Shown: positions 1 to 64,000 of the stretch, piece by piece | How positions within the stretch are numbered: the stretch's first letter is position 1 | How the letters are laid out: every line of letters begins with the position of its first letter | Assembly (NCBI GenBank): GCA_017516485.1 | Contig: JAFXCH010000063.1 | Span: 1-64,000, forward strand | Origin: Clostridia bacterium | Lineage (GTDB): Bacteria > Bacillota > Clostridia > Oscillospirales > Acutalibacteraceae | Direction: 5' to 3' | DNA length: 64,000 bases | Translations under genes and position numbers: made by a program | The notes under the pieces: model-generated | Database searches by the model: none | Seen by the model: the letters and a program-made list of their open reading frames with translations, nothing else | What the model was told of the DNA's origin: nothing

Positions 1-105
1 AAGCCCTTGCGCTAATGCGAAATGCGTACCCCTGTACTTTTTAACGATGCAGCATAAGGGAACGCATTTTGTATTAAAATAAGTCATTACTTACAAAGTC
101 AAATC

Positions 106-147
106 ATCCGAACATCGTCATCATTGGTGACACGTTCGGATTTTTTG
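106..147 (+). terminator. Intrinsic terminator
   Basis: The stem ATCCGAAC (106-113) pairs with GTTCGGAT (134-141), and the loop contains a smaller GTCA/TGAC stem. A run of T follows directly on the plus strand. It probably ends a transcript entering from left of the window. Confidence 0.75.
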
Positions 148-176
148 TTTTATTTAACATATGTTAAAATAACAAC

Positions 177-207
177 AGCTGCTTCGTTCTGACTGAACGA
201 AGCAGCT
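177..207. terminator. Perfect 13-bp hairpin, terminator-like
   Basis: AGCTGCTTCGTTC (177-189) is followed after five bases by its exact reverse complement (195-207). There is no real T-run on the plus side (TATTATAG), so it may be a back-up terminator or a transcript-end stabiliser. Confidence 0.45.
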
Positions 208-290
208 TATTATAGCAAATATGAAAAAGAATGAATTTTCTTGTAAGGGTTATATTCTGCAGGAAATCCTGTGCCAAAAAGACAGCGTTG

Positions 291-314
291 TTTTTCTAAC
301 AAATTTCTAACAAA
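291..314. repeat. Direct repeat copy 1 flanking tRNA fragment
   Basis: This 24-base unit contains TTCTAACAA twice. It recurs at 538-561 with two mismatches, so two copies bracket the tRNA-Arg 3' fragment. Short repeated 9-10-mers beside a tRNA 3' end resemble arm-type integrase sites, but that is inference. Confidence 0.55.
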
Positions 315-356
315 CGGACGAAAAATGGGTTTTTGTGTGAATCACGGTGTATCAAC

Positions 357-473
357 ACTTGCAGAAATTGACCTTTTGGTTACTCAAACTGAACTTTTGT
401 CAGAGAATTCTGCAAGTTACCACGAAATGGAATGTCATTCCGCTATACGAGTGTCTCTACGAACCAAAAGGTC
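357..473. repeat. Two interleaved inverted repeats reaching into tRNA fragment
   Basis: ACTTGCAGAA (357-366) is the exact reverse complement of TTCTGCAAGT (408-417). GACCTTTTGGTT (370-381) is the exact reverse complement of AACCAAAAGGTC (462-473). The order is A-B-A'-B', so the pairs interleave and do not nest. The last arm covers the anticodon-stem and variable-loop part of the tRNA fragment. Inverted core-type sites of this kind fit tyrosine-integrase attachment sites. Confidence 0.5.
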
Positions 474-501
474 AGGAGTTCGAGTCCCTTCCAGCGCGCC
501 A
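457..501 (+). pseudogene. 3' half of tRNA-Arg(ACG), likely attachment-site remnant
   Basis: Read as a tRNA, this stretch gives an anticodon loop CTACGAA (457-463, anticodon ACG), an anticodon 3' stem, a five-base variable loop AGGTC (469-473), a T arm with TTCGAGT (479-485), acceptor strand CCAGCGC (491-497), a discriminator G and an encoded CCA (499-501). The bases upstream supply no D arm, no anticodon 5' stem and no matching GCGCTGG acceptor strand, so only the 3' half is present. One T-stem pair is mismatched. Tyrosine integrases typically copy the tRNA 3' half into the element, so this is probably an att junction. It is unlikely to be a working tRNA. Confidence 0.7.
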
Positions 502-537
502 AGCCGCAATCCTTTGGAAATCTGCTCACAAACACCG

Positions 538-561
538 TTTTTCTAACAAAATTCTAACAAG
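538..561. repeat. Direct repeat copy 2 flanking tRNA fragment
   Basis: Second copy of the TTCTAACAA-containing unit at 291-314, in the same orientation, 37 bases past the encoded CCA. From here to 672 the sequence is A-rich and I see no gene in it. Confidence 0.55.
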
Positions 562-667
562 ATATGCCCAGAATAAAGCTACACAACGTTTTTTGAAGCC
601 AGAAAAAGTGCAAAAAAACAATACAATCAAATCCACTAAAAAGCTCTCAAAAAATCGGCATTAATCA

Positions 668-700
668 ACAAAAAACGTTGCACCGCGAAGTGCAACGTTT
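668..700 (-). terminator. Terminator of the sodium symporter gene
   Basis: AAACGTTGCAC (673-683) pairs perfectly with GTGCAACGTTT (690-700). On the minus strand the hairpin is followed by a T-run. It lies just past the stop of the symporter gene. Confidence 0.8.
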
Positions 701-718
701 TAACGGTTTTATTAATAA

Positions 719-2077
719 TTAAATACTGACAACTCCGAAAGCTCCGAGTACGGACGATATGAGAATAATAAGAATACATACAGGAGCAATGTACTTAATT
801 ACAACAACAAAGAGCTTTTTCATTGAAAACTTAGTGTTTCCATACTCAACTTCTTCAATTACCGCTTTAGGCTTGATAGCATATCCGATAAAGATACAGG
901 TAATAAGCGCAACAATCGGCATAATAACGCTGTTACTGATAAAGTCAAAGAAATCAAGGAACTGCATTCCTATAACCTTAACCTCTGCCCATATACCGTA
1001 ACCAAGTGTTGAAACGAGGCCGAGAGCAACGCTGATTACAAGAACTGCGATACACGCGGGTATTCTCTTAATCTTGAACTTATCGATAAAGATGGAAACG
1101 ATTGTTTCCATAAGTGAAATTGAAGATGTGAGAGCTGCAAGAAGAACAAGCACAAAGAAAACAATGCCGATAATGTTGCCACCGGGCATACTGTTAAACA
1201 CCTTAGGAAGTGTAACGAACATAAGGCCGGGGCCCTGACCGAGAGCTGATTCGTCTCCGCCTGAGAATGAGAAAACAGCAGGGATAATCATAAGACCTGC
1301 AAAGAATGCGATACCTGTGTCAAAAAGGCTTATCTGTCTTGTTGAGCTTTCGATACTTACTTCCTTCTTCATATATGAGCCGTATGTGATCATAATACCC
1401 ATCGCAAGCGACATTGAATAGAACAGCTGACCCATAGCGGCAACAACTGTTGTTATCGAGAATTTTGAGAAATCAGGCTTGAGGTAATAAATAACACCGT
1501 CAAGTGCATTTGGAAGGCAAGCGGAATAAACAGCGATACCGATTGAAAGCACAACGAGCACAGGCATCATAACCTTACTCATTTTCTCAATGCCTTTTTC
1601 AACGCCGAAGAGAACAACGAGTGCTGTAAGTCCGAGGAAGATTGCAAAGTAGAGAATCGGTTCACTCGTTGAAGAGATAAAGTTTCCGAAATATGAGTCC
1701 TGTGCCGCCTGTGATATGTTTCCGACGCAGAAGGATACAAGATATTTTGTTACCCAACCGCCGATAACCGAATAATACGGCAGGATGATAACGGGGACGA
1801 TTGATGCAAGATAACCGAGGAATGAAAATCTTTTATCAAGCTTTGAGAAAGCAGAGATTGCGCTGAGCTGTGTTTTACGACCGAGAGAAATTTCAGCCAC
1901 CATAAGAGTAAAACCGAATGTAACGGCAAGAACAATGTAAGTAAGGAGAAACATTCCACCGCCGTACTTTGCTGCAAGATAAGGAAAACGCCAGATGTTG
2001 CCGAGGCCGACAGCTGAGCCTGCCGCCGCAAGAACAAATCCGAGTTTACCTGTGAAACCACTTCTTTTCTGTTCCAT
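719..2077 (-). CDS. Sodium-dependent transporter, NSS/SNF family
   Basis: Predicted inner-membrane Na+-coupled symporter of the neurotransmitter:sodium symporter (LeuT) family, importing amino acids or related amines. The family signature GSAVGLGNIWRFPYL lies at residues 20-34, in the unwound first helix that binds Na+ and substrate. The protein is 452 residues and almost entirely hydrophobic segments, the length of bacterial NSS members, many of which have 11 helices. The start has AAAGGAG eight bases upstream. It is a single-gene unit with its own promoter (2128-2156) and terminator. The substrate cannot be told from the sequence. Confidence 0.93.
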   Translation of the reverse strand: MEQKRSGFTGKLGFVLAAAGSAVGLGNIWRFPYLAAKYGGGMFLLTYIVLAVTFGFTLMVAEISLGRKTQLSAISAFSKLDKRFSFLGYLASIVPVIILPYYSVIGGWVTKYLVSFCVGNISQAAQDSYFGNFISSTSEPILYFAIFLGLTALVVLFGVEKGIEKMSKVMMPVLVVLSIGIAVYSACLPNALDGVIYYLKPDFSKFSITTVVAAMGQLFYSMSLAMGIMITYGSYMKKEVSIESSTRQISLFDTGIAFFAGLMIIPAVFSFSGGDESALGQGPGLMFVTLPKVFNSMPGGNIIGIVFFVLVLLAALTSSISLMETIVSIFIDKFKIKRIPACIAVLVISVALGLVSTLGYGIWAEVKVIGMQFLDFFDFISNSVIMPIVALITCIFIGYAIKPKAVIEEVEYGNTKFSMKKLFVVVIKYIAPVCILIILISSVLGAFGVVSI

Positions 2078-2127
2078 AATAAAACTCCTTTTCAGGTTAT
2101 TGTTTTTGTTTTAATGATATTTCAGAT

Positions 2128-2156
2128 ATTATCGCATATTTTCAACAAAAAAGCAA
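2128..2156 (-). promoter_or_regulatory. Sigma-A promoter of symporter gene
   Basis: On the minus strand, TTGCTT and GATAAT are separated by 17 bases, about 50 bases upstream of the start codon. Confidence 0.6.
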
Positions 2157-2271
2157 TACGTAATAACTCGTGTCGTAAGTCAGAAACATAAATGTATTAT
2201 CCAAAAGCTAATGAGGTTTATAAATAAAGATATTCCGGAACAACACCCTTACAGTTTTTTCCCTAAACATA

Positions 2272-2300
2272 TTGATTAAAAACATTATTTATAGTAAAAT
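2272..2300 (+). promoter_or_regulatory. Sigma-A promoter of Gfo/Idh gene
   Basis: TTGATT (2272-2277) and TAAAAT (2295-2300) are separated by 17 bases. AAAGGAG follows at 2324-2330, before the ATG at 2342. An out-of-frame ATG at 2334 is too close to the ribosome site to be the start. Confidence 0.6.
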
Positions 2301-2341
2301 ACATCCGTTAACAATTATTATCCAAAGGAGAATATGAAACT

Positions 2342-3373
2342 ATGGAAAACAAGCTTATTGTCGGCAACATCGGTATGATGTTCGGTATGGCACACGTTGA
2401 GGGTGCTATGCATTTCGGTGCTGAGGTTGCTGCTATCTGCGATATGAATGAAAAAACTCTGCGTGCCGCAGGCGAAAAGTATAATATTCCCGTCGAAAAA
2501 CAGTTTACAGATTATCACGACCTTATCAACAACCCCGATATCAACGTAATTTCCGTTGCAATCCCCGACCAACTGCACAAGAAGGTTTCTCTCGAGTGCC
2601 TTGCAGCAGGCAAGCACGTTCTTTGCGAAAAGCCCCTCGCACTCACAAGAGAAGATATTGAGGATATCGTAAAGGCTGCAGAAGCTGCTGACAGCAAGTT
2701 TATGGTCGGTCAGATCTGCCGCTTCACACCCTCCTTCGCTAAGGCAAAAGAGCTTATTGACAACGGCACACTCGGCGAGGTTTACTTCGTTGAGTCCGAG
2801 TACGCACACGACTATATGGATATAGTAAAACCCGACGAAAACGGTGTAGTTCACTGGAGAGCTGACCCCATACGTCACGGTGTTGTCGGCGGCGGTTGCC
2901 ACGCTGTTGACCTTCTCCGTTGGCTTGCAGGTGACCCGATTGAGGTATTTGCATACGGTACAAAAAAGAACCTTCCCGAAGTCAGCTACGACGATGCTAC
3001 GGTTGCTCTTCTCAAGTTCTCAGATGACTGTATGGGTAAGGTATTCGTTTCCACAGGCTGTAAGCGCGATTACACAATGCGTACCGTTATCTACGGCACA
3101 AAGGGTACAATCATCTGCGATAACACATCACCCACAATGCAGCTCTTCACAGTTGACGAAACAGGTCACACAATTGAAGAGCCGCAGATTATCGAGCTTG
3201 AGGTCAACAACCACAACTACGATAAGGAGTTCGAAGTATTCGCCGAAGCAATTCTCAACGATACAAAGGTAATTACAGACGCAAGAGAAGGCGCAAAGAC
3301 TGTTGAGGTTTGCCTTGCAATCGTCAAATCATCTGAAACAGGCACAATCGTTAAGCCCGATTACAATTTTTAA
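2342..3373 (+). CDS. Gfo/Idh/MocA family NAD(P)-dependent dehydrogenase
   Basis: Cytoplasmic oxidoreductase of the glucose-fructose oxidoreductase/inositol dehydrogenase family, expected to oxidise or reduce a sugar or cyclitol hydroxyl using NAD(P). An N-terminal Rossmann fold (GNIGMMFG, residues 8-15) is followed by the family lysine motif EKP (96-98) and GGGCHAVD (183-190), whose His and Asp match the usual catalytic pair. Length (343) is typical. It stands alone between its own promoter and a shared terminator, so the context does not name the substrate. Two more members lie at 27547 and 30531. Confidence 0.9.
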   Translation: MENKLIVGNIGMMFGMAHVEGAMHFGAEVAAICDMNEKTLRAAGEKYNIPVEKQFTDYHDLINNPDINVISVAIPDQLHKKVSLECLAAGKHVLCEKPLALTREDIEDIVKAAEAADSKFMVGQICRFTPSFAKAKELIDNGTLGEVYFVESEYAHDYMDIVKPDENGVVHWRADPIRHGVVGGGCHAVDLLRWLAGDPIEVFAYGTKKNLPEVSYDDATVALLKFSDDCMGKVFVSTGCKRDYTMRTVIYGTKGTIICDNTSPTMQLFTVDETGHTIEEPQIIELEVNNHNYDKEFEVFAEAILNDTKVITDAREGAKTVEVCLAIVKSSETGTIVKPDYNF

Positions 3374-3392
3374 TTTCAACTAAATACAAAGA

Positions 3393-3430
3393 GAGAGGTA
3401 ACACGGTTTTCCGTATTACCTCTCATTTTT
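3393..3430. terminator. Bidirectional terminator between convergent genes
   Basis: The 14-base arms GAGAGGTAACACGG (3393-3406) and CCGTATTACCTCTC (3411-3424) pair with one mismatch around a TTTT loop. T-rich sequence follows on the plus side. It separates the Gfo/Idh gene from the glycosyltransferase pair. Confidence 0.75.
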
Positions 3431-4532
3431 ATTCAACGAAACAATATTTTACAAATTCTCTTGATGTTGTTTCGCTGTCATATTTCTGCTCTCTGAAAAT
3501 CGCTGTCATATCTTTGCGGATATATCCTTCGGCATATTTTACAACAACGCTTGCCCACTGCTTTGCATCGCCAAGCGGCAGATATTCCACAAGGCCGGTT
3601 ATATCGGCATCGGGTGTGATTCTGTCGGAAATAACACAGTGAAGCGAGAGTGCCTGAGCTTCGATAACGGTATTCGGCATACCCTCATAAAAAGAAGGAA
3701 ACACAAACACATCAGCCGCACAGAGCAAATCCGGCACATCACTTCTGATTCCGAGAAAACGCACACTGTCGATTATATTAAGCTGTTTCGCCTTTTGCTT
3801 TATCTCATCCTCAAGCTCACCCATACCGATAAGCATAAGCACGCTGTCAGGTTTAATTTTCAGCAGCTCTTCAAATATATCAAGCAAAAACACGTGATTT
3901 TTCTGCTTTGAAAATCTGCCGACGTGGGCTACGACAAATTCACTTTCAATGCCAAGCTCTTTACGCATAACAGCCCTTGTTTCGTCACTGTAACGGTAAA
4001 TGTTTGTATCAATTCCGTTGTGAAGCAGATGTGCCCTACCCTTTTCTATACAGCCTTTACCGAAGCAATATTCGGCAGCCTCCTTTGAGGGCGCAAATTT
4101 CACCGTAGGTACGGTTTTTGCCAACTGACCGATTGTATTATGAAGCAATTTTTGCTTGAAGCCACCGTCAACGCTCGAATTACTTGAACGGTAGATAAGT
4201 CGGGTTGCGCCGCCTTTTTTGGCAGCAATAAGTTCAAGCGCAGTACCCGGTTTTACCGAAGAGCAAAGCACACTCTCATAGCCGTTCTCACGCACGATAT
4301 TTTCAAGTGCTTTAAGCGATTTTTTGAAATCCTCTGACTTAGGCGGAATACGGTATATCCTGCCGCCCATAGACTCTATCTCGTCGTCGTAGTAGCCTCT
4401 TTCCTCTACATTGACGCAAAAATCCATCTGATATTTTTCTCTGTCCATACAGCGGTACTGCTTCATAAGAAAGGTCTCTGCTCCGCCGGCATTCATACTG
4501 CTCATACAGCAAAGTAACCTTTTAATGCTCAT
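3429..4532 (-). CDS. Glycosyltransferase, GT4 family
   Basis: GT-B fold retaining glycosyltransferase, probably acting at the inner face of the membrane on a cell-surface polysaccharide. Visible parts: an N-terminal glycine-rich acceptor loop NAGGAETFL (14-22), the hinge and donor-domain start VGRFSKQKNH (204-213), and the nucleotide-sugar EX7E motif (E283 to E291 in FYEGMPNTVIE). Length 367 is normal. Its start overlaps the stop of the upstream glycosyltransferase by four bases (ATGA), so the two are translationally coupled. The sugar is not deducible. Confidence 0.9.
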   Translation of the reverse strand: MSIKRLLCCMSSMNAGGAETFLMKQYRCMDREKYQMDFCVNVEERGYYDDEIESMGGRIYRIPPKSEDFKKSLKALENIVRENGYESVLCSSVKPGTALELIAAKKGGATRLIYRSSNSSVDGGFKQKLLHNTIGQLAKTVPTVKFAPSKEAAEYCFGKGCIEKGRAHLLHNGIDTNIYRYSDETRAVMRKELGIESEFVVAHVGRFSKQKNHVFLLDIFEELLKIKPDSVLMLIGMGELEDEIKQKAKQLNIIDSVRFLGIRSDVPDLLCAADVFVFPSFYEGMPNTVIEAQALSLHCVISDRITPDADITGLVEYLPLGDAKQWASVVVKYAEGYIRKDMTAIFREQKYDSETTSREFVKYCFVE

Positions 4533-5599
4533 ACGGTTTCAGCCTCTCTTTCAGGAACAACCCCAAGCTCATTAAGAAGAATTTTTATAACCTCATCAGC
4601 CTCATAAGGTGCTACTGCTTTAAGGCAATTCAACTTGAGAGCGTTGAGCATATCAGGTGATTTTGCCGCTTCAACGAGTATCTTTGTCAACAGCTCAGGC
4701 TTTTCCGTATCATATATAACGCCATTAACCAGATGTGTGATAATGCTTGCGTTGTAATGCCAATCGGTAGCTATTACGGGTACACCCGCAGAAAAAGCAT
4801 CGATAATCGTGCCTGCAAACCCTTCGCCCTTATAGAATGTAGGAAAAAGCAGAGCAAAATAATTTTTAAGCTCATCAGAGCAATTGGTGTTATCTATTAT
4901 ACCTTTGTAAGTAATATACGGCTCAAAACTTTTTTGTATTTCGTCAAATCTTTCCTTATATTCGGGCTCTACCATACCGAATATGTCCAGCTCGTACACT
5001 GTCCTTCCAAAGTGAGAATTCACCTTGCGTACAGCATCAACAGCTTCTTCAATACCTTTTTCTCTGAGTATGCGTGAAAAAGTACACACTCTGTAAGGCT
5101 CTGATATGTTGTATACAAGCTCACCTTCATCAATTGAAGTTTTGCTGCGGAAATTCGGCATATAAATTACGTTATCAAGACCTGTTTCCTGCAAATCTTT
5201 TTTCATCTGCTCAAGCTCGACATATACACAGTCAAGCTTTTTTATTTGTTTCTTAAGCGAATCCGAAGCCTTGAGCTCATCGTTAAGCCAGCCGCCGATA
5301 ACCACATAGTGCAGTTTTCTGCCGTAGCTTCTGTTAAACACATTGAACAGAGCAGGAAAAACCTTAACTCCCTTTCTGGCAGGCATAACGATGACGTTTT
5401 CACACTCACTCAGAAGCTTACGGCAATTACCGATCATCTTGAGCGGATTCTTCTGCCAGCCGTACGAATCTATAAGAGCAATATTCTCTTTTCCTATAGC
5501 CTTTGCAACAGCGTTGTAAACGGCTACAGTTTTGTCTGTCTGACCGTTGACCGAGCCACTGTTGTATCCGAAGCGACCGCATATGCCGACTTTATACAT
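4529..5599 (-). CDS. Glycosyltransferase family 1/4-like protein
   Basis: Second glycosyltransferase of a two-gene operon. I take the ATG at 5597-5599 (MYKVGICGRF) as the start. The frame stays open 79 codons further, but that part reads like non-coding sequence and runs into the dinB promoter region. GGTG lies just upstream as a weak ribosome site. The C-terminal donor domain carries FPTFYKGEGFAGTIIDAF (252-269), the family's donor-binding loop, with Asp at the second acidic position. An N-terminal GRFGYNSGSVNG loop resembles the acceptor region of related enzymes. With its partner it probably builds or decorates a surface glycan. Confidence 0.85.
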   Translation of the reverse strand: MYKVGICGRFGYNSGSVNGQTDKTVAVYNAVAKAIGKENIALIDSYGWQKNPLKMIGNCRKLLSECENVIVMPARKGVKVFPALFNVFNRSYGRKLHYVVIGGWLNDELKASDSLKKQIKKLDCVYVELEQMKKDLQETGLDNVIYMPNFRSKTSIDEGELVYNISEPYRVCTFSRILREKGIEEAVDAVRKVNSHFGRTVYELDIFGMVEPEYKERFDEIQKSFEPYITYKGIIDNTNCSDELKNYFALLFPTFYKGEGFAGTIIDAFSAGVPVIATDWHYNASIITHLVNGVIYDTEKPELLTKILVEAAKSPDMLNALKLNCLKAVAPYEADEVIKILLNELGVVPEREAETV

Positions 5600-5687
5600 C
5601 GTTTCACCACATTTTTCGTTATAATAAATTAAACCTATAAAATTATATATTATAGCCGACAAAAAGTCAAACGGAATAAAAAACCTC

Positions 5688-5716
5688 TTTACAAACCGCA
5701 ACTTATGTGTTATTAT
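5688..5716 (+). promoter_or_regulatory. Promoter of dinB
   Basis: TTTACA (5688-5693) and TATTAT (5711-5716) are separated by 17 bases. The SOS box lies immediately downstream, where bound LexA would block initiation. Confidence 0.65.
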
Positions 5717-5721
5717 TCTGT

Positions 5722-5735
5722 CGAACAAATGTTCT
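5722..5735 (+). promoter_or_regulatory. LexA (SOS) box upstream of dinB
   Basis: CGAACAAATGTTCT matches the Gram-positive LexA operator CGAAC-N4-GTTCG at nine of ten defined positions. It overlaps the expected transcription start and the ribosome site that follows. A lexA gene with similar boxes is at 24874-25464. Confidence 0.85.
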
Positions 5736-5750
5736 TTGGAGGTTTTTACC

Positions 5751-6977
5751 GTGGCAGACAGGATAATACTACACTGTGATCTGAATAATTTTTTTGCTTC
5801 TGTAGAATGTCTCGGCAGAGATGACCTCCTGGGCAAACCCGTAGCCGTGGCAGGGAGTATAGAAAAACGTCACGGTATAATACTTGCCAAAAATGAGATT
5901 GCCAAAAAGCAGGGCGTTAAAACCGCAGAAGCCATCTGGCAGGCAAAGCAGAAGTGCCCGCTACTCGAGCTTGTGTCACCTCACTATGAGCTTTACAACA
6001 GTTACTCACAACAAGTAAGAGCAATATACGACCGATATACCGATATCATAGAGCCATTCGGAATCGACGAATGCTGGCTTGATGTTACCGGCAGTACAAT
6101 GCTTTTCGGAAACGGAGAAAAAATAGCGGAAGAATTAAGGCAAACCGTAAAAAAAGAAACAGGGCTGACAATTTCAGTAGGTGTCAGCTTCAACAAAATA
6201 TTCGCAAAGCTCGGCAGTGACTACAAAAAGCCGGATGCCGTAACGGTAATTGACCGTGAGCATTTTAAAGATATCGTCTGGCCACTTGATGCAGGCGAAA
6301 TGCTCGGAGTAGGCAGTGCAACAAAGCAAAGCCTGCGCCGAATCGGTATACTCACCCTTGGCGATATAGCACGCACACCGCCCGAATTACTGCGTATGGT
6401 GCTTGGCAAAGGCGGCGAAACTCTATGGAAGTTTGCTAACGGACTTGATAACGCACCTGTTATAAGCTCCGAATTCGCACCGCCGCCCAAAAGCATAGGC
6501 AGAAGCACTACTCCGCCTGACGATATGCGCACAATGAATGATGTACTGCTTGTGCTGATAAAGCTGTGCGACCGTGTTGCGCATTCCCTGCGCGAAAACC
6601 ATGCACTCGCAGGTGTAATTCAGGTACACATACGCGACAACGAGCTTAATATTACGGAGCACCAGCGTAAGTTACCTCAACCGTTGAGGCTTACAGAGCT
6701 GCTTTTCAAAACGGGCGCTCAGCTCATATCCGAAATATGGGACGGTAAGAAGCCACTGCGCTCAATAGGAATCAGAGCCTGTGAGCTTGTAAGCGAAGAT
6801 GAATGTATTCAGCTTTCATTCGACTGCGATATGATGTACCTTGAGAAAATGGAAAAGCTCGAAACCCGTATTGAAGATATACGCAGCCGCTTTGGCAAGG
6901 ACTCCGTTATGCGTTGCCGCCAGCTGAACTCCGACCCCCTCGGTATTTATTCGTCATTTGGTAAAATAGTTTTATAA
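5751..6977 (+). CDS. dinB: DNA polymerase IV (Y-family, translesion)
   Basis: Error-prone Y-family polymerase that copies past damaged bases during the SOS response. The start is GTG at 5751, preceded by TTTGGAGG; a TTG at 5736 is part of that ribosome site. The palm holds HCDLNNFFASVE near the N terminus (first metal-binding Asp) and DECWLDVT (second acidic pair). A helix-hairpin-helix stretch follows (MLGVGSATKQSLRRIGI), then the little-finger domain. 408 residues is the usual length. The LexA box at 5722-5735 gives direct evidence of SOS control. It is transcribed alone. Confidence 0.95.
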   Translation: MADRIILHCDLNNFFASVECLGRDDLLGKPVAVAGSIEKRHGIILAKNEIAKKQGVKTAEAIWQAKQKCPLLELVSPHYELYNSYSQQVRAIYDRYTDIIEPFGIDECWLDVTGSTMLFGNGEKIAEELRQTVKKETGLTISVGVSFNKIFAKLGSDYKKPDAVTVIDREHFKDIVWPLDAGEMLGVGSATKQSLRRIGILTLGDIARTPPELLRMVLGKGGETLWKFANGLDNAPVISSEFAPPPKSIGRSTTPPDDMRTMNDVLLVLIKLCDRVAHSLRENHALAGVIQVHIRDNELNITEHQRKLPQPLRLTELLFKTGAQLISEIWDGKKPLRSIGIRACELVSEDECIQLSFDCDMMYLEKMEKLETRIEDIRSRFGKDSVMRCRQLNSDPLGIYSSFGKIVL

Positions 6978-6985
6978 TCACAAAA

Positions 6986-7021
6986 TGCGAACAGGCGAGC
7001 CTAACGGCTCGCCTGTTCGCA
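6986..7021. terminator. Perfect 16-bp hairpin after dinB
   Basis: TGCGAACAGGCGAGCC (6986-7001) is followed after four bases by its exact complement (7006-7021). The plus side lacks a T-run; A-rich sequence on its left would give one only on the minus strand. It may still stop or protect the dinB transcript. Confidence 0.5.
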
Positions 7022-7035
7022 AAAGGAAGGAGTAA

Positions 7036-7065
7036 ATGAAAAAGAAACAAAAAGAAGAAATTTAA
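7036..7065 (+). CDS. Possible nine-residue ORF with strong ribosome site
   Basis: AAGGAAGGAG precedes ATG at 7036 by about six bases. The frame encodes MKKKQKEEI and then TAA. Nothing else identifies it. It sits directly after the dinB hairpin and before a 280-base AT-rich gap. It could be chance in A-rich DNA. Confidence 0.2.
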   Translation: MKKKQKEEI

Positions 7066-7343
7066 ATTAAATAAGTGAAAAACATTGTTTTCCGTGGTTT
7101 TATATTACAATATAATTCGTCAAAGTGTGATAATAAATAGTGTCTTTTTTATGAATAAAATGTAAACGATACCTTGCAAAAATATTTCAAAAAATTTTAT
7201 ATTTATGATTTTTAAAAATTTATTGCTTTGTTTGTCGCCTATTTTGTGTTTTGTTCCGACGGTGAATACAACTAATCGACTTTATTGTCTTTTTTCACAA
7301 GGTTTCACCCAAAAACCGCCTGTCTTTTGTACTTTGAAAGCCC
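7066..7343. other. AT-rich gap before the SRP operon
   Basis: I see no gene, tRNA, SRP RNA or known riboswitch here. It is AT-rich and may contain upstream promoter elements, including a TATAAT at about 7111-7116 with a poor -35 region. Confidence 0.4.
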
Positions 7344-7372
7344 TTGACACCGCGGATGTTTTTTAGTATAAT
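7344..7372 (+). promoter_or_regulatory. Near-consensus promoter of ylxM-ffh operon
   Basis: TTGACA (7344-7349) and TATAAT (7367-7372) are exact consensus hexamers with a 17-base spacer. This is the strongest promoter in the window and fits constitutive expression of the translation/secretion operon. Confidence 0.9.
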
Positions 7373-7425
7373 ACCTGCTTGTAAAGAACAAATGCTTTAC
7401 ACAAACACGTTAGGAGGAGATCCCT

Positions 7426-7791
7426 TTGGCTAAAAACCTCGGAATCACCGTTTTGCTTGATTTCTACGGCGAAATGCTGACCGAGAAGCAGCGCAGCTTC
7501 TTGGATTATTACTATAACGATGACCTTTCACTCTCCGAAATTGCAGAGAATGAGGGTATCACAAGGCAGGGCGTACGCGACGCTATCAAGCGTGCAGAGG
7601 CTCAGCTTTTCGATATGGAAAACAAGCTTGGCCTTGTTGCCCGTTTTGAAGAGCAGAAGAAGGGTCTCAACGAAATAGTAGATTGTGCCAACCTCATATA
7701 CGAGCAGAATATGCGTTTCGGTCTCTCCAGAGAAATCAACGAAGCTTCTGTCCGTATCCGCGCAATCGTTTCAACACTTGTCGAATCTTAA
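7426..7791 (+). CDS. ylxM: YlxM/p13-like putative DNA-binding protein
   Basis: Small (121 residues) helix-turn-helix protein of the UPF0122 family that almost always precedes ffh in Firmicutes and associates with the signal recognition particle pathway. It starts at TTG 7426, six bases after AGGAGGAGA. The helix-turn-helix (DLSLSEIAENEGITRQGVRD, about 34-53) resembles sigma factor region 4. The C terminus is predicted helical. It is first in the operon behind the consensus promoter at 7344-7372 and 38 bases before ffh. Confidence 0.92.
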   Translation: MAKNLGITVLLDFYGEMLTEKQRSFLDYYYNDDLSLSEIAENEGITRQGVRDAIKRAEAQLFDMENKLGLVARFEEQKKGLNEIVDCANLIYEQNMRFGLSREINEASVRIRAIVSTLVES

Positions 7792-7829
7792 CTCTATTAC
7801 ATAAACCACAGTAAAGGAAGTGTGTTTTC

Positions 7830-9164
7830 TTGGCATTCGAAGGACTTTCCGACAGACTTGAAGCCGCGTTTCAACGCCTTAAAAGCAAAGGCAGCCTTAC
7901 CGAGCACGATGTCCGCGAGGCAATGCGTGAGGTACGACTTGCACTCCTTGAGGCCGACGTTAACTTCAAAGTCGCCAAGGATTTCACAAACACTGTAACC
8001 GAGCGTGCTATCGGTGCCCAGGTTATGGAGAGCCTTACTCCCTCACAGATGGTTATCAAAATCGTCAATGAGGAGCTTACAGCTCTCATGGGCGGCACTC
8101 AGTCACATCTTACAAGAGCTCCGCATCCGCCTACAATCGTTATGATGTGCGGTCTTCAGGGTTCAGGTAAAACAACTCACAGTGCCAAAATCGCACTTTC
8201 CCTCAAGAAGAAAGGTCACCGTCCCCTTCTTGTTGCCTGCGATATCTACCGTCCCGCTGCTATCAAGCAGTTACAGGTTGTCGGTGAGCAGGCAGGTGTA
8301 CCCGTATTCGAAATGGGTCAGACCAACCCGGTTACAATCGCTCAGGAAGCAATAAAGCTTGCAAAAGACCAGGGCTACGATTTCGTATTCCTCGATACAG
8401 CAGGCCGACTTCACATAGACGAAGAGCTTATGGATGAGCTTAAGGCAGTCAAGGGTGCTGTTCATCCGCACGAAATTCTCCTTGTTGTCGACTCTATGAC
8501 AGGTCAGGATGCCGTTACAGTTGCAAACGGCTTCAACGATGCACTCGGTATTGACGGTCTTGTTCTTACCAAGCTCGACGGTGATACCCGCGGCGGTGCC
8601 GCTCTCTCAGCAAGAGCTGTTACAGGCAAGCCTATCAAGTTTGTCGGTATCGGTGAAAAGCTCGAAGACCTCGATGTTTTCCATCCCGACCGTATGGCTT
8701 CCCGAATTCTCGGCATGGGTGATATGCTCTCTCTTATTGAAAAAGCTGAGCAAGCTATTGACGAGAAGAAGGCTCGCGAGCTTGAAGAAAAGCTCCGCAA
8801 AAACAAATTTGATATGAACGACCTTCTTGACCAGTTTGAGCAGGTACAGAAAATGGGTTCAATCAAAGACGTGCTCGGTATGGTTCCCGGTATCAACAAA
8901 CAGATAAAAGATGTCGATATCGACGAAAGACAGTTTGACCGTATCCGTGCAATCATCCTTTCAATGACTCCGAAGGAGCGTGAAAACCCCGACATCATAA
9001 ATCCCTCACGCAAACGCCGTATTGCGGCAGGTTGCGGTATGCAGGTTGAAGATGTCAACAGACTTCTTGCCCAGTTCAAACAGATGCAGAAAATGTTCAA
9101 ACAGTTTGGCGGCAAGGGCGGCAAGCGTTTATCCAAATCATTCAAGAAGAAAAAACGCAGATAA
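7830..9164 (+). CDS. ffh: Signal recognition particle GTPase Ffh
   Basis: Ffh binds signal sequences emerging from the ribosome and, with SRP RNA and FtsY, delivers membrane proteins to the translocon. The N and GTPase domains show the P-loop GLQGSGKTT (108-116), DTAGRLH (189-195) and TKLDGDTRGG (247-256). The methionine-rich M domain follows and ends in a basic tail. The start is TTG at 7830 behind AAAGGAAGTG. 444 residues is standard. The SRP RNA gene is not visible in this window. Confidence 0.97.
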   Translation: MAFEGLSDRLEAAFQRLKSKGSLTEHDVREAMREVRLALLEADVNFKVAKDFTNTVTERAIGAQVMESLTPSQMVIKIVNEELTALMGGTQSHLTRAPHPPTIVMMCGLQGSGKTTHSAKIALSLKKKGHRPLLVACDIYRPAAIKQLQVVGEQAGVPVFEMGQTNPVTIAQEAIKLAKDQGYDFVFLDTAGRLHIDEELMDELKAVKGAVHPHEILLVVDSMTGQDAVTVANGFNDALGIDGLVLTKLDGDTRGGAALSARAVTGKPIKFVGIGEKLEDLDVFHPDRMASRILGMGDMLSLIEKAEQAIDEKKARELEEKLRKNKFDMNDLLDQFEQVQKMGSIKDVLGMVPGINKQIKDVDIDERQFDRIRAIILSMTPKERENPDIINPSRKRRIAAGCGMQVEDVNRLLAQFKQMQKMFKQFGGKGGKRLSKSFKKKKRR

Positions 9165-9242
9165 TTTTCGGATGTAATTACAATTTATAATTGTTACATT
9201 ATAAAAACTAACAAGCAATTCATTTTTTGGAGGAAATCAAAA

Positions 9243-9488
9243 ATGGCAGTAAAAATCAGACTTCGCCGTATGGGCGCAAAGAAAGCACCGTTCTACCGTA
9301 TCGTAGTTGCTGATTCACGTTATCCCCGTGACGGCAGATTCATCGAGGAAATCGGCACATACGACACAACAAAGGACCCCGCAGACATCAAGGTTGATGT
9401 TGAGAAGGCACAGCAGTGGATTAAGAACGGCGCACAGCCCACAGATACAGTTAAGGCTATTCTCAAGAAGTCAGGCGTTATCGGCTGA
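9243..9488 (+). CDS. rpsP: 30S ribosomal protein S16
   Basis: Small-subunit protein bS16 (81 residues), needed for 30S assembly. The N terminus [20 protein letters not shown] is the family signature, followed by the conserved [20 protein letters not shown] lies upstream. The 78 bases between ffh and rpsP contain a loose AT-rich inverted repeat (GTAATTACAA / TTGTTAC), possibly a processing point. Position in the operon is canonical. Confidence 0.97.
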
Positions 9489-9530
9489 TTTCAAGTCAGA
9501 TAAAGCAAAATATTTACGGAGGTGCCCGCA

Positions 9531-9764
9531 ATGACAGAGCTTCTCATCGCAATTGCACAGGGTCTTGTTGAAGATCCCTCAGCAGTTACTGTTACTGTTG
9601 ACGAGCCCAACGAAGAGGGCGTAACGGTTTACCACCTTCACGTCGGCGAGAATGACATGGGCAGAGTAATCGGCAAACAGGGCCGTATTGCCAAGTCTAT
9701 TCGCACCGTTATGCGTGCTGCTGCGACCCGCAACAACGAAAAAATCGCAGTTGAAATCGAATAA
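9531..9764 (+). CDS. khpA: KH-domain RNA-binding protein KhpA (YlqC)
   Basis: Short single-KH-domain protein (77 residues). In Gram-positives KhpA pairs with KhpB/Jag and affects cell division and RNA metabolism. The start is ATG 9531; GTG 9522 lies inside the ribosome site ACGGAGGTG. The KH core GRVIGKQGRIAKSIRTVMRA contains the GxxG loop (GKQG). It lies between rpsP and rimM as in other Firmicutes. Confidence 0.93.
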   Translation: MTELLIAIAQGLVEDPSAVTVTVDEPNEEGVTVYHLHVGENDMGRVIGKQGRIAKSIRTVMRAAATRNNEKIAVEIE

Positions 9765-9806
9765 TCCGATTTCACATCCCTTTAATCAATAACTTAACAT
9801 CACGCT

Positions 9807-9839
9807 CTATGTGCTTTTTTAACATTAAAAAAGTCATAG
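9807..9839 (+). other. Hairpin between khpA and rimM
   Basis: CTATG-CTTTTTT pairs with AAAAAAG-CATAG with small internal mismatches. No T-run follows, so it is more likely a processing or stability element than a terminator. Confidence 0.35.
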
Positions 9840-9869
9840 GGCTATTGGTGTTTATAAACGGAGGCAGTT

Positions 9870-10391
9870 ATGCTCAAACCTTATCTCGAGCTCGGTCAGA
9901 TTGTTTCGACTCACGGAATCAAGGGCGAGGTGCGTGTCAACCCCTGGTGCGACAGCCCCGAATTCGCCTGCATTTTCAAAACTGTTTACCTTGATGACAA
10001 AGGTGAAAAGCCCGTCAAGGTTGTCACTTCGCGTCCTCACGGCAATATTGCTTTGATGAAGCTTGAAGGAATCGACACAGTTGAGCAGGCAGCAGCAATG
10101 CGAAACAAGATACTCTATATGGCACGCAAGGACGTTAAGCTTTCAGAAGACAGTTGGTTTATTGCCGACCTTATCGGCTGCAAAGCTGTTGATGCCGATG
10201 ATGAGACAAAAATCTGGGGTACGTTGACCGATGTCAGTCAGACAGGTGCCAACGATGTATGGCATATCACGGACGAAAATGGTCAGGAGTATCTGCTGCC
10301 AGTTATTCCGCCCGTAGTAATAAAGACGGACGTAGAAAACGAAAAGGTATATATCAGACCGCTCAAGGGGATTTTTGACGATGAGGATTGA
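9870..10391 (+). CDS. rimM: Ribosome maturation factor RimM
   Basis: RimM (173 residues) binds S19 and helps mature the 30S head. The N-terminal barrel has LGQIVSTHGIKGEVRV. The C-terminal PRC-barrel-like part has the conserved WFIADLIGCKA and ends with LLPVIPPVVIKTD and IRPLKGIFDDED. CGGAGG precedes the ATG. Its last 11 bases overlap trmD, so the two are translationally coupled. Confidence 0.95.
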   Translation: MLKPYLELGQIVSTHGIKGEVRVNPWCDSPEFACIFKTVYLDDKGEKPVKVVTSRPHGNIALMKLEGIDTVEQAAAMRNKILYMARKDVKLSEDSWFIADLIGCKAVDADDETKIWGTLTDVSQTGANDVWHITDENGQEYLLPVIPPVVIKTDVENEKVYIRPLKGIFDDED

Positions 10392-11106
10392 TATATTAAC
10401 ACTCTTCCCCGAAATGTGCGAGTCTGTGGTAAGTGAAAGCATACTTGGCAGAGCAAGGGAAAAGGGACTTGTTGAAATTAATTGCCGCAACATACGAAAG
10501 TATACGCTGGACAAGCACCGCAGAGTTGACGATTCACCCTACGGCGGCGGCTCGGGTATGGTAATGCAGGCTCAGCCTGTTTACGACTGCTATCAGTCAC
10601 TTTGCGAAGACCTCGGCAAAAGACCGCATCTGATATATATGTCTCCTCAGGGAAGTGTACTGACACAGAAGAAAGCAATAGAACTGCTTGAATATGATAA
10701 TATCTCTTTGCTTTGCGGTCATTATGAGGGAATTGATGAGCGTGTGCTCGAAGAAATAGTTGACGAAGAGATATCTATTGGTGACTATGTTCTCACAGGC
10801 GGTGAGCTGCCTGCAATAATCGTTGCAGACAGTGTATGCCGTATGCTTCCGGGTGTATTGTCAAGCGATGAAAGCTTTATGAATGAAAGCCACTACAATT
10901 CTCTTCTTGAGCATCCGCAGTATACACGCCCCGAAGAATGGCACGGCAAGCGTGTGCCCGATGTATTGCTCAGCGGTCACCACGCAAACATTCAGAAATG
11001 GCAACGCGAAAAGCAGCTTGAGCGTACACTAACAAAACGACCCGATATGCTCGACAAAGCAGAGCTGACAAAGAAAGATAAAGAATATATCAATAAAATC
11101 CGCTAA
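10381..11106 (+). CDS. trmD: tRNA (guanine-N1)-methyltransferase TrmD
   Basis: SPOUT-class methyltransferase placing m1G37 in tRNAs, using S-adenosylmethionine and preventing frameshifts. MRIDILTLFPEM opens the protein at ATG 10381; a TTG at 10375 is less likely. The trefoil-knot motifs are present: SPYGGGSGMVMQ, LLCGHYEGIDERV and SIGDYVLTGGELPA. 241 residues is standard. In many Firmicutes rplS follows trmD. Here a REP hairpin and a transposase follow, so rplS must lie elsewhere. Confidence 0.96.
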   Translation: MRIDILTLFPEMCESVVSESILGRAREKGLVEINCRNIRKYTLDKHRRVDDSPYGGGSGMVMQAQPVYDCYQSLCEDLGKRPHLIYMSPQGSVLTQKKAIELLEYDNISLLCGHYEGIDERVLEEIVDEEISIGDYVLTGGELPAIIVADSVCRMLPGVLSSDESFMNESHYNSLLEHPQYTRPEEWHGKRVPDVLLSGHHANIQKWQREKQLERTLTKRPDMLDKAELTKKDKEYINKIR

Positions 11107-11137
11107 CTATTATTTGTTATTCTGCCTGACCGATATT

Positions 11138-11168
11138 GTAGGGAACGGTCTTGACCGTTCCGAAAGGT
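11138..11168 (+). repeat. REP hairpin copy 1 (upstream of RAYT gene)
   Basis: Layout: GTAG, stem GGAACGGTC (11142-11150), TT loop, stem GACCGTTCC (11153-11161), then GAAAGGT. The AAAGGT tail is the ribosome site of the transposase gene, nine bases before its ATG. The same sequence recurs at 11676 (direct) and 11433 (inverted). Confidence 0.85.
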
Positions 11169-11176
11169 AAAAAAGC

Positions 11177-11650
11177 ATGAAACTGCCTAAAAGAAAATCA
11201 CCAAGACTTCCGGGATTTGATTATTCAAGTGAGAATTACTATTATGTGACTATATGTACACATAACAGAAAAGACTTATTTGGTATGCCCGACAATCTCA
11301 CAGTATACGGTGAGATTGCAGAAAAGCACTTGCTCAATATAGAAAAACACTATGACGGTATATTGATAGATAAATATGTAATTATGCCTAACCACATCCA
11401 CGCAATTATTGTGATAGGCTGTGATCCTGAAGCGGAACGGTCAAGACCGTTCCCTACACTGGACACTATACTCGGGTTGTATAAATCCGGTGTCTCACGG
11501 GAAATTCACCAAATTTTGCCACGACTGAAAGTGTGGCAAAAATCATATTTTGATAAAATTATAAGAAACAAAGAAGCCTATCTTGAAGTATACCGTTATA
11601 TCGAAGAAAATCCTATAAAATGGATAATAGGAGAAAAGGAAGATTACTGA
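11177..11650 (+). CDS. REP-associated tyrosine transposase (RAYT, Y1_Tnp family)
   Basis: Single-strand DNA nuclease/transposase of the TnpA_REP family, related to IS200/IS605 TnpA. RAYTs are single-copy genes thought to spread the REP palindromes around them. The HUH motif is NHIHAI (72-77; metal His73 and His75). Candidate catalytic tyrosines are Y135, Y139 and Y141 in EAYLEVYRYIEENP. Length (157) suits the family. REP hairpins flank it at 11138 and 11676. A third lies inside the frame and encodes residues 86-94 (AERSRPFPT) without breaking it. It appears intact. Confidence 0.9.
   Translation: MKLPKRKSPRLPGFDYSSENYYYVTICTHNRKDLFGMPDNLTVYGEIAEKHLLNIEKHYDGILIDKYVIMPNHIHAIIVIGCDPEAERSRPFPTLDTILGLYKSGVSREIHQILPRLKVWQKSYFDKIIRNKEAYLEVYRYIEENPIKWIIGEKEDY
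11433..11457 (-). repeat. REP hairpin copy 2, inverted, inside RAYT coding region
   Basis: GGAACGGTC (11434-11442), AA, GACCGTTCC (11445-11453), then CTAC: the exact inverse of the flanking copies. It is read through in frame as AERSRPFPT of the transposase. Confidence 0.85.
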
Positions 11651-11675
11651 CTGCTTTTCGATATAAAAGTTAAGC

Positions 11676-11708
11676 GTAGGGAACGGTCTTGACCGTTCCG
11701 AAAAGGTG
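11676..11708 (+). repeat. REP hairpin copy 3 (downstream of RAYT gene)
   Basis: Same GTAGGG, 9-bp stem and TT loop as copy 1. Its AAAAGGTG tail is the only plausible ribosome site for the acetyltransferase that starts at 11717. Confidence 0.85.
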
Positions 11709-11716
11709 TATTTATT

Positions 11717-12145
11717 ATGTTTGTACGTGATTTCACAGTCAAAGATATTACCGCAATAAACGAACTTCTCAACAAAGAACTCGGCAAATGTGTAGAAGCC
11801 AACAAACTGAAATCAACCATATCAAATATGATTGATGACGGAAACTATAAAATATTTGTTGCCGAAATCAACGGTAATATTGTTGGGTTTACAGGAGTTC
11901 ATTTTGGCTTGGCTTTTGAAATCGACGGCAAAGTTATGCGTATTATTGCACTTGCCGTAAAAGAAGAGTACCAGCATCGCGGTATTGGCACAATGCTTAT
12001 AAAGAAAGCAGAAGAATGTGCAAAAGAAAATGGTGCGAGTATAGTTGGTGTAAACAGCGGATTACAAAGATTAGCGGCACATTCATTTTACGAAAATCAA
12101 GGCTTCTTCAAAAAAGGTTACAGTTTTATAAAAATATTGAATTAG
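11717..12145 (+). CDS. GNAT family N-acetyltransferase
   Basis: Predicted acetyl-CoA-dependent N-acetyltransferase (142 residues, one GNAT domain). The acetyl-CoA loop is in VKEEYQHRGIGTMLIKKAEE (Q/RxxGxG/A pattern), followed by the usual NSGLQRLAAHSFYENQGF C-terminal block, where a Tyr often acts as general acid. The substrate is unknown. The gene follows REP copy 3, which supplies its AAAAGGTG ribosome site. It may be co-transcribed with the transposase. Confidence 0.85.
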   Translation: MFVRDFTVKDITAINELLNKELGKCVEANKLKSTISNMIDDGNYKIFVAEINGNIVGFTGVHFGLAFEIDGKVMRIIALAVKEEYQHRGIGTMLIKKAEECAKENGASIVGVNSGLQRLAAHSFYENQGFFKKGYSFIKILN

Positions 12146-12200
12146 CATATTAAATACATTATTATATTATTAAAACAAATGATGTGAAAGGTGTTAAATT

Positions 12201-13157
12201 ATGTTAGAGTATCTGGGTATTGAAATGCCGATGCTGATGCTTGCACTCTGTGCAGCATTCACATTCGGCGCGGTAATTCTCGCACTCAAGCTTTTCAAGA
12301 GCAAGCTCCCCGTTGACGGCGGACGTGACTTTGCATTCAACGGAAAGCTCTCCAAAGGCAAACAACGCGGTGCAGGTATAGTATTCATCTGCGTATTTAT
12401 TATAGCTTCCCTTCTCTTTATTAAGCCGTCAATCGAGCTTGGTATGTACTACGCAGTAATATTCCTCGGTATGCTTTCCGGCTACCTTGACGATGCATCA
12501 AAGGTGCCGTGGGGCGAATACAAAAAGGGTGCTATTGACCTTGTAATCTGCCTGCTGACATCGGGTGCTTTTGTATGGAAGAATCCTAACCTGCTTTCAC
12601 TCTTCGGTTTTAAGCTTCCGTGGTATGTTTTCCTTGCAATTTCAACCGTATTCCTCTGGATGATGATTAATGCCACAAACTGCTCGGACGGTATTGACGG
12701 CTTCTGTGGCTCACTTTCCGTTAACTCAACTATCTTTATTGCGGTTGCTTGTGCTGCACTCGGTATGAGCAGTGAGATTACCTCTTTGAGCGTAATAATG
12801 ATTTTTGCAATCATCGCTTACCTCTGGTACAACGCAGAACCGAGCACAATGATGATGGGTGACGCAGGCTCACGTGCAATCGGTCTCTTCCTCGGTATCC
12901 TTATTCTCAAGTCCGGCAACATTCTCCTCGCAATCCCCTTCTGTTTCATTCTTCTGCTGGACGGTCTTATCGGTATATTCAAGGTTTCTGTTACAAGATT
13001 CCTCAAAATCAAGGTTCTCAAGAATATCCGCACACCGCTTCACGACCACTTCAGAAAAAACAAGAACTGGTCAAACAGTCAGACAATTTATCGCCTCAAC
13101 ATTATTCAGGCTCTCATTTCATTCTGCACACTCATGGTGCTGAAAACACTTAAATAA
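12201..13157 (+). CDS. mraY: MraY-type phospho-N-acetylmuramoyl-pentapeptide transferase
   Basis: Polytopic membrane enzyme of the MraY/WecA family, moving phospho-MurNAc-pentapeptide (or another phospho-sugar) from UDP to undecaprenyl phosphate. Conserved cytosolic loops are visible: GYLDDASK (Mg2+ and lipid-phosphate aspartates), NATNCSDGIDGF, MMGDAGSRAIG, and TPLHDHFRKNKNW near the C terminus. The last is HHHF(E) in classical MraY, so the middle His is Asp and the acidic residue is Arg. 318 residues fits. It is alone here, not in a dcw cluster. A WecA/TagO-type role is possible, but the TPLHxHF block favours MraY. Confidence 0.75.
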   Translation: MLEYLGIEMPMLMLALCAAFTFGAVILALKLFKSKLPVDGGRDFAFNGKLSKGKQRGAGIVFICVFIIASLLFIKPSIELGMYYAVIFLGMLSGYLDDASKVPWGEYKKGAIDLVICLLTSGAFVWKNPNLLSLFGFKLPWYVFLAISTVFLWMMINATNCSDGIDGFCGSLSVNSTIFIAVACAALGMSSEITSLSVIMIFAIIAYLWYNAEPSTMMMGDAGSRAIGLFLGILILKSGNILLAIPFCFILLLDGLIGIFKVSVTRFLKIKVLKNIRTPLHDHFRKNKNWSNSQTIYRLNIIQALISFCTLMVLKTLK

Positions 13158-13162
13158 AAGAT

Positions 13163-13207
13163 TTACCGCACAGAGAGATTGTTATCTTTCTGTGCGGTAA
13201 TTTTTTA
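13163..13207 (+). terminator. Terminator after mraY
   Basis: TTACCGCACAGA (13163-13174) pairs perfectly with TCTGTGCGGTAA (13189-13200), followed by TTTTTT. It can serve the convergent FAD gene as well. Confidence 0.85.
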
Positions 13208-13219
13208 TAAAGAATAATA

Positions 13220-14479
13220 TTAAATACCTATAACTTCTCTGATTTGTTTTGCTTCAATATCATTCAGATTGCAGTTTTGCAAAGCTGAAATACAAGCAGC
13301 CGCACCTGCAGCTTCACCGATTCCTACACAGATGGGCATAACTCTGAAATTGGAGTGCGCCATATGCGTACCCGAAATATTCCTGCCGCAAAGCAGAAGA
13401 TTTTCTTTTATTTCGGGAAGAAGACAGCGGTAAGGAATTGTATAACCGTTTTCCTGCGGAAAATGTTTTTGCACACCTGTTTTATCTAAACCTGAACCTG
13501 CGATATTATGCACATCGAAATTAAAGTAAGCATCTTTGACAACATAATCGTCAAATACCTTTGCCGCAAGAATATCCTGCTCATTAAGAGTATATTTACC
13601 CTTAAAATGCCTTGTTTCACGTATACCGATTAATGAAGCTGAACTGATGATAAAACAGTTTTCGTATCCGGGTACAAAAGCTCTTAAATATTTAACGATA
13701 TCGTCCATCTGTCTGCGGCATACAAGTGTTGCCTTGGTTAAATCCTCTGCGCAAGTGCCGTCAATTTCAATGGCATTTGTCATATTGCAGGTAACAACTC
13801 CCGGCAGTGTAGTTTTATAAGTTAAAATGTGCCCGGCAGGATAAGGAATGTGCTGCTTTGCAAGTGCCTGCAGCTCACCTTCCGGTGTTTCATAAGTTGA
13901 CTCAAATGAGCCCAAAAACACAGCTCTGCTGTAATCTACGCCGCCAACCTTGAACATAAGGGTTGCAGGCTGCATTTTATTGTCGCTTTCTCTGCCGAGA
14001 ACAAATTCTGCTCCTGACCGAGCGGCAATATCACCGTCACCCGTAGCATCCACAGTTACCTTGGCATAAATATCCGCTTTTCCCGATTTATTGCTAACGG
14101 TTGCACCGAGAATTTTATCGCCGTCACAGATTGCATCTTCGGCAAAGGTATAAAGCATAACCTTGCAACCAACCTCAACAAGCATTTCAAGGTAAAGCGT
14201 TTTCAGCTTTTCAGGGTCAATTATATTAGTTATTTTATTTTTGAATTCACCCTCGTTGCTTTCGGCACTTCGCCTTAATATCTCATTAAACAACGGACTC
14301 CCACAGCTTCCCGTCCAATGGCTCATAAGCCCCGATGTTGAAATTCCGCCTACGTCGCCGCCTTGTTCAACAAGAACGACATCAGCACCGTTTTTGGCCG
14401 CTGTATATGCTGCAGCAAATCCCGCAGGTCCGCTGCCGAGAACCAAAACATCAGTATGTAATTCAAGCTTTGCTGTCAT
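13220..14479 (-). CDS. FAD-dependent oxidoreductase (FAD_oxidored family)
   Basis: Cytoplasmic flavoprotein of 419 residues. The start is ATG 14479, seven bases after AAGGAG; an upstream in-frame ATG has no ribosome site. The N-terminal dinucleotide fold is VLVLGSGPAGFAAAYTAAKNG with the FAD ribose-binding Glu in VVLVEQ. A second FAD contact is VDATGDGDIAARSGAEFV. The C terminus has LLLCGRNISGTHMAHSNFRVMP and a GxAAGAAA helix. This family oxidises unknown, often sugar- or glycan-related substrates. A paralog lies at 42619-43920. The gene is transcribed alone. Confidence 0.85.
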   Translation of the reverse strand: MTAKLELHTDVLVLGSGPAGFAAAYTAAKNGADVVLVEQGGDVGGISTSGLMSHWTGSCGSPLFNEILRRSAESNEGEFKNKITNIIDPEKLKTLYLEMLVEVGCKVMLYTFAEDAICDGDKILGATVSNKSGKADIYAKVTVDATGDGDIAARSGAEFVLGRESDNKMQPATLMFKVGGVDYSRAVFLGSFESTYETPEGELQALAKQHIPYPAGHILTYKTTLPGVVTCNMTNAIEIDGTCAEDLTKATLVCRRQMDDIVKYLRAFVPGYENCFIISSASLIGIRETRHFKGKYTLNEQDILAAKVFDDYVVKDAYFNFDVHNIAGSGLDKTGVQKHFPQENGYTIPYRCLLPEIKENLLLCGRNISGTHMAHSNFRVMPICVGIGEAAGAAACISALQNCNLNDIEAKQIREVIGI

Positions 14480-14676
14480 AATCTGCTCCTTACAATACAT
14501 TACATAAAAACTGTATTTACCGTTGACTTTAATTTATCATATTTTTTTGCGTTTTTCAACGTATTGTTATTTTTCCTTTTTCGGCAATCTGCTTGTTAAA
14601 TAATTATCTTAAGGCTTTTTCGCTCAGCTGCTGATTGGAGCTTTTCTTTATTTTTCGACAAATTTTTTATATATTA

Positions 14677-14705
14677 TTGATTTTTTTAATTTTCCCTTTT
14701 ATAAT
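14677..14705 (+). promoter_or_regulatory. Promoter of phosphoesterase gene
   Basis: TTGATT (14677-14682) and TATAAT (14700-14705) are separated by 17 bases. AAAGGGAGAA follows before the ATG at 14737. Confidence 0.65.
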
Positions 14706-14736
14706 TATTATATCATAAAAAGGGAGAATTTTATTT

Positions 14737-15969
14737 ATGTCCGCCAAAAAAACCAAAACTCCAAAAAGCAAAAAGACAAAAAAGATACTTGGAGTAATTG
14801 CCATACTCTTTGTTCTCTTTATTGCCGTAACAGTTGTTGTCACCCTTATCGGTAACAACGCAAACCTCAAAAAAGCAAACTCATTTGAAACCGTACAGAT
14901 TGAAAACCAACTCGTACCCGAAAAAGACGAACACGGTAACTGGACTTTCACCACTGACAGAGATTTTAAGGTAATGCAGCTTACCGATATTCACATCGGC
15001 GGCGGTTGGATGTCACTCGGCAAAGATGCAAAAGCACTCAATGCCGTTGCAGCAATGATTACCGCCGAAAAGCCCGACCTTGTAGTCGTCACGGGCGATA
15101 TCGCTTACCCTGTCCCCTTCCAGGCAGGTACTTTCAACAACCTCAGCGGTGCAAAGATATTTGCTGCTCTTATGGAAAAGCTCGGTGTTTATTGGACAGT
15201 AACACTCGGCAATCATGACTCGGAAATATACAGCTACTATAACCGCGAAAAGATTTCCAATTTCTATGCTGAAAGCGGATTTAAATATTGCCTTTATCAG
15301 CCCGGTCCCGAAGATGTTGACGGCTACGGCAACCACGTAATTAACGTCAAAAACTCTGCAGGCAAAATTACGCAGTCTATATTTATGATTGACAGTCAGG
15401 CTTATACAAAAGATGACCCTCTCGGATTCAGATGGCTTTACGACAATGTACACGAAAACCAGGTTGAATGGTATGAGCAAACAGTTAAACAAATTAATAC
15501 AGACAACGGTGAGCCCGTCAAATCAATAATGTTTATGCATATTCCGCTTACCGAGCTTAAAGATGCATGGTTTGAATATGCCGACAACGGTTATAAAGAC
15601 ACAGAAAATGTCAAGCTGTTATACGGCGTTGCAGATGAAAAAGATGATATCGTCTACTGCGGTGTAGGTGAAGACAGACTGTTTGAAACAATGCTTGAGC
15701 TTGATTCAACAAAAGGCGTATTCTTCGGCCACGACCACAAAAACAACTTTGCCGCAGAATACAAAGGAATTCAGCTCAGCTACAGCTACAGCGTTGACTA
15801 CCTCGCATACATAGGTATTTCAAAGGAAGGTGCACAGCGTGGCTGTACAATAATCAACATCAAGCCCGACGGCACATTCACATCAAAGCTTGAAAATTAC
15901 TATCAGGATAAATACGTAACCCTCTATGAAAAAGAGTCTGTAAAAATGCAGGAAGTAACAAACGGATAA
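14737..15969 (+). CDS. Membrane-anchored metallophosphoesterase
   Basis: Calcineurin-like phosphoesterase, 410 residues, tethered by one N-terminal membrane helix (about 16-38, after a lysine-rich start), so the catalytic domain probably faces outside. Metal-site motifs in order: QLTDIHIGGG (Asp, His), VVTGDIAYP (Asp), TLGNHDSE (Asn, His), MFMHIPL (His) and FFGHDHKN (His x His). The set is complete for a two-metal active site. It has its own promoter and terminator. The substrate (phosphomonoester, diester or nucleotide) is unknown. Other phosphoesterases of this fold are at 32480 and 39611. Confidence 0.88.
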   Translation: MSAKKTKTPKSKKTKKILGVIAILFVLFIAVTVVVTLIGNNANLKKANSFETVQIENQLVPEKDEHGNWTFTTDRDFKVMQLTDIHIGGGWMSLGKDAKALNAVAAMITAEKPDLVVVTGDIAYPVPFQAGTFNNLSGAKIFAALMEKLGVYWTVTLGNHDSEIYSYYNREKISNFYAESGFKYCLYQPGPEDVDGYGNHVINVKNSAGKITQSIFMIDSQAYTKDDPLGFRWLYDNVHENQVEWYEQTVKQINTDNGEPVKSIMFMHIPLTELKDAWFEYADNGYKDTENVKLLYGVADEKDDIVYCGVGEDRLFETMLELDSTKGVFFGHDHKNNFAAEYKGIQLSYSYSVDYLAYIGISKEGAQRGCTIINIKPDGTFTSKLENYYQDKYVTLYEKESVKMQEVTNG

Positions 15970-15975
15970 ATCAGA

Positions 15976-16009
15976 AGGGCTGTTTCACCAAGTTGAAGCA
16001 GCTCTTTTT
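15976..16009 (+). terminator. Terminator after phosphoesterase gene
   Basis: AGGGCTGTTTCA (15976-15987) pairs with TGAAGCAGCTCT (15994-16005) with two G-U pairs, followed by TTTT. Confidence 0.8.
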
Positions 16010-16023
16010 ATATACTTTTTATA

Positions 16024-16052
16024 TTGTTATATATTTGTTTATTTGATATAAT
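16024..16052 (+). promoter_or_regulatory. Promoter of GH13 glucosidase gene
   Basis: TTGTTA (16024-16029) and TATAAT (16047-16052) with a 17-base spacer; TGA just before TATAAT gives an extended -10. Confidence 0.65.
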
Positions 16053-16090
16053 TAAATTTAACAATCAATCTCGAAGGGAGTTTGAATAAA

Positions 16091-17755
16091 ATGGAAAAAA
16101 CTAACTGGTACAAAGAGGCTGTGTGCTATCAGATATGGCCGCGTTCATTCTGCGACGGTAACGGCGACGGTATAGGTGACCTTGAGGGTGTTCTCTCAAA
16201 GCTCGACTATCTTCAGGAGCTTGGCATTACCTGCATCTGGTTCTCACCTCTCTACTGCTCACCCAACGCAGACTACGGCTACGATATCTCAGATTACAGA
16301 AATATCTCTCCCGATTACGGTAACAATGAGCTTTTCAAGAAAGTTCTTGACGAAGCTCACAAACGTGGAATCAAAGTGATTATGGACCTTGTTGTCAACC
16401 ATTCATCAGACGAGCACGAGTGGTTCAAGCAGGGTATCGATAAAAACAGCAAGTATCACGACTACTACATCTGGCGTGACGGTAAGGGCAAGAAGCTCCC
16501 AAACAACTGGTCATCACTTTTCGAAGGCAAGGCTTGGGAATACAACAAAGAAAACGGTCAATATTACCTTCACCTTTTTGCAAAGAAGCAGCCTGACCTT
16601 AATATGGATAACCCTGCAGTCCGTCAGGAAGTAAAAGACATTATGCGTTTCTGGCTCGATATGGGTGTTGACGGCTTCCGTGAAGACGTTATCACATTCG
16701 TATCAAAGCGTGAGGGTCTGCCCAACGGTTTCCCCATTCCTCAGGCTTGCGGCATGGAGCACTATATGGACGGTCCGCACATCCACGAATACCTCAAGGA
16801 ATTCCGCGAAGTTCTCAATGAGTACGATTGTTTCGTAGTCGGTGAAGCTCCGATGATGACACCGAAAAAAGCTCTCAAGTACGTCAAAGAAGGCGACGGT
16901 ATGGAGCTTGATATGATGTTCCACTTCCAGCACATGGAGGCTGACTGTCTCTTTACAGACTTTATGTCAATGCCTTTCAGCCTCAAGAGACTTAAAGGCG
17001 CTTTCTCCAAGTGGCAGACAGGTCTTTACGGCAAGGCATGGAACGCACTCTATATGGAAAACCACGACCATCCCCGAATCATCTCCCGTTACGGCTCTGA
17101 GAAATACAGAAATGCAAGCGGTAAGTCAATCGCTAACTCTTATATGCTTCAGTGCGGTACTCCCTTCATCTATCAGGGTCAGGAAATCGGTATGGTAAAC
17201 ATCCACCTTCCCGAAGTTGAGGATTATAAGGACGTATTTGCAATCAACAATTTCAAGACTCTGCGTATGCTCGGTTTCTCCGAAGAAAAAGCAAAGCAGC
17301 GTCTCAAGACTTCCAGCCGCGGTAACGCACGTACACCCGTACAGTGGGATGACAGCGAAAACGCAGGTTTCACCACAGGTGAGCCCTGGATGGCAATCAA
17401 CCCCAACTATAAAGACGGAATCAACGCAAAGGCTGAGATGGCTGACCCCAACTCAATCTACAACCATTACAAGGCAATCATCAAATTCCGTAAGGAAAAC
17501 CCGATTGCAATATACGGTGCATACAAAGAGTATAATAAGTCCAGCAAAGACCTCTATGTATACGAGCGCACATACGAAGGCAAGAATATGCTTGTAATCT
17601 GCTCATTCACAGAGAAGGCTGTCAAATTTACAGCTCCTGCAGGTTACGACCTTACTAAGGGCAAAGCAATCCTCTGCAGCCACGAGAGCAATCCTATAAG
17701 CGGTAACGGCTTTACAACAAGACCGTACGAAACACGAGTTTACTATTTCGACTGA
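16091..17755 (+). CDS. Oligo-1,6-glucosidase / alpha-glucosidase (GH13)
   Basis: Cytoplasmic alpha-glucosidase that trims imported malto- or isomalto-oligosaccharides. I start it at ATG 16091, since a TTG at 16082 is too near the GAAGGGAG site. The TIM barrel carries DLVVNHSSDEH (99-109), GVDGFREDVI (192-201, nucleophile Asp199), VVGEAP (249-254, acid/base Glu252) and ENHDHPR (323-329, Asp326). Val200 right after the nucleophile is the residue linked to alpha-1,6 preference in Bacillus oligo-1,6-glucosidase. Glu198 replaces the commoner Met. 554 residues, no signal peptide. Coupled to the phosphatase gene downstream. Confidence 0.92.
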   Translation: MEKTNWYKEAVCYQIWPRSFCDGNGDGIGDLEGVLSKLDYLQELGITCIWFSPLYCSPNADYGYDISDYRNISPDYGNNELFKKVLDEAHKRGIKVIMDLVVNHSSDEHEWFKQGIDKNSKYHDYYIWRDGKGKKLPNNWSSLFEGKAWEYNKENGQYYLHLFAKKQPDLNMDNPAVRQEVKDIMRFWLDMGVDGFREDVITFVSKREGLPNGFPIPQACGMEHYMDGPHIHEYLKEFREVLNEYDCFVVGEAPMMTPKKALKYVKEGDGMELDMMFHFQHMEADCLFTDFMSMPFSLKRLKGAFSKWQTGLYGKAWNALYMENHDHPRIISRYGSEKYRNASGKSIANSYMLQCGTPFIYQGQEIGMVNIHLPEVEDYKDVFAINNFKTLRMLGFSEEKAKQRLKTSSRGNARTPVQWDDSENAGFTTGEPWMAINPNYKDGINAKAEMADPNSIYNHYKAIIKFRKENPIAIYGAYKEYNKSSKDLYVYERTYEGKNMLVICSFTEKAVKFTAPAGYDLTKGKAILCSHESNPISGNGFTTRPYETRVYYFD

Positions 17756-17756
17756 T

Positions 17757-18422
17757 ATGAACAAGCTGACTCCGCGTGATGATATGACGGTACAGATTGT
17801 ATTTGTACGTCACGGCGAATCCTACGGCAATATCGGCTTACCTACTCCCGAAGGCTACAGCGAAGAAGATACTCCGCTGACAGAATACGGGTTAACCCAG
17901 GCTCAGGCACTTGCAGACTATTGGTTTGACGGTGTTGAAATCGCTCATATCTACTCAAGCCCTTTCAGCCGCACAATACAGACGATTTATCCGACGGCCA
18001 AAAAGCTCGGCAAAACCATCGAACTCTTGCCGGACCTGCTTGAATACGGCTCAACTACTGCAGGCTGTGAGGCAGAGAAAATCGAAAGAGATTTTCCGCT
18101 TGCAATCCCCTGCACTACCGAGCTGAGTCCTGCAGGAGGCACACTTACATTACCTGTCCCCGAAAGCCGAGAGCAAGCACAGCTGAGAGCCAAAAGGTTT
18201 ATCGGATATATCAAAAGCATATACAGCAGCGGTGAAACGTTAATAGTTTCAACCCACGGCACTTTTTTCAGCTACCTTGTCAGAGCAGCTCTCAACGCAG
18301 ACGGTGAGAATTGCTTTAACTCGCAAATCGATAACTCTGCTGTTACGGTTGTTGTGCTGAGAAAAAACGAACCGCCTCTGCTTCGCACCGCAAACAACAC
18401 ATCACATCTTAACTCAATATAA
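17757..18422 (+). CDS. Histidine phosphatase family protein
   Basis: Phosphoglycerate-mutase-like phosphatase, 221 residues. The catalytic RHG motif is in IVFVRHGESYGNIG near residue 20. IYSSPFSRTIQT supplies the second Arg, and STHGTFFSYL the second catalytic His. The start overlaps no ribosome site but lies one base past the glucosidase stop, which suggests translational coupling; an in-frame ATG eight codons on is the alternative. The substrate may be a phospho-sugar given the neighbour, but that is inference. Confidence 0.85.
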   Translation: MNKLTPRDDMTVQIVFVRHGESYGNIGLPTPEGYSEEDTPLTEYGLTQAQALADYWFDGVEIAHIYSSPFSRTIQTIYPTAKKLGKTIELLPDLLEYGSTTAGCEAEKIERDFPLAIPCTTELSPAGGTLTLPVPESREQAQLRAKRFIGYIKSIYSSGETLIVSTHGTFFSYLVRAALNADGENCFNSQIDNSAVTVVVLRKNEPPLLRTANNTSHLNSI

Positions 18423-18427
18423 AAATC

Positions 18428-18470
18428 ACCGCCGCCGAAACGCTAATGTTTCAGCGGCGGTATTGTTTTT
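18428..18470. terminator. Bidirectional terminator between convergent genes
   Basis: ACCGCCGCCGAAAC (18428-18441) pairs with GTTTCAGCGGCGGT (18448-18461) with one mismatch; a T-run follows on the plus side and A-rich sequence precedes it. Confidence 0.85.
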
Positions 18471-19920
18471 AATAATCGGAGTTTTCACCTGCAACAACTG
18501 AGTTAAGGCCGTAATATTTTGCCATAGCCTTGTTTCGAGGATGTTCGGGATCAGCTTCAACATCAAGTATACCATAATGCGGAGAGCGTTCTTCGCCAGT
18601 ACTTATCGGGTTTAAAACAAGATCATAATTACCGAGTTTCTTTTGCTCTTCTATATAGGCCTCACGCGCATCAAACTTTCTGTCTATAAGTATCGCATCA
18701 TATGCGCCTCGGGCATAAGAAACACTGCACCACATTGACCAACAAATCACACCTATGAGAATAATATTTCTTACAACAGCATAATCACGCAGAATCAACT
18801 GATAAACAAGCATACCAACCGAAATTATCGCCATAACAACAATTCCGAACCATGCTCTTTCGGGGAAAAACGTCGATAACAACATAACAAGTGCACCTGC
18901 AAGTGCGCCAAGCATATAAACTGCAGGCAAAACAAAGCTGTTTTTTTCTTTGGCCTTGAACATATAAAGAATATATGCAAGAATCAACGCAACAGCTATA
19001 TACGGTATCAACCTTATAGCAACATTAGATAACACTATTACAATATATTTCAGCGGCGTAGTCTGAGTATTCTTTTCAAGTCGAACGAACACAGCAGGAG
19101 TCAGCATCATAAACAGATATCCTGCAAACGAAACAAGAATTCCTACTATACTCCACACAGGTATTTTAAAGCCTTTGATGCGGTAAAGTATAACATACAG
19201 AATTGCTACTCCAATGAAAGCTGCCGACATATTTTCGTTTGAAGAACCGGCTACGGCACACATTAGCTGAATCGGCAAAAACCAGAGTACCTGATGAGAA
19301 AGCTTGCCCGAATCGTAATATATTCTGAACGGCAAAAGAGCTATCAAGCGGAAAACGGAGCCCCACAAATAATTGATACTGCCGTCAAGCCAGAAAACAG
19401 TTTGGCTGATATACGGAATAAAGCACCACAAAGCAAATGCAAAGCCCAGAAACAGCGGTGCACTGTGCCTTTTGTTTGTACCCTTACAGTGCAGATAAAT
19501 CAGTATTACAAGCAGCACCATCATAACAGAGTTAAACACATTAAAAACAGGTTTTCCCCAAAGCAGCATCAGCTGTACAATAAAATGCAGTACTATTCTG
19601 CCGTTAACAGTTCTGTGGTGCACCTTCATCGAGTCTACTATATCCCCGATACTATCAAGACGTTCACCCATATCGAGAACAGTTGTGCTTTCTGTGTTAT
19701 CAACAATGACAAAGTTATATGCAAAATCATCCAATGCCAAATGAGTCATTGAATTCATAATGAACGCCAGACCCAAAAAAATTACGCACGCAAGACAAAT
19801 AACCGCCAGATGGAGTTTGTTGTTTTTATCTAATCTGCCTGCAGAATCAGAGAGCTTTGTATGAGCCTTTTCAAATTTACCCACCAGATTTTCCTGCATT
19901 TTTTCAAACAAAGAAAACAC
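18469..19920 (-). CDS. DUF6056-like polytopic membrane protein
   Basis: Integral membrane protein of 483 residues with a cytosolic N terminus (about 36 residues) and roughly ten or eleven hydrophobic helices. The first extracytoplasmic loop begins with HLALDDFAYNF, an acidic pair placed as in GT-C-type transferases, and a later loop reads FWLDGSINYLWGSVF. From memory this matches DUF6056 proteins, which are often found with surface-glycan genes. The C-terminal soluble tail (about the last 60 residues) is charged. No function is assigned. It is monocistronic. Confidence 0.6.
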   Translation of the reverse strand: MFSLFEKMQENLVGKFEKAHTKLSDSAGRLDKNNKLHLAVICLACVIFLGLAFIMNSMTHLALDDFAYNFVIVDNTESTTVLDMGERLDSIGDIVDSMKVHHRTVNGRIVLHFIVQLMLLWGKPVFNVFNSVMMVLLVILIYLHCKGTNKRHSAPLFLGFAFALWCFIPYISQTVFWLDGSINYLWGSVFRLIALLPFRIYYDSGKLSHQVLWFLPIQLMCAVAGSSNENMSAAFIGVAILYVILYRIKGFKIPVWSIVGILVSFAGYLFMMLTPAVFVRLEKNTQTTPLKYIVIVLSNVAIRLIPYIAVALILAYILYMFKAKEKNSFVLPAVYMLGALAGALVMLLSTFFPERAWFGIVVMAIISVGMLVYQLILRDYAVVRNIILIGVICWSMWCSVSYARGAYDAILIDRKFDAREAYIEEQKKLGNYDLVLNPISTGEERSPHYGILDVEADPEHPRNKAMAKYYGLNSVVAGENSDY

Positions 19921-19979
19921 ACCCTTAAAATTTGCAATTCTTAATTATGATACTACATAAACAGCTCTGTGTCAAGCTG

Positions 19980-20879
19980 TCAGAATAGTTTTAATATCTC
20001 ACCGATATTCTCATCGGAATATTCTATCTCAGAGGAATACATCCTTGCTGCCTCTTCCACGCCGATTAACTGAGCAAGAGTTAAAATAACCTTACAACTG
20101 AGCACTGCAAAACCAACCTTTGAGGCAACATCACCGTCATCAAGTGCAGATGCCATATGACGGAAAAGGAAATAGCACAGCAGATTTTCAGCTGTCTGTT
20201 CATCAACACTATCCGTCACAAGCTGTTGACAACTACCGAGATACACGAGGCATTTATCCCATTCGCTGTCAAGTCGCTCAAGCGAAGAATAAAAATCAGC
20301 CCACTCAAGCGGTGAATAATCGGGCAAAGAAGCCGAAAACATTTTCAGAATTTTCTCACACCTGTCACTAAAGCATTTCGACTTATCTTGCGCAACAGAA
20401 ATCGCATTCTCAAAATCCTTTGCGAATGTAATTTCGTCTTCATACAGTTCAACCTGCTCACCGTCATCCTCAATGACCTCAAGTCTGAAAGGTCTATCAA
20501 AACCGAGTATAAGTTTTGCCGCCGCTTCACAGCAAAGACCCAGACCGATTTCTGTACGGTCAGAGAAAAAGTTGCGAAATCGCGGATGGTCTGCACAGAT
20601 ATCACAAAGACTTTCCTCACCGCATTCTGTTATTATATCGCAAAGTCCGTTACTGTTAAGGAAAGGACAACGCTCATTTTTATCCAAAACAAAATGCGGC
20701 TGACCGTCATCAACTGCTGTACATTCTTTTAATCGTTTACCAAAGTCACCGTCGATACTGCCATAATAGCGGTAAGTATCAGAATCAATATCAATCTCCC
20801 AACCAATACAACAGCTGTGACGGCAAGCTGAGGCGATACACGAAAACTCTTTATAATAATTAGGGGCAACAATTTTCAT
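19980..20879 (-). CDS. Flagellin lysine-N-methylase-like (FliB family) protein
   Basis: Cysteine-rich protein of 299 residues resembling FliB, which methylates flagellin lysines. Cysteine clusters: SCIASACRHSCCIGWE at the N terminus, CPFLNSNGLCDI, and LCDICADHPRFRNFF, a pattern suited to an Fe-S or zinc centre. In Clostridia such genes are common in non-flagellated species, so the real target may not be flagellin. No flagellar gene is in the window. Its ATG overlaps the stop of the upstream unknown gene by four bases, so the two are coupled. Confidence 0.75.
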   Translation of the reverse strand: MKIVAPNYYKEFSCIASACRHSCCIGWEIDIDSDTYRYYGSIDGDFGKRLKECTAVDDGQPHFVLDKNERCPFLNSNGLCDIITECGEESLCDICADHPRFRNFFSDRTEIGLGLCCEAAAKLILGFDRPFRLEVIEDDGEQVELYEDEITFAKDFENAISVAQDKSKCFSDRCEKILKMFSASLPDYSPLEWADFYSSLERLDSEWDKCLVYLGSCQQLVTDSVDEQTAENLLCYFLFRHMASALDDGDVASKVGFAVLSCKVILTLAQLIGVEEAARMYSSEIEYSDENIGEILKLF

Positions 20880-21574
20880 AGTTTCACATCCGTTAAATTT
20901 GTAACGCCATTACATTCAAATAAAGCACAAATAAAGTCAAATAAATTAATCTGAGGCGGACACATTCTCACATATTCATCAGGCAAAATCAGCTCATCAA
21001 CCTTACTTTTTATATCGTCTACCGTAATACAAAGCCTTGAATTAACCTTTTCTCCATCACTTACCGCAATATCGAATTCAACCGAAGAGTCAACCTGACT
21101 GGATATTTTTATAACTGCGCCGAAATCATCCATAATTTCACTCGCACACTTCAGATAAAGCTCCGGAAAATCTGTAACAACCGTAATCTTCGCAGCATAA
21201 GGCACCGCCCTTGATAGATAGTCGGAAAGTACTGCTTTGCTGTCACAAACCAGCATACTGCATTTGTGCGCAGATTCTTTATCGGTTTGCGAAATTGCAG
21301 TATTCAAAGCTATAAGCAACGGCAACACCTGCGGTTCAAACCGCATTACAGGAACATAAAGCGGCACTTCCACCGACTCGGGCAACAGCATACTGCTACT
21401 GCTGCAGCCTGCTGCAAGGCAAACAGTTTTCCAGTCGATTCCCTTTTTGCCGGGTGTAACGTTTATCACCTTATACGGTGCCGCACCCTTTACAGGGCTG
21501 AGAAGTGCCTCTACTGCACATTTGCGCGGCAATCTGCGGCGCTTACTTTCGCTGATACTAAGAACTGAAAACAT
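20876..21574 (-). CDS. Unknown protein coupled to FliB-like gene
   Basis: I do not recognise this protein (232 residues from ATG 21574, which has GGAGTGA just upstream). It is soluble with no signal peptide. It opens with FSVLSISESKRRRLPRK, and the middle alternates hydrophobic strands and acidic turns (KITVVTDFPELYLKCA, FDIAVSDGE), suggesting an alpha/beta Rossmann-like fold. A CSSSSMLL run lies near residue 60. Tight coupling to the FliB-like methylase suggests the two work together, perhaps as partner or substrate selector. Confidence 0.6.
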   Translation of the reverse strand: MFSVLSISESKRRRLPRKCAVEALLSPVKGAAPYKVINVTPGKKGIDWKTVCLAAGCSSSSMLLPESVEVPLYVPVMRFEPQVLPLLIALNTAISQTDKESAHKCSMLVCDSKAVLSDYLSRAVPYAAKITVVTDFPELYLKCASEIMDDFGAVIKISSQVDSSVEFDIAVSDGEKVNSRLCITVDDIKSKVDELILPDEYVRMCPPQINLFDFICALFECNGVTNLTDVKL

Positions 21575-21618
21575 ATGCTCACTCCATTTCAAATAGTAAA
21601 GCATATGCCGCAGTTCAT

Positions 21619-21662
21619 AAAAAAATCCGCTTAACTCAACAGCAACGTTTCATTAAGCGGAT
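21619..21662 (-). terminator. Terminator after membrane protein gene
   Basis: ATCCGCTTA (21625-21633) pairs with TAAGCGGAT (21654-21662). On the minus strand a run of T follows. It ends the 22318-to-21668 transcript. Confidence 0.75.
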
Positions 21663-21667
21663 AAATT

Positions 21668-22318
21668 TCAGTTTTTGCTTTCGGATTGCTTCTTCCTCTT
21701 CTTTGCATCCGCAAAGGCAAAGCAGAACATACCTGTAAGGGCACCGCCTGCACCGAGGATAAAATCCCACATTGTGTCGATAAGACCTTCATTTGTGAAG
21801 GGGCTGGACACCTGGAGATTGAAGCCGTATATCTTATCCATTGTGAACTCGTAAAACTCCCAACCGACAAGTATAGCTACACCCATACCGAAGCCTGCCA
21901 GTGCTGCTATAGAGGGAGCAAGAGGAATTTTCTTCTTCTCCTGCATAATTACAAGCAGCCTTGCACTCCAGCCTGCAGAGATGAATCCTGCAAAGAAATG
22001 AGTTACAACATCGGAATAGGTAAAATCCGTACGGTTATTGAGTGTAGAGCCTATACATACGCCGAGTGTTATAAACAGCGTAAGGTGAGTCTGAAACTGC
22101 CAGGGAAGCTTTGTGATAAACGACTTACCGCCGAGAATCTGAAACATATCCCATAAATGGGTAAAAGCAATAGCAAAAATACCCTGCAAAAATTCAGATG
22201 TATAGCCTCTGAAAAGACCGTTTATACCCCATATAAGCAAAGCTGCTCTGCAAGCCCACCACATACCTATGGTCTTTTTGGGCATACGGGGAATTGGATT
22301 GAGAGTTTTTTTCTTCAT
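21668..22318 (-). CDS. YjdF/DUF2238-like membrane protein
   Basis: 216-residue integral membrane protein with about six helices. Diagnostic-looking segments are VTHFFAGF, GWEFYEFTMDKIYGFN and GLIDTMWDFILGAGGAL, the pattern of the DUF2238/YjdF family, whose function is not established. The C terminus is a charged lysine/serine tail. Three bases separate it from the carboxypeptidase upstream, so both are in one transcript, and an envelope role is plausible. Confidence 0.6.
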   Translation of the reverse strand: MKKKTLNPIPRMPKKTIGMWWACRAALLIWGINGLFRGYTSEFLQGIFAIAFTHLWDMFQILGGKSFITKLPWQFQTHLTLFITLGVCIGSTLNNRTDFTYSDVVTHFFAGFISAGWSARLLVIMQEKKKIPLAPSIAALAGFGMGVAILVGWEFYEFTMDKIYGFNLQVSSPFTNEGLIDTMWDFILGAGGALTGMFCFAFADAKKRKKQSESKN

Positions 22319-22321
22319 TCT

Positions 22322-23254
22322 TTAGTCCATTCCTAAATATTCCTCGAGTGTAAGACCCGAAGCCTTTATTTTTTTTGCATTTTCAACGCCGACATATCGC
22401 CAGTGCCACGGCTCGTATGTAACCATTGTTATATCCTGAGCATCCTCAGGGTAACGAAGGATGAAGCCGTAATCCGCAGCGTTTTCACTCAGCCATCTGA
22501 ATGCTTCAGTCTTTGCAAAATTCTCATCGAGAGTATAATTGCCGTTAGTACCGAAATCCATTGCAAGGCCTGCATTGTGCTCGCTTGTAGAAGGCATAAG
22601 CACAATCTCGGAAGCAAGGCGTGTTGCTTCAGCCTTAGAATAGCCCTTATCCATATAAAGCTTAATCTTACGCTCAAAGTTTGTGCGCTGACGCTCAACA
22701 GAGCGATAGCCGGAAACGGGAATAAGCGAAATACCGTCTGCCTCAGCGGCAGCAACCATTTTATCGTAATACGGTGTCACACGGTAATCGAGCGACTGAC
22801 CGCCGCCTTTTACAGCAGTTGTTTTTACTGTAAAATCTTCAGGAAGAATATAGTTTCTGTTTACAAGAAGCAGATACCATTTTTCGCTGTTTATGACAGC
22901 CGTCGACGGATTGAAGCCCGCATACGCATACTCATAATCGGATTCGGGAACATTAATTTCGCCGGAAGTGGGTTTCTTTGCCGTTGTCGGTTCTTTTGTT
23001 GTTTGCACTGCAGTAATCTTTTCCTCATCGGAATCATTACTTTCAGCAGATGTATCTTCATCATCCGGTGCTGTAAAGAAGATATCGTTTATATTTTCAT
23101 CAAACATATCATCTGTATCGTTTTCATCAGAAACGGATTTTTCGGAATCACTCGAAGAATCATCATCATTACCGCCGAAAATAACATAACCTGCACCGAG
23201 TGCTGCAATAACTATGCAAAGGCACAGTATCAGAATAAGATGATTTCTTTTCAT
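22322..23254 (-). CDS. D-alanyl-D-alanine carboxypeptidase, VanY/M15B family
   Basis: Membrane-anchored zinc peptidase trimming the terminal D-Ala of peptidoglycan stems. One N-terminal helix (about 5-26) is followed by an acidic, Ser/Asp-rich linker to about residue 95, then the M15 domain. Catalytic motifs: SGYRSVERQRTNF, STSEHNAGLAMDFG (zinc His and Asp in SxHxxGxAxD) and YEPWHWRYVG (general base Glu and zinc His). 310 residues. It is coupled with the DUF2238-like gene. Confidence 0.92.
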   Translation of the reverse strand: MKRNHLILILCLCIVIAALGAGYVIFGGNDDDSSSDSEKSVSDENDTDDMFDENINDIFFTAPDDEDTSAESNDSDEEKITAVQTTKEPTTAKKPTSGEINVPESDYEYAYAGFNPSTAVINSEKWYLLLVNRNYILPEDFTVKTTAVKGGGQSLDYRVTPYYDKMVAAAEADGISLIPVSGYRSVERQRTNFERKIKLYMDKGYSKAEATRLASEIVLMPSTSEHNAGLAMDFGTNGNYTLDENFAKTEAFRWLSENAADYGFILRYPEDAQDITMVTYEPWHWRYVGVENAKKIKASGLTLEEYLGMD

Positions 23255-23275
23255 CTTAAAATCATACCTTTCTTA

Positions 23276-24809
<1,534 letters not shown>

Positions 24810-24873
24810 TACTAATTTTGAAATAATCTAATAAAATATTAGCAACATTTTATAGCGGGATTTGTTGAAAAAA

Positions 24874-25464
24874 TCAATAATAGCGGTGAAGAGCAACAAC
24901 TTTGCCGAGAATTACCGCTTCCTCAACTATAATCGGCTCATAAGCATCGTTCTCGGGCTGAAGTCTGAAATGGCCGTTTTCTTTATAGAAGGTCTTGACC
25001 GTAGCTTCATCCTCGACAAGTGCAACAACAATTTCGCCGTTGCGTGCAACAGGTGTACGCTCGACTACCACAAGGTCGCCGTCGTAGATTCCTGCATTAA
25101 ACATACTTTCACCTTTGACACGCAGAGCAAACAGCGACTTATCCTTTGCGGCATAGCCGGTATAAGGCAGATAGCCCTCAACCTGTTCAACGGCAAGTAT
25201 AGGCGCACCTGCGGTAACGGTACCTAAGATAGGCACCTGCTTGATATTTGCCGTATCCTCCTGACCGACAATACGGATAGAACGCTTAAGCATCGGGTCA
25301 CGCGAGATAAAACCCTCACGCTCGAGTGCATCAAGGCAAGCCTGGACAGAGGAAGTTGACTTCAAGCCCACATATGCACCTATTTCGCGTACCGAAGGCG
25401 GCACGCCGTCCTGCAGACGCTCGAGCAGAAACTCATATATTTTTCGCTGTGTATCATTCAACAT
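24874..25464 (-). CDS. lexA: LexA repressor (SOS response)
   Basis: Self-cleaving SOS repressor of 196 residues. The N-terminal winged helix-turn-helix (PSVREIGAYVGLKSTSSVQACL, about 23-44) reads the CGAAC-N4-GTTCG operator. The C-terminal S24-type domain has the cleavage bond Ala85-Gly86, nucleophile Ser120 in KGESM and general-base Lys157 in EATVKTFY, all present. Two LexA boxes over its own promoter show autorepression, and dinB at 5751 has another. RecA would trigger cleavage but is not in the window. Confidence 0.97.
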   Translation of the reverse strand: MLNDTQRKIYEFLLERLQDGVPPSVREIGAYVGLKSTSSVQACLDALEREGFISRDPMLKRSIRIVGQEDTANIKQVPILGTVTAGAPILAVEQVEGYLPYTGYAAKDKSLFALRVKGESMFNAGIYDGDLVVVERTPVARNGEIVVALVEDEATVKTFYKENGHFRLQPENDAYEPIIVEEAVILGKVVALHRYY

Positions 25465-25506
25465 AAAACTAACCTCCCGGTTAAATTTCGATATTATTCC
25501 ACATAC

Positions 25507-25520
25507 AGAACATATGTTTG
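25507..25520 (-). promoter_or_regulatory. LexA box 1 upstream of lexA
   Basis: On the minus strand CAAACATATGTTCT, close to the CGAACATATGTTCG consensus. It lies just downstream of the -10 hexamer. Confidence 0.85.
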
Positions 25521-25525
25521 ACTTG

Positions 25526-25554
25526 ATTATAACACAGTATTTTCAAAAAAGCAA
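25526..25554 (-). promoter_or_regulatory. Promoter of lexA
   Basis: On the minus strand TTGCTT and TATAAT are separated by 17 bases. The two LexA boxes bracket it, one over the start region and one overlapping the -35. Confidence 0.7.
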
Positions 25555-25565
25555 ACATTTGTTTG
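25552..25565 (-). promoter_or_regulatory. LexA box 2 upstream of lexA
   Basis: CAAACATTTGTTTG is a near-perfect palindrome with the AAC-N4-GTT core, 45 bases (centre to centre) from box 1. Confidence 0.7.
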
Positions 25566-25658
25566 TATTTTCTTCAAATTTTTTACCAACAACAAAAAAA
25601 CAAAATGTTTTTACAGAATATTCATTTTTTCAACAAAGAAAATTAGTATTATGTTTTT

Positions 25659-25709
25659 GCACTTGAAAAGTACAAAGCCGCATTGTACTTTTTGCAAAAG
25701 TGCTTTTTT
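25659..25709 (+). terminator. Rightward terminator 1 in lexA-spoIIQ gap
   Basis: GCACTT (25659-25664) pairs with AAGTGC (25698-25703), and inside it AAGTACAA (25668-25675) pairs with TTGTACTT (25683-25690). TTTTTT follows. No rightward gene precedes it, so it implies a short transcript starting inside the gap. Confidence 0.65.
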
Positions 25710-25730
25710 ACCCCCTCAAATTTGTGGAGA

Positions 25731-25768
25731 AAGCGTTCGGTGTTAAGCCGGGCGCTTTTTCCTTTTTT
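25731..25768 (+). terminator. Rightward terminator 2 in lexA-spoIIQ gap
   Basis: AAGCGTTCGG (25731-25740) pairs with CCGGGCGCTT (25748-25757) using two G-U pairs, followed by T-rich sequence. It lies 54 bases before the spoIIQ-like start. Confidence 0.7.
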
Positions 25769-25821
25769 ATTCTGTATAAAATCTATCTGTGCTGACAAAA
25801 ATAGGTACGGAGGGATTAATT

Positions 25822-26511
25822 ATGGATATAAAATTCAAAAAGGTAAACAAAGTTTCACTGTTCAAGGTAGGAGTTTATACCGCTGTTGCAATATTTGTTA
25901 CAGCATCGTCTATCGGCACGTATTCATTTATAAAGAAAAATCTCACCCGTTCTCCTGTTCCCGAAACATCAATCGACTGGGATAACCAGGGCGGCAAACT
26001 GGATGCGGATGTACCTGCAACTAAAGTAACTGTTCCTCAGTTTACTGAGCCGACATCCGTGCAGGAAACCGAAACAAAGCCTGACAATCTGCCCTTTACG
26101 GGCTCTTTTGCGCTGCCCATGGGTACAGAAATTCTCAAGGATTACTCAAACGGCGAAATGGTAAGCTCAAAAACAATGGGAGACTGGCGTGTGCACAACG
26201 GTATTGATTTCACAGGTGCAGAATCCGATAATGTTTTTTCAATTCAGTCAGGCAAGGTAACAAATGTTTATGACGACCCGATGTGGGGAATTGTAGTTGA
26301 AATTGACCACGGCAACACTATGACAGCAAAATACTGCGGCTTCAAAAGCGGCACAACTGTCAAAAAGGGCGACACCGTTAAGAAAGGCGGTACGCTCGGT
26401 CAGCTCGGAATTATACCGATTGAGCAGGCAGACACACCTCATCTTCACCTTGAAATCACGGTGAACGGCGTAATAGTTGACCCGCTTGCCGCTATGAACA
26501 GAGCATCATAA
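25822..26511 (+). CDS. M23 peptidase, SpoIIQ-like
   Basis: LytM-fold peptidase anchored by one N-terminal helix (about 16-36), 229 residues from ATG 25822 behind ACGGAGGGA. All M23 zinc ligands are present: HNGID (His125, Asp129) and HLH (His207, His209). Size, topology and the TMGDWRVHNGIDFTG block resemble SpoIIQ, the forespore partner of SpoIIIAH in engulfment. Clostridial SpoIIQ keeps the zinc site that Bacillus lost. A vegetative cell-wall hydrolase is the alternative. The nearby spoVT supports a sporulating host. Confidence 0.75.
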   Translation: MDIKFKKVNKVSLFKVGVYTAVAIFVTASSIGTYSFIKKNLTRSPVPETSIDWDNQGGKLDADVPATKVTVPQFTEPTSVQETETKPDNLPFTGSFALPMGTEILKDYSNGEMVSSKTMGDWRVHNGIDFTGAESDNVFSIQSGKVTNVYDDPMWGIVVEIDHGNTMTAKYCGFKSGTTVKKGDTVKKGGTLGQLGIIPIEQADTPHLHLEITVNGVIVDPLAAMNRAS

Positions 26512-26521
26512 TTTAATTATA

Positions 26522-26574
26522 AATCAGGAATTCGGAAATATGAATTAAATATTTCTGATTCCGTATTCCTGATT
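26522..26574. repeat. Inverted repeat between spoIIQ-like gene and rluA-family gene
   Basis: AATCAGGAA (26522-26530) pairs with TTCCTGATT (26566-26574), and inside it GGAAATAT pairs with ATATTTC. There is no T-run, so it is not a standard terminator. It could act as a weak terminator or be a decayed repeat. Confidence 0.45.
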
Positions 26575-26577
26575 CAC

Positions 26578-26606
26578 TTTACATAAGTTATAGTATATGT
26601 TAATAT
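26578..26606 (+). promoter_or_regulatory. Promoter of RluA-family gene
   Basis: TTTACA (26578-26583) and TAATAT (26601-26606) with a 17-base spacer. Confidence 0.5.
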
Positions 26607-26623
26607 TTCTTTGGTGATGACAT

Positions 26624-27502
26624 TTGAACAGAACACTTACATACACCGTACCGGAAGAATTTGACGGTGAAAAAGTGAATATGTATCTGAGAAGCGGAAT
26701 AGGTCTCTCATACCGTATGGTGCGCTCACTCAAGCAGATACGCGGCTCTATGCTACTCGACGGTGAACCTGTGCGCACTATTGACCGACTTCGTGCCGGT
26801 GCGGTACTGACACTCAACCTGCCGCAGGATAAAAGCACTGCCGAGCCTCAACCTGCAGATTTTGAAGTAGTATACGAAGACGACGATATACTCGTTATCA
26901 ATAAGCCTGCAGGGCTTGCAATGCACCCTACTCACAACCATCAGGGTGATACACTTGCAAATGCTGTAGCCTACTACCTGACTCAAAAAGGCAAGGATGC
27001 TGTATTCCGTGTTGCAGGCAGACTTGACAAAGGCACATCGGGGCTTGTGGTGTGTGCTCTGCATAAAATGGCAGCTTCAAAGCTTAACGGAAGTTATGAC
27101 AAAACATATATAGCAATAGTCGAAGGCAAATATGAAGGCAACGGCACAATCGATGCACCGATAATAAGACCCGACCCGATGAAAACTCTGCGTGCCGTAG
27201 GTGAAGGCGGTGAAGAAGCAATCACACACTGGACTTCACTCGGTTACAACAACAATCTGTCATTACTTGAGATTACACTTGAAACAGGCCGCACACATCA
27301 GATAAGAGTGCATTTTGCATCACAAGGCACACCGCTTGCAGGCGATGAAATGTACGGCGGACAAACCAACAGGATTCAGCGGCACGCTCTGCACTGTGCA
27401 AAACTTGAAATGCCGCATCCAATAACAGGAGAAAAAATGGTTTTCTCTGCTCCACTGCCCGATGATATGGCAGCACTTGCAAACATAATAAATGAAAAAT
27501 AA
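26624..27502 (+). CDS. RluA-family pseudouridine synthase
   Basis: Converts uridine to pseudouridine in rRNA or tRNA. 292 residues from TTG 26624. An N-terminal S4-like RNA-binding part (about 14-65, YRMVRSLKQIRGSMLLDGEPVR) precedes the catalytic domain. The catalytic motif is AGRLDKGTSGLVV (Asp nucleophile; the usual H of HRLD is G). ETGRTHQIRVHFASQGTPLAGDEMYGG is the second conserved block. It is an RluD-like paralog and the target position cannot be told. It sits alone between its promoter and the terminator at 27501. Confidence 0.93.
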   Translation: MNRTLTYTVPEEFDGEKVNMYLRSGIGLSYRMVRSLKQIRGSMLLDGEPVRTIDRLRAGAVLTLNLPQDKSTAEPQPADFEVVYEDDDILVINKPAGLAMHPTHNHQGDTLANAVAYYLTQKGKDAVFRVAGRLDKGTSGLVVCALHKMAASKLNGSYDKTYIAIVEGKYEGNGTIDAPIIRPDPMKTLRAVGEGGEEAITHWTSLGYNNNLSLLEITLETGRTHQIRVHFASQGTPLAGDEMYGGQTNRIQRHALHCAKLEMPHPITGEKMVFSAPLPDDMAALANIINEK

Positions 27503-27545
27503 AAGTACAGCAGAAGTTTTATCTCCTGCTGTACTTTTGCTTTTT
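27501..27545. terminator. Bidirectional terminator
   Basis: AAAAGTACAGCAG (27501-27513) pairs perfectly with CTGCTGTACTTTT (27526-27538). T-rich on both outgoing strands; it separates the convergent RluA-family and Gfo/Idh genes. Confidence 0.85.
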
Positions 27546-27546
27546 A

Positions 27547-28596
27547 TCAGAATTTTATTACTTCATTCTTTTCAGCGGATTCAAAAATCGCCTCAATGAG
27601 TTTTATAAGCTTACGCTGCTGGTCGTGGGTAACATTCGGAGTTTTACCGTTTAACAGAGCATCGCATATATCGAGATAGTAGGCATCCCATTCATCAATT
27701 CCATCGGGAAGCGGATAATGCTCTATTGTATCTTTATCTCTCGGTGCCATTGTTTTTGTAAGGCCGACACCTGCTTTTATCGGCACAGAATCACGGTTTT
27801 CCCAATCTGAAACCATTACAATTTCACCGTTACCATTCCAGTCGCGGATAATTGCCGTACCGTTTTCGCCGCAGACATACCACAGAGGCATTTCAATAAA
27901 GTTATTGGTAAGTACCTCAATCTGCCAGCTGACATCGTCCTCAAACTTAATTATCGCCTTAAAGCCGTCATCACACTCGAAATTGGTGATATGCGTGCAT
28001 TCAGCGTAAACCGAAAGCATCTTTTTATCTGCCATAAGGGTCAGCATCTGATCAAGCAGATGAACACCCCAGTCAAGCACCATACCGCCGCCGTGAGCTT
28101 TTTCACTTCGCCAGCCGCTCGGTATACCTCTTGAGCCGTGTACACGGTGCTCAAAGCAGTGAATCTTGCCAAGTGTATTATCTTCGTATATTTTCTTGAT
28201 GCGTCGGTAGTCACCGTCCCATCGTCTGTTCTGATGAACAGTGAACATCTTACCCGTTTCGTTTGCAACGGCAATCATTTCTTCAAGGTCTTCACCGGAC
28301 ATTGTAACAGGCTTTTCGCAAATAACGTTTTTTCCTGCACGAAGTGCATCAATTACAATTTCCTTGTGAACATCATTTGGTGTTGCAACCGTAACAAGGT
28401 CTATTCTGTCATCTGCAAGGAGTTCTGCACGGCTTGCGAAGCTATGCGCACCCTCCTCAGCACCTTTCTTCTGTACTTCGGGGTCAATATCATAAAAGCC
28501 GATGAAGTCGAGCATATCAATACTCTGACAGCGTCTGCCGTGGAAATGACCCATTCCGCCGTAACCTATAACGGCGTGACCTATTTTTTTACCCAT
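27547..28596 (-). CDS. Gfo/Idh/MocA family dehydrogenase (distal operon gene)
   Basis: Last gene of the minus-strand sugar operon. The start is ATG 28596, eight bases after AGAAGG; the frame opens earlier but runs into the hairpin array. The Rossmann motif is GHAVIGYGGMGHFHG, then CEKPVTM (catalytic Lys) and GGGMVLDWGVHLLDQ (Asp/His pair). 349 residues. With the sister dehydrogenase at 30531 and two TIM-barrel isomerases it probably oxidises and later re-reduces a sugar ring carbon. It is separated from the operon by the hairpin array at 28622-28814. Confidence 0.9.
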   Translation of the reverse strand: MGKKIGHAVIGYGGMGHFHGRRCQSIDMLDFIGFYDIDPEVQKKGAEEGAHSFASRAELLADDRIDLVTVATPNDVHKEIVIDALRAGKNVICEKPVTMSGEDLEEMIAVANETGKMFTVHQNRRWDGDYRRIKKIYEDNTLGKIHCFEHRVHGSRGIPSGWRSEKAHGGGMVLDWGVHLLDQMLTLMADKKMLSVYAECTHITNFECDDGFKAIIKFEDDVSWQIEVLTNNFIEMPLWYVCGENGTAIIRDWNGNGEIVMVSDWENRDSVPIKAGVGLTKTMAPRDKDTIEHYPLPDGIDEWDAYYLDICDALLNGKTPNVTHDQQRKLIKLIEAIFESAEKNEVIKF

Positions 28597-28621
28597 AACC
28601 ATTACCTTCTTAAAACTAAAT

Positions 28622-28814
28622 ATTTGCCTATGGCAAATACGATATAAGCTAATTAACATTCGCTTGCGATATAGTTGAGATAAATCTCAACTGCGATATG
28701 ATATAAATCCCTCATATGCCGCAGCATATATCGTACCGTAAGGTATATCGTATTGCGAAGCAATATATCACAAATCCCGAAAGGGATTTATATCGCCGCG
28801 TGCCTTCGGCACGC
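28622..28814. repeat. Array of about eight tiny hairpins joined by a GATATA/TATATC box
   Basis: Consecutive small stems: ATTTGCC-GGCAAAT (28622-28638), AAGC-GCTT (28646-28665), GTTGAGA-TCTCAAC (28674-28691), ATATGC-GCATAT (28714-28729), TACC-GGTA (28734-28745), TATTGC-GCAATA (28751-28765), AAATCCC-GGGATTT (28772-28789), GCGTGCC-GGCACGC (28798-28814). Between them the box CGATAT, GATATA or TATATC recurs. The stems differ in sequence but the box is constant. It begins right at the stop codon of the upstream isomerase gene. Confidence 0.75.
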
Positions 28815-29780
28815 TTACACCCACCACATTGTGCAGGGCTCTTCGCGGATAACTGCACGCTTGAGCATATCGATCGCCTTACTGAAGCCTTCATTCTGGC
28901 TCATAAGAGAATCCTCATGCTCAATGCTGATTGCATAGTCGTAACCTACCATACGGAGGTTGGAAATAATATCCTTCCAGTAGGTTTCATCGTTGCCGTA
29001 TCCAACAGAACGGAATACCCATGAGCGGTGAATTTCGTCACCGTAGGGCTTTGTATCAAGCACACCGTTGACAGCAGTATTGTACTTGTCAACCTTTGTA
29101 TCCTTTGCGTGGAAATGAAAGATTGCACCTTCAAGAGCACGGATAGCGGCAACAGGCTCGATGCCCTGCCAGATAAGGTGGCTCGGATCGAAATTAGCAC
29201 CGATTTCGGGGCCTACAGCCGCACGAAGCTTAAGCAGAGTTTCGGGATTGTAAACGCAGAAGCCGGGGTGCATCTCAAGAGCAATCTTGTCTACGCCGTG
29301 AGCCTTTGCGAAAGCTACAAATTCTTTCCAATAAGGAATAAGAACCTCATTCCACTGCCACTCGAGCATTTCGCCGAATTCGTTAGGCCACGGACAGGTT
29401 ACCCAGTTGGGATATTTTGCATTTTCGCTGTCGCCGGGGCAACCGGAGAAAGTATTTATCTGATGAACGCCGAGCTTCTCTGCAAGAAGAACAGCCTTAC
29501 GCATAGCATCGTCATACTCTTTTGCAACCGCCTTATCGGGGTGAACAGGGTTTGCGTGACAGCTGAGTGCGCTGATTTCAACATTGTACTTTTTGATAAG
29601 AGTCTTGAACTCCTCAAGCTTTGCCTCGTCATTAAGAAGCACATCGGGATCGGCATGCTGTGTGCCGGGATAGCCACCGCAACCGATTTCAACCATTTCA
29701 ATACCCTTTGATACGAAATACTGAAGAGCCTCTTCAAACGGAAGATTACCGAGAAGGTTTGTTATAACACCGATTTTCAT
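28815..29780 (-). CDS. Sugar phosphate isomerase/epimerase-like TIM-barrel protein
   Basis: Xylose-isomerase-like TIM barrel (AP_endonuc_2 superfamily), 321 residues, with the four metal ligands in place: LEMHPGF (Glu), NFDPSHL (Asp), HFHAKDT (His) and SIEHED (Glu). Members isomerise or epimerise sugars, or act as 3-keto-glycoside hydrolases/lyases. Its neighbours are another barrel protein 14 bases upstream and two Gfo/Idh dehydrogenases, so it probably handles the keto-sugar they make. Its stop codon touches the hairpin array. Confidence 0.87.
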   Translation of the reverse strand: MKIGVITNLLGNLPFEEALQYFVSKGIEMVEIGCGGYPGTQHADPDVLLNDEAKLEEFKTLIKKYNVEISALSCHANPVHPDKAVAKEYDDAMRKAVLLAEKLGVHQINTFSGCPGDSENAKYPNWVTCPWPNEFGEMLEWQWNEVLIPYWKEFVAFAKAHGVDKIALEMHPGFCVYNPETLLKLRAAVGPEIGANFDPSHLIWQGIEPVAAIRALEGAIFHFHAKDTKVDKYNTAVNGVLDTKPYGDEIHRSWVFRSVGYGNDETYWKDIISNLRMVGYDYAISIEHEDSLMSQNEGFSKAIDMLKRAVIREEPCTMWWV

Positions 29781-29794
29781 TTTTATTTCTCCTC

Positions 29795-30511
29795 TCAGCC
29801 TACAAGTGTTTTAAGGTAAGCGATACTGCGTTTTACGTCCTCAAGTCCGTTCGGTACAGGATCGTCATTTTCAACTACAAGCCACTCTATGCCTGCATCC
29901 TTTGCAGCCTTTACAATCTTTGCAACATCACAGTCGCCGTCGCCGAGTGAGAGAGGCTTACGATTGAGACCGTCCTTGACATGGAGAAGACAGATTCTGT
30001 CCTTATTCTCCATAATGAAGTTGTAGTTATCCACACCTGCACAGTGGCTCCAGTATGTATCAACCTCGAGGTATGTGTGCTCGGCAAAAATCTGCATACC
30101 GATCTTGCCGTTTTCAAGAGGAGTAAATTCTTCAGTGTGGTTGTGATAATATGTGGGAACACCGAGCTTTTCTGCACCGTAGGCAAGAGCTTTGGCGGCA
30201 TATTCACACTCCTCAACAGTATCATGTGCTGCACCGCCTACACCGCAGTTAAGGCAACCGAGAACCTTATTGAAGGCTGCTGTTTTTTCAATATTCTCGG
30301 GAAGGAAATCATCAATGCCGAGATGTGTACCGACGGGCACAAGACCAAGCTCATCGAGCTTTGTGCGGATAGTTGCGGCATCAACGCCGTGATAGCCCGC
30401 AAACTCAACACCGTCATAGCCCATAGCCTTGATTTCTTCAAGAGCCTTCATAAAATCGTCCGCACTGTTGATACAGTCACGTACGCTGTAAAGCTGAACT
30501 GCTATTTTCAT
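29795..30511 (-). CDS. Sugar phosphate isomerase/epimerase-like TIM-barrel protein
   Basis: Shorter member (238 residues) of the same superfamily. MKIAVQLYSVRDC opens the barrel. Putative metal ligands lie in HNHTEEF, EVDTYW, LHVKDG and VVENDD. It is the second gene of the operon, 19 bases after the dehydrogenase at 30531. Together with the longer barrel protein it fits a two-step conversion of an oxidised sugar. The substrate is not identifiable from sequence. Confidence 0.87.
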   Translation of the reverse strand: MKIAVQLYSVRDCINSADDFMKALEEIKAMGYDGVEFAGYHGVDAATIRTKLDELGLVPVGTHLGIDDFLPENIEKTAAFNKVLGCLNCGVGGAAHDTVEECEYAAKALAYGAEKLGVPTYYHNHTEEFTPLENGKIGMQIFAEHTYLEVDTYWSHCAGVDNYNFIMENKDRICLLHVKDGLNRKPLSLGDGDCDVAKIVKAAKDAGIEWLVVENDDPVPNGLEDVKRSIAYLKTLVG

Positions 30512-30530
30512 AATTTATATCTCCTTGTAA

Positions 30531-31631
30531 TCAGTCGTTATTGATATATACGGGTGCGCCTGTCTTTGCAGACTCGTATATAGCCTCAAGAATCTGAGTA
30601 ACTACAAGTGCCTGCTCCGGCTTTGTCTTAACCTCTGTATCATTGAGGATTGCATCGTACCACAGACGGCACTCAACATCCTTCGGGTCAGGATGACGGT
30701 CACCTTCATAGAATGCTACGCCGCCTGCATCAAAGCTGGGGGTTTCAATAACCTGTCTGCCGTACTTGACATAGTTGAACTGAAGGCTCTCGTCGGGACC
30801 GTTGAAATCAGCACCTGCCTTGTCACCGCAGAGCATACACACAGCCTCTCTCGGGTCAGCAACATTGAGTGCCCAAGCAGACTCAAGAGTAATCGTTGCA
30901 CCGTTCTCCATAACGATGAAACCGAATGCAGAATCTTCAACGGTAAACTTCTCAGGATCCCAATCGCCCCATGAGTTTGCAGCACGCTTCTGCTGACCGA
31001 GCTTCTTGAATGTAGTACCTACAACCATCTTGGGCTTATAGTTGTTCATCATATAAAGAGTAAGGTCGAGAGCATGTGTACCGATATCGATAAGCGGACC
31101 GCCGCCCTGCTCATACTCGTTAAGGAAAACACCCCATGTCGGGACAGCACGACGACGAAGTGCAATAGCCTTTGCGTAGTATATTTCGCCGAGATCGCCG
31201 TTGTCGCAAGCCTCTTTGAGGTAGATGGAATCGTCTCTCCAGCGCTGCTGGTAACCGATTGTGAGCTTCTTGCCTGTACGCTGTGCAGCTTCGAGCATAA
31301 GCTTTGCATCTGCATATGTTTTAGCCATAGGCTTCTCACACATAACGTGCTTGCCTGCCTCAAGAGAATCAACAGTAATAAAGCTGTGTGAACGGTTGGG
31401 TGTGCAGACATGGACTACATCGATACTCTCATCTTTGAGAAGCTCTTTATAATCCTCGTAAACCTTTGCACCCTCGATACCGTATTTTGCAGCTGCAGCC
31501 TCTGCCTTCTCGATAACGATATCGCAGAATGCAACCATTTCAGCTTCTTTGATTTTTGCAATAGACGGCATATGCTTGCCGTTGGCAATACCACCGCAAC
31601 CGATAATACCGACTCTGAGTTTTTTATCCAT
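30531..31631 (-). CDS. Gfo/Idh/MocA family dehydrogenase (first operon gene)
   Basis: First gene of the four-gene sugar operon, 366 residues. The Rossmann motif is VGIIGCGGIANGKHM, the family lysine is in CEKPMAK, and the catalytic Asp/His are in GGGPLIDIGTHALDLTLY. A putative substrate loop is rich in Arg and Trp (YQQRWRDDS). The family oxidises sugar C2/C3 hydroxyls, inositols or glycosides with bound or free NAD(P). The promoter at 31681-31708 drives the operon. Confidence 0.92.
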   Translation of the reverse strand: MDKKLRVGIIGCGGIANGKHMPSIAKIKEAEMVAFCDIVIEKAEAAAAKYGIEGAKVYEDYKELLKDESIDVVHVCTPNRSHSFITVDSLEAGKHVMCEKPMAKTYADAKLMLEAAQRTGKKLTIGYQQRWRDDSIYLKEACDNGDLGEIYYAKAIALRRRAVPTWGVFLNEYEQGGGPLIDIGTHALDLTLYMMNNYKPKMVVGTTFKKLGQQKRAANSWGDWDPEKFTVEDSAFGFIVMENGATITLESAWALNVADPREAVCMLCGDKAGADFNGPDESLQFNYVKYGRQVIETPSFDAGGVAFYEGDRHPDPKDVECRLWYDAILNDTEVKTKPEQALVVTQILEAIYESAKTGAPVYINND

Positions 31632-31680
31632 AATCTATTCCTTTCTGTCGCCGTAAAAGACGACAATAATCTACAACTTC

Positions 31681-31708
31681 ATTATATTAAACAGAATTTC
31701 AAAATCAA
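31681..31708 (-). promoter_or_regulatory. Promoter of the sugar operon
   Basis: On the minus strand TTGATT and TATAAT are separated by 16 bases, about 50 bases upstream of the first start codon. No operator repeat is obvious. Confidence 0.65.
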
Positions 31709-31774
31709 CACTTTTCTGTGTTTTTGGATGTAAAATATTATAATGTTTTATTGGTTATTTTAACAATAGGGATT

Positions 31775-32284
31775 TCATTTTTTCTTTCTGTCCAGACGAA
31801 TCATACCAACAACAATTGACGAAAGCACAAAAATCTCAGTCGCAATACCTGCAAATGAACGGGTAGGGATATTATAAATCAACCAACACGCAGAGGTCGG
31901 CATTGAAAATGCACGGTTGATTTTCGGCGAATCAATCCACAGCACAACTGACGATGCAACCATTGCAACAATCGGGAAAACGGAAAAGACATTATCCCAT
32001 GTCATAATACCGGAAACGGTAAAAATAATGCTGAATATCACCGGCCAGAGCTTGAAACCGGTGAATTTGTTTTTATCTCGGTTAGCATAAATCATCGAGC
32101 GGAAAGCACCTATAAGATTAGATACACAGCCCGTATAAGCGCCTATCAGAAAGAAGTGCAGCGTAAACAGCAGGCCCGACACCATCTGAAAAACAAGAAT
32201 ATTCTTGTGCGATTTTTGCTGGTACGAAAACACGATAATTGCCATTGCGACAAAGCCTACAATCTGGCCGATTATTTCTTTCAT
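31775..32284 (-). CDS. YgjV-family inner membrane protein
   Basis: 169-residue protein with about five or six hydrophobic helices. The N terminus GQIVGFVAMAIIVFSYQQKSHKNIL and the later SVFPIVAMVASSVVLW and ACWLIYNIPTRSFAGIATEI match the YgjV (Imp-YgjV) family. That family is widespread and of unknown function. It is monocistronic, in a gap between the sugar operon and the phosphoesterase. Confidence 0.75.
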   Translation of the reverse strand: MKEIIGQIVGFVAMAIIVFSYQQKSHKNILVFQMVSGLLFTLHFFLIGAYTGCVSNLIGAFRSMIYANRDKNKFTGFKLWPVIFSIIFTVSGIMTWDNVFSVFPIVAMVASSVVLWIDSPKINRAFSMPTSACWLIYNIPTRSFAGIATEIFVLSSIVVGMIRLDRKKK

Positions 32285-32416
32285 TTGTTATGCTCCGTTC
32301 AATATTTTTATATTAATTATAGAGCTTTTACAAATAAAAACAACGGGCAATTTGTTTGAAGTTGCGCTGTAATTTTATGAAAATTCAACAAAATTCTTAA
32401 GTCCTCATCAAACTGA

Positions 32417-32445
32417 TTGAAAAATGATTTTATGCGTGTTATACT
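32417..32445 (+). promoter_or_regulatory. Promoter of phosphoesterase gene
   Basis: TTGAAA (32417-32422) and TATACT (32440-32445), 17-base spacer. Confidence 0.7.
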
Positions 32446-32479
32446 CTGAGCAGTGATTTTTTCAGAAGGAGAATTAACT

Positions 32480-34102
32480 ATGGAAAGAACAAAACCTGTT
32501 AGAGGTTCAACTCCTCAACCCGACCATATAATGATAAGCATTTATGACGATGCAAAAACCACAATGGCTGTCACCTGGCGTACAAGCACAGACGTTACAA
32601 ACGGCTATGTACTTTACCGTGAAGACGGCACTGACACTGTTATGCGCACCGAAGCCGAAACAGAGGTTTTCGAGAGCGATATTGACATCAGCAATATGTT
32701 CTGGGGACACCTTGAGGGACTCAAGCCCGGAACAAAATACTACTACACCTGCGGTAACGACACAAACCGCAGTGAAGAGTACTTTTTTACAACTCAGCCT
32801 GAGGGTCTGACAAAGTTCAAATTCCTCTGCGTATCCGACCAGCAGAAGGGTGAGCCGTTTGATGAGCCCGATTACTCATACTTCAATTCACTTATCAAGC
32901 GTTATCTCAAGGAGCATCCCGACACTGCATTCATCCTCACTGCAGGCGACAACACCGACTGCGGTATGCACGAGCAGCAGTGGAACGGTGCATTCCTCGG
33001 CTGGGAAGGTATTGCAGAATATGTGCCTGTTATGTTCACCGAAGGTAACCACGACACACGAGGCTTCAAAGACTACAGAAACGGTATAGGCCGCTACTAT
33101 TCAGAACCTGCCGAGTTTTTCTGCAAGCAGCTCAAAGGCAGTTACCCCTACAACGGACCTGAAGGCTGGAAGACAGAAAACTACGCTTTTGACTACGGCA
33201 ACGTTCACTTTACGGTACTCGGCGTAAACGGACCCGAGGATGTAAACGAGTGGCTGAAGGCTGACCTTGAGAAGTGCACAGCCGACTGGAAAATCGGTAC
33301 ATACCACTTCCCCGTATGCTATACGGGCAGTGACTGTCAGAATTACGACTGCTACCCTGTTATGACAGAGAGTATGGAAATGCTCGACCTGCTCTTCTCG
33401 GGTCACGAGCACAGCTTCGGCAGAAGCTTCCCGAGAAAGAATGAAGAGCTGTTTGAGCAGCCCTCAAAGGGTATGATAAACTACGTGCTCGGCAATTCAA
33501 ATCAGAATCCGCCCGGCACACGCTCACTCAGTAAAGTATGGCACACTGCATTTTATCCGATGGAAGACAGAACCTCTATGATTGCAATAGCTGAGGTTGA
33601 CGGCAAGAAACTTACAATCACTGCTTCTCTTGAGGACGGCAGAATCGCAGACCGCTGTGTTATCGACAAAGAAAATGATATTATCGAGCCTCGTGCACTT
33701 GCTCCCTACTTCAACCGTACACGAATGATGTACAAGGGTGCTGACCTCGGTCTTTGCCAATATCAGACAACCTGCGAAAATATCGACGGCGTATGGTACG
33801 GCTGTCTGAGTGTACTTTTCTCATACTTCGGCGGTATGGTTAAGAAAACCGAAAATCAGGTGTATCTTGAGGGCTACGGTCACTGGGCAAAATTCACACA
33901 GGACAGTAAAACAGTTGAAACCGACCGCGGCACAATTGAGCTTGAGAATGCGGTTTACCGCAATGCAGACAAGAAAAATCAGCTCTACATACCAATGGAT
34001 GCAGTAAAGCTGTTTGATATGCGCTGGGCTTACGCAAAGCGTAACAACTTCATACTCGTCGAGCACGAGAGCGAAGACAAACCGATTACGGTACAGCCGT
34101 AA
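32480..34102 (+). CDS. Purple-acid-phosphatase-like metallophosphoesterase
   Basis: 540-residue protein from ATG 32480 behind AGAAGGAG. The N-terminal fibronectin-III-like domain (about 20-110, TTMAVTWRTSTDV and GLKPGTKYYYTCG) is the PAP N domain. The phosphoesterase domain follows: GDNTDCG, TEGNHDTRG, TYHFPVCY and FSGHEHSFGR. A C-terminal region (about 400-540, containing YGHWAKFTQDSK) resembles a copper-amine-oxidase-N-like or stalk domain. There is no clear signal peptide, unusual for the fold, so location is uncertain. Confidence 0.85.
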   Translation: MERTKPVRGSTPQPDHIMISIYDDAKTTMAVTWRTSTDVTNGYVLYREDGTDTVMRTEAETEVFESDIDISNMFWGHLEGLKPGTKYYYTCGNDTNRSEEYFFTTQPEGLTKFKFLCVSDQQKGEPFDEPDYSYFNSLIKRYLKEHPDTAFILTAGDNTDCGMHEQQWNGAFLGWEGIAEYVPVMFTEGNHDTRGFKDYRNGIGRYYSEPAEFFCKQLKGSYPYNGPEGWKTENYAFDYGNVHFTVLGVNGPEDVNEWLKADLEKCTADWKIGTYHFPVCYTGSDCQNYDCYPVMTESMEMLDLLFSGHEHSFGRSFPRKNEELFEQPSKGMINYVLGNSNQNPPGTRSLSKVWHTAFYPMEDRTSMIAIAEVDGKKLTITASLEDGRIADRCVIDKENDIIEPRALAPYFNRTRMMYKGADLGLCQYQTTCENIDGVWYGCLSVLFSYFGGMVKKTENQVYLEGYGHWAKFTQDSKTVETDRGTIELENAVYRNADKKNQLYIPMDAVKLFDMRWAYAKRNNFILVEHESEDKPITVQP

Positions 34103-34115
34103 TTAATTCAAAATT

Positions 34116-34185
34116 AATGTCATCCTGAGCGTTAGCGAAGGATCTCAAGCAACCTGAGATTCTTCACTTCGTTCAGAATGACATT
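34116..34185 (+). repeat. 70-bp palindromic repeat, copy 1
   Basis: Outer arms AATGTCATCCTGA and TCAGAATGACATT pair with one mismatch; the inner arms GAAGGATCTCA and TGAGATTCTTC also pair, so the whole unit folds on itself. A near-identical copy in the same orientation is at 34501-34570. An AAAAGGTG ribosome site follows four bases after this copy. This repeat type is common in bacterial genomes and often accompanies GIY-YIG genes. Confidence 0.85.
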
Positions 34186-34202
34186 TTTAAAAGGTGATAA
34201 AT

Positions 34203-34484
34203 TTGCAGTACTATGTTTATATGCTTACAAACTGTAATAACAAGGTTTTATACACCGGTGTAACTAATAATCTTGAACGTAGGGTATACGAACATAAAAA
34301 CGGTACGGTTGAAGGATTCACAAAAAGGTATAATGTACATAAACTTGTTTGGTTTGATTGTACGAGCGACATTTACTCTGCAATAGGAAAAGAAAAGCAA
34401 ATCAAAGGCTGGACTCGTGCTAAGAAAAACGCTCTTATCAAAGAAATGAATCCAACATGGCGCGATTTGTCTGATGATTGGTAA
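34203..34484 (+). CDS. GIY-YIG nuclease superfamily protein (URI/YhbQ type)
   Basis: Small single-domain nuclease-like protein, 93 residues from TTG 34203 (ribosome site AAAAGGTG, six bases upstream). The GIY-YIG elements appear as YYVYMLTN and LYTGVTNN, followed by NLERRVYEHKNG (conserved Arg and His). KLVWFDCTSDIYSAIGKEKQIKGW carries the Glu that binds metal. Such proteins are related to UvrC and homing-enzyme catalytic domains; the cellular role is unsettled. Two 70-bp hairpin repeats flank it tightly, which suggests that gene and repeats move or spread together. Confidence 0.87.
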   Translation: MQYYVYMLTNCNNKVLYTGVTNNLERRVYEHKNGTVEGFTKRYNVHKLVWFDCTSDIYSAIGKEKQIKGWTRAKKNALIKEMNPTWRDLSDDW

Positions 34485-34500
34485 TATACATATAAAACTA

Positions 34501-34570
34501 ATGTCATCCTGAGCGCCAGCGAAGGATCTCATGTAAGCTGAGATTCTTCACTTCGTTCAGAATGACATTT
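34501..34570 (+). repeat. 70-bp palindromic repeat, copy 2
   Basis: Same length, orientation and arms as copy 1. It differs mainly in the central loop and at two bases after GAGCG. It starts 16 bases past the GIY-YIG stop. Confidence 0.85.
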
Positions 34571-34594
34571 TACGTTTATATTATAATTACACCT

Positions 34595-34622
34595 TGACAA
34601 ACACTGTTAATGTATGATACTT
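34595..34622 (+). promoter_or_regulatory. Promoter of ABC exporter operon
   Basis: TTGACA (34595-34600) is consensus; GATACT (34617-34622) follows after 16 bases. It reads into the leader ORF. A small hairpin TTGCATT/AATGCAA (34629-34649) lies near the expected 5' end. Confidence 0.6.
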
Positions 34623-34679
34623 TAATTCTTGCATTCCGTGTAAATGCAAAGAATATTTCAAAGAAAGGAGACGGACATA

Positions 34680-34742
34680 ATGATGATGAACACTTTTTCA
34701 AACAATAATTTTCGGGTAATTGTGTCCGCTTCTGTCTGCTGA
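34680..34742 (+). CDS. Leader peptide of ABC exporter operon
   Basis: A 20-residue ORF (MMMNTFSNNNFRVIVSASVC) with a strong AAAGGAG eight bases before its ATG, followed 20 bases later by an intrinsic terminator, then the exporter genes. The layout is that of B. subtilis bmrB-bmrC-bmrD, where drug-slowed translation of a leader lets transcription pass a terminator. Bases TTTTCGGGT (34709-34717) inside the ORF copy the 3' arm of the terminator and could pair with its 5' arm. The peptide itself probably has no function. Confidence 0.7.
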   Translation: MMMNTFSNNNFRVIVSASVC

Positions 34743-34761
34743 GGCATTTTGCAATTTTGTC

Positions 34762-34797
34762 AACACCCGGAAAACACTGGTTTTTCGGGTGTTTTTT
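34762..34797 (+). terminator. Attenuator terminator between leader and ABC genes
   Basis: AACACCCG-GAAAAC (34762-34775) pairs with GTTTTT-CGGGTGTT (34780-34793), followed by TTTT. It stands before the exporter genes, so it must be bypassed for their expression from the leader promoter. Confidence 0.85.
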
Positions 34798-34854
34798 ATT
34801 GCCACGGTTTGACGGTAAGCATACACAATCGCCCTCACAATCAGGAGGTTGAAA

Positions 34855-36684
34855 TTGAAAACAAAAAAAACAACAAAAGAGCGTAATGAGCGTTTTGTAA
34901 ACCTCAAGAACACTTTTTACGCTATCAAGACAATTCACAGGTGTGCACCGTTACTGCTCACCTCCTTTATCCTCACACAGACCGCATTCTGGTTTTTCAC
35001 AGGCTTTATTCAGGAGATACTGTTTCTCAAACTCCTTTTATCGCTTATTGAAAGCGGCGGCAGCTACAAAGAGTATGTGTTACTCGTACTTATGTTTGCT
35101 GCTTCGGGTCTGCTTGCAAAAGCAACAGACTGTTTCACGGATTACCTTGTATGCACGAGGATGAAACATTTTTACAAGAATCTCAACGACCGCATTTTTA
35201 AAAAGGCGGTCAGCGTTGATATGGCTTGTTTTGAAAACCCCGAGTTTTATGACAAGTACAAGCGCGCAACGGAAATCATCACAAACGACCATTCGAGCGA
35301 ATTTGCCTACCACCTTGCAAGCGTTTTTGCAGGCGGTCTCACGGGCATATTTCTCGTTATCTATGTAGTATCTATCGACCCTAAGATACTGCTGATAATG
35401 CTCATTGTGCTTGCAGTTGTAATTGCAGAAACGGTAAAAGGCAAGCTTGAAGTAAAAAAAGACCAAGAAATGACCACACACAAGCGCTCAAAGGAATATG
35501 TCAAACGCACTGTTTTCCTCAAGGATTTTGCAAAGGATATCAGGACCTCGGGCATATTCGGCGTAATGTACAACCGATTTGAAACTGCTGTTGAGAATAA
35601 CCGCGAAATAATCAGAAAATACGGCGTAAAGCTGGCTGCACTCGAGCTTATCGCAGGTCTTTTCGGCAAAGCGTTACCCGTAGCGGTTACATACACCTAT
35701 GCCACCTACCGCTTTGTTGTAAAAAAGAATCTTGCTGTTTCGGATTTCTCCGTTATTATGACAGCGATGAGCAACCTTAAGGATGTACTCAACGACCTCG
35801 GTCGTGCCGTTTCTTTCATCCGCAAAGAGGCAGCCTACTTCGGCAACCTCAAGGAATTTTTCGAGTACGAATCAAAAGTTACGGGCGGCGACATAATTGC
35901 CGACGAATTTGAAAGTCTCGAATTCCAAGATGTGCATTTCACCTACCCCGGTGCAAAAAAGCCCTCCCTCAACGGAATTAATCTTAAAATAAACAAGGGC
36001 GAAACTATAGCAGTGGTAGGCCACAACGGTGCAGGCAAGACCACATTTGTAAAGCTGTTATTAAGATTTTACGACCCTGACAGCGGTACAATTTTATACA
36101 ACGGTACAGATATAAGAGAATACAACATTGACTCTATTCGTGAAAGGCTTGCAACCGTATTTCAGGACTATAAGGTTTTTGCCCTCACAGTCAGCGAAAA
36201 CGTGATTTGCCGTGAAGAGAACAGCGAAAAAGACAACGCACTTGTAACCGATTCGCTCAAAGCGGCAGGCATATACGAGCGTGTTATGGTTATGCCCGAA
36301 AAAGAGCAGACCGTTTTCACGCGTGAGTTTGACGATAAAGGCATCGGCCTTTCTGGCGGCGAGCAGCAAAAGCTGTGTGCGGCAAGAATGTTCGCAAGGC
36401 AGTTTGATATGGCATTGCTCGATGAGCCTTCATCCGCGCTCGACCCTATAGCAGAATACAAGATGTATGAAAGCCTTATTGATGCAACAAAGGATAAGAC
36501 GGTCATTTACATATCCCACAGACTTTCAAGTGCCGTGCTTTCCGACAGAATATATGTATTTGAAGGCGGCAGTGTTATCGAAAGCGGCACTCACGAGGAG
36601 CTGATGTCGGCAGGCGGCAGCTACTTTGAAATGTTCACGCTCCAGGCATCAAGCTATAAGGATGAGGAAAGGAGCGTGAGCTGA
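34855..36684 (+). CDS. ABC exporter half-transporter, subunit A
   Basis: Fused membrane/ATPase half-transporter (609 residues from TTG 34855, seven bases after AGGAGG). About six helices lie in residues 20-320. The ATPase has Walker A VVGHNGAGKTT, a Q-loop in VFQDYK, signature LSGGEQQK, Walker B MALLDEPSSALD with the catalytic Glu, and H-loop ISHRLSS. It pairs with the next gene as a heterodimeric multidrug/peptide exporter. Stop and next start are two bases apart. The closest relative in the window is the gene at 61923. The leader/terminator upstream suggests induction by translation stress. Confidence 0.93.
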   Translation: MKTKKTTKERNERFVNLKNTFYAIKTIHRCAPLLLTSFILTQTAFWFFTGFIQEILFLKLLLSLIESGGSYKEYVLLVLMFAASGLLAKATDCFTDYLVCTRMKHFYKNLNDRIFKKAVSVDMACFENPEFYDKYKRATEIITNDHSSEFAYHLASVFAGGLTGIFLVIYVVSIDPKILLIMLIVLAVVIAETVKGKLEVKKDQEMTTHKRSKEYVKRTVFLKDFAKDIRTSGIFGVMYNRFETAVENNREIIRKYGVKLAALELIAGLFGKALPVAVTYTYATYRFVVKKNLAVSDFSVIMTAMSNLKDVLNDLGRAVSFIRKEAAYFGNLKEFFEYESKVTGGDIIADEFESLEFQDVHFTYPGAKKPSLNGINLKINKGETIAVVGHNGAGKTTFVKLLLRFYDPDSGTILYNGTDIREYNIDSIRERLATVFQDYKVFALTVSENVICREENSEKDNALVTDSLKAAGIYERVMVMPEKEQTVFTREFDDKGIGLSGGEQQKLCAARMFARQFDMALLDEPSSALDPIAEYKMYESLIDATKDKTVIYISHRLSSAVLSDRIYVFEGGSVIESGTHEELMSAGGSYFEMFTLQASSYKDEERSVS

Positions 36685-36686
36685 AG

Positions 36687-38483
36687 ATGAAGAAAAAAGC
36701 CAAAACCAAGCACAGCACGGTTTCAAACGTACTGTATATGCTTCGGCTGATGTTCAAGGTCTCACCCGGTCTTGTAATAGGTGAAATCGCTGAGGAGATA
36801 ACCTCCGCACTGCCGGGCAAGCTCATATCCGTTATAGGACTGAAATTTGTCATTGACGAAGTGCAAAAAGGCTCAGACCCTAAGAAAATAATTCTTGCAA
36901 TTGTTCTGATGCTCGGCATAATCATAGCCTGCGAGGCTTTTGCCAATATTTTCTATGAGCTGTATGTATACAGAGAGCGTGAGAAGCTTGACCTCGGCGT
37001 ACAGTCGATATTTTACAAAAAAGCTGCCGAGCTTGACCTTGCGAGATACGATGACCCCGGATATTACAGCGATTTTATTCTTTCAATCGAAAACACCTCG
37101 GACAATATCCGCTCAATTCTCAGCCTTGTACGCGGCTATATCGAGCAGGTTATATCGTTCATTACTATTGCGGCAATTATGCTGACGATCGACCCGATAT
37201 GCCTTGTAATAGTACTTTTATCCGTAGTGCTGTTTATACCTTTAGGCAGGTACACAGGCAGCCTGCAGACCAAAAGACGTGAGGCCATAACCGAAAAGCA
37301 CCGCAGAGGCGACTACTTTGCAAGGCTGTTTTATCTGCCCGACTACGCAGGCGAGATACGCACGAGCGGCGTTTATCCCCTGCTTCGTAAAAGATTCAAC
37401 GAAAGTGCCGATGACGTTGTACGCACACAGAGCAGATTTGTCAAAAAGCTTGACTGGCTGTTTTTTGCACAGGAGTTTACTATTCAGGTTGTTGGCTTTA
37501 TGCTCATACTCAGCCTTTATATCGGCTACCAGACAATAGTTACGGGCAATATGTCGGCAGGTGATTTTGTTGCAACCTTCAACGGCTCGGTACAAATAGG
37601 CAGCAGCATACTTTTCCTCACGGTTTACAGCCTTCGTAACTTCACCGAAAGGTCGAAGATGATTGAGAAATGCCGCGAATTTCTCGGCGAAACCTCAAAA
37701 ATTAAAGACGGAAAACACGTCGCTGAATGCGGCAAACCTGAAAAGATATCAGTCAAGAATGTCACCTTCGCATACGAAGGTAGTGAGGGCGACTGCATAA
37801 ACAATGTTTCGTTCGAAATTATGCCGGGTGAAAAGATTGCGCTTGTCGGCTACAACGGTGCAGGCAAGACTACACTTACAAATCTGCTGCTTCGTCTTTA
37901 CGATATAAAAAACGGCTCAATAGAAATAGGCGGCAGAGATATACGTGAAGAAACCGTTGATTCGCACCGTGCACGCTTTGCCGCAGTGTTTCAGGATTTC
38001 TGCATTTTCGGTGCAACAGTCGGTGAAAATGTAGCACTCGAAAAAGACTATGACTCCGAGCGTGTGCTTGAAGCGCTTAAACTTGCAGGCTTTACAAAGC
38101 CTCTTCCGAACGGTCCTGATACCGTACTTCTGCGCGAGTTTGACGATGAAGGCATGATGCTCTCCGGCGGTGAGCAACAGAAGCTCGCTATCGCACGTGT
38201 ATTCTACAAGCAGTGCCCGTACATCATACTCGACGAGCCTTCGGCAAATCTCGACCCCGTATCCGAGTACGAGCTAAATCAGGCAATCAGCCGCAACTGT
38301 GAAAACAGAACGGTAATTTTCATTTCTCACCGTCTCTCAACCACTCGCCACGCGGACAGAATACTGATGCTCGAAAACGGTAGGATAATCGAAAGCGGCT
38401 CACACGATGAGCTTATGGCACTCAACGGCAAGTATGCTTATATGTTCAAACTTCAGGCAGAAAAATACAACGACCAGCAATAA
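36687..38483 (+). CDS. ABC exporter half-transporter, subunit B
   Basis: 598-residue partner of the gene upstream. The membrane domain runs to about residue 330. The ATPase shows LVGYNGAGKTTLTNLL, VFQDFC, LSGGEQQKLAIARVF, YIILDEPSANLD and ISHRLSTT. Both subunits keep the catalytic Glu, so neither site is obviously degenerate, unlike many heterodimeric exporters. It resembles the gene at 60131 and keeps the same A-then-B order. It is followed after 15 bases by a secreted protein gene in the same operon. Confidence 0.93.
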   Translation: MKKKAKTKHSTVSNVLYMLRLMFKVSPGLVIGEIAEEITSALPGKLISVIGLKFVIDEVQKGSDPKKIILAIVLMLGIIIACEAFANIFYELYVYREREKLDLGVQSIFYKKAAELDLARYDDPGYYSDFILSIENTSDNIRSILSLVRGYIEQVISFITIAAIMLTIDPICLVIVLLSVVLFIPLGRYTGSLQTKRREAITEKHRRGDYFARLFYLPDYAGEIRTSGVYPLLRKRFNESADDVVRTQSRFVKKLDWLFFAQEFTIQVVGFMLILSLYIGYQTIVTGNMSAGDFVATFNGSVQIGSSILFLTVYSLRNFTERSKMIEKCREFLGETSKIKDGKHVAECGKPEKISVKNVTFAYEGSEGDCINNVSFEIMPGEKIALVGYNGAGKTTLTNLLLRLYDIKNGSIEIGGRDIREETVDSHRARFAAVFQDFCIFGATVGENVALEKDYDSERVLEALKLAGFTKPLPNGPDTVLLREFDDEGMMLSGGEQQKLAIARVFYKQCPYIILDEPSANLDPVSEYELNQAISRNCENRTVIFISHRLSTTRHADRILMLENGRIIESGSHDELMALNGKYAYMFKLQAEKYNDQQ

Positions 38484-38498
38484 AGGAGTTAGAAGAAA

Positions 38499-39560
38499 AT
38501 GAAGAAACTCATCAAAGCAGTTATCTGCATTGCTCTTGCACTGTCGCTTACCTTCAGCGCTTCTGCGGCAGGTCCGCAGGGAATCGGTGACACTTTCACA
38601 TCAGTTTTTGACAGTATCGTACGCTTTTTCTCAATACTTTTCGGCGATATATCCGACTTATTTGAGGGCGGATACACAAGGGTTGATATTGACGATTACT
38701 CTCAATTCACATTTGATATACCGGGACTCGACAGCGGCTTTGTACCGCAGGGTCTTTGCTACAGTGATGAGCTTGAAATGTTCCTTATAAGCGGTTACAC
38801 TGATGACAGCAACTCAAGGATTTATGCAGTCGATGCTAAAACAAATACTGCAAAAGAAATAATACTCAAGGATTTCACCGCTCACGCAGGCGGAATTTCA
38901 GCAAACGGCAAGCACATCTGGGTAGCTTCGGGCGGAAACGCAGAAAAAGGCGGCTATCTCTATCACCTTTCAACCGATGATATCATCAAGGCAGAAAGCG
39001 GTGACGAGCTTGCTTATGACAGCAAAACTCAGGCACCCGTCAAAGGCTCATTCCTCGGTTGCTCCGATAATATGATATGGGTTGGCGAATTTTACACAAA
39101 GAGCGGCGGTTACGAGGTCAATCCCGCCCACGCTTACGGTAAGAATCACTCATGGGCTTGCGGTTACAGCACTGACAATGACGGTAAGCTGAAGCTCGAA
39201 GCTGTGATTTCAGTACCCGATGAGGTACAAGGAATGACCGTACTTTCCGACAATACAGTTATTTTCAGTACGTCATACGGCAGATACAATGACTCCAAGT
39301 TACAGATTTATACACCCTACACCGAATGGGACAAGGGCACAGTAAGTATTGACGGTGAGGAAATCCCCTTCTACGGCTGTGACAAGAGTGACCGTACGGC
39401 AAAAATTGAAATGCCGACACTTATGCAGGGTATAGAAATGGTAAACGGAAAACTCTGCGTTATATACGAATCGGGTGCAGAAAAATACTCCAACGCAAAA
39501 GAAGTTATCCCGTATGCTCAGTTAATAGATATTGATTCTGTACTGAATCAAGTCAGATAA
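38499..39560 (+). CDS. Secreted beta-propeller-like protein of unknown function
   Basis: 353 residues with a classical signal peptide (about 1-24, basic start, hydrophobic core, ending ASAAG). The mature part repeats strands such as PQGLCYSDELEMFLISGY, AHAGGISANGKHIWVASGG and VQGMTVLSDNTVIFSTSYG, which suggests a propeller fold like SMP-30 or PQQ-type proteins. I cannot assign a family with certainty. It is third gene of the ABC exporter operon, so it may act outside the cell with the exported compound. Confidence 0.65.
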   Translation: MKKLIKAVICIALALSLTFSASAAGPQGIGDTFTSVFDSIVRFFSILFGDISDLFEGGYTRVDIDDYSQFTFDIPGLDSGFVPQGLCYSDELEMFLISGYTDDSNSRIYAVDAKTNTAKEIILKDFTAHAGGISANGKHIWVASGGNAEKGGYLYHLSTDDIIKAESGDELAYDSKTQAPVKGSFLGCSDNMIWVGEFYTKSGGYEVNPAHAYGKNHSWACGYSTDNDGKLKLEAVISVPDEVQGMTVLSDNTVIFSTSYGRYNDSKLQIYTPYTEWDKGTVSIDGEEIPFYGCDKSDRTAKIEMPTLMQGIEMVNGKLCVIYESGAEKYSNAKEVIPYAQLIDIDSVLNQVR

Positions 39561-39563
39561 AAA

Positions 39564-39608
39564 AACGGCAGAGGCTTGCACAACGCAAACCTCTGCTGTT
39601 TTTCTTTT
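39564..39608. terminator. Bidirectional terminator
   Basis: AACGGCAGAGGCTTGC (39564-39579) pairs with GCAAACCTCTGCTGTT (39585-39600) with two non-Watson-Crick positions. A T-run follows on plus and an A-run precedes. It ends the ABC operon and the convergent phosphoesterase. Confidence 0.85.
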
Positions 39609-39610
39609 AA

Positions 39611-40600
39611 TTATTTAATGTCGATTTTGTACTCATAAGCTGTGTACCAAACATTACTTGAGTAACTGCGGCCACGGACAAGCACATAGTCATCATAAAC
39701 CTCGAAAACAAAGCCTGTACCGCTCATAATCTGACCCATGGGGTTAAAGTACATATAGCAAGGCAGGTTTACTGATGTAATGTTGCCGTAGGTTTCGACG
39801 CTTCTGTAATTCCAGAGCTTCGGTGTAATCTTGTCGCCCATACCAAGGTGAAGGTGACCGCTGATATAGATTACATTTTCGTACTTCTGCAGTACAGCCT
39901 CAACCTTTTCGGACTGCTCACCGATACCGCCGTCCATCGGCTCGGGCTCATCGTCACCCCAGGTAACGGGCAGGCCGTGGCTATTATTTATAGGCTGGTG
40001 GAATACTACAAATATCGGCAAGTTGTCTTTAGAAGCCTCTGCCATTGTTGCATCGAGCCATGCAATCTGCTCATCACTGACGTAGGCATCCGTACCGTCA
40101 TCCTCACTGCTCATTACAACGAAAGTATAGCCGTTGACCTTTGTTGAGTAATATGTCTTTTCAAGTTCAAGACCCATTATCTGACCGGCATACTTCATAA
40201 AACGCTCCTGCGATTCGGGGAAACGGTCATCCTCATCACTGCCCCACGTATCGTGGTTACCTACAGAAAGAATGATATTGTCCGCAGGGTCATATTTCGA
40301 GAAAACATCAACGGTTTTCTGCCACTGTTCTTCGTATGCGTGGTCGGTGATATCACCTGCGTGAACAAGTGCATCAAGTCTGTAATCAGAGTTTTCCATA
40401 TCAGCAAGACCTAACTCAAGCATAAAGGAACGTGTTGCCGAATCCTTCATATGAGTATCGGATATAGTCGCAAAGGTAAGTTTTACGTTTTCTTCGTCCT
40501 TGGGAGCAAAGTCAGCAGAAATATTACCTGCAACAGGGTAAGAAATAAGGGTCGTTATCGCCATAAAAAAGGCAGATATTATTCTGAAAAAAGTTACCAT
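39611..40600 (-). CDS. Exported metallophosphoesterase
   Basis: 329-residue calcineurin-like phosphoesterase with an N-terminal hydrophobic segment (about 4-26) acting as signal peptide or anchor. Metal-site motifs: TISDTHMKD, VHAGDITDHA, SVGNHDTWG, VVFHQPINNSHG and ISGHLHLGMG, all intact. The start has GAGGTGAG upstream and follows the GH4 stop by 15 bases, so it is second in a two-gene operon after the glycosidase. It may release phosphate from extracellular phospho-sugars; that is inference. Confidence 0.87.
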   Translation of the reverse strand: MVTFFRIISAFFMAITTLISYPVAGNISADFAPKDEENVKLTFATISDTHMKDSATRSFMLELGLADMENSDYRLDALVHAGDITDHAYEEQWQKTVDVFSKYDPADNIILSVGNHDTWGSDEDDRFPESQERFMKYAGQIMGLELEKTYYSTKVNGYTFVVMSSEDDGTDAYVSDEQIAWLDATMAEASKDNLPIFVVFHQPINNSHGLPVTWGDDEPEPMDGGIGEQSEKVEAVLQKYENVIYISGHLHLGMGDKITPKLWNYRSVETYGNITSVNLPCYMYFNPMGQIMSGTGFVFEVYDDYVLVRGRSYSSNVWYTAYEYKIDIK

Positions 40601-40615
40601 ACTTCAGCTCACCTC

Positions 40616-41959
40616 TCAGTGATACTTCGGCATCCAGTCGCCGTGCACCTCGATAAGCTCGTCAACCATCTTGACAATATCGTCAAGGCTTAACTCTGAG
40701 CCTGTATGCGGGTCAAGCATAGCTGCCTGATAGATATGCTCTTTCTTCTTTGTGACAGCAGCTTCAATTGTGAGAAGCTGAGGATTGATATTTGTCATAT
40801 TCATTGCGGCAAGCTGTACGGGGAGCTTACCCATATGGCAGGGTGTAACACCGCTTGAATCGATAAGGCAAGGTACTTCAACGCAGGCATCTGCAGGGAG
40901 ATTATCGATAAGACCTGTATTGAGTACGTTACCGCCAATCTTATAAGGCTTGTTTGTAACGATAGATTCCATAATATAAGAAGCATACTCGTGTGAACGT
41001 GTATGTGTAACATTACCGTTATCGAGAATTTCTGCCTTTTCTCTTGCCCAGCGGTCAATCTGGTTTACACAGCGGCGCGGATACTCATCGAGAGGAATAT
41101 TGTAATCTGCAATAAGGTTCGGGTACTTATCCTTAATATAGAACATATTGTACTCTGCGTTGTGCTCGCTTGACTCTGTGCAGTAGTATCCCAGACGCTT
41201 GATATAATCAAATCTTACCATATCGCTGTGCTTCTTCTCGGGGTCGGAGGTTGCAAGAGCAGCAGCGTTGATTTCAGCAGCTCTGCGTCTGATTTCGGGA
41301 TAGAGGTCGTTGCCGTCCTTATCGTGGATTTCGAGCAGCCAAGCCATATGATTGATACCTGCAATACGGTCATATCTGCCCTCAATCTTATCATCCATAC
41401 CTACGTGATGAAGCAAATCCTTTGAACAGGACTGAACAGAGTGACAAAGACCTACTGTTTTGATGCCTGTATAGCGTGTCATATAACCTGTAAGGATTGC
41501 CATAGGGTTGGTATAGTTGAGGAACCACGCATCAGGGCAAACCTCCTGCATATCGCGTGCAAAATCCTCAAGCACGGGAATTGTACGAAGGCCGCGCATA
41601 ATACCGCCGATACCGAGTGTATCAGCAATAGTCTGACGAAGGCCGTACTTCTTCGGAATTTCAAAGTCGGTAATTGTGCAGGGGTCGTAAAGGCCTACCT
41701 GAATTGCATTGACAACAAAGTTGGCACCGCGGAGTGCGTCCTTACGGTTTTCAACGCCAAGGTATGTCTTGATTTTAGCCTTGCCGCCGTTTACGTTTTT
41801 ATTGATTGCGCTGAGGATTATTTCGGAATCTTCAAGACGCTGCTTGTCAATATCGTAGAGAGCGATTTCTGATTCGCAAAGAGCCTCTGTGCACATACAG
41901 TCGCCGAGAACGTTTCTTGCAAACACGGTACTGCCGGCACCCATAAATGTAATTTTCAT
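40616..41959 (-). CDS. GH4 family alpha-glycosidase
   Basis: NAD- and Mn-dependent glycosidase that works by oxidation at C3, elimination and reduction. 447 residues. The NAD site is ITFMGAGSTVFARN, the conserved NYTNPM lies at 148-153, and metal-binding Cys172 and His173 are in CHSVQ (172-176). A CHSV motif is associated with alpha-glucosidases/alpha-galactosidases acting on unphosphorylated substrates. It has no signal peptide. A further HNAEYNMFYIKDKYP block is typical of GH4. It is first gene of the operon with the phosphoesterase. Confidence 0.9.
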   Translation of the reverse strand: MKITFMGAGSTVFARNVLGDCMCTEALCESEIALYDIDKQRLEDSEIILSAINKNVNGGKAKIKTYLGVENRKDALRGANFVVNAIQVGLYDPCTITDFEIPKKYGLRQTIADTLGIGGIMRGLRTIPVLEDFARDMQEVCPDAWFLNYTNPMAILTGYMTRYTGIKTVGLCHSVQSCSKDLLHHVGMDDKIEGRYDRIAGINHMAWLLEIHDKDGNDLYPEIRRRAAEINAAALATSDPEKKHSDMVRFDYIKRLGYYCTESSEHNAEYNMFYIKDKYPNLIADYNIPLDEYPRRCVNQIDRWAREKAEILDNGNVTHTRSHEYASYIMESIVTNKPYKIGGNVLNTGLIDNLPADACVEVPCLIDSSGVTPCHMGKLPVQLAAMNMTNINPQLLTIEAAVTKKKEHIYQAAMLDPHTGSELSLDDIVKMVDELIEVHGDWMPKYH

Positions 41960-42084
41960 TGTATATCATCCTTTCGTTTGAATAATATTTATTCTTAAAG
42001 TTAATATACAACATATTTTCTTATAAGGTCAAGGAAAAGCGACACGAAAAACTGTACAAAATATGCTCTGTGTTTTTGTGCAAT

Positions 42085-42120
42085 AAAAAAGCTGTGTAAA
42101 GCTATACCACCTTACACAGC
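42085..42120 (-). terminator. Terminator after small membrane protein gene
   Basis: GCTGTGTAA (42091-42099) pairs with TTACACAGC (42112-42120). On the minus strand a T-run follows. Confidence 0.8.
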
Positions 42121-42136
42121 ACACTGTCGGCAAAAA

Positions 42137-42547
42137 TCAATAAAGAGTCTTTGCAAGCACGAAGCAAGTCCACAATGCAATAACAAAAGCACCCTCGGCA
42201 GGAATTGCAAGCTTGGTATACGGACATTTCCAACCCTTGTCAACACAAAGGAAGATTGTACGGGTTACAAAAACAGTTGTCGCAAAGAAAAGGCCGCCTA
42301 TAAGTGAATAGTACGGCGTCTTGAGCGCAACTGTCAGAAACAGCAGAAATGCACCGAGTGCAAAGGAAATACCGCCGTAGTAAACTCTTATCTCCGTCTT
42401 ACCTGCATTATCAACAGGCTTGACCGAAAACTTCTCGGCATTCTTCAGCGGACTTGAGATAAACACAACCGCCATACCGAAGAAATAGCCTACCAGACCG
42501 ATAACTGCAACAGCGGCAGGGATATTTGACATAAGAATTTCTTTCAT
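42137..42547 (-). CDS. Small DUF4345-like membrane protein
   Basis: 136 residues, four predicted helices. The stretch EIRVYYGGISFALGAFLLFL resembles DUF4345 proteins, of unknown function. The start is behind AGGAGATG. It is last in a run of minus-strand genes and is separated from the FAD gene by about 70 bases that contain a small stem (AAGCAGCATACTGCTT). No function is assigned. Confidence 0.55.
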   Translation of the reverse strand: MKEILMSNIPAAVAVIGLVGYFFGMAVVFISSPLKNAEKFSVKPVDNAGKTEIRVYYGGISFALGAFLLFLTVALKTPYYSLIGGLFFATTVFVTRTIFLCVDKGWKCPYTKLAIPAEGAFVIALWTCFVLAKTLY

Positions 42548-42618
42548 AATTCACATCTCCTATGTAAAGTTATTTAGCTTTACTTGTTTAAAATCAAACT
42601 GAACAAGCAGCATACTGC

Positions 42619-43920
42619 TTATTTTGCATTTGGCAGATACGCACCCAACTTTTTCAGAGTATCCTGAAGCTCTGACGTATCAACCTGCCTTACATCCTGA
42701 GTGTCGCATGCAAGTGCCGCTGCAGCACCTGCAGCCTGACCTGTTATAAAGCAGCCCGGCATAACCCGTACGGATGCCTGCATCTGCCTTTCTGCTCCGA
42801 TACATCTGCCTGCAACGAGCACATTTGAAAACGAAACGGGCACAAGGCTACGATAAGGTATACCGTAGGATTCACCTGCACCGTACCGAATATCGTATTC
42901 TTTTGAAAACCGCTCAAATTCCTCATCATCGGTATTCATTACATGAATATCTACAGGATAACAGTATCGACCAATTTCATCATCAAACACTGCTCGGTCA
43001 AGATAATCTTTGAATCCGAGCATATAATCGCACACTATTCTGCGTGATTCACGTACACCAAGCACGGAAGCAGTGGCACACAGCACCATATTCTCATAGC
43101 CCTCGAGATAAGTTTTATAGTACTTCTCGTATTCGGTCATTGACTGTCTGCCCCGGACCATAGCTTCCGTAAGTGATTTTTCATCAACGGGATTTACACC
43201 GAAGGTATGACCGATATTACCTCCTGCCATACCGTTGCGGCGAAAATACATACCCGGAAGATGTCGGTCTTTATATGTAATAACGCCATCTTCATAAGCT
43301 TTTTCGATAAATTCGCTCTGACCGCCCCCGACTTTTCCATCGTCAACATAAGCCCAGAGCGAGCACAGAGTACCCGGCATAACACAGTTGTTTTCATCGC
43401 CAATCTCAAACTTACCGCCACCCAAGGCACATAAATCTCCGTCACCTGTACAGTCGATATAAATTTCAGCTTTCACGGCAAACATACCGCTTTTGGAAGT
43501 GAGTATTACAGCATTTATGTGTCCGTCTTCGCACACAGCATCACAGACGGAAGTAAAAAAAGAAAAATCCACATTTTCCGATTTTAACAGCTTGTCATAT
43601 TCGCGTTTCAATTCTTCTGCATCAATTGTTGACCAACGGCTGCCCCATTCGGATGAATTCACAGGCACTGTATTTTTAAGTGCCTGCCTGATTTCAAAAC
43701 CGATACCCGATGCAACGGTGTTCACTCCGTCACTGAACGGAGCAAAAGCAGGCACAAGTCCCGTTGTACCCATACCGCCGAGGCAGCCTGTTGCCTCAGC
43801 TAAAAAAACTCTTTTGCCTGAACGTGCTGCAGCAACAGCAGCGGCAACGCCTGCCGCACCTCCGCCTGCAACAAACACGTCAACGTTATATTTTATTTCA
43901 AGCTCTTTTGTGTACTGCAT
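42619..43920 (-). CDS. FAD-dependent oxidoreductase (FAD_oxidored family)
   Basis: 433-residue flavoprotein paralogous to the one at 13220. The dinucleotide fold is VFVAGGGAAGVAAAVAAARSG, then VFLAEATGCLGGMGTTG (the flavin-contacting Gly-rich turn) and IDCTGDGDLCALGGG. The C terminus has LVAGRCIGAERQMQASVRVMP and GQAAGAAAAL. No signal peptide is seen. It starts two bases after the DUF4434 gene stop, so the pair is coupled and may act on the same carbohydrate. The substrate is unknown. Confidence 0.85.
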   Translation of the reverse strand: MQYTKELEIKYNVDVFVAGGGAAGVAAAVAAARSGKRVFLAEATGCLGGMGTTGLVPAFAPFSDGVNTVASGIGFEIRQALKNTVPVNSSEWGSRWSTIDAEELKREYDKLLKSENVDFSFFTSVCDAVCEDGHINAVILTSKSGMFAVKAEIYIDCTGDGDLCALGGGKFEIGDENNCVMPGTLCSLWAYVDDGKVGGGQSEFIEKAYEDGVITYKDRHLPGMYFRRNGMAGGNIGHTFGVNPVDEKSLTEAMVRGRQSMTEYEKYYKTYLEGYENMVLCATASVLGVRESRRIVCDYMLGFKDYLDRAVFDDEIGRYCYPVDIHVMNTDDEEFERFSKEYDIRYGAGESYGIPYRSLVPVSFSNVLVAGRCIGAERQMQASVRVMPGCFITGQAAGAAAALACDTQDVRQVDTSELQDTLKKLGAYLPNAK

Positions 43921-43922
43921 AA

Positions 43923-45272
43923 TCAGACCTCAGCACAAGATGAGAAGTTACCTGCCGCATCGCACGCAACAACCGCATAGACATCGCTTTCAGTGCCCTG
44001 CGGGTCAGTAACCTCAAGCGGATAATCCCACTTGTAGTTTTCTATTCTTGTAAGGAATTCGCCGTTTTTCGTAACTCTGTAATATGCAATACCGAAATTA
44101 TCGGTTGACTCTTCCCACGCAACTGTAACACCGTTTTCATCCGCCGACTTTTTAAGGTTTGCAGGTGCTGTCGGTGCCTGTGACTCGAGCACATAGCCGT
44201 TTGCTACATAGTCGTGATATGTTTCAATATAAAACTGCTTTACCATAGACTTACTGTAATAGTGAGAATATGAAAAGGTTATAATGTTTTCACAATAGCG
44301 TGAAGCTATATCCATCTGCCTTGTAAAACGGTCAAGCGTAGCCGTAACGGATTCTATATTTTCCGTTTCACCACGGAGAATTGTACCTGCAAAAGGACCG
44401 GGGCCGATTGCGATATCAAAATTTTCAACATTTGCCCAGAGTTTTACGTCTGCATCAATTTTATCAACTGCGGCGGAATACATCTCCCATATACGCACAA
44501 GCTCACTTTCATCAATCCAATCTGCACCAACTGCATCCTGCGGAGCAATAATATCACCGTCACGCCAGTTAACCTTTTCAAAGAAAGTGAGCCAATCGGC
44601 ATATGCGACAACCTTGCCCAATGAAAGATAGTCGGCTGTAAACGGACTTATAAGCAGAGGAAGTGACTGCTCGGTTTCGTTTATTGCATCAATAACCGTA
44701 TTGAGTCCCTTTGCCATCTTGCCCATAAGAGTGGCACAGTTAATCATATTGTTTATTTCAGGTGTGAAATACCAGCCGTAAAACTCCGTCGGATAATCCT
44801 TATAATACTTAGCATGTATATCTCTTACCATATCTGCGGCAATGCCACAAATCAGCTCATAATCGCCTGTGAAGTTACCGACAAGCCAAAATGAATCGCA
44901 CATTGCAAGGCCGACAAACACCTTGATTCCGCTACCCTTGCAGGCTTCAAGTGCCGCCCCTACAACATCACCGCCGTTTACTGCATTGTCAAAAGCAGAC
45001 AAACTTTCATCATAATAAACAGTCCAATTACCGTTAGCATCCATATTTGCAATATCCTGCAGAATAAGGTACTCTATGCCGTCATCGAGCATATTCTCGA
45101 CCTCCTCTGCCCAGCGTACCTCATCCCATGTACTGCTCTCCCACGACTGAAGGAAAGTGCCGTTGAATTCGGGGTTGCACTTACGCTCTTCAGGCATATG
45201 ACCGCCGAAAGGTGCAACACCCATTATAAGTGCAAGAATTGCAGTGAAAAAGTTTTTAATTGCTGTAAACAT
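43923..45272 (-). CDS. DUF4434 TIM-barrel protein with fibronectin-like C terminus
   Basis: 449 residues. An N-terminal hydrophobic segment (about 8-22) looks like a signal peptide. The next 320 residues match the DUF4434 barrel layout: NGTFLQSWESSTWDEVRW, IEYLILQDIA, FYGWYFTPEINN and LPLLISPF. These proteins are glycoside-hydrolase-like, but the activity is not established. The last 80 residues (PTAPANLKKSADENGVTVAWEES) form a fibronectin-III domain typical of extracellular carbohydrate-active proteins. It is coupled to the FAD gene. Confidence 0.75.
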   Translation of the reverse strand: MFTAIKNFFTAILALIMGVAPFGGHMPEERKCNPEFNGTFLQSWESSTWDEVRWAEEVENMLDDGIEYLILQDIANMDANGNWTVYYDESLSAFDNAVNGGDVVGAALEACKGSGIKVFVGLAMCDSFWLVGNFTGDYELICGIAADMVRDIHAKYYKDYPTEFYGWYFTPEINNMINCATLMGKMAKGLNTVIDAINETEQSLPLLISPFTADYLSLGKVVAYADWLTFFEKVNWRDGDIIAPQDAVGADWIDESELVRIWEMYSAAVDKIDADVKLWANVENFDIAIGPGPFAGTILRGETENIESVTATLDRFTRQMDIASRYCENIITFSYSHYYSKSMVKQFYIETYHDYVANGYVLESQAPTAPANLKKSADENGVTVAWEESTDNFGIAYYRVTKNGEFLTRIENYKWDYPLEVTDPQGTESDVYAVVACDAAGNFSSCAEV

Positions 45273-45295
45273 AAAGAAATCAACTCCAAAACAAT

Positions 45296-45324
45296 CTCCG
45301 TAATGCCGCTATGACATTACGGAG
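45296..45324 (-). terminator. Hairpin between lipase-like and DUF4434 genes
   Basis: CTCCGTAATG (45296-45305) pairs exactly with CATTACGGAG (45315-45324). On the minus strand only ATTGTTTT follows, so it could be a leaky terminator that lowers expression of the downstream genes. Confidence 0.5.
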
Positions 45325-45334
45325 AAATAAATTT

Positions 45335-47227
45335 TCATCGTACACTTATGGCTGAAAATGCAAATATAATTACATCAATAACCATTGTGACAAACTCATA
45401 AAGACCGAGTGACTTGAGCAGCTTTGCAAGTACACCGCTGATAATCGGCTCACCGCCGACGTTTACAAGGTCGTCGCCTCCCTCAATGTTTTCGCCGTTC
45501 ATAACTGTATACCCCTGTGTGCGGTAGCCTGCAGGAGTGAGATTATCTGCAAGGTAATAAACCGTAACATCAAACTGTTTGCCGCTCACCTGAGGAATCT
45601 CTCCGACATATTCAATCTCAATACTTTCACCGGGAGCAAGCTTTACGGTCGGGTCAACCTTAAACTTAATGTCAAGTCCCTTGCATACAACCGCCGTGAC
45701 ATTGATATTAGAATCCGCACATACATTTGTCACGACAAGCTTCTTTGAATCAGAATTCACATAGCCCGAATCATTATTGTCAAAGCGTGCCCATACAGAG
45801 TGACACAGACTTGTCGAATCCCTGAACTGCGGGAAATTCACATCAGAATAAACGTCGGTTATCTCATCGGTAAGAAGAAGCTTCATAACAAGCTCCATAG
45901 TATAATCGTCAAACACAACAAATGCGTGGAACATACCCTTTATAAACCAGGTATTGTCGGGCAGATAGCAGGTTGAAGCATCTACCGTCATATCGGGTGA
46001 AACTTTGTATTTGCCGTCGCAGTCGTTAAGCTGTACATAACCGTCAGCAAAACGCTGACCGAAAGCAGGAGTTGTTGCACCGGTTGCACTTGAGAGTGTG
46101 ATTATCGAGTCGGAGTCTTCATTCATTCCGGAAATAATTCTGTTGCCGTAACCTGCGATAATTGAGATGTTCATGCCATACTCTTCACGAAGGTAGCGGA
46201 GTCTTTCACCTATTGTCGGGAAGATTTCATAGTGAAAACGGTCACTCTTTGCGATAAGACCTGCATGCTGAGTTTCGTCGAGCAGAAGTTCTTTTGCATC
46301 GTCGTACTTATCAGGAGGCATAAAATCCCATATGCTGCCCCAGTTGCCCATAACCTGATAGAAATATGGCTTGACCGCATAGAGAATATCGTCAAGAATA
46401 CCGAGCCAGTTTGCCTTGAGAAGCCAGTTTATATCTTCTTCAATCATAACACCCTGCTCAATAAATCTGATGAGAGTTTCCTCATCAAAATCAATCTCAC
46501 CTGCAAACGGATCATAAGCAATACCTGCACCGCCTATTGCGGGAGAAGTCATAATAACATTGTCAACCTTGTTATCGTCACCATAGAGTGCAAGATAAGT
46601 CGCCGTAACCTGTCCGCCGTGGCTGAGAGAATAGATATTTACTTTATCTGCACCGCTGTGCTCAAGCACGCTGTCAATATAATCACGCAGCATATTTGCG
46701 TTATACTCTGCACCCATTCTGAAATCGCAGGTGAAGTTATAAATGCGTGACGGGTCGAGATACTTCTTCAGCTCTGTCTGAATCTCAAGCTCGTATGTAT
46801 TGGCACCGTCGGGGAATTTTTCATTCAGTGCCGCAGTATTTGTTTCAGCCGCCTCAACAGAAATCGGGCGAAGCGGATAAACGCTTGTGCCGTCATCGTT
46901 ACAGCGGAGAATACCAAGCTTGTCAACAACCTGCTCACCGACAACTTCACCGATAAGCTGAGCATCACCCATAACAAGATTACCCAGAGCACGCCCTGTT
47001 TTTGCAATATTCTCAAGCAAGCCTAGTGCCATCGCGCCTATATCCGGTCCCCAGACTCGCTCGCCGTTCTCGGTAAAAAGACCTGCACCGCCGTAGCCCG
47101 GCACAATGATAACCGGATATTCGGAAACGCCCTCATCAAGATCATCAAAGCTGTAACCCTGTGCAAAACACAGACACGAAACAGCCAGCATTACAACCGA
47201 CAGTAAAACACAAAGCACTTTTTTCAT
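45335..47227 (-). CDS. Secreted lipase-like alpha/beta hydrolase (LCAT-like)
   Basis: 630-residue exported hydrolase. The signal peptide is about residues 1-24 (MKKVLCVLLSVVMLAVSCLC). The hydrolase fold begins with YPVIIVPGYGGAG (oxyanion loop, 37-49). The nucleophile Ser202 lies in YSLSHGG; the usual first Gly of GxSxG is Ser. The layout, with a WDFMPP lid-like region and a distant Asp/His, resembles lecithin:cholesterol acyltransferase-like lipases. A C-terminal hydrophobic helix (about 605-628) may anchor it. Substrate (lipid or ester-decorated polymer) unknown. Confidence 0.75.
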   Translation of the reverse strand: MKKVLCVLLSVVMLAVSCLCFAQGYSFDDLDEGVSEYPVIIVPGYGGAGLFTENGERVWGPDIGAMALGLLENIAKTGRALGNLVMGDAQLIGEVVGEQVVDKLGILRCNDDGTSVYPLRPISVEAAETNTAALNEKFPDGANTYELEIQTELKKYLDPSRIYNFTCDFRMGAEYNANMLRDYIDSVLEHSGADKVNIYSLSHGGQVTATYLALYGDDNKVDNVIMTSPAIGGAGIAYDPFAGEIDFDEETLIRFIEQGVMIEEDINWLLKANWLGILDDILYAVKPYFYQVMGNWGSIWDFMPPDKYDDAKELLLDETQHAGLIAKSDRFHYEIFPTIGERLRYLREEYGMNISIIAGYGNRIISGMNEDSDSIITLSSATGATTPAFGQRFADGYVQLNDCDGKYKVSPDMTVDASTCYLPDNTWFIKGMFHAFVVFDDYTMELVMKLLLTDEITDVYSDVNFPQFRDSTSLCHSVWARFDNNDSGYVNSDSKKLVVTNVCADSNINVTAVVCKGLDIKFKVDPTVKLAPGESIEIEYVGEIPQVSGKQFDVTVYYLADNLTPAGYRTQGYTVMNGENIEGGDDLVNVGGEPIISGVLAKLLKSLGLYEFVTMVIDVIIFAFSAISVR

Positions 47228-47378
47228 ATCAATCCGCCACCCTTTCAGATGTTATACATATATATTAACACAAAAAATCAAAAATTGACAGTGAAATTTT
47301 TGTAAAGACAAAAAATCACCCGTTTAAATATAAACAAAAAATTATAAATTTCATTATTGATTTTCAACAAATTTGCGA

Positions 47379-47406
47379 TTGACTTTAAAGGTCATTGTGC
47401 TATACT
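47379..47406 (+). promoter_or_regulatory. Promoter of antiporter gene
   Basis: TTGACT (47379-47384) and TATACT (47401-47406) with a 16-base spacer. The rest of 47228-47526 is AT-rich and holds the REP-like hairpin described next; I see no gene in it. Confidence 0.65.
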
Positions 47407-47463
47407 TTTTTAGGATTTTTTCAGAGGTTTTCTCTGCCGCGGATAAAGCGATTTAACAGCAAC

Positions 47464-47490
47464 TTCGGCAGGAGCAAGCCCCTGCCCTAC
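47464..47490 (-). repeat. Diverged REP-like hairpin
   Basis: Read on the minus strand: GTAG, stem GGCAGGGGC, TT, stem GCTCCTGCC, GAA. Stem length, loop and flanks equal those of the REP copies at 11138-11708, but the stem sequence differs. It lies in the untranslated leader of the antiporter gene. Confidence 0.65.
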
Positions 47491-47526
47491 TTTCAGGATT
47501 TTTTATGAAATGAAGGCGAATTATAT

Positions 47527-48810
47527 ATGGAAATACTTTTAGGTTTATCATTTGCACTCGGTGCAGGTCTGTTGCTTTCCCGTATTGCAAAGCCGCTTGG
47601 TCTGCCCTCAGTCACATCTTACCTTGTAGCAGGTATACTTATCGGCCCCTACTGCATAGGCAGACTCGGCATTGAAGGTATCGGTTTCACGTCAATGGAA
47701 AGCGTAAAATCGTTTGAGCTTTTCTCTCAGGTTGCTCTCGGCTTTATAGCTTTTGCAATCGGTAACGAGTTCAGACTTTCGCAGCTCAAAAAAATCGGCG
47801 GCAAAGCTACATTCATCGGTATTGTACAGGCGTTAGTCGCAACGCTGCTTGTTGATGCAGCTCTTATCGGCCTCCACTTTGCACTTGGTGAAGATAAGCT
47901 TCCGCTCTCAATGGCAATTACACTCGGTGCTGTTGCCGCAGCTACCGCACCTGCCGCAACACTTATGGTTGTACGTCAGTATAAAGCAAAAGGTAAGCTG
48001 ACAGATTTGCTCCTTCCCATCGTTGCTATAGACGACGCTGTAGGCCTTATAATCTTTGCCGTATCATTCGGTATTGCCAAAGCTGTACAGCACGGCGAAG
48101 TCAACTTAAAAGCAATCATTCTCGAGCCGATTATCGAAATTGTCGGTTCGCTCCTTCTCGGCTCACTTATGGGTATGCTCTTCTCTTGGTTCGAGCGCCA
48201 TTTCAGTTCAAACAGCAAACGTCTGTGTCTTTCAATCACCTGCGTTATTTTCACCGTTGCAATTTCAATGCTCAAGTTTGAAGTGTTCGGTGTGCACATC
48301 GGTTTCTCCGTACTTCTTGTATGTATGATGCTCGGCACAATGTTCTGCAACCTCTGCGACTTCTCTGCAGAAATTATGAACAAGACAGATTCATGGACTA
48401 CCCCTCTTTTCGCCCTCTTCTTTGTGCTCAGCGGTGCAGAGCTTGAGCTGAGAGTTTTCAGCGACATCGCCATTATCGGCATCGGTGCCGCATATATAAT
48501 CAGCCGCTCAATCGGTAAATATTTCGGTGCATATGCCAGTGCAAAAGTTGTAAAATGCGACGAAAAAACTACCAGATATCTCGGTATCACACTTTTACCC
48601 CAGGCCGGTGTCGCACTCGGTATGTCGGTTACAGCTATGGAGCTTGGCGAAGTCGGCCAGATGATAAGAAATATTGTTCTTTTCTCAGTGCTCATCTACG
48701 AGCTTGTTGGTCCGATGCTCACAAAAATCGCCCTTACCAAGGCAGGCAACATCGAGCCCAAACCTCATCACAAGGAAAGAAAGCACCGCACACCCCCTGC
48801 AAAAATATAA
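47527..48810 (+). CDS. Cation:proton antiporter, CPA2 family
   Basis: Membrane antiporter (427 residues, about 12-13 helices) exchanging Na+ or K+ for H+, keeping cytosolic pH and ion balance. Conserved parts: SVTSYLVAGILIGPYCIG, the unwound-helix region GAVAAATAPAATLMVVRQY, and IVAIDDAVGLIIFAV, whose two Asp residues form the ion site of CPA2 exchangers. There is no TrkA/RCK regulatory domain; the C terminus is a short basic tail. It has its own promoter and terminator. Confidence 0.9.
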   Translation: MEILLGLSFALGAGLLLSRIAKPLGLPSVTSYLVAGILIGPYCIGRLGIEGIGFTSMESVKSFELFSQVALGFIAFAIGNEFRLSQLKKIGGKATFIGIVQALVATLLVDAALIGLHFALGEDKLPLSMAITLGAVAAATAPAATLMVVRQYKAKGKLTDLLLPIVAIDDAVGLIIFAVSFGIAKAVQHGEVNLKAIILEPIIEIVGSLLLGSLMGMLFSWFERHFSSNSKRLCLSITCVIFTVAISMLKFEVFGVHIGFSVLLVCMMLGTMFCNLCDFSAEIMNKTDSWTTPLFALFFVLSGAELELRVFSDIAIIGIGAAYIISRSIGKYFGAYASAKVVKCDEKTTRYLGITLLPQAGVALGMSVTAMELGEVGQMIRNIVLFSVLIYELVGPMLTKIALTKAGNIEPKPHHKERKHRTPPAKI

Positions 48811-48814
48811 TTTT

Positions 48815-48842
48815 AAAAGCCCTGCAATGCAGGGCTTTTTGT
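48815..48842. terminator. Bidirectional terminator
   Basis: AAAAGCCCTGCA (48815-48826) pairs with TGCAGGGCTTTT (48828-48839), then T. It separates the antiporter and convergent spoVT. Confidence 0.85.
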
Positions 48843-48843
48843 T

Positions 48844-49383
48844 TTATTCTTCCATCTGTCTGCCGAGGAAGTTTGCGGCAACCTGCACGAGCTTGATATC
48901 TGCAGGAGCAGGTACGGAAAGCTTTTCGTCGCCAAGCATAACAACAGCGCCCGAAACATCGCCTGCAGCAATAATCGGCGCCGCCACGCAAGCCTTGCGT
49001 TCAACGCCTATCGCAGGTGTCATACCTTCACCCTCACGCTGAGTTGTATAAAGCTCACGACGCTCCATATAATCCTCAAGTTCCTCTGAAAGTTGTCGGT
49101 CAATAACCTCTTTTTTCGAAATACCCGCACAGGCAATAACCCTGTCGCGGTCGCAAATCAGTATAGGGCTGTTTGACCCTCTGCAGAGCACTTCTGCATA
49201 CTGTGTGGCAATCAAAGACAGCTCACCTACCGGCGAATATTTCTTGAATATAACCTCACCGTCCGGCGCAGTAAAAATCTCCAGCGGGTCGCCTTCACGG
49301 ATACGCATAGTGCGGCGGATTTCTTTCGGAATAACAACCCTGCCAAGGTCGTCGATTCTGCGAACAATTCCAGTTGCTTTCAT
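48844..49383 (-). CDS. spoVT: Stage V sporulation protein T
   Basis: Forespore transcription regulator of 179 residues. The AbrB-type swapped-hairpin DNA-binding domain is MKATGIVRRIDDLGRVVIPKEIRRTM (1-26) and onward to about 50. A GAF-like sensor domain follows (56-179: SPILICDRDRVIACAGISKKEV and CVAAPIIAAGDVSGAVVML). The two-domain length separates SpoVT from plain AbrB (about 95 residues). Its presence supports a spore-forming host. It is transcribed alone; AAGGAGAAAG precedes the start. Confidence 0.93.
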   Translation of the reverse strand: MKATGIVRRIDDLGRVVIPKEIRRTMRIREGDPLEIFTAPDGEVIFKKYSPVGELSLIATQYAEVLCRGSNSPILICDRDRVIACAGISKKEVIDRQLSEELEDYMERRELYTTQREGEGMTPAIGVERKACVAAPIIAAGDVSGAVVMLGDEKLSVPAPADIKLVQVAANFLGRQMEE

Positions 49384-49502
49384 AAAATATCTTTCTCCTT
49401 GTTTTACATTGCGTTAATTCGGGCGGATATTATCCGCCTTTACACAAATTTTCAAATTGTGTTGTTAGGATATGTGAAACTTGGAGATTTATACTGTGCT
49501 GA

Positions 49503-49531
49503 TTTACTTTTGAAATCAAATATGATATAAT
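49503..49531 (+). promoter_or_regulatory. Promoter of small lipoprotein gene
   Basis: TTTACT (49503-49508) and TATAAT (49526-49531), 17-base spacer, with TGA before the -10. The same TTTACT/TGATATAAT pattern recurs at 54106. Confidence 0.6.
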
Positions 49532-49563
49532 TTCAACACAATAAAATCAAAAGGGGCATAAAT

Positions 49564-50037
49564 ATGAAAAAAGCAATTTCACTGTTACTTGTACTGATTC
49601 TTACGCTCGGCCTTTGCTCTTGCAATATCGGCAAAGACAAAAGAGTACTCAATGCAATTGACGTGCTCAAGGAATTCTGGACAGAGAAATACAGCGAAGA
49701 TTTTTACAAAGAAAATAAATGCGACGGCTACTTTGAAATAATAAACACAAGATTAATAGAAATTAAAGACAATGACACCTCTATGTTTAAAAACGTCGAT
49801 TACATAGTCGAGTTTGAGCTTTTTACCGATTATTACAGCAACGGTCTCTATTACGATAATCAATCGATGTATGACACGGTTATCGTATACAAAGACGGTA
49901 CAACAAAGGTAGACGGCGGCTATATCGACAGATACAGATCATCAACATTCAGCAACGATTTCTCCGTTTTCATCGAATCCGTAGAAAATTACGGTGACAA
50001 ATACAACTGCATCGAAAAGCTGACAGAAGAAAAATAA
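49564..50037 (+). CDS. Small lipoprotein of unknown function
   Basis: 157 residues with a lipoprotein signal peptide; the lipobox LCSC places the acylated Cys at about residue 20. The mature part is rich in Asp, Tyr and Lys (YSEDFYKENKCDGYFEIINTRLIEIKD) and looks like a small alpha/beta domain. I do not recognise a family. Only 28 bases separate it from the HAD gene, so both probably share the promoter at 49503-49531. Confidence 0.7.
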   Translation: MKKAISLLLVLILTLGLCSCNIGKDKRVLNAIDVLKEFWTEKYSEDFYKENKCDGYFEIINTRLIEIKDNDTSMFKNVDYIVEFELFTDYYSNGLYYDNQSMYDTVIVYKDGTTKVDGGYIDRYRSSTFSNDFSVFIESVENYGDKYNCIEKLTEEK

Positions 50038-50065
50038 ACCCAAAACATAAAAAGGCGGTGCGGTT

Positions 50066-50806
50066 ATGGATTACAGCACAAAACCTTCAATGATACTTTT
50101 TGATGTAGGCGGTACACTTTTCAAAGGCGGCAACTTTTCGGCTTATAACGGTCTGGAGGCACTCAGGCTTCAGGCTTTAAACCCCGAAGCAACAGATACT
50201 GCAACAATGGCTGAGCTATGGAACAGATACTCTGACGAAATCGGTTCGGGTCACAAATCAGCCTCAGGCACCTCGCTTGACTTTCCGCTTTCCGCTGCAC
50301 TAAAGTTTATTACAATGAAAGTCGGTCTCCGCTATAACATATCAATGTATGCACAAGAGGAGATTTTCGACAGATTCAATTCTGCAAGAGAGGTTATCGG
50401 CGGTATACCCGAATTGCTTGAAACAGCAAGCTCACTCGGAATACGCACAGGCGTTATCAGCAACAATGCAATGAGCGGTGAATCGCTTGCACTTGCGGTA
50501 AAGCAGTGGATTCCGACATCGGAAATGGAATTCTGCCTGACAAGTGCAGATATACTTCTTTCAAAGCCGGACAGAAATATTTTTGATATTGCTGTAAGCT
50601 ACGCAAACCTCGATGCAACCGACTGCTGGTACTGCGGCGACAGCTTTACGCCGGATGTTTACGGAGCCAAACATGCAGGGCTTACTCCTGTGCTGTTCGA
50701 TGTCAAATCGCCGGTCTCAATACAGTTCAAATCCGAAACAGATATAGGCGAATATATGGTTGTAAATAACTGGAATGAACTAAAAAAACATCTGCAAAGC
50801 ATATAG
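50066..50806 (+). CDS. HAD-superfamily hydrolase
   Basis: 246-residue haloacid-dehalogenase-type phosphatase. Motif I is ILFDVGGTLFKGG; the second Asp of DxD is replaced by Gly, so the general acid is missing or moved. Motif II is GVISNNAM, the Lys is in LLSKPDRNIFDIA, and motif IV is CWYCGDSFTPDVYGAKHAG. The helical cap lies at about residues 20-95. A phospho-substrate cannot be named. A terminator follows at 50808. Confidence 0.85.
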   Translation: MDYSTKPSMILFDVGGTLFKGGNFSAYNGLEALRLQALNPEATDTATMAELWNRYSDEIGSGHKSASGTSLDFPLSAALKFITMKVGLRYNISMYAQEEIFDRFNSAREVIGGIPELLETASSLGIRTGVISNNAMSGESLALAVKQWIPTSEMEFCLTSADILLSKPDRNIFDIAVSYANLDATDCWYCGDSFTPDVYGAKHAGLTPVLFDVKSPVSIQFKSETDIGEYMVVNNWNELKKHLQSI

Positions 50807-50807
50807 T

Positions 50808-50851
50808 AAATGCGGCACACTTTGATATAAAGCGTGCCGCATTTAACTTTT
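50808..50851 (+). terminator. Terminator after HAD gene
   Basis: AAATGCGGCAC (50808-50818) pairs with GTGCCGCATTT (50834-50844); the inner CTTTG/AAAG also pairs. AACTTTT follows. Confidence 0.75.
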
Positions 50852-50966
50852 AAAGAATAAAAATCATTGCAATCGCTTTGAAAACAGGGCAAACAGTATT
50901 TAATAGTTATTTTTTACAATAAGAACGATAAGCACTTTAGTTTTTTGTACAAAATTAATATTTTGC

Positions 50967-50996
50967 TTGTAAATACACCGTAATATATGGTATAAT
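50967..50996 (+). promoter_or_regulatory. Promoter of MFS-LRR gene pair
   Basis: TTGTAA (50967-50972) and TATAAT (50991-50996), 18-base spacer. Confidence 0.6.
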
Positions 50997-51031
50997 GTTG
51001 AGCAATATACAATACTTAAGGAGTGTTTTGC

Positions 51032-52801
51032 TTGAGCGACAAGAAAAAGACCTTGTCTATTGATAAGGTCAAGGATTTCGTTACAGAAATCAAAACCCAT
51101 TGGAACACCCCTGCAGAAGGCAAATACGTGCCGTACAAGGAGTACAAAGATGTTGTGCTTGCAGTCGGCAGTAACTATGCAGGCTCAAAGGTGCTTGAGT
51201 ATATAGGCTTCTTCTCCGCCTGTTACCTCATTATGCACCACTACAAGCTGCCCTATCTCACATTCTCCATTATAGGCATTATAAATATGCCCCTCGGCTA
51301 CATATCCGCACTTATGTGGTGGCTTGTATGCGACAACCTGGGATTCCTGCCAAAACGTACCGAGAAAAAGTTTTACGGCGTTTACTTTGCGATGATACTG
51401 TTCGGTATATCGACTATCTTGTTCGACTACTCAACGCTGTTCAACTCCAGCAGCGGATTCATCCGCCTTCTTAACAGCTTTGAAGGAATGAATGCCACGG
51501 CGTGCTTCAAAGTATTCGGCACGCACTTTCTGTACACAGGCTGGGTCGGTGCCCGTAACATTTTCTGGCGCAAAAAGCTACTTCCCAAATACGGCAGATA
51601 CAAATATTCGCTTTACTGCGATGTTATACCCAAGTGTATAATGGTAATACTTATAGGCTGGTTGCCTGTTTACAACATAGCCGCTGTTGAAACACGTGTA
51701 TGGGTTGCAAACCTGCTCTTTGCAACATACAATGTATTCGGCTTTGCCAACAATATGGAAACCTGCACCAAGAGCATAAGCCCGAATCTGCAGGAGCGAA
51801 TTTACGTGCGAAGCTATCCCGTAAAGCTGTCTCACTTTTTCAACACAATCGTCGGTATTATAATGCCGATTTTCATCGGTATGCTCCGTAATGAGTGGGC
51901 TGACATAAATGTTTACCGCTATGTAATTCCGATAACATTTATAATCCTTGCCGCAATGACAATGATTTTTGCAGGCAGAATCAAAGAGAGAATTCCTCAG
52001 CCGCCCGTTGAGAAAAAGGTTCAGATTAAATTCTGGGACGGTATGTTCGGCGTTCTCAAGAACAAATATCTGCTTATCAAAAACGTTGTTGCGCTTATTG
52101 ACGCACTCGGCAACGGTATGCTGCCGTTTGTAACGGTTCTTTACTTCTACACATTCCGTCTGAGCGGTCTCCCCTACAGCCTTATTGTTATGCTGATTTC
52201 GTTTGCAGGCACTCCGCCCGATTTATTCTCCCCCTATTTCCTCAAACGTTTCTCATACAAGCAGATTATGATTTTCTATCAGCTGACAAGAGCACTCGGC
52301 AACGCCGCAATTGTTGCAGCAATCTGGTTCTGCGGTGATAACCTTGTGCTTTGCGGTACAATATGTGTTGTCGTTCTCTTCTTTATGGAAATGACAAAGA
52401 CTGTTCCCACAACCGCAGGTCACGATATGGATGTACGTATAGCAGACTACCAGATGTATATTTCAGGTGAAAGACTTGAGAATTTCGCAAGTGTGTTCAG
52501 TTGGTTTACAGGTCCGGTAACATCTTTTATAGGTCTGTTAATTCCGATTTTCCTGCTCCGCTACGGTTTCAACAGCAACTGGGAAGTACTCTTCCTCGAC
52601 GCTTCAAGAAGAAATATTATTGCAATACCGCTGATTGTTGATGTCATAGGTTTCCTTCTTATGACCATTCCCTATCTCTTCTGGGACTACGACAGCAAGA
52701 AGCAGAACCTGGTTATGGAAGTGCTCAAACGACGTGCCGCAGTAACCGAAGAGCACGCTTTGGAAGCTGACGAAAAGGTTTCCGGCGGATATAAAGGTTA
52801 A
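51032..52801 (+). CDS. MFS-like transporter
   Basis: 589-residue polytopic membrane protein from TTG 51032 (AAGGAG seven bases upstream). About twelve helices are visible, with a long cytosolic N terminus (about 50 residues) and a central loop around residue 325 (GRIKERIPQPPVEKKVQIKFWDG). The second half (LIDALGNGMLPFVTVLYFYTFRLSGLPYSLIVMLIS) resembles glycoside/pentoside/hexuronide-type MFS carriers. Substrate unknown. The LRR gene follows after 19 bases, so the pair is probably one membrane system. Confidence 0.7.
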   Translation: MSDKKKTLSIDKVKDFVTEIKTHWNTPAEGKYVPYKEYKDVVLAVGSNYAGSKVLEYIGFFSACYLIMHHYKLPYLTFSIIGIINMPLGYISALMWWLVCDNLGFLPKRTEKKFYGVYFAMILFGISTILFDYSTLFNSSSGFIRLLNSFEGMNATACFKVFGTHFLYTGWVGARNIFWRKKLLPKYGRYKYSLYCDVIPKCIMVILIGWLPVYNIAAVETRVWVANLLFATYNVFGFANNMETCTKSISPNLQERIYVRSYPVKLSHFFNTIVGIIMPIFIGMLRNEWADINVYRYVIPITFIILAAMTMIFAGRIKERIPQPPVEKKVQIKFWDGMFGVLKNKYLLIKNVVALIDALGNGMLPFVTVLYFYTFRLSGLPYSLIVMLISFAGTPPDLFSPYFLKRFSYKQIMIFYQLTRALGNAAIVAAIWFCGDNLVLCGTICVVVLFFMEMTKTVPTTAGHDMDVRIADYQMYISGERLENFASVFSWFTGPVTSFIGLLIPIFLLRYGFNSNWEVLFLDASRRNIIAIPLIVDVIGFLLMTIPYLFWDYDSKKQNLVMEVLKRRAAVTEEHALEADEKVSGGYKG

Positions 52802-52820
52802 GAAAGGAGGCTGCAGATTT

Positions 52821-54050
52821 ATGAGTAAAAACAACAAAAAGAATATTGATGTAGCTTCCGTAAACGAGCCTGAATTCGAGCTCAATATTCCGGAAGACGA
52901 AATCTGGACATATCAGATTCCGGGTCTTGCCGCACCGCATATCAACAAGCCGTACAAGTACTTTACACTCAAAAAAATAATTTTCATCGTAACAATATTA
53001 CTTGCAGTCGGCCTTTCTTTCTATTTCAGTATCCTTGCAATCGCAAACAAAGACACCTTTGAATACGAAACAGTATCTGAAAATGCATACCGCCTGACAA
53101 AATTCAGCAACACAGGCGAGATGACAGAGCTTCATATCGACTACGTGACAAAAGTTGAATACAATCAGATATCGAAAGAATATGTTTTCAAAAAAGATGA
53201 AAACAAGAAGGTTACTGAGATACGCGAATATGCACTCAACTGCGACGATAAGATTAAAACAATCTATATCGGTGCTGATGTAGAGAAGATTGACGGCAAA
53301 TCATTTTATTCCTGCTGGGCGCTCGAAAATATCGAAGTCGACGAAAACAACCCTTATTACTGCGATATTGACGGCGTACTTTATGACAAAGCTAAAACAG
53401 AGCTTATCAATTACCCGTGTAACCACGACGAGTACCTGAGAAAGAAGTTCGGCTATGAAAAGGAAATGTACCGTGACGATGTAACCGAGCAGTACAGACT
53501 TGACATTCAGACTTATGTTGTACCTTCTACCGTAACAAAACTCGGCGAGCTCTGCTTCAGCTATGTAAACCTCAGGGATATTTATCTGCCCGAAGGTCTC
53601 AAGAGAATGGAAACACTTTCTGTATTCAAGCTCCACGAGCCCAAGGATGAATGGGGCAACACACCTTCACTCGAAAACATTTACACCTACAAAACCAACA
53701 ACGTAATAAGTGACACAAGCTACAAAGCAAAAGACAGCTTCAGTGAAATTTACCTTTCACTGCCTGAGGGTCTTGAGTATATCGGCTCCGATTCACTCAG
53801 CTACAACCAGGCTATGAGCTACATCTACATCCCCTCAAGCGTAAACTATATCGGTCATCACGCATTCTGGGACGATGTTTACAAAGAAGATAACCAGCTC
53901 AAAGGCATCTCGGTAATCAATGTAGCCGCAAGCGAAGCAGAATTTGACAATGTCGAGGTCGGTGACCAGTGGAGACCGCAGTACGACTATATGCTGTTTA
54001 AGAAAAGCGTAGATGTAAACTACGGCGCTGAAAGGCAACCAATAAACTAA
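52821..54050 (+). CDS. Membrane-anchored BspA-type leucine-rich-repeat protein
   Basis: 409 residues: a cytosolic N terminus of about 50, one helix (52-75), then an outer domain. BspA-type LRR units are seen as IKTIYIGADVEKIDGKSFYS, YVVPSTVTKLGELCFSYVNL, IYLPEGLKRM and YIYIPSSVNYIGHHAFW. Such repeats usually bind proteins or surfaces. The start lies 19 bases past the MFS-like gene, behind AAGGAGG, so the two are co-translated; it may be an accessory subunit. Confidence 0.8.
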   Translation: MSKNNKKNIDVASVNEPEFELNIPEDEIWTYQIPGLAAPHINKPYKYFTLKKIIFIVTILLAVGLSFYFSILAIANKDTFEYETVSENAYRLTKFSNTGEMTELHIDYVTKVEYNQISKEYVFKKDENKKVTEIREYALNCDDKIKTIYIGADVEKIDGKSFYSCWALENIEVDENNPYYCDIDGVLYDKAKTELINYPCNHDEYLRKKFGYEKEMYRDDVTEQYRLDIQTYVVPSTVTKLGELCFSYVNLRDIYLPEGLKRMETLSVFKLHEPKDEWGNTPSLENIYTYKTNNVISDTSYKAKDSFSEIYLSLPEGLEYIGSDSLSYNQAMSYIYIPSSVNYIGHHAFWDDVYKEDNQLKGISVINVAASEAEFDNVEVGDQWRPQYDYMLFKKSVDVNYGAERQPIN

Positions 54051-54057
54051 ACACTGC

Positions 54058-54094
54058 GAGGCAGCACGGAAACATCCGCGTTGCCTCAATTTTT
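54058..54094 (+). terminator. Terminator after LRR gene
   Basis: GAGGCAGCACGG (54058-54069) pairs with CCGCGTTGCCTC (54076-54087) with one mismatch and a G-U pair, followed by AATTTTT. Confidence 0.75.
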
Positions 54095-54105
54095 GGTTCT
54101 TGATA

Positions 54106-54134
54106 TTTACTTGAGTTTTTTGATGTGATATAAT
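54106..54134 (+). promoter_or_regulatory. Promoter of ZIP transporter gene
   Basis: TTTACT (54106-54111) and TATAAT (54129-54134), 17-base spacer, extended -10 TGATATAAT. Confidence 0.65.
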
Positions 54135-54170
54135 ATCTAATGTTACAGTAAAAGAAGAGGTATTCTGCAA

Positions 54171-54935
54171 ATGAATGTTGTATTACTTACCGCACTCGGA
54201 GTTGGCGGAGCAACACTTTTCGGTTCCGCAATCGGCTTCATTTTCAAAAAAATATCCCACAAATTTTCTGACATTATATTAAGCTTTGCCGCAGGTATTA
54301 TGCTTGCCGCCGCAATAATCGGCCTCATCATACCGTCAATTGAGCACGGTATGGTGCACGGAAAGGTATATGGCATCTTAATTCCTGTTGCAGGTATCTT
54401 TACGGGTGCACTCTGTCTTAACCTTATCGATAAGCTCGTGCCTCACCTGCATAAGCTTGTAGGCCCCGATGACGAAAAGCATAACAACGCAAACTTAAGT
54501 AAAGTACTGCTTTTCGTAACCGCAATAGCAATACACAACCTGCCCGAAGGTATCGCCGCAGGTGTTGGCTTCGGCTCGGGCGATACAGCTCAGGCTTTGC
54601 TCATTTCAGGCGGTATAGCACTTCAGAATATACCAGAAGGTATGGTTATTATCGCGCCTATGCTTGCCGCAGGCGTAAGCCCTAAAAAGACTTTTATAAG
54701 TGCGCTTATAACAGGGCTTGTCGAGGTTGTCGGCACGTTTATCGGCTACTTTGCAGTCAGCGTTTCCGTCGCAATTCTCCCCTTTGCGCTCAGCTTTGCA
54801 GGCGGTACAATGCTATATGTCGTAAGTGACGAAATGATACCCGAAACTCATACACACGGCAGTCAGCGAGGTGCAACCTACGCTCTGCTTGCAGGCTTTT
54901 GTGTGATGCTGGTTTCAGACATTCTTTTAGGATAA
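54171..54935 (+). CDS. ZIP-family metal transporter
   Basis: 254-residue membrane carrier for Zn2+ or other divalent metals, eight predicted helices. Metal-site motifs are AIAIHNLPEGIAAGVGFG (helix 4) and GIALQNIPEGMVI (helix 5). A His-containing loop (LVPHLHKLVGPDDEKHNN) before helix 4 is typical. It ends with YVVSDEMIPETHTHGSQR. No metalloregulator site is recognisable upstream. It is monocistronic, with a terminator shared with desulfoferrodoxin. Confidence 0.9.
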   Translation: MNVVLLTALGVGGATLFGSAIGFIFKKISHKFSDIILSFAAGIMLAAAIIGLIIPSIEHGMVHGKVYGILIPVAGIFTGALCLNLIDKLVPHLHKLVGPDDEKHNNANLSKVLLFVTAIAIHNLPEGIAAGVGFGSGDTAQALLISGGIALQNIPEGMVIIAPMLAAGVSPKKTFISALITGLVEVVGTFIGYFAVSVSVAILPFALSFAGGTMLYVVSDEMIPETHTHGSQRGATYALLAGFCVMLVSDILLG

Positions 54936-54937
54936 CA

Positions 54938-54980
54938 CAAGGGTTGCATCTGACAAAACCAGTTGCAACCCTTTAATTTT
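54938..54980. terminator. Bidirectional terminator
   Basis: AAGGGTTGCA (54938-54947) pairs with TGCAACCCTT (54963-54972). T-rich sequence follows; it lies between convergent zip and desulfoferrodoxin genes. Confidence 0.8.
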
Positions 54981-55359
54981 AAAGTACGGTTTTCCACAGC
55001 CCGTGTTTATTGCAGTAACTGTATACGGCAGTCGGTTTCTCATCGCAGAGCCTGAATTCGACCTCGGGCTTATCACCGCTGACGAGGCATTTACGCTGCC
55101 CGCCTCTGTCAGTCTGCAGATAAACCCAGTTTATGCTGTGGTCATTCTCCATAGGGTGCGGCACAGTGCCTACAATCACTTTTACGCTGTCGCCGTCAAC
55201 CTTCACAACGGGGCTGTGCTTTTCACCGCCCTCGTTTTCGGTTAAAGCCTGCAGGTGCTCCATCTCACTGCCGCAACACATTATCGGCACACCTGCACCG
55301 TGTATAAGTCCGACAATATTGCCGCATTTACGGCAAAGATAAAATCTTGATTCACACAT
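54979..55359 (-). CDS. dfx: Desulfoferrodoxin (superoxide reductase)
   Basis: 126-residue two-domain (2Fe) superoxide reductase that turns superoxide into peroxide without making oxygen, typical of anaerobes. The N-terminal rubredoxin-like Dx domain has Cys9, Cys12, Cys28 and Cys29. The catalytic SOR domain carries EKHSP, HPMENDHSINWVYL and YSYCNKHGLWK, giving the His4Cys iron site. The start has AAGGAGG eight bases upstream. It is a single-gene unit, divergent from the Nudix gene. Confidence 0.93.
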   Translation of the reverse strand: MCESRFYLCRKCGNIVGLIHGAGVPIMCCGSEMEHLQALTENEGGEKHSPVVKVDGDSVKVIVGTVPHPMENDHSINWVYLQTDRGGQRKCLVSGDKPEVEFRLCDEKPTAVYSYCNKHGLWKTVL

Positions 55360-55426
55360 TAAACATACCTCCTTTTGGAAGTAGTATACTCGTTTTTTTG
55401 ATATTTATAACTTACGGAGTGCTGAT

Positions 55427-55921
55427 ATGAAAAAGACAGAAACAATAATTCAGTATGCAAGAACCTATTCCGATCCGCCCGAAGGCGTACGTGATTCAAG
55501 TCGCGCAATCATAATAAAAGACGGTAAGATTCTGCTGACATTTGAGGCAAATACGGGCGTATATATGTCACCCGGCGGCGGTGTTGAGCCCGGCGAAACT
55601 CACGAAGATTGCTGTGTGCGCGAGCTCAAAGAAGAAGCAGGATACATTGTAAAGCCAACAGAACAATTCGTAACCGTAAACGAATACTGCTTTGAAACTA
55701 TGTATATCAGCAACTATTTTTTATGCGAAATAACAGGCGAATGCGAGCGTACGCTTACAAAAATCGAAATTGAGCACGGTGTAACCCCTGTATGGCTCGA
55801 TTTGGATGAAGCCATTGAGATTTTTTCACACTACCCCGAAAAACGTACGGACAGAGCAAGCCTTTATCTGCGAGAGTATACAGTACTCACCAAATTCAAG
55901 GCTGAAAGGACAGTAAAATGA
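55427..55921 (+). CDS. NUDIX hydrolase
   Basis: 164-residue Mg2+-dependent pyrophosphohydrolase for nucleoside-diphosphate-linked compounds. The Nudix box GGGVEPGETHEDCCVRELKEEAG fits GX5EX7REUXEEXG. Preceding strands read DSSRAIIIKDGKILLTFEANTGVYMSPGG. ACGGAG precedes the ATG. Its stop overlaps the metallo-hydrolase start by four bases (ATGA), so the two are coupled. The exact substrate is not predictable. Confidence 0.92.
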   Translation: MKKTETIIQYARTYSDPPEGVRDSSRAIIIKDGKILLTFEANTGVYMSPGGGVEPGETHEDCCVRELKEEAGYIVKPTEQFVTVNEYCFETMYISNYFLCEITGECERTLTKIEIEHGVTPVWLDLDEAIEIFSHYPEKRTDRASLYLREYTVLTKFKAERTVK

Positions 55922-56703
55922 AAATAACAGCACTTACAGAAAACACAGCGTTTAACGATAATATATCAGCTGAACACGGACTCAGCCTTTATATCGAAAC
56001 CGAAAAGCACAACATTCTTTTTGATATGGGGCAAACTTCACTCTTTGCCGAAAACGCAAAAAAGCTCGGCATTGACCTTACGAAAGTTGATATTGCAGTA
56101 CTCTCTCACGGACACTATGACCACGGCGGAGGACTCGGAAAATTCCTCGAAATCAACAAAACTGCACCGATATATATAAACCGATATGCATTCGGTGACT
56201 ACTACAACGGCACCGAAAAATATATAGGTCTTGATAAATCACTGCAAAACGAAAAAAGAATTGTTTTTGTCGATGAAGTTCTTGAAATCGATAACAAGCT
56301 CTGCCTTTATTCCTGCAACAGCAAAATTCAGAATCATTATCTTGGCAGTTTTGGTCTGAATATGAAATGTGGCGGCGTATTTATGCCCGACGAATTTAAG
56401 CACGAACAATATCTGCTTATAAACGAAAAAGGCAAGAGTGTGCTTATAAGCGGTTGTTCACACAAAGGTGTTATGGATATCACAGAATGGTTTGAGCCGG
56501 ATGTTCTCGTAGGAGGATTCCATTACTCAAAGCTCGAGCTTGATGAAAAGCTTAAGGAGTATGCTTTAACTTTAGCATCACACAAAACAACCTACTACAC
56601 CTGCCACTGCACAGGCACAGCGCAGTTTGAGTTCATGAAAAAATATATGCCGCAGTTGAGCTACCTCTCCTGCGGCGAAAGCATCGTTTTATTATGCGTT
56701 TAA
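55918..56703 (+). CDS. MBL-fold metallo-hydrolase
   Basis: 261-residue metallo-beta-lactamase-fold protein. The metal motif is LSHGHYDHGGGLGKF (HxHxDH variant HGHYDHG), with further ligands in ISGCSHKG and YTCHCTG. The FGLNMKCGGVFMPDEF region resembles the 7,8-dihydropterin-6-methyl-4-(beta-D-ribofuranosyl)aminobenzene synthase-like branch of the family. Translationally coupled to the Nudix gene. The hairpin array at 56710 begins straight after its stop. Confidence 0.87.
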   Translation: MKITALTENTAFNDNISAEHGLSLYIETEKHNILFDMGQTSLFAENAKKLGIDLTKVDIAVLSHGHYDHGGGLGKFLEINKTAPIYINRYAFGDYYNGTEKYIGLDKSLQNEKRIVFVDEVLEIDNKLCLYSCNSKIQNHYLGSFGLNMKCGGVFMPDEFKHEQYLLINEKGKSVLISGCSHKGVMDITEWFEPDVLVGGFHYSKLELDEKLKEYALTLASHKTTYYTCHCTGTAQFEFMKKYMPQLSYLSCGESIVLLCV

Positions 56704-56709
56704 TAAACG

Positions 56710-56870
56710 CAAATCATGCAAAAAATTTTTGCAAATCATGATTTTCAAAAAATCAAATCATGCCATAAGGCAAATCATAAAGCACCTGAAAAAATGATTT
56801 GCTTTGCGTGATTTGGCGTACCGCCATGATTTGTTGCTTTGCAACATGATTTGAATTGATTTATCAATTC
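56710..56870. repeat. Array of tiny hairpins joined by a CAAATCATG/CATGATTTG box
   Basis: The box CAAATCATG or its inverse CATGATTTG (or a trimmed form) occurs about eight times. Between boxes lie different small stems: TGCAAAAA-TTTTTGCA (56717-56733), GATTTT-AAAATC (56740-56755), TGCC-GGCA (56761-56772), GGCG-CGCC (56814-56824), GTTGC-GCAAC (56833-56845) and GAATTGAT-ATCAATTC (56852-56870). It fills the space between two convergent genes and touches both stops. Architecture as at 28622-28814 with another box. Confidence 0.8.
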
Positions 56871-58251
56871 ATTGTATAAACATCATATTCTCAATAAATA
56901 AATCCGAAAAGAATGCATCGGCCGAAAGGTCGATGTATTCTGTTTTTTCAGCAAGTATTTTAAGGTCATTTTTATCCGTTGCATATTTTACCGCACCGAG
57001 CAGACTCGAATTATTGAGTGAAACGCACCTGTCAGCAAACTCACGCGGCAACAAGCCTGTCTTAACAGCACTTTCGAGGCATATCCCCGAAGAAAAGCCT
57101 CCCGAAATATACACAGTTTCGACATCGTCAGGTGTAATGGCACAGTACTTTACAATCGACATAATTGCAGAGTAAACAGCTGACTTTGCAAGCTGATACT
57201 GTCTTACATCCGCTTGTGTGAGATACACGCCGTCTGCAAGCTCAAAGCTTTCACATTCCATATATCCGGAGCTGTCGATTATACCTTTATCGAGCATATA
57301 CGCAACCGTATCAACCAGACCCGTACCGCAAATTCCGACAGCTTTTGTGTTATCAACCGTAGCCGCTTTGCCGTCATTAAAAGCATATATCGCTCCGCTC
57401 ACAGCACCCATACCGCACGAAATACACGCACCTTCAAAGCAAGGTCCTGCGGCTGCAGATGTTGATACAGAGCCGTTTTGGTTCATCAGCACTATCTCGG
57501 CATTTGTGCCGAGGTCAACGAGCAAACTGTATTTATTCTCTGTCGGCATACCGACAAGATTCATACCTGCAACTATATCCGCACCGACAAAAGATGATAT
57601 ACAAGGTAGCGACTCTACAGCACTTACACCGACTATACCGATCGTGTCTGCATTAACGCATCTTCCCTCAAGAAAAACCGGCTCATACGGTGCGACACCA
57701 AGTGAAGAGCAATTCTCACCAAACAAAATATGAAGCATCGTTGTGTTTGCTGAAACGTAAAGCCTTTCCGCTTTACAGCAGTTCAATCGTGCTGTCATAT
57801 TATTAATTTCATCAACCAGCACTTTTTGCAGCTTTTCGGTTGAATTTTTTGTACAGTAATCAATTCGCGATATAACATCAGCACCGAAAACACGCTGGGG
57901 ATTAAGCGAAGTAACAGTTTTTATTATCTTTTTGCTTTCAAGCGAAACAAGAGCAAGAGCGAGAGTAGTAGTGCCGATATCGAGCACAAGACAGTTTTCG
58001 CCTTCAGACGGTTTTTCAGAATTCTCCTCAGCAGACACTGCCTTATCAAAAGTCTTAACAGTTATATCGGAGTTGATTTCATATCTGCATGATAATTCTT
58101 CCTGCCCGTCAACTATCGCCTTGCACTTACCGCAAACTCCTCTGCCGCCGCAAGGATGCTCTGACGCAACACCGTAGCGCATAAGCACCGATGACAACTT
58201 TTCACCGCATTCGGCGAATAAAACTTTGCCGTTACAATTAACCTTGTACAT
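56869..58251 (-). CDS. RACo-like corrinoid-protein reductive activator (ferredoxin/ASKHA ATPase)
   Basis: 460-residue fusion. The N-terminal 2Fe-2S ferredoxin domain has Cys34, Cys40, Cys43 and Cys55. The C-terminal two-thirds is an ASKHA ATPase (DUF4445-like) with VLDIGTTTLALALVSLE, LLVDLGTNAEIVLM and VYISGGFSSGICLE. Family members use ATP to drive electrons onto inactive Co(II) corrinoid proteins. 460 residues is shorter than many RACo proteins (about 600). No corrinoid protein or methyltransferase is nearby, so the partner is elsewhere or different. GGAGGTGAGAG precedes the ATG. Confidence 0.82.
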   Translation of the reverse strand: MYKVNCNGKVLFAECGEKLSSVLMRYGVASEHPCGGRGVCGKCKAIVDGQEELSCRYEINSDITVKTFDKAVSAEENSEKPSEGENCLVLDIGTTTLALALVSLESKKIIKTVTSLNPQRVFGADVISRIDYCTKNSTEKLQKVLVDEINNMTARLNCCKAERLYVSANTTMLHILFGENCSSLGVAPYEPVFLEGRCVNADTIGIVGVSAVESLPCISSFVGADIVAGMNLVGMPTENKYSLLVDLGTNAEIVLMNQNGSVSTSAAAGPCFEGACISCGMGAVSGAIYAFNDGKAATVDNTKAVGICGTGLVDTVAYMLDKGIIDSSGYMECESFELADGVYLTQADVRQYQLAKSAVYSAIMSIVKYCAITPDDVETVYISGGFSSGICLESAVKTGLLPREFADRCVSLNNSSLLGAVKYATDKNDLKILAEKTEYIDLSADAFFSDLFIENMMFIQ

Positions 58252-58295
58252 ACTCTCACCTCCGTAAAAAATATTATATCACAAACAAAATAATA

Positions 58296-58332
58296 AAATC
58301 AACGGAGGCAACCTCAAAGGGCTGTCTCCGTT
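58296..58332 (-). terminator. Terminator after lipoprotein gene
   Basis: AACGGAG (58301-58307) pairs with CTCCGTT (58326-58332), with further partial pairing inside. On the minus strand GATTTTATTATT follows. Confidence 0.6.
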
Positions 58333-58337
58333 CAGAT

Positions 58338-59294
58338 TTATGATGCTTTAGCCATATGTGATTCCAGCTCTGCTTTATAATCTTCAAAGCTCACAAGCTC
58401 GATGTTACTATAATTCGTTTCGGATGATACACCGCCTGCAAAATCTGTAAAGCGATATAATGTACAACCGCTTTCGGCATTATAGAGCTGAGTATAATCT
58501 TCATTGAAAACATACTTGCCGTTTTTGTCTGCTGAACTGAATCCGCTGATTGACACACTGCGATTTGCAAGGTCAACACTGTAAGTTGCACCGAAATGCT
58601 CGGCTTGGTATTTCAGAGATTCTTTGTAAGATGAAACAAACAGGTTTGATGTGCTGTCGTAATATGAAAGGAAACCAAAGAAGGTTACATCCTGCTGAGC
58701 TTTTTCAACAATTGACTTTTGTCTAAGGTTAAAGGATTCGCCCTTTTTCTGTATGGGATAATTATAGTCCGTCCACCTTTCAAAGATGAGCTTTGTCATC
58801 ATCTCGTTATCTTTTCCGAAATCGACATTGTAGAACCTTGCCTTATCAGCACTGTCACCACCCAAAGCAGAAAAACAATCGGTAACTTCAAGGCAATTTT
58901 TTCCTGCCTCATCTTTTATGAATTCACATATAAACATCTCTACATATTTATCCTCGCCATACGGAGCATATATCTTTATCTTACCGTCACTGTCTACAGC
59001 ATAAGGCATATCAACGCTGTCACCGTTGGTTTGTTCAATTACAATACCGTCAAAGCACTTGTTATCGATAGATTTGAACAAAAAGCTGTCTGCGAGAATA
59101 CCGTTTGTACCATTACCGTCAGGATTGCGCCAGAATCCTTTTAATAAGGAAGCTGTTATTTCGCCGGTACTGATATTTGCCTGTGCAGTTGTTGTCTCCG
59201 CTTCAGTTGCTCCGCCATTACCGTTTGAACAGCCGCAGCAAAGCACACCGAATGCAAGAACAAAAGCAAGAAGAATCGATATCAATTTTTTCAT
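58338..59294 (-). CDS. Lipoprotein of unknown function
   Basis: 318 residues with a lipoprotein signal peptide (MKKLISILLAFVLAFGVLCCGCS; lipobox cysteine near residue 20-22). A Thr/Ala-rich linker follows, then a region with repeated strands (YAVDSDGKIKIYAPYGEDKYVEM) and a C-terminal YNAESGCTLYRFT segment. No family is recognised. The signal peptide is nearly identical to that of the upstream neighbour at 59327, so the two may be diverged duplicates. They are 32 bases apart, probably one transcript. Confidence 0.7.
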   Translation of the reverse strand: MKKLISILLAFVLAFGVLCCGCSNGNGGATEAETTTAQANISTGEITASLLKGFWRNPDGNGTNGILADSFLFKSIDNKCFDGIVIEQTNGDSVDMPYAVDSDGKIKIYAPYGEDKYVEMFICEFIKDEAGKNCLEVTDCFSALGGDSADKARFYNVDFGKDNEMMTKLIFERWTDYNYPIQKKGESFNLRQKSIVEKAQQDVTFFGFLSYYDSTSNLFVSSYKESLKYQAEHFGATYSVDLANRSVSISGFSSADKNGKYVFNEDYTQLYNAESGCTLYRFTDFAGGVSSETNYSNIELVSFEDYKAELESHMAKAS

Positions 59295-59326
59295 TATATT
59301 TTACCTTTCTGTGTTTTTTCAATATC

Positions 59327-60046
59327 TTAACCGCAAAGGAAGAAATAGCCGTGGTCCGTTTCGATTACGAAAACATAAATAAACATATCAAGTCCATACT
59401 CATCTTCATCAACAGCACAGGCTTTCATAACCTTCAGATCAATATACTCCATATCCCCACCTCGGTATTCATCAAAAACAGATTCTGCCATCTCGCTGAG
59501 GTTTCTTGTCATATTCTCGATATCCTCATCATCGTGATCATACTTCAATGTCGGATAAAGAGCATTGTACATGCTTTCGCGGTAATTCTCATCCTCTGTT
59601 TTGAGGTCAAGGTACTCATAGCTGATTTTTTCAGCTGAAGGCAGCTCATCAAATCTGTCACTGTAGTCTTTTATGCTGCCCATACTGTACCACGAACAGT
59701 AAGTGTAATCATATTTAGCTTCTTCGGCTTCGGTTGCAATCATTTTATCGGTAATTTCTTTTGCACCGGGAAGCATATATCCGTTTAACTTTTTCCAGTC
59801 GTTGCTGTGTATACACTCAGACATAGCACTTTCCAGTTGCTCAAGGGCGTAGCCTTTGACAGTTATATTATCTGCATAATCATCGTCAGACTCAGCCAAA
59901 GCAGAAGAAGTATTCTCAACAGCATTAGTTATACCGGCGTTTGCGGCATTAATTGTTGCATCTGCAGTTGTGCCGTCCGAACAACCACAGCAAAGCACAC
60001 CGAGTAAAAGAACGCTAGCAAGAAGAATAGATATTACTTTTTTCAT
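59327..60046 (-). CDS. Lipoprotein of unknown function
   Basis: 239 residues. Lipobox at LCCGCS after MKKVISILLASVLLLGV, almost the same leader as the gene downstream. The mature part is acidic and helical (LEQLESAMSECIHSNDWKKLNGYMLPGAKEITDKM) with a C-terminal beta hairpin ending in HGYFFLCG. I see no known domain. It lies between the ABC exporter pair and the sister lipoprotein, transcribed the same way, so an envelope role linked to the exporter is possible but unproven. Confidence 0.7.
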   Translation of the reverse strand: MKKVISILLASVLLLGVLCCGCSDGTTADATINAANAGITNAVENTSSALAESDDDYADNITVKGYALEQLESAMSECIHSNDWKKLNGYMLPGAKEITDKMIATEAEEAKYDYTYCSWYSMGSIKDYSDRFDELPSAEKISYEYLDLKTEDENYRESMYNALYPTLKYDHDDEDIENMTRNLSEMAESVFDEYRGGDMEYIDLKVMKACAVDEDEYGLDMFIYVFVIETDHGYFFLCG

Positions 60047-60130
60047 ATTTCCCTACCTCTTTTCAGATATATAAGACTTCTACTGTAATCATTATACACT
60101 TTTCTTTATTTTGATTCAACAGCTTTTGAT

Positions 60131-61933
60131 TCAATTTGTACCTTCTTTATACTTTTCAGCCTGCAGGTTGAACATATAGGCATACTTGCCGTTCATAGCC
60201 ATAAGCTCTTCATGTGAACCGCTTTCGACAATCTCACCGTTTTCGAGCATATAAATAATATCTGCCATAACGGTTGTAGAAAGGCGGTGAGATATAAATA
60301 TAACTGTCTTATCCTGTGCCGCACGTGACATAGCTTCATTGAGTGAATATTCTGAAACAGGGTCAAGATTTGCACTCGGCTCGTCAAGAATTGCGAAAGG
60401 ACAGTCTTTATAAAAAGCACGTGCAACGGCAATCTTCTGTGCTTCACCGCCTGAGAGTGACAGACCTTCATCGTCAAACTCACGAAGCAGAATTGAATCC
60501 GTACCGTTAGGCAGTTTCTTTTCAAAGCTGCTCTCTCTGAGTGCGGTTTTTACTTTATCTTTATCGGGATTCTCCTCCATACCTACATTTTCGGCAAGGG
60601 TTGCACCAAAGAGAGAGAAATCCTGGAATACAGCCGCATAGTTTTCGTGATATGACTTAATTTTCCAGTCCTTGACATTGATGCCGTCAACGGTTATTTC
60701 GCCGCTTGTAACATCGTAAAGGCGTAACAGAAGATTAGTAAGAGTCGTCTTACCCGCACCGTTATAACCTACGAGAGCAATTTTCTGATAGGGCTTTATT
60801 TCAAGGCTGATATTCTTGAGCGTCGGTTTATCGTTTCCGGGATAGGTAAACGAAACGTTATCGAGCTTAATTGTAACGGGCTTATCAAACTTTTTCACAA
60901 GTGAGCCGTCTTTTATTTTTTCTTCGGTGCTCATAAACTTCTTGAATTTTTCAACATAGAGTCCGTTTTCGCGGAATGTAACGGCAAACCAAGTTGTAAG
61001 AGCAAAAATACTGCTGCTTACATTTGCCACGCCGTTGAATGTAGCAGCAAAATCGCCCATGGATATTTCTTTGAGCACTATGGCCTTGTAGCCCATATAA
61101 AGCGTTACGCCGAAGCTGATAAGAATTGTCAGCGGCAGACTGTCTTGTGAGAAATAAAGCATACACTGCTTATAAAGAAAAGGCGAAATTGTCTTTAAGC
61201 GGTCAAATATATTGGCAATATATCTTCGCTCTATCATTTCGCCTGCAGGGTTAAGTCTAAGCTCCTTGGCATAATCTTGCAGATAAAACACACGCGAAAA
61301 ATACATATTCTTGCGGTCAAGCGGAGTCATCGCCTGCTTTTTTGCAACGTTGACCTTTGCAATCATTCTGCCTATCGGCACCATAATGCCTACACAAGCA
61401 AGCACAAACAAAAGGCTTATCGGGTCAATACTGACAATAATCGCAGTAATGGTGAAAATTGAAAAAAGATTACTTAAAATATGACGTGCACAGCTCATAA
61501 CACTTTCTGTTCTGTCGCTCATCGAGTTCATTGCAAGAACGAAATCGTTATAAAACTCGGGGTCATCATAAGATTCAAAATCCATTTTTGCAGCTTTTTC
61601 ATAAATAGCCGTATACAGCTTATAATAAAGCTTTTCTTTTTGCTTCGGTACGTAAATCTCATAGACAATTGTATTGTATAGGTTGCCGAAAACAATAAAA
61701 AATGCAAATATTGCAAAAGCTATTATTATACGGTAATAAGCTGTACCCTCATTCACAACATCAATAATATATTTGAGGAGTACAACGTTAGACAGCATCC
61801 ATGGCAGATTGGTAAGAATATCGGCAAGAATATAATGAAAAATCAGGAAGGGAGAATGCTTGGTTATAAAGCGAAGCATAAAGAAGAAATTTTTTATGCT
61901 GTGTGCTTTTTCGGTCTGCTTCTTATTCTTCAT
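60131..61933 (-). CDS. ABC exporter half-transporter, subunit B (second system)
   Basis: 600-residue membrane/ATPase half-transporter. Membrane helices lie in residues 15-330. ATPase motifs: LVGYNGAGKTTLTNLL, VFQDFS, LSGGEAQKIAVARAF, FAILDEPSANLD and ISHRLSTT. It resembles the gene at 36687 in sequence and order. Its start overlaps the end of subunit A by 11 bases, so the pair is tightly coupled. Exported substrate unknown; multidrug or peptide export is likely. Confidence 0.92.
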   Translation of the reverse strand: MKNKKQTEKAHSIKNFFFMLRFITKHSPFLIFHYILADILTNLPWMLSNVVLLKYIIDVVNEGTAYYRIIIAFAIFAFFIVFGNLYNTIVYEIYVPKQKEKLYYKLYTAIYEKAAKMDFESYDDPEFYNDFVLAMNSMSDRTESVMSCARHILSNLFSIFTITAIIVSIDPISLLFVLACVGIMVPIGRMIAKVNVAKKQAMTPLDRKNMYFSRVFYLQDYAKELRLNPAGEMIERRYIANIFDRLKTISPFLYKQCMLYFSQDSLPLTILISFGVTLYMGYKAIVLKEISMGDFAATFNGVANVSSSIFALTTWFAVTFRENGLYVEKFKKFMSTEEKIKDGSLVKKFDKPVTIKLDNVSFTYPGNDKPTLKNISLEIKPYQKIALVGYNGAGKTTLTNLLLRLYDVTSGEITVDGINVKDWKIKSYHENYAAVFQDFSLFGATLAENVGMEENPDKDKVKTALRESSFEKKLPNGTDSILLREFDDEGLSLSGGEAQKIAVARAFYKDCPFAILDEPSANLDPVSEYSLNEAMSRAAQDKTVIFISHRLSTTVMADIIYMLENGEIVESGSHEELMAMNGKYAYMFNLQAEKYKEGTN

Positions 61934-63746
61934 CGCCGTCGTCCTCCTCTCTGTAGCCTGAAGCCTGGAGCGTAAACATTTCGCAGTATGCTCCGCCCGA
62001 AGCCATAAGAGACTCGTGCGTGCCCTGCTCTATAAGCTCGCCGTCCGCAAAGACAAGTATATTGTCACTGTGAGTTGCACTTGAAAGGCGATGAGAAATA
62101 TAGATTACGGTCTTATCTTTTGTTCCCTCCATAAGGTTATCGTACATTGCAGACTCTGCAACAGGGTCAAGTGCAGACGAAGGCTCGTCAAGAATCGCAA
62201 TATCAAACTTACCTGCAAACATACGGGCAATAGTAATCTTCTGGCTTTCACCGCCCGAAAGAAGTGCCCCCTCTTCATCAAATTCTCTGGTAAGCAGAGT
62301 ATTTATACCCTCGGGCAGAGTTTCAATTTTGCCGTAAACACCGCTTTGTCTGAGTGCTTTTTCGGCAAGCGGAAGATTTGTTTCGTTTGTTTCCTGCACA
62401 AGAACATTCTCTGCAACGGTCATTGCAAAAATCATATAATCCTGAAATACGCTTGCAAAGCGCTCGCGGTATTTAATAAGATCGTATTCTTTGATATTCA
62501 CGCCGTTATAAAGAATTTCGCCCTCGTTTACATCATAAAGGCGCATCATAAGTTTAGAAAGAGTTGTTTTGCCTGCTCCATTGTGACCGACAACCGCTAT
62601 GCTCTCACCCTTATTGATTCTGAACGAAACATTCTTCAGAGTATAATCCTTATTTTCACCGTAGCGGAATGATACATTTTTAAACTCAAGGCTTTCAAAT
62701 TCATCGGGTATAAGGTCGCCACTTTTGATTTTAGGCTCATAGGCAAGAAACTCTCGCAGATTCTGCACCCAGAGACAGTGCTTCTGCTGCATTGTAAAGT
62801 AATGTGCAAGCTGATTGAGTTTATTACGGCAGTTTGTTATTGCGGAAACAAGCACCGAAAAATCGGATATGCCTATATCGCCTACCGCTATAAGGCGGTA
62901 ACAACCGTAACCGAAACCGCCTGCAACAGGTATGACTTCACCGAAGAAGTCACTCAATGACTCCAACACGGCAACACGCCAACCGTATTTTTTTATAACA
63001 GCTATATTGTTGTCTATCGCTTCGGCAAAACGGCGTTTTACAACGTCAAAAATATTTGTAGTTTTTATTTCTTTGGCAAAGTCTTTGAGCAGAACCGTTC
63101 TTTTGGTGTAATCTTTCTGACGCTCAAACGGAGTCATTTCCTTTTCACGGGCAAACTCAACCTGATTACGCTTGACTCTGAAAACCATAACAATAAGCGG
63201 ACAAAGAATGAACACAAGCAAAAACGGGTCAAGACTATAGAGATAAACCGCAAGGAAGATAATACTGAAAACCGAGCCGAGAGTCCAACCGGTACCCTCA
63301 ATAATGCGTTTGAAGCCACCTTTTTCTACAACCCAGGTAGCACGGTTATAGTTATCGAAAAACTCAGGGTCTTCATAACAGCCAAGCTCGACCTGCTGAG
63401 CTTTTTTAAATATCATTGCGTTCAGATAACTCTCACACTTGATTTCAAACTTTTCACGCACGGGATGAAAAGCATAATAAGAAAACAGGTCAATTACGAT
63501 TTTACCGAATATGATAAGGCCTATCTTTATCGCAAACTCACGGAATGTACCGTTGCCCTCAATAATTGAGAGTGCAGTCTGCAGAAACATAACATTAAAA
63601 ACAACGGCATAATATACATTTTCAGCTATATATGCAAGGTAGATTATAAGCACGGAAAGCGGTGCGCACTTAAAACCGCACTTCATCATAAACCACGTAT
63701 TGCGGAATACGTGCGCCTTGGCTTTGAAATCAACAACCTGTCTCAT
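61923..63746 (-). CDS. ABC exporter half-transporter, subunit A (second system)
   Basis: 607-residue partner, first in the operon. ATPase motifs: VVGHNGAGKTTLSKLM, VFQDYM, LSGGESQKITIARMF, IAILDEPSSALD and ISHRLSSA, complete. The intracellular loop CYEDPEFFDNYNRATW parallels CFENPEFYDKYKRATE in the gene at 34855, marking the two as paralogs. Unlike that system, no leader ORF or attenuator precedes it; the promoter is at 63781-63809. GAAAGGAG precedes the ATG. Confidence 0.92.
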   Translation of the reverse strand: MRQVVDFKAKAHVFRNTWFMMKCGFKCAPLSVLIIYLAYIAENVYYAVVFNVMFLQTALSIIEGNGTFREFAIKIGLIIFGKIVIDLFSYYAFHPVREKFEIKCESYLNAMIFKKAQQVELGCYEDPEFFDNYNRATWVVEKGGFKRIIEGTGWTLGSVFSIIFLAVYLYSLDPFLLVFILCPLIVMVFRVKRNQVEFAREKEMTPFERQKDYTKRTVLLKDFAKEIKTTNIFDVVKRRFAEAIDNNIAVIKKYGWRVAVLESLSDFFGEVIPVAGGFGYGCYRLIAVGDIGISDFSVLVSAITNCRNKLNQLAHYFTMQQKHCLWVQNLREFLAYEPKIKSGDLIPDEFESLEFKNVSFRYGENKDYTLKNVSFRINKGESIAVVGHNGAGKTTLSKLMMRLYDVNEGEILYNGVNIKEYDLIKYRERFASVFQDYMIFAMTVAENVLVQETNETNLPLAEKALRQSGVYGKIETLPEGINTLLTREFDEEGALLSGGESQKITIARMFAGKFDIAILDEPSSALDPVAESAMYDNLMEGTKDKTVIYISHRLSSATHSDNILVFADGELIEQGTHESLMASGGAYCEMFTLQASGYREEDDGDEE

Positions 63747-63780
63747 TTATTTCTCCTTTCGAAAAATTAAAACCTATTGA

Positions 63781-63809
63781 ATAATAACACTTATCAGTTT
63801 AATTTGCAA
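63781..63809 (-). promoter_or_regulatory. Promoter of second ABC exporter operon
   Basis: On the minus strand TTGCAA and TATTAT are separated by 17 bases, 35 bases before the start codon. Confidence 0.55.
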
Positions 63810-63845
63810 CAAAAATATAACAGCAAAAATGGTGTAATACAAGTC

Positions 63846-63874
63846 TTGTAATAATAGATAATATGTGGTATAAT
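63846..63874 (+). promoter_or_regulatory. Possible rightward promoter
   Basis: TTGTAA (63846-63851) and TATAAT (63869-63874), 17-base spacer. It would read straight into the hairpin at 63887 and antisense to the gene at the right edge. AT-rich DNA makes chance matches likely. Confidence 0.3.
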
Positions 63875-63882
63875 ACATACAG

Positions 63883-63919
63883 AAAAAGAGGCAGCACGGA
63901 TAAAATCTGTGCCGCCTCT
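63883..63919 (-). terminator. Terminator of gene at right edge
   Basis: AGAGGCAGCAC (63887-63897) pairs with GTGCCGCCTCT (63909-63919) with one mismatch. On the minus strand TTTTCTG follows. Confidence 0.75.
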
Positions 63920-63928
63920 AACCTTTTA

Positions 63929-64000
63929 TCAATCGAAATAGCCTGTATATTCTATTCGTATTTTGCTGTCGGGAAAGAGATAATTATAAAGGTCTACAAA
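63929..64000 (-). CDS. C-terminal end of a gene cut by the window edge
   Basis: The minus strand reads FVDLYNYLFPDSKIRIEYTG, then YFD and a TGA stop at 63929-63931, ten bases before a good terminator. Twenty-three codons are visible, enough to support a coding end but not a family. Confidence 0.6.
   Translation of the reverse strand, partial: FVDLYNYLFPDSKIRIEYTGYFD

Follow-up and report, generated by a model that had tools for sequence, protein, structure and literature searches.

The window, the whole 64,000-nt stretch of Clostridia DNA analysed here, carries on its plus strand two genes of ABC half-exporters preceded by a short leader. The first half-exporter (34849..36684) has 611 amino acids as called; by reading, its likely true start is the TTG at 34855, which stands six bases past AGGAGG. 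The second (36687..38483) has 598 amino acids. Both genes had been named in an earlier first-pass annotation of this DNA and were confirmed. Compared with solved structures, the first half is closest in sequence to ABCB-type exporters and MsbA, and neither half matched a listed NCBIfam model at its curated cut-off. In BmrCD-like exporters with one degenerate ATP site, one half is devoid of the catalytic glutamate or of the LSGGE signature. Here, in contrast, LDEP and LSGGE are present in both halves (translations, by eye), and a degenerate half was not found. A second pair of ABC half-exporters lies at 60140-63707 on the minus strand, with one half 44% identical to the first half-exporter; by reading, no leader stands before this paralogous pair. 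Directly upstream of the leader, on the same strand, lies a small gene with a GIY-YIG endonuclease domain (34194-34484), flanked by two copies of a palindromic repeat (34134-34168 and 34518-34552; AGCGAAGGATCTCA ... TGAGATTCTTCACT). The gene between the repeats is possibly part of a mobile unit, and a similar palindromic repeat was seen ahead of the same leader in another genome (G003).

The leader region starts with a promoter-like sigma-70 site, TTGACA-16-GATACT, at 34594..34621 (plus strand), one base off from the position first assigned to it (34595-34622). The TTGACA box is similarly placed in the four orthologous loci of the same genus, and TTGACA or TTGACT occurs in several further relatives. 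Close to where the transcript should begin, the leader fold contains a hairpin, P0 (34629..34649; TTGCATT...AATGCAA with a CCGTGTA loop), and P0-like stems with a CCGTGT-like loop were recognized by eye in part of the orthologues. The leader open reading frame that had been proposed was confirmed: it spans 34680..34742, comprises 20 codons, encodes the peptide MMMNTFSNNNFRVIVSASVC and is preceded by a ribosome site, GGAG, at 34667-34670; an in-frame leader, with a ribosome site before it, is found in 24 other loci and in one contig-edge copy. The intrinsic terminator (34762..34800), likewise confirmed, consists of a stem of 14 pairs (34762-34793) followed by a T tract, and the stem begins 19 nt 3′ of the leader stop codon. 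Of the terminator-like sites in 30000-40000 it has the most pairs; there are 12 of these, close to the number expected by chance (10.4 in shuffles).

Folding of the leader (34628-34800, 173 nt) gave z = -4.24 against shuffles. The fold contains a helix that the first-pass annotation does not list, named P1, whose 5′ arm, segment 1 (34666..34681), consists of the ribosome site AGGAG plus CGGACAUAAU and pairs with AUUGUGUCCGCUUCU at 34719-34733. The latter stretch, segment 2 (ATTGTGTCCGCTTCT), is formed by the last codons of the ORF, so that the leader ribosome site pairs with the end of its own reading frame. In the window alone, P1 was matched by 9/5000 shuffles, and its energy, -20.5 kcal/mol, can be compared with a mean of -7.8 and a lowest value of -17.1 for 27 window ORFs of at least 200 aa with a ribosome site. 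The pairing on which the first-pass annotation was built is also present: the strand TTTTCGGGT inside the ORF (34709..34717), which copies part of the terminator 3′ arm, pairs with ACCCGGAAAA (ACCCG-G-AAAA) in the terminator 5′ arm at 34765-34774, with one bulged G. However, this antiterminator was described incompletely, since inner helices are nested in it within 34718..34756 (34718-34724 with 34750-34756, and 34728-34732 with 34741-34745, in the fold of the antiterminator region), and in the window alone the pairing is borderline, with 241/5000 shuffles doing as well. P1 is thus the stronger of the two in the window, and conservation decides on their reality. A further pairing, P3, joins the end of the ORF (34724-34747) to segment 5 (34799..34825), just past the terminator; it is imperfect in the window and long in several relatives.

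The leader is retained in relatives of the window. In four of ten other genomes of the genus, the first ABC half is 74-91% identical and has promoter, leader and terminator in front, and in a fifth the leader and terminator lie near a contig edge. From 135 relatives, a scan of named bacterial genomes retained 79 loci; 75 of them were scored after leaving out the partial matches L075, L077, L093 and L110. In the upstream sequence inspected (a maximum of 700 nt, and under 400 nt for L044, L066, L084, L091 and L092), 24/75 scored loci, the four of the same genus included, carry the leader before the related ABC gene. These are 24 of the 29 loci with a best-segment identity of at least 55% and none of the 46 below it; the five genes above this threshold with no leader are L040, L048, L053, L056 and L062. 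An ORF and a terminator also lie upstream of one gene below the threshold (L078), by reading not of this plan. All 24 leader-bearing loci are metagenome-assembled, and 18 of them come from ruminant gut or rectum samples. After L061, a near copy of L060, was dropped, sets of 25 leaders were used for permutation and folding; L121 belongs to these sets and is absent from the 24-row alignments. A terminator is present in all 25 ABC-type leaders, as the upstream listing required.

The conservation of the pairings was analysed by co-variation and by swapping partners between leaders, with statistics that ignore the relatedness of the sequences. In the alignment of 24 leaders (the window and 23 others), 93.2% of the P1 cells are paired and 6/14 pairs have changed on both sides; the co-variation score is 0.264 against 0.199 when shuffled, with 0/500 reaching it, and pairing falls to 39-53% when the partner is slid along. 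Partner-swapping in 25 leaders gave cognate energies of -19.1 vs -16.7 kcal/mol for P1 (0/5000 permutations), -9.1 vs -8.2 kcal/mol for the antiterminator (15/5000; weak in L059 and L063) and -19.9 vs -14.7 kcal/mol for P3 (0/5000; weak in L045, L063 and L068). The compensated changes can be followed by reading. In P1, CGGACA/TGTCCG is replaced by CAGACA/TGTCTG, and by CGAACA/TGTTCG in L068, where the peptide changes from S to F; in L052 and L055 GTG has become ATG (V to M), turning a U-G into a U-A pair; and in L041 the antiterminator strand has changed from TCGGG to TCCGG (R to P) opposite CCGGA. Because these compensated changes alter the peptide, the pairing of the leader RNA seems to be kept more than the peptide, which points to selection acting on RNA. 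The 3′ arm of P1 also keeps one frame in 23/25 ABC-type leaders and in 38/41 leaders of the wider class described below, as judged by an automatic frame test; the reading frame itself is taken from the leader peptides. By reading, the two ABC-type exceptions, the window and L038, arose because the search expression caught a second TGTCT, and L138 of the wider class is a real one. In predicted folds of the window and most other loci, segment 2 is also used, in varying forms, by the inner helices nested in the antiterminator; therefore, the same segment serves both P1 and the antiterminator.

P3 is found in most ABC-type loci, where the end of the ORF pairs with sequence just past the terminator and compensated changes occur; in L049, at least 11 perfect pairs can be read. 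Its far arm is present only after read-through, and the helix encloses the terminator. P1 and P3 partly share a segment, and the idea that P3 frees the leader ribosome site in the read-through RNA was considered and rejected, because P3 prevailed over P1 in only 2/25 folds extended to 60 nt past the terminator. As a guess, P3 might act in the processing or stability of the read-through message.

Leaders of the same plan were also found that stand mostly before other genes. A covariance model, R1, was built from the ribosome site to the stop codon with P1 as its sole structure. In the window’s own genome, the window is its sole strong match, with three more at E 0.05-0.41, and 40/398 genomes of the family contain matches. 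Among its matches were 19 loci (L136-L154, about 30-51 bits), 17 of which were judged to share the plan while differing in sequence and, mostly, in the gene that follows; L149 was left out as it looks coding, and L152 was set aside. From these 17 loci, the window not included, a second model, R2, was made, which is not independent of R1 because its seeds were found with R1. R2 finds the window at E 1.5e-5 as the sole match in that genome. It matches 36/398 genomes of the family, 16/394 of the order (13 of these outside the window’s genus, in seven other families), 5/391 of the class, the window’s own included, and in the phylum sample only the window’s own out of 279. Both models hold the antiterminator strand of the ORF as unpaired sequence, and the terminator with its antiterminator arm lies outside both. 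The loci analysed are those returned by the searches, a part of all R1 and R2 match rows. The parse of the wider class left out 10 duplicates and L192, for which no terminator was found. The start motif stayed unparsed in L152, L179, L185, L193 and L194, and all of these except L179 look by eye like members; L197-L200 were observed and stand outside the counts.

A terminator was found in 41/42 parsed non-duplicate leaders of the wider class, where none was required. Co-variation of the antiterminator is strong in these 41 leaders (-16.6 vs -11.3 kcal/mol, 0/5000, z -9.9; by partner permutations that again ignore relatedness), and nested inner helices of varying form are present; P1 gave 0/5000 partner permutations, and P3 was not found (4742/5000). 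The antiterminator pairing first noticed in the window therefore co-varies in both sets, at 15/5000 and 0/5000. The usual C-termini of the wider-class peptides are (A/S)(V/I)LSVCD and close variants, ILSAD and VLSAV. The first-pass annotation had proposed that relatives be compared for the ORF and the antiterminator; the ORF, the terminator and the co-varying antiterminator proved to be conserved, and the interpretation as an attenuator is supported at the level of sequence comparison. The same data bear on a simpler explanation, in which the ORF is there by chance and the terminator merely marks the end of a transcript that is abortive or comes from upstream. The GIY-YIG gene that ends at 34484 on the same strand would fit such a role. 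However, a promoter-like site lies in between, and co-variation of both P1 and the antiterminator extends over 25 ABC-type leaders and 41 others, so this explanation is extremely improbable.

Downstream ORFs were found for 37/42 wider-class leaders, and 30 of them were scanned for protein families. Twenty encode GNAT-type acetyltransferases, two histidine phosphatases and two ABC exporter halves; the others comprise one GrpB, one AP_endonuc_2, one P-loop ABC_ATPase and three with no family. Gene assignment is weak for L136, L161, L169, L170 and L175, because no ORF with a ribosome site is reached before 200-390 nt downstream. ABC exporter genes were also noted behind the wider-class leaders L138, L153, L136 and L137 (the last two by reading only), and L137 apparently lies on the same contig as L067. 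At gathering score, neither the window nor any of 20 other tested loci matches a family of Rfam 15. At E up to 1, nothing convincing was found for 34590-34870, the best match being sau-63 with 22.6 vs 100 bits. The class appears undescribed in the open literature searched, PMC11109978 and PMC8632094 included. These comparisons suggest that the window leader is one member of a wider co-varying RNA family absent from Rfam. The existence of a conserved RNA structure, P1, and of P0, which looks conserved in part of the loci, might also be expected of a metabolite-binding riboswitch that happens to hold an ORF. With no Rfam riboswitch match, no conserved ligand-type core seen outside the ORF and the pairing arms, and downstream genes that are mainly exporters and acetyltransferases, a riboswitch is very unlikely.

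The possible role of a ribosome on the leader was modelled by folding the leaders as far as the terminator loop, either naked or with a ribosome footprint imposed. In naked ABC-type RNA, P1 forms with a mean probability of 0.91, and the antiterminator exceeds 0.5 in 0/25 leaders. With a ribosome at the start codon, P1 is gone and the antiterminator exceeds 0.5 in 16/25; in the other nine it does not rise above this value, with only 0.12 in L059. In the wider class, 15/41 naked RNAs favour the antiterminator at equilibrium, and 36/41 do so with a start-codon ribosome. When the P-site codon is moved from 1 to 5, the mean antiterminator probability of the ABC type is 0.53, 0.53, 0.56, 0.51 and 0.31. 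It is near zero from about codon 7 to the fourth-last codon, with a similar picture in the wider class, and on the last codon it reaches a mean of 0.43, exceeding 0.5 in 10/25 ABC-type leaders. In the model, the antiterminator can thus form while a ribosome sits at codons 1-5 and is shut out by one between about codon 7 and the fourth-last, which is most simply read as the logic of the Bacillus subtilis vmlR leader. A completed terminator is nevertheless favoured at equilibrium even with a start-codon ribosome (mean 0.87 in the ABC type and 0.71 in the wider class), and in the ABC type this is so in all ribosome states. Because of this the switch must be kinetic; such kinetic control, and an OFF state under free translation, are inferred.

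The codons at which an arrested ribosome would switch the RNA in this model coincide with unusual amino acids. Met occurs in codons 2-4 of 45/66 leaders vs 10/224 ordinary ORFs, and codon 2 is Thr or Met in 57/66 leaders vs 15/224 ordinary ORFs, where Lys is commonest. The 224 ORFs, of at least 150 aa and with ribosome sites, were taken from the window and L038-L116, ABC genes included; the contrast is no formal test, because both sets hold related sequences. Such an enrichment could also be read as the mark of an amino-acid attenuator of the trp or his type, responding to a shortage of charged tRNA. Met stands where a stall would give the ON state, and low formyl-Met or Met-tRNA could be sensed. 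However, Met in codons 2-4 is the only marked enrichment seen, and it is absent from 21/66 leaders; none of the 30 scanned downstream proteins belongs to an amino-acid biosynthesis family (three matched nothing); and the Rfam His_leader model gives 18.3 bits vs a threshold of 49. We regard this explanation as quite unlikely.

At the other end of the ORF, a [VILMF]S pair lies within the last nine residues of 64/66 leader peptides, and conservation of the peptide is highest over its C-terminal codons. This would suit an arrest-peptide attenuator, in which the nascent peptide (C-terminal VxVSxSxC) together with a drug or metabolite stalls the ribosome late, as in ermC-type leaders. The conservation can be explained otherwise: the peptide changes along with the arm while pairing stays (S to F in L068, V to M in L052 and L055, R to P in L041), and these codons therefore look conserved for pairing. 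In the folding model, moreover, a ribosome between codon 7 and the fourth-last codon shuts the antiterminator, which stays partly open only with a ribosome on about the last two codons. An arrest peptide is accordingly considered unlikely.

Ribosome-mediated transcription attenuation is a known kind of control, and vmlR, bmrB, cplR and toiL are relatives of the present leader in function. In the vmlR leader of B. subtilis, arrest at initiation, caused among others by lincomycin and retapamulin, blocks an anti-antiterminator, so that the antiterminator forms and the terminator is passed (Takada et al. 2022, PMC9226507). Similarly, the vmlR upstream ORF lies within the anti-antiterminator, and P1 here overlaps both the ORF and the antiterminator. 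According to the same source, however, the vmlR ORF encodes a tripeptide (MIN), its ribosome site is single-stranded before SL-1, an SL-4 hairpin may add translational control, and the gene encodes an ABCF ATPase. The present ORF has 20 codons, the last of which supply the 3′ arm of P1, its ribosome site is paired within that helix, and it precedes ABC exporters in the window and chiefly GNATs in the wider class. The first-pass annotation compared the locus with bmrB-bmrC-bmrD of B. subtilis, which is induced by ribosome-targeting drugs (Reilman et al. 2014, PMC4191407). The likeness holds in that a leader ORF precedes a two-gene ABC exporter and that a terminator, an antiterminator and an anti-antiterminator were predicted, the role of the last being left open there (PMC4191407). 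Nevertheless, the bmrB structures, terminator included, lie inside the coding region, as described there, unlike the terminator here, which begins past the stop codon. Among the systems compared, vmlR rather than bmrB is judged to be the nearest mechanistic precedent.

The cplR leader of Clostridioides difficile resembles the present one in being clostridial, in having a 5′ hairpin that sequesters the upstream ORF and in its intrinsic terminator, and it is induced by drug-stalled ribosomes (PMC10201436). It differs in its three-codon ORF (MRI), its ABCF gene and a terminator hairpin that also hides the ribosome site of the gene. The toiL ORF of E. coli topAI senses start-codon arrest, by tetracycline and, by the authors’ reasoning, by retapamulin, and this single ORF answers several drug classes; control is translational and involves Rho, the genes belong to a toxin-antitoxin system, and no intrinsic terminator switch is described (PMC12121999). 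Since the features compared (ORF length, the placing of the ribosome site in P1, the terminator outside the ORF and the genes) set them apart from these families, the present leaders are regarded as a new co-varying family.

It is proposed that 34594-34854 is a ribosome-mediated transcription attenuator with three competing RNA structures, which would work by vmlR-like start-codon arrest and represent a new family; we consider this reading probable. With no ribosome on the leader, P1 would pair the ribosome site and start (segment 1) with the last codons (segment 2), segment 2 would be tied up and the terminator would form, giving the OFF state. A freely translating ribosome would sweep the ORF clear, after which P1 or the terminator would form, again OFF. 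A drug that traps the ribosome at the start codon or within the first four or so codons would keep segment 1 occupied and prevent P1. The antiterminator, made by TTTTCGGGT with the terminator 5′ arm and by the inner helices that also use segment 2, could then form before the terminator 3′ arm is made, and polymerase would enter the ABC genes (ON). P1 is the anti-antiterminator that was missing from the alternative-fold scheme first proposed, the attenuator part of which is supported; and although the direction of switching had been held to be beyond what the sequence could settle, the pairing of the ribosome site with the last codons suggests one.

The signal would be an inhibitor of initiation or early elongation, such as a pleuromutilin, a lincosamide, a streptogramin A or tetracycline, and the ABC pair would export such a drug. 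The start codon of E. coli toiL is where tetracycline arrests ribosomes, and retapamulin acts as an inducer via toiL (PMC12121999); with the vmlR arrest by lincomycin and retapamulin in mind, these three drugs are, by analogy, the first candidate signals. Where codon 2 is Thr, phenicols and oxazolidinones are possible signals as well. Thr in the penultimate position is reported as a weak context for chloramphenicol and linezolid (PMC8987054), and hence Thr2 could add sensitivity to these drugs with codon 3 in the P site.

If both groups of leaders are taken together, they may represent one new, modular family of attenuators, worked by start-codon arrest and shared by these Clostridia and related bacteria, a joint reading to which we give roughly even chances. 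In such a family, the ORF would hide its ribosome site with its own last codons, the first four codons (Met-Thr/Met-Met) would serve as a drug-reading window, the switch would have been fitted to unrelated genes (ABC exporters, GNATs, histidine phosphatases, GrpB), and the ABC branch would have added P3. If true, the downstream genes would be candidate defences against translation inhibitors, a hitherto unrecognised set marked by the switch, and an RNA signature recognisable by computer would mark genes turned on by ribosomes jammed at initiation. It would also offer an expression signal for poorly characterised GNATs and exporters, with the translation inhibitors to which they respond directly testable, and the vmlR logic, seen in three-codon upstream ORFs before ABCF genes, would be extended to a co-varying family in which the leader conceals its own ribosome site and which is present in several bacterial families.

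Searches of plasmids, phages and viral contigs gave no further copies: no viral contig contained an ABC alignment or the leader pattern, the window leader was not found in plasmids and phages, and one wider-class leader was not found in plasmids. Among the relatives, L045, L050, L051, L052, L054 and L055 have about 130-300 nt extra between the terminator and the start of the ABC match, with shared-looking pieces (CCTCTCA..., GTCGTTAAC and CGGAGG), and a second regulatory element is possible there. Before an ABC gene with 44% identity (L027), reading revealed a leader ORF of another kind, about 40 codons long (MTILAYDAKAVQT...) and with a terminator-like hairpin behind it, which may represent another type of attenuator.
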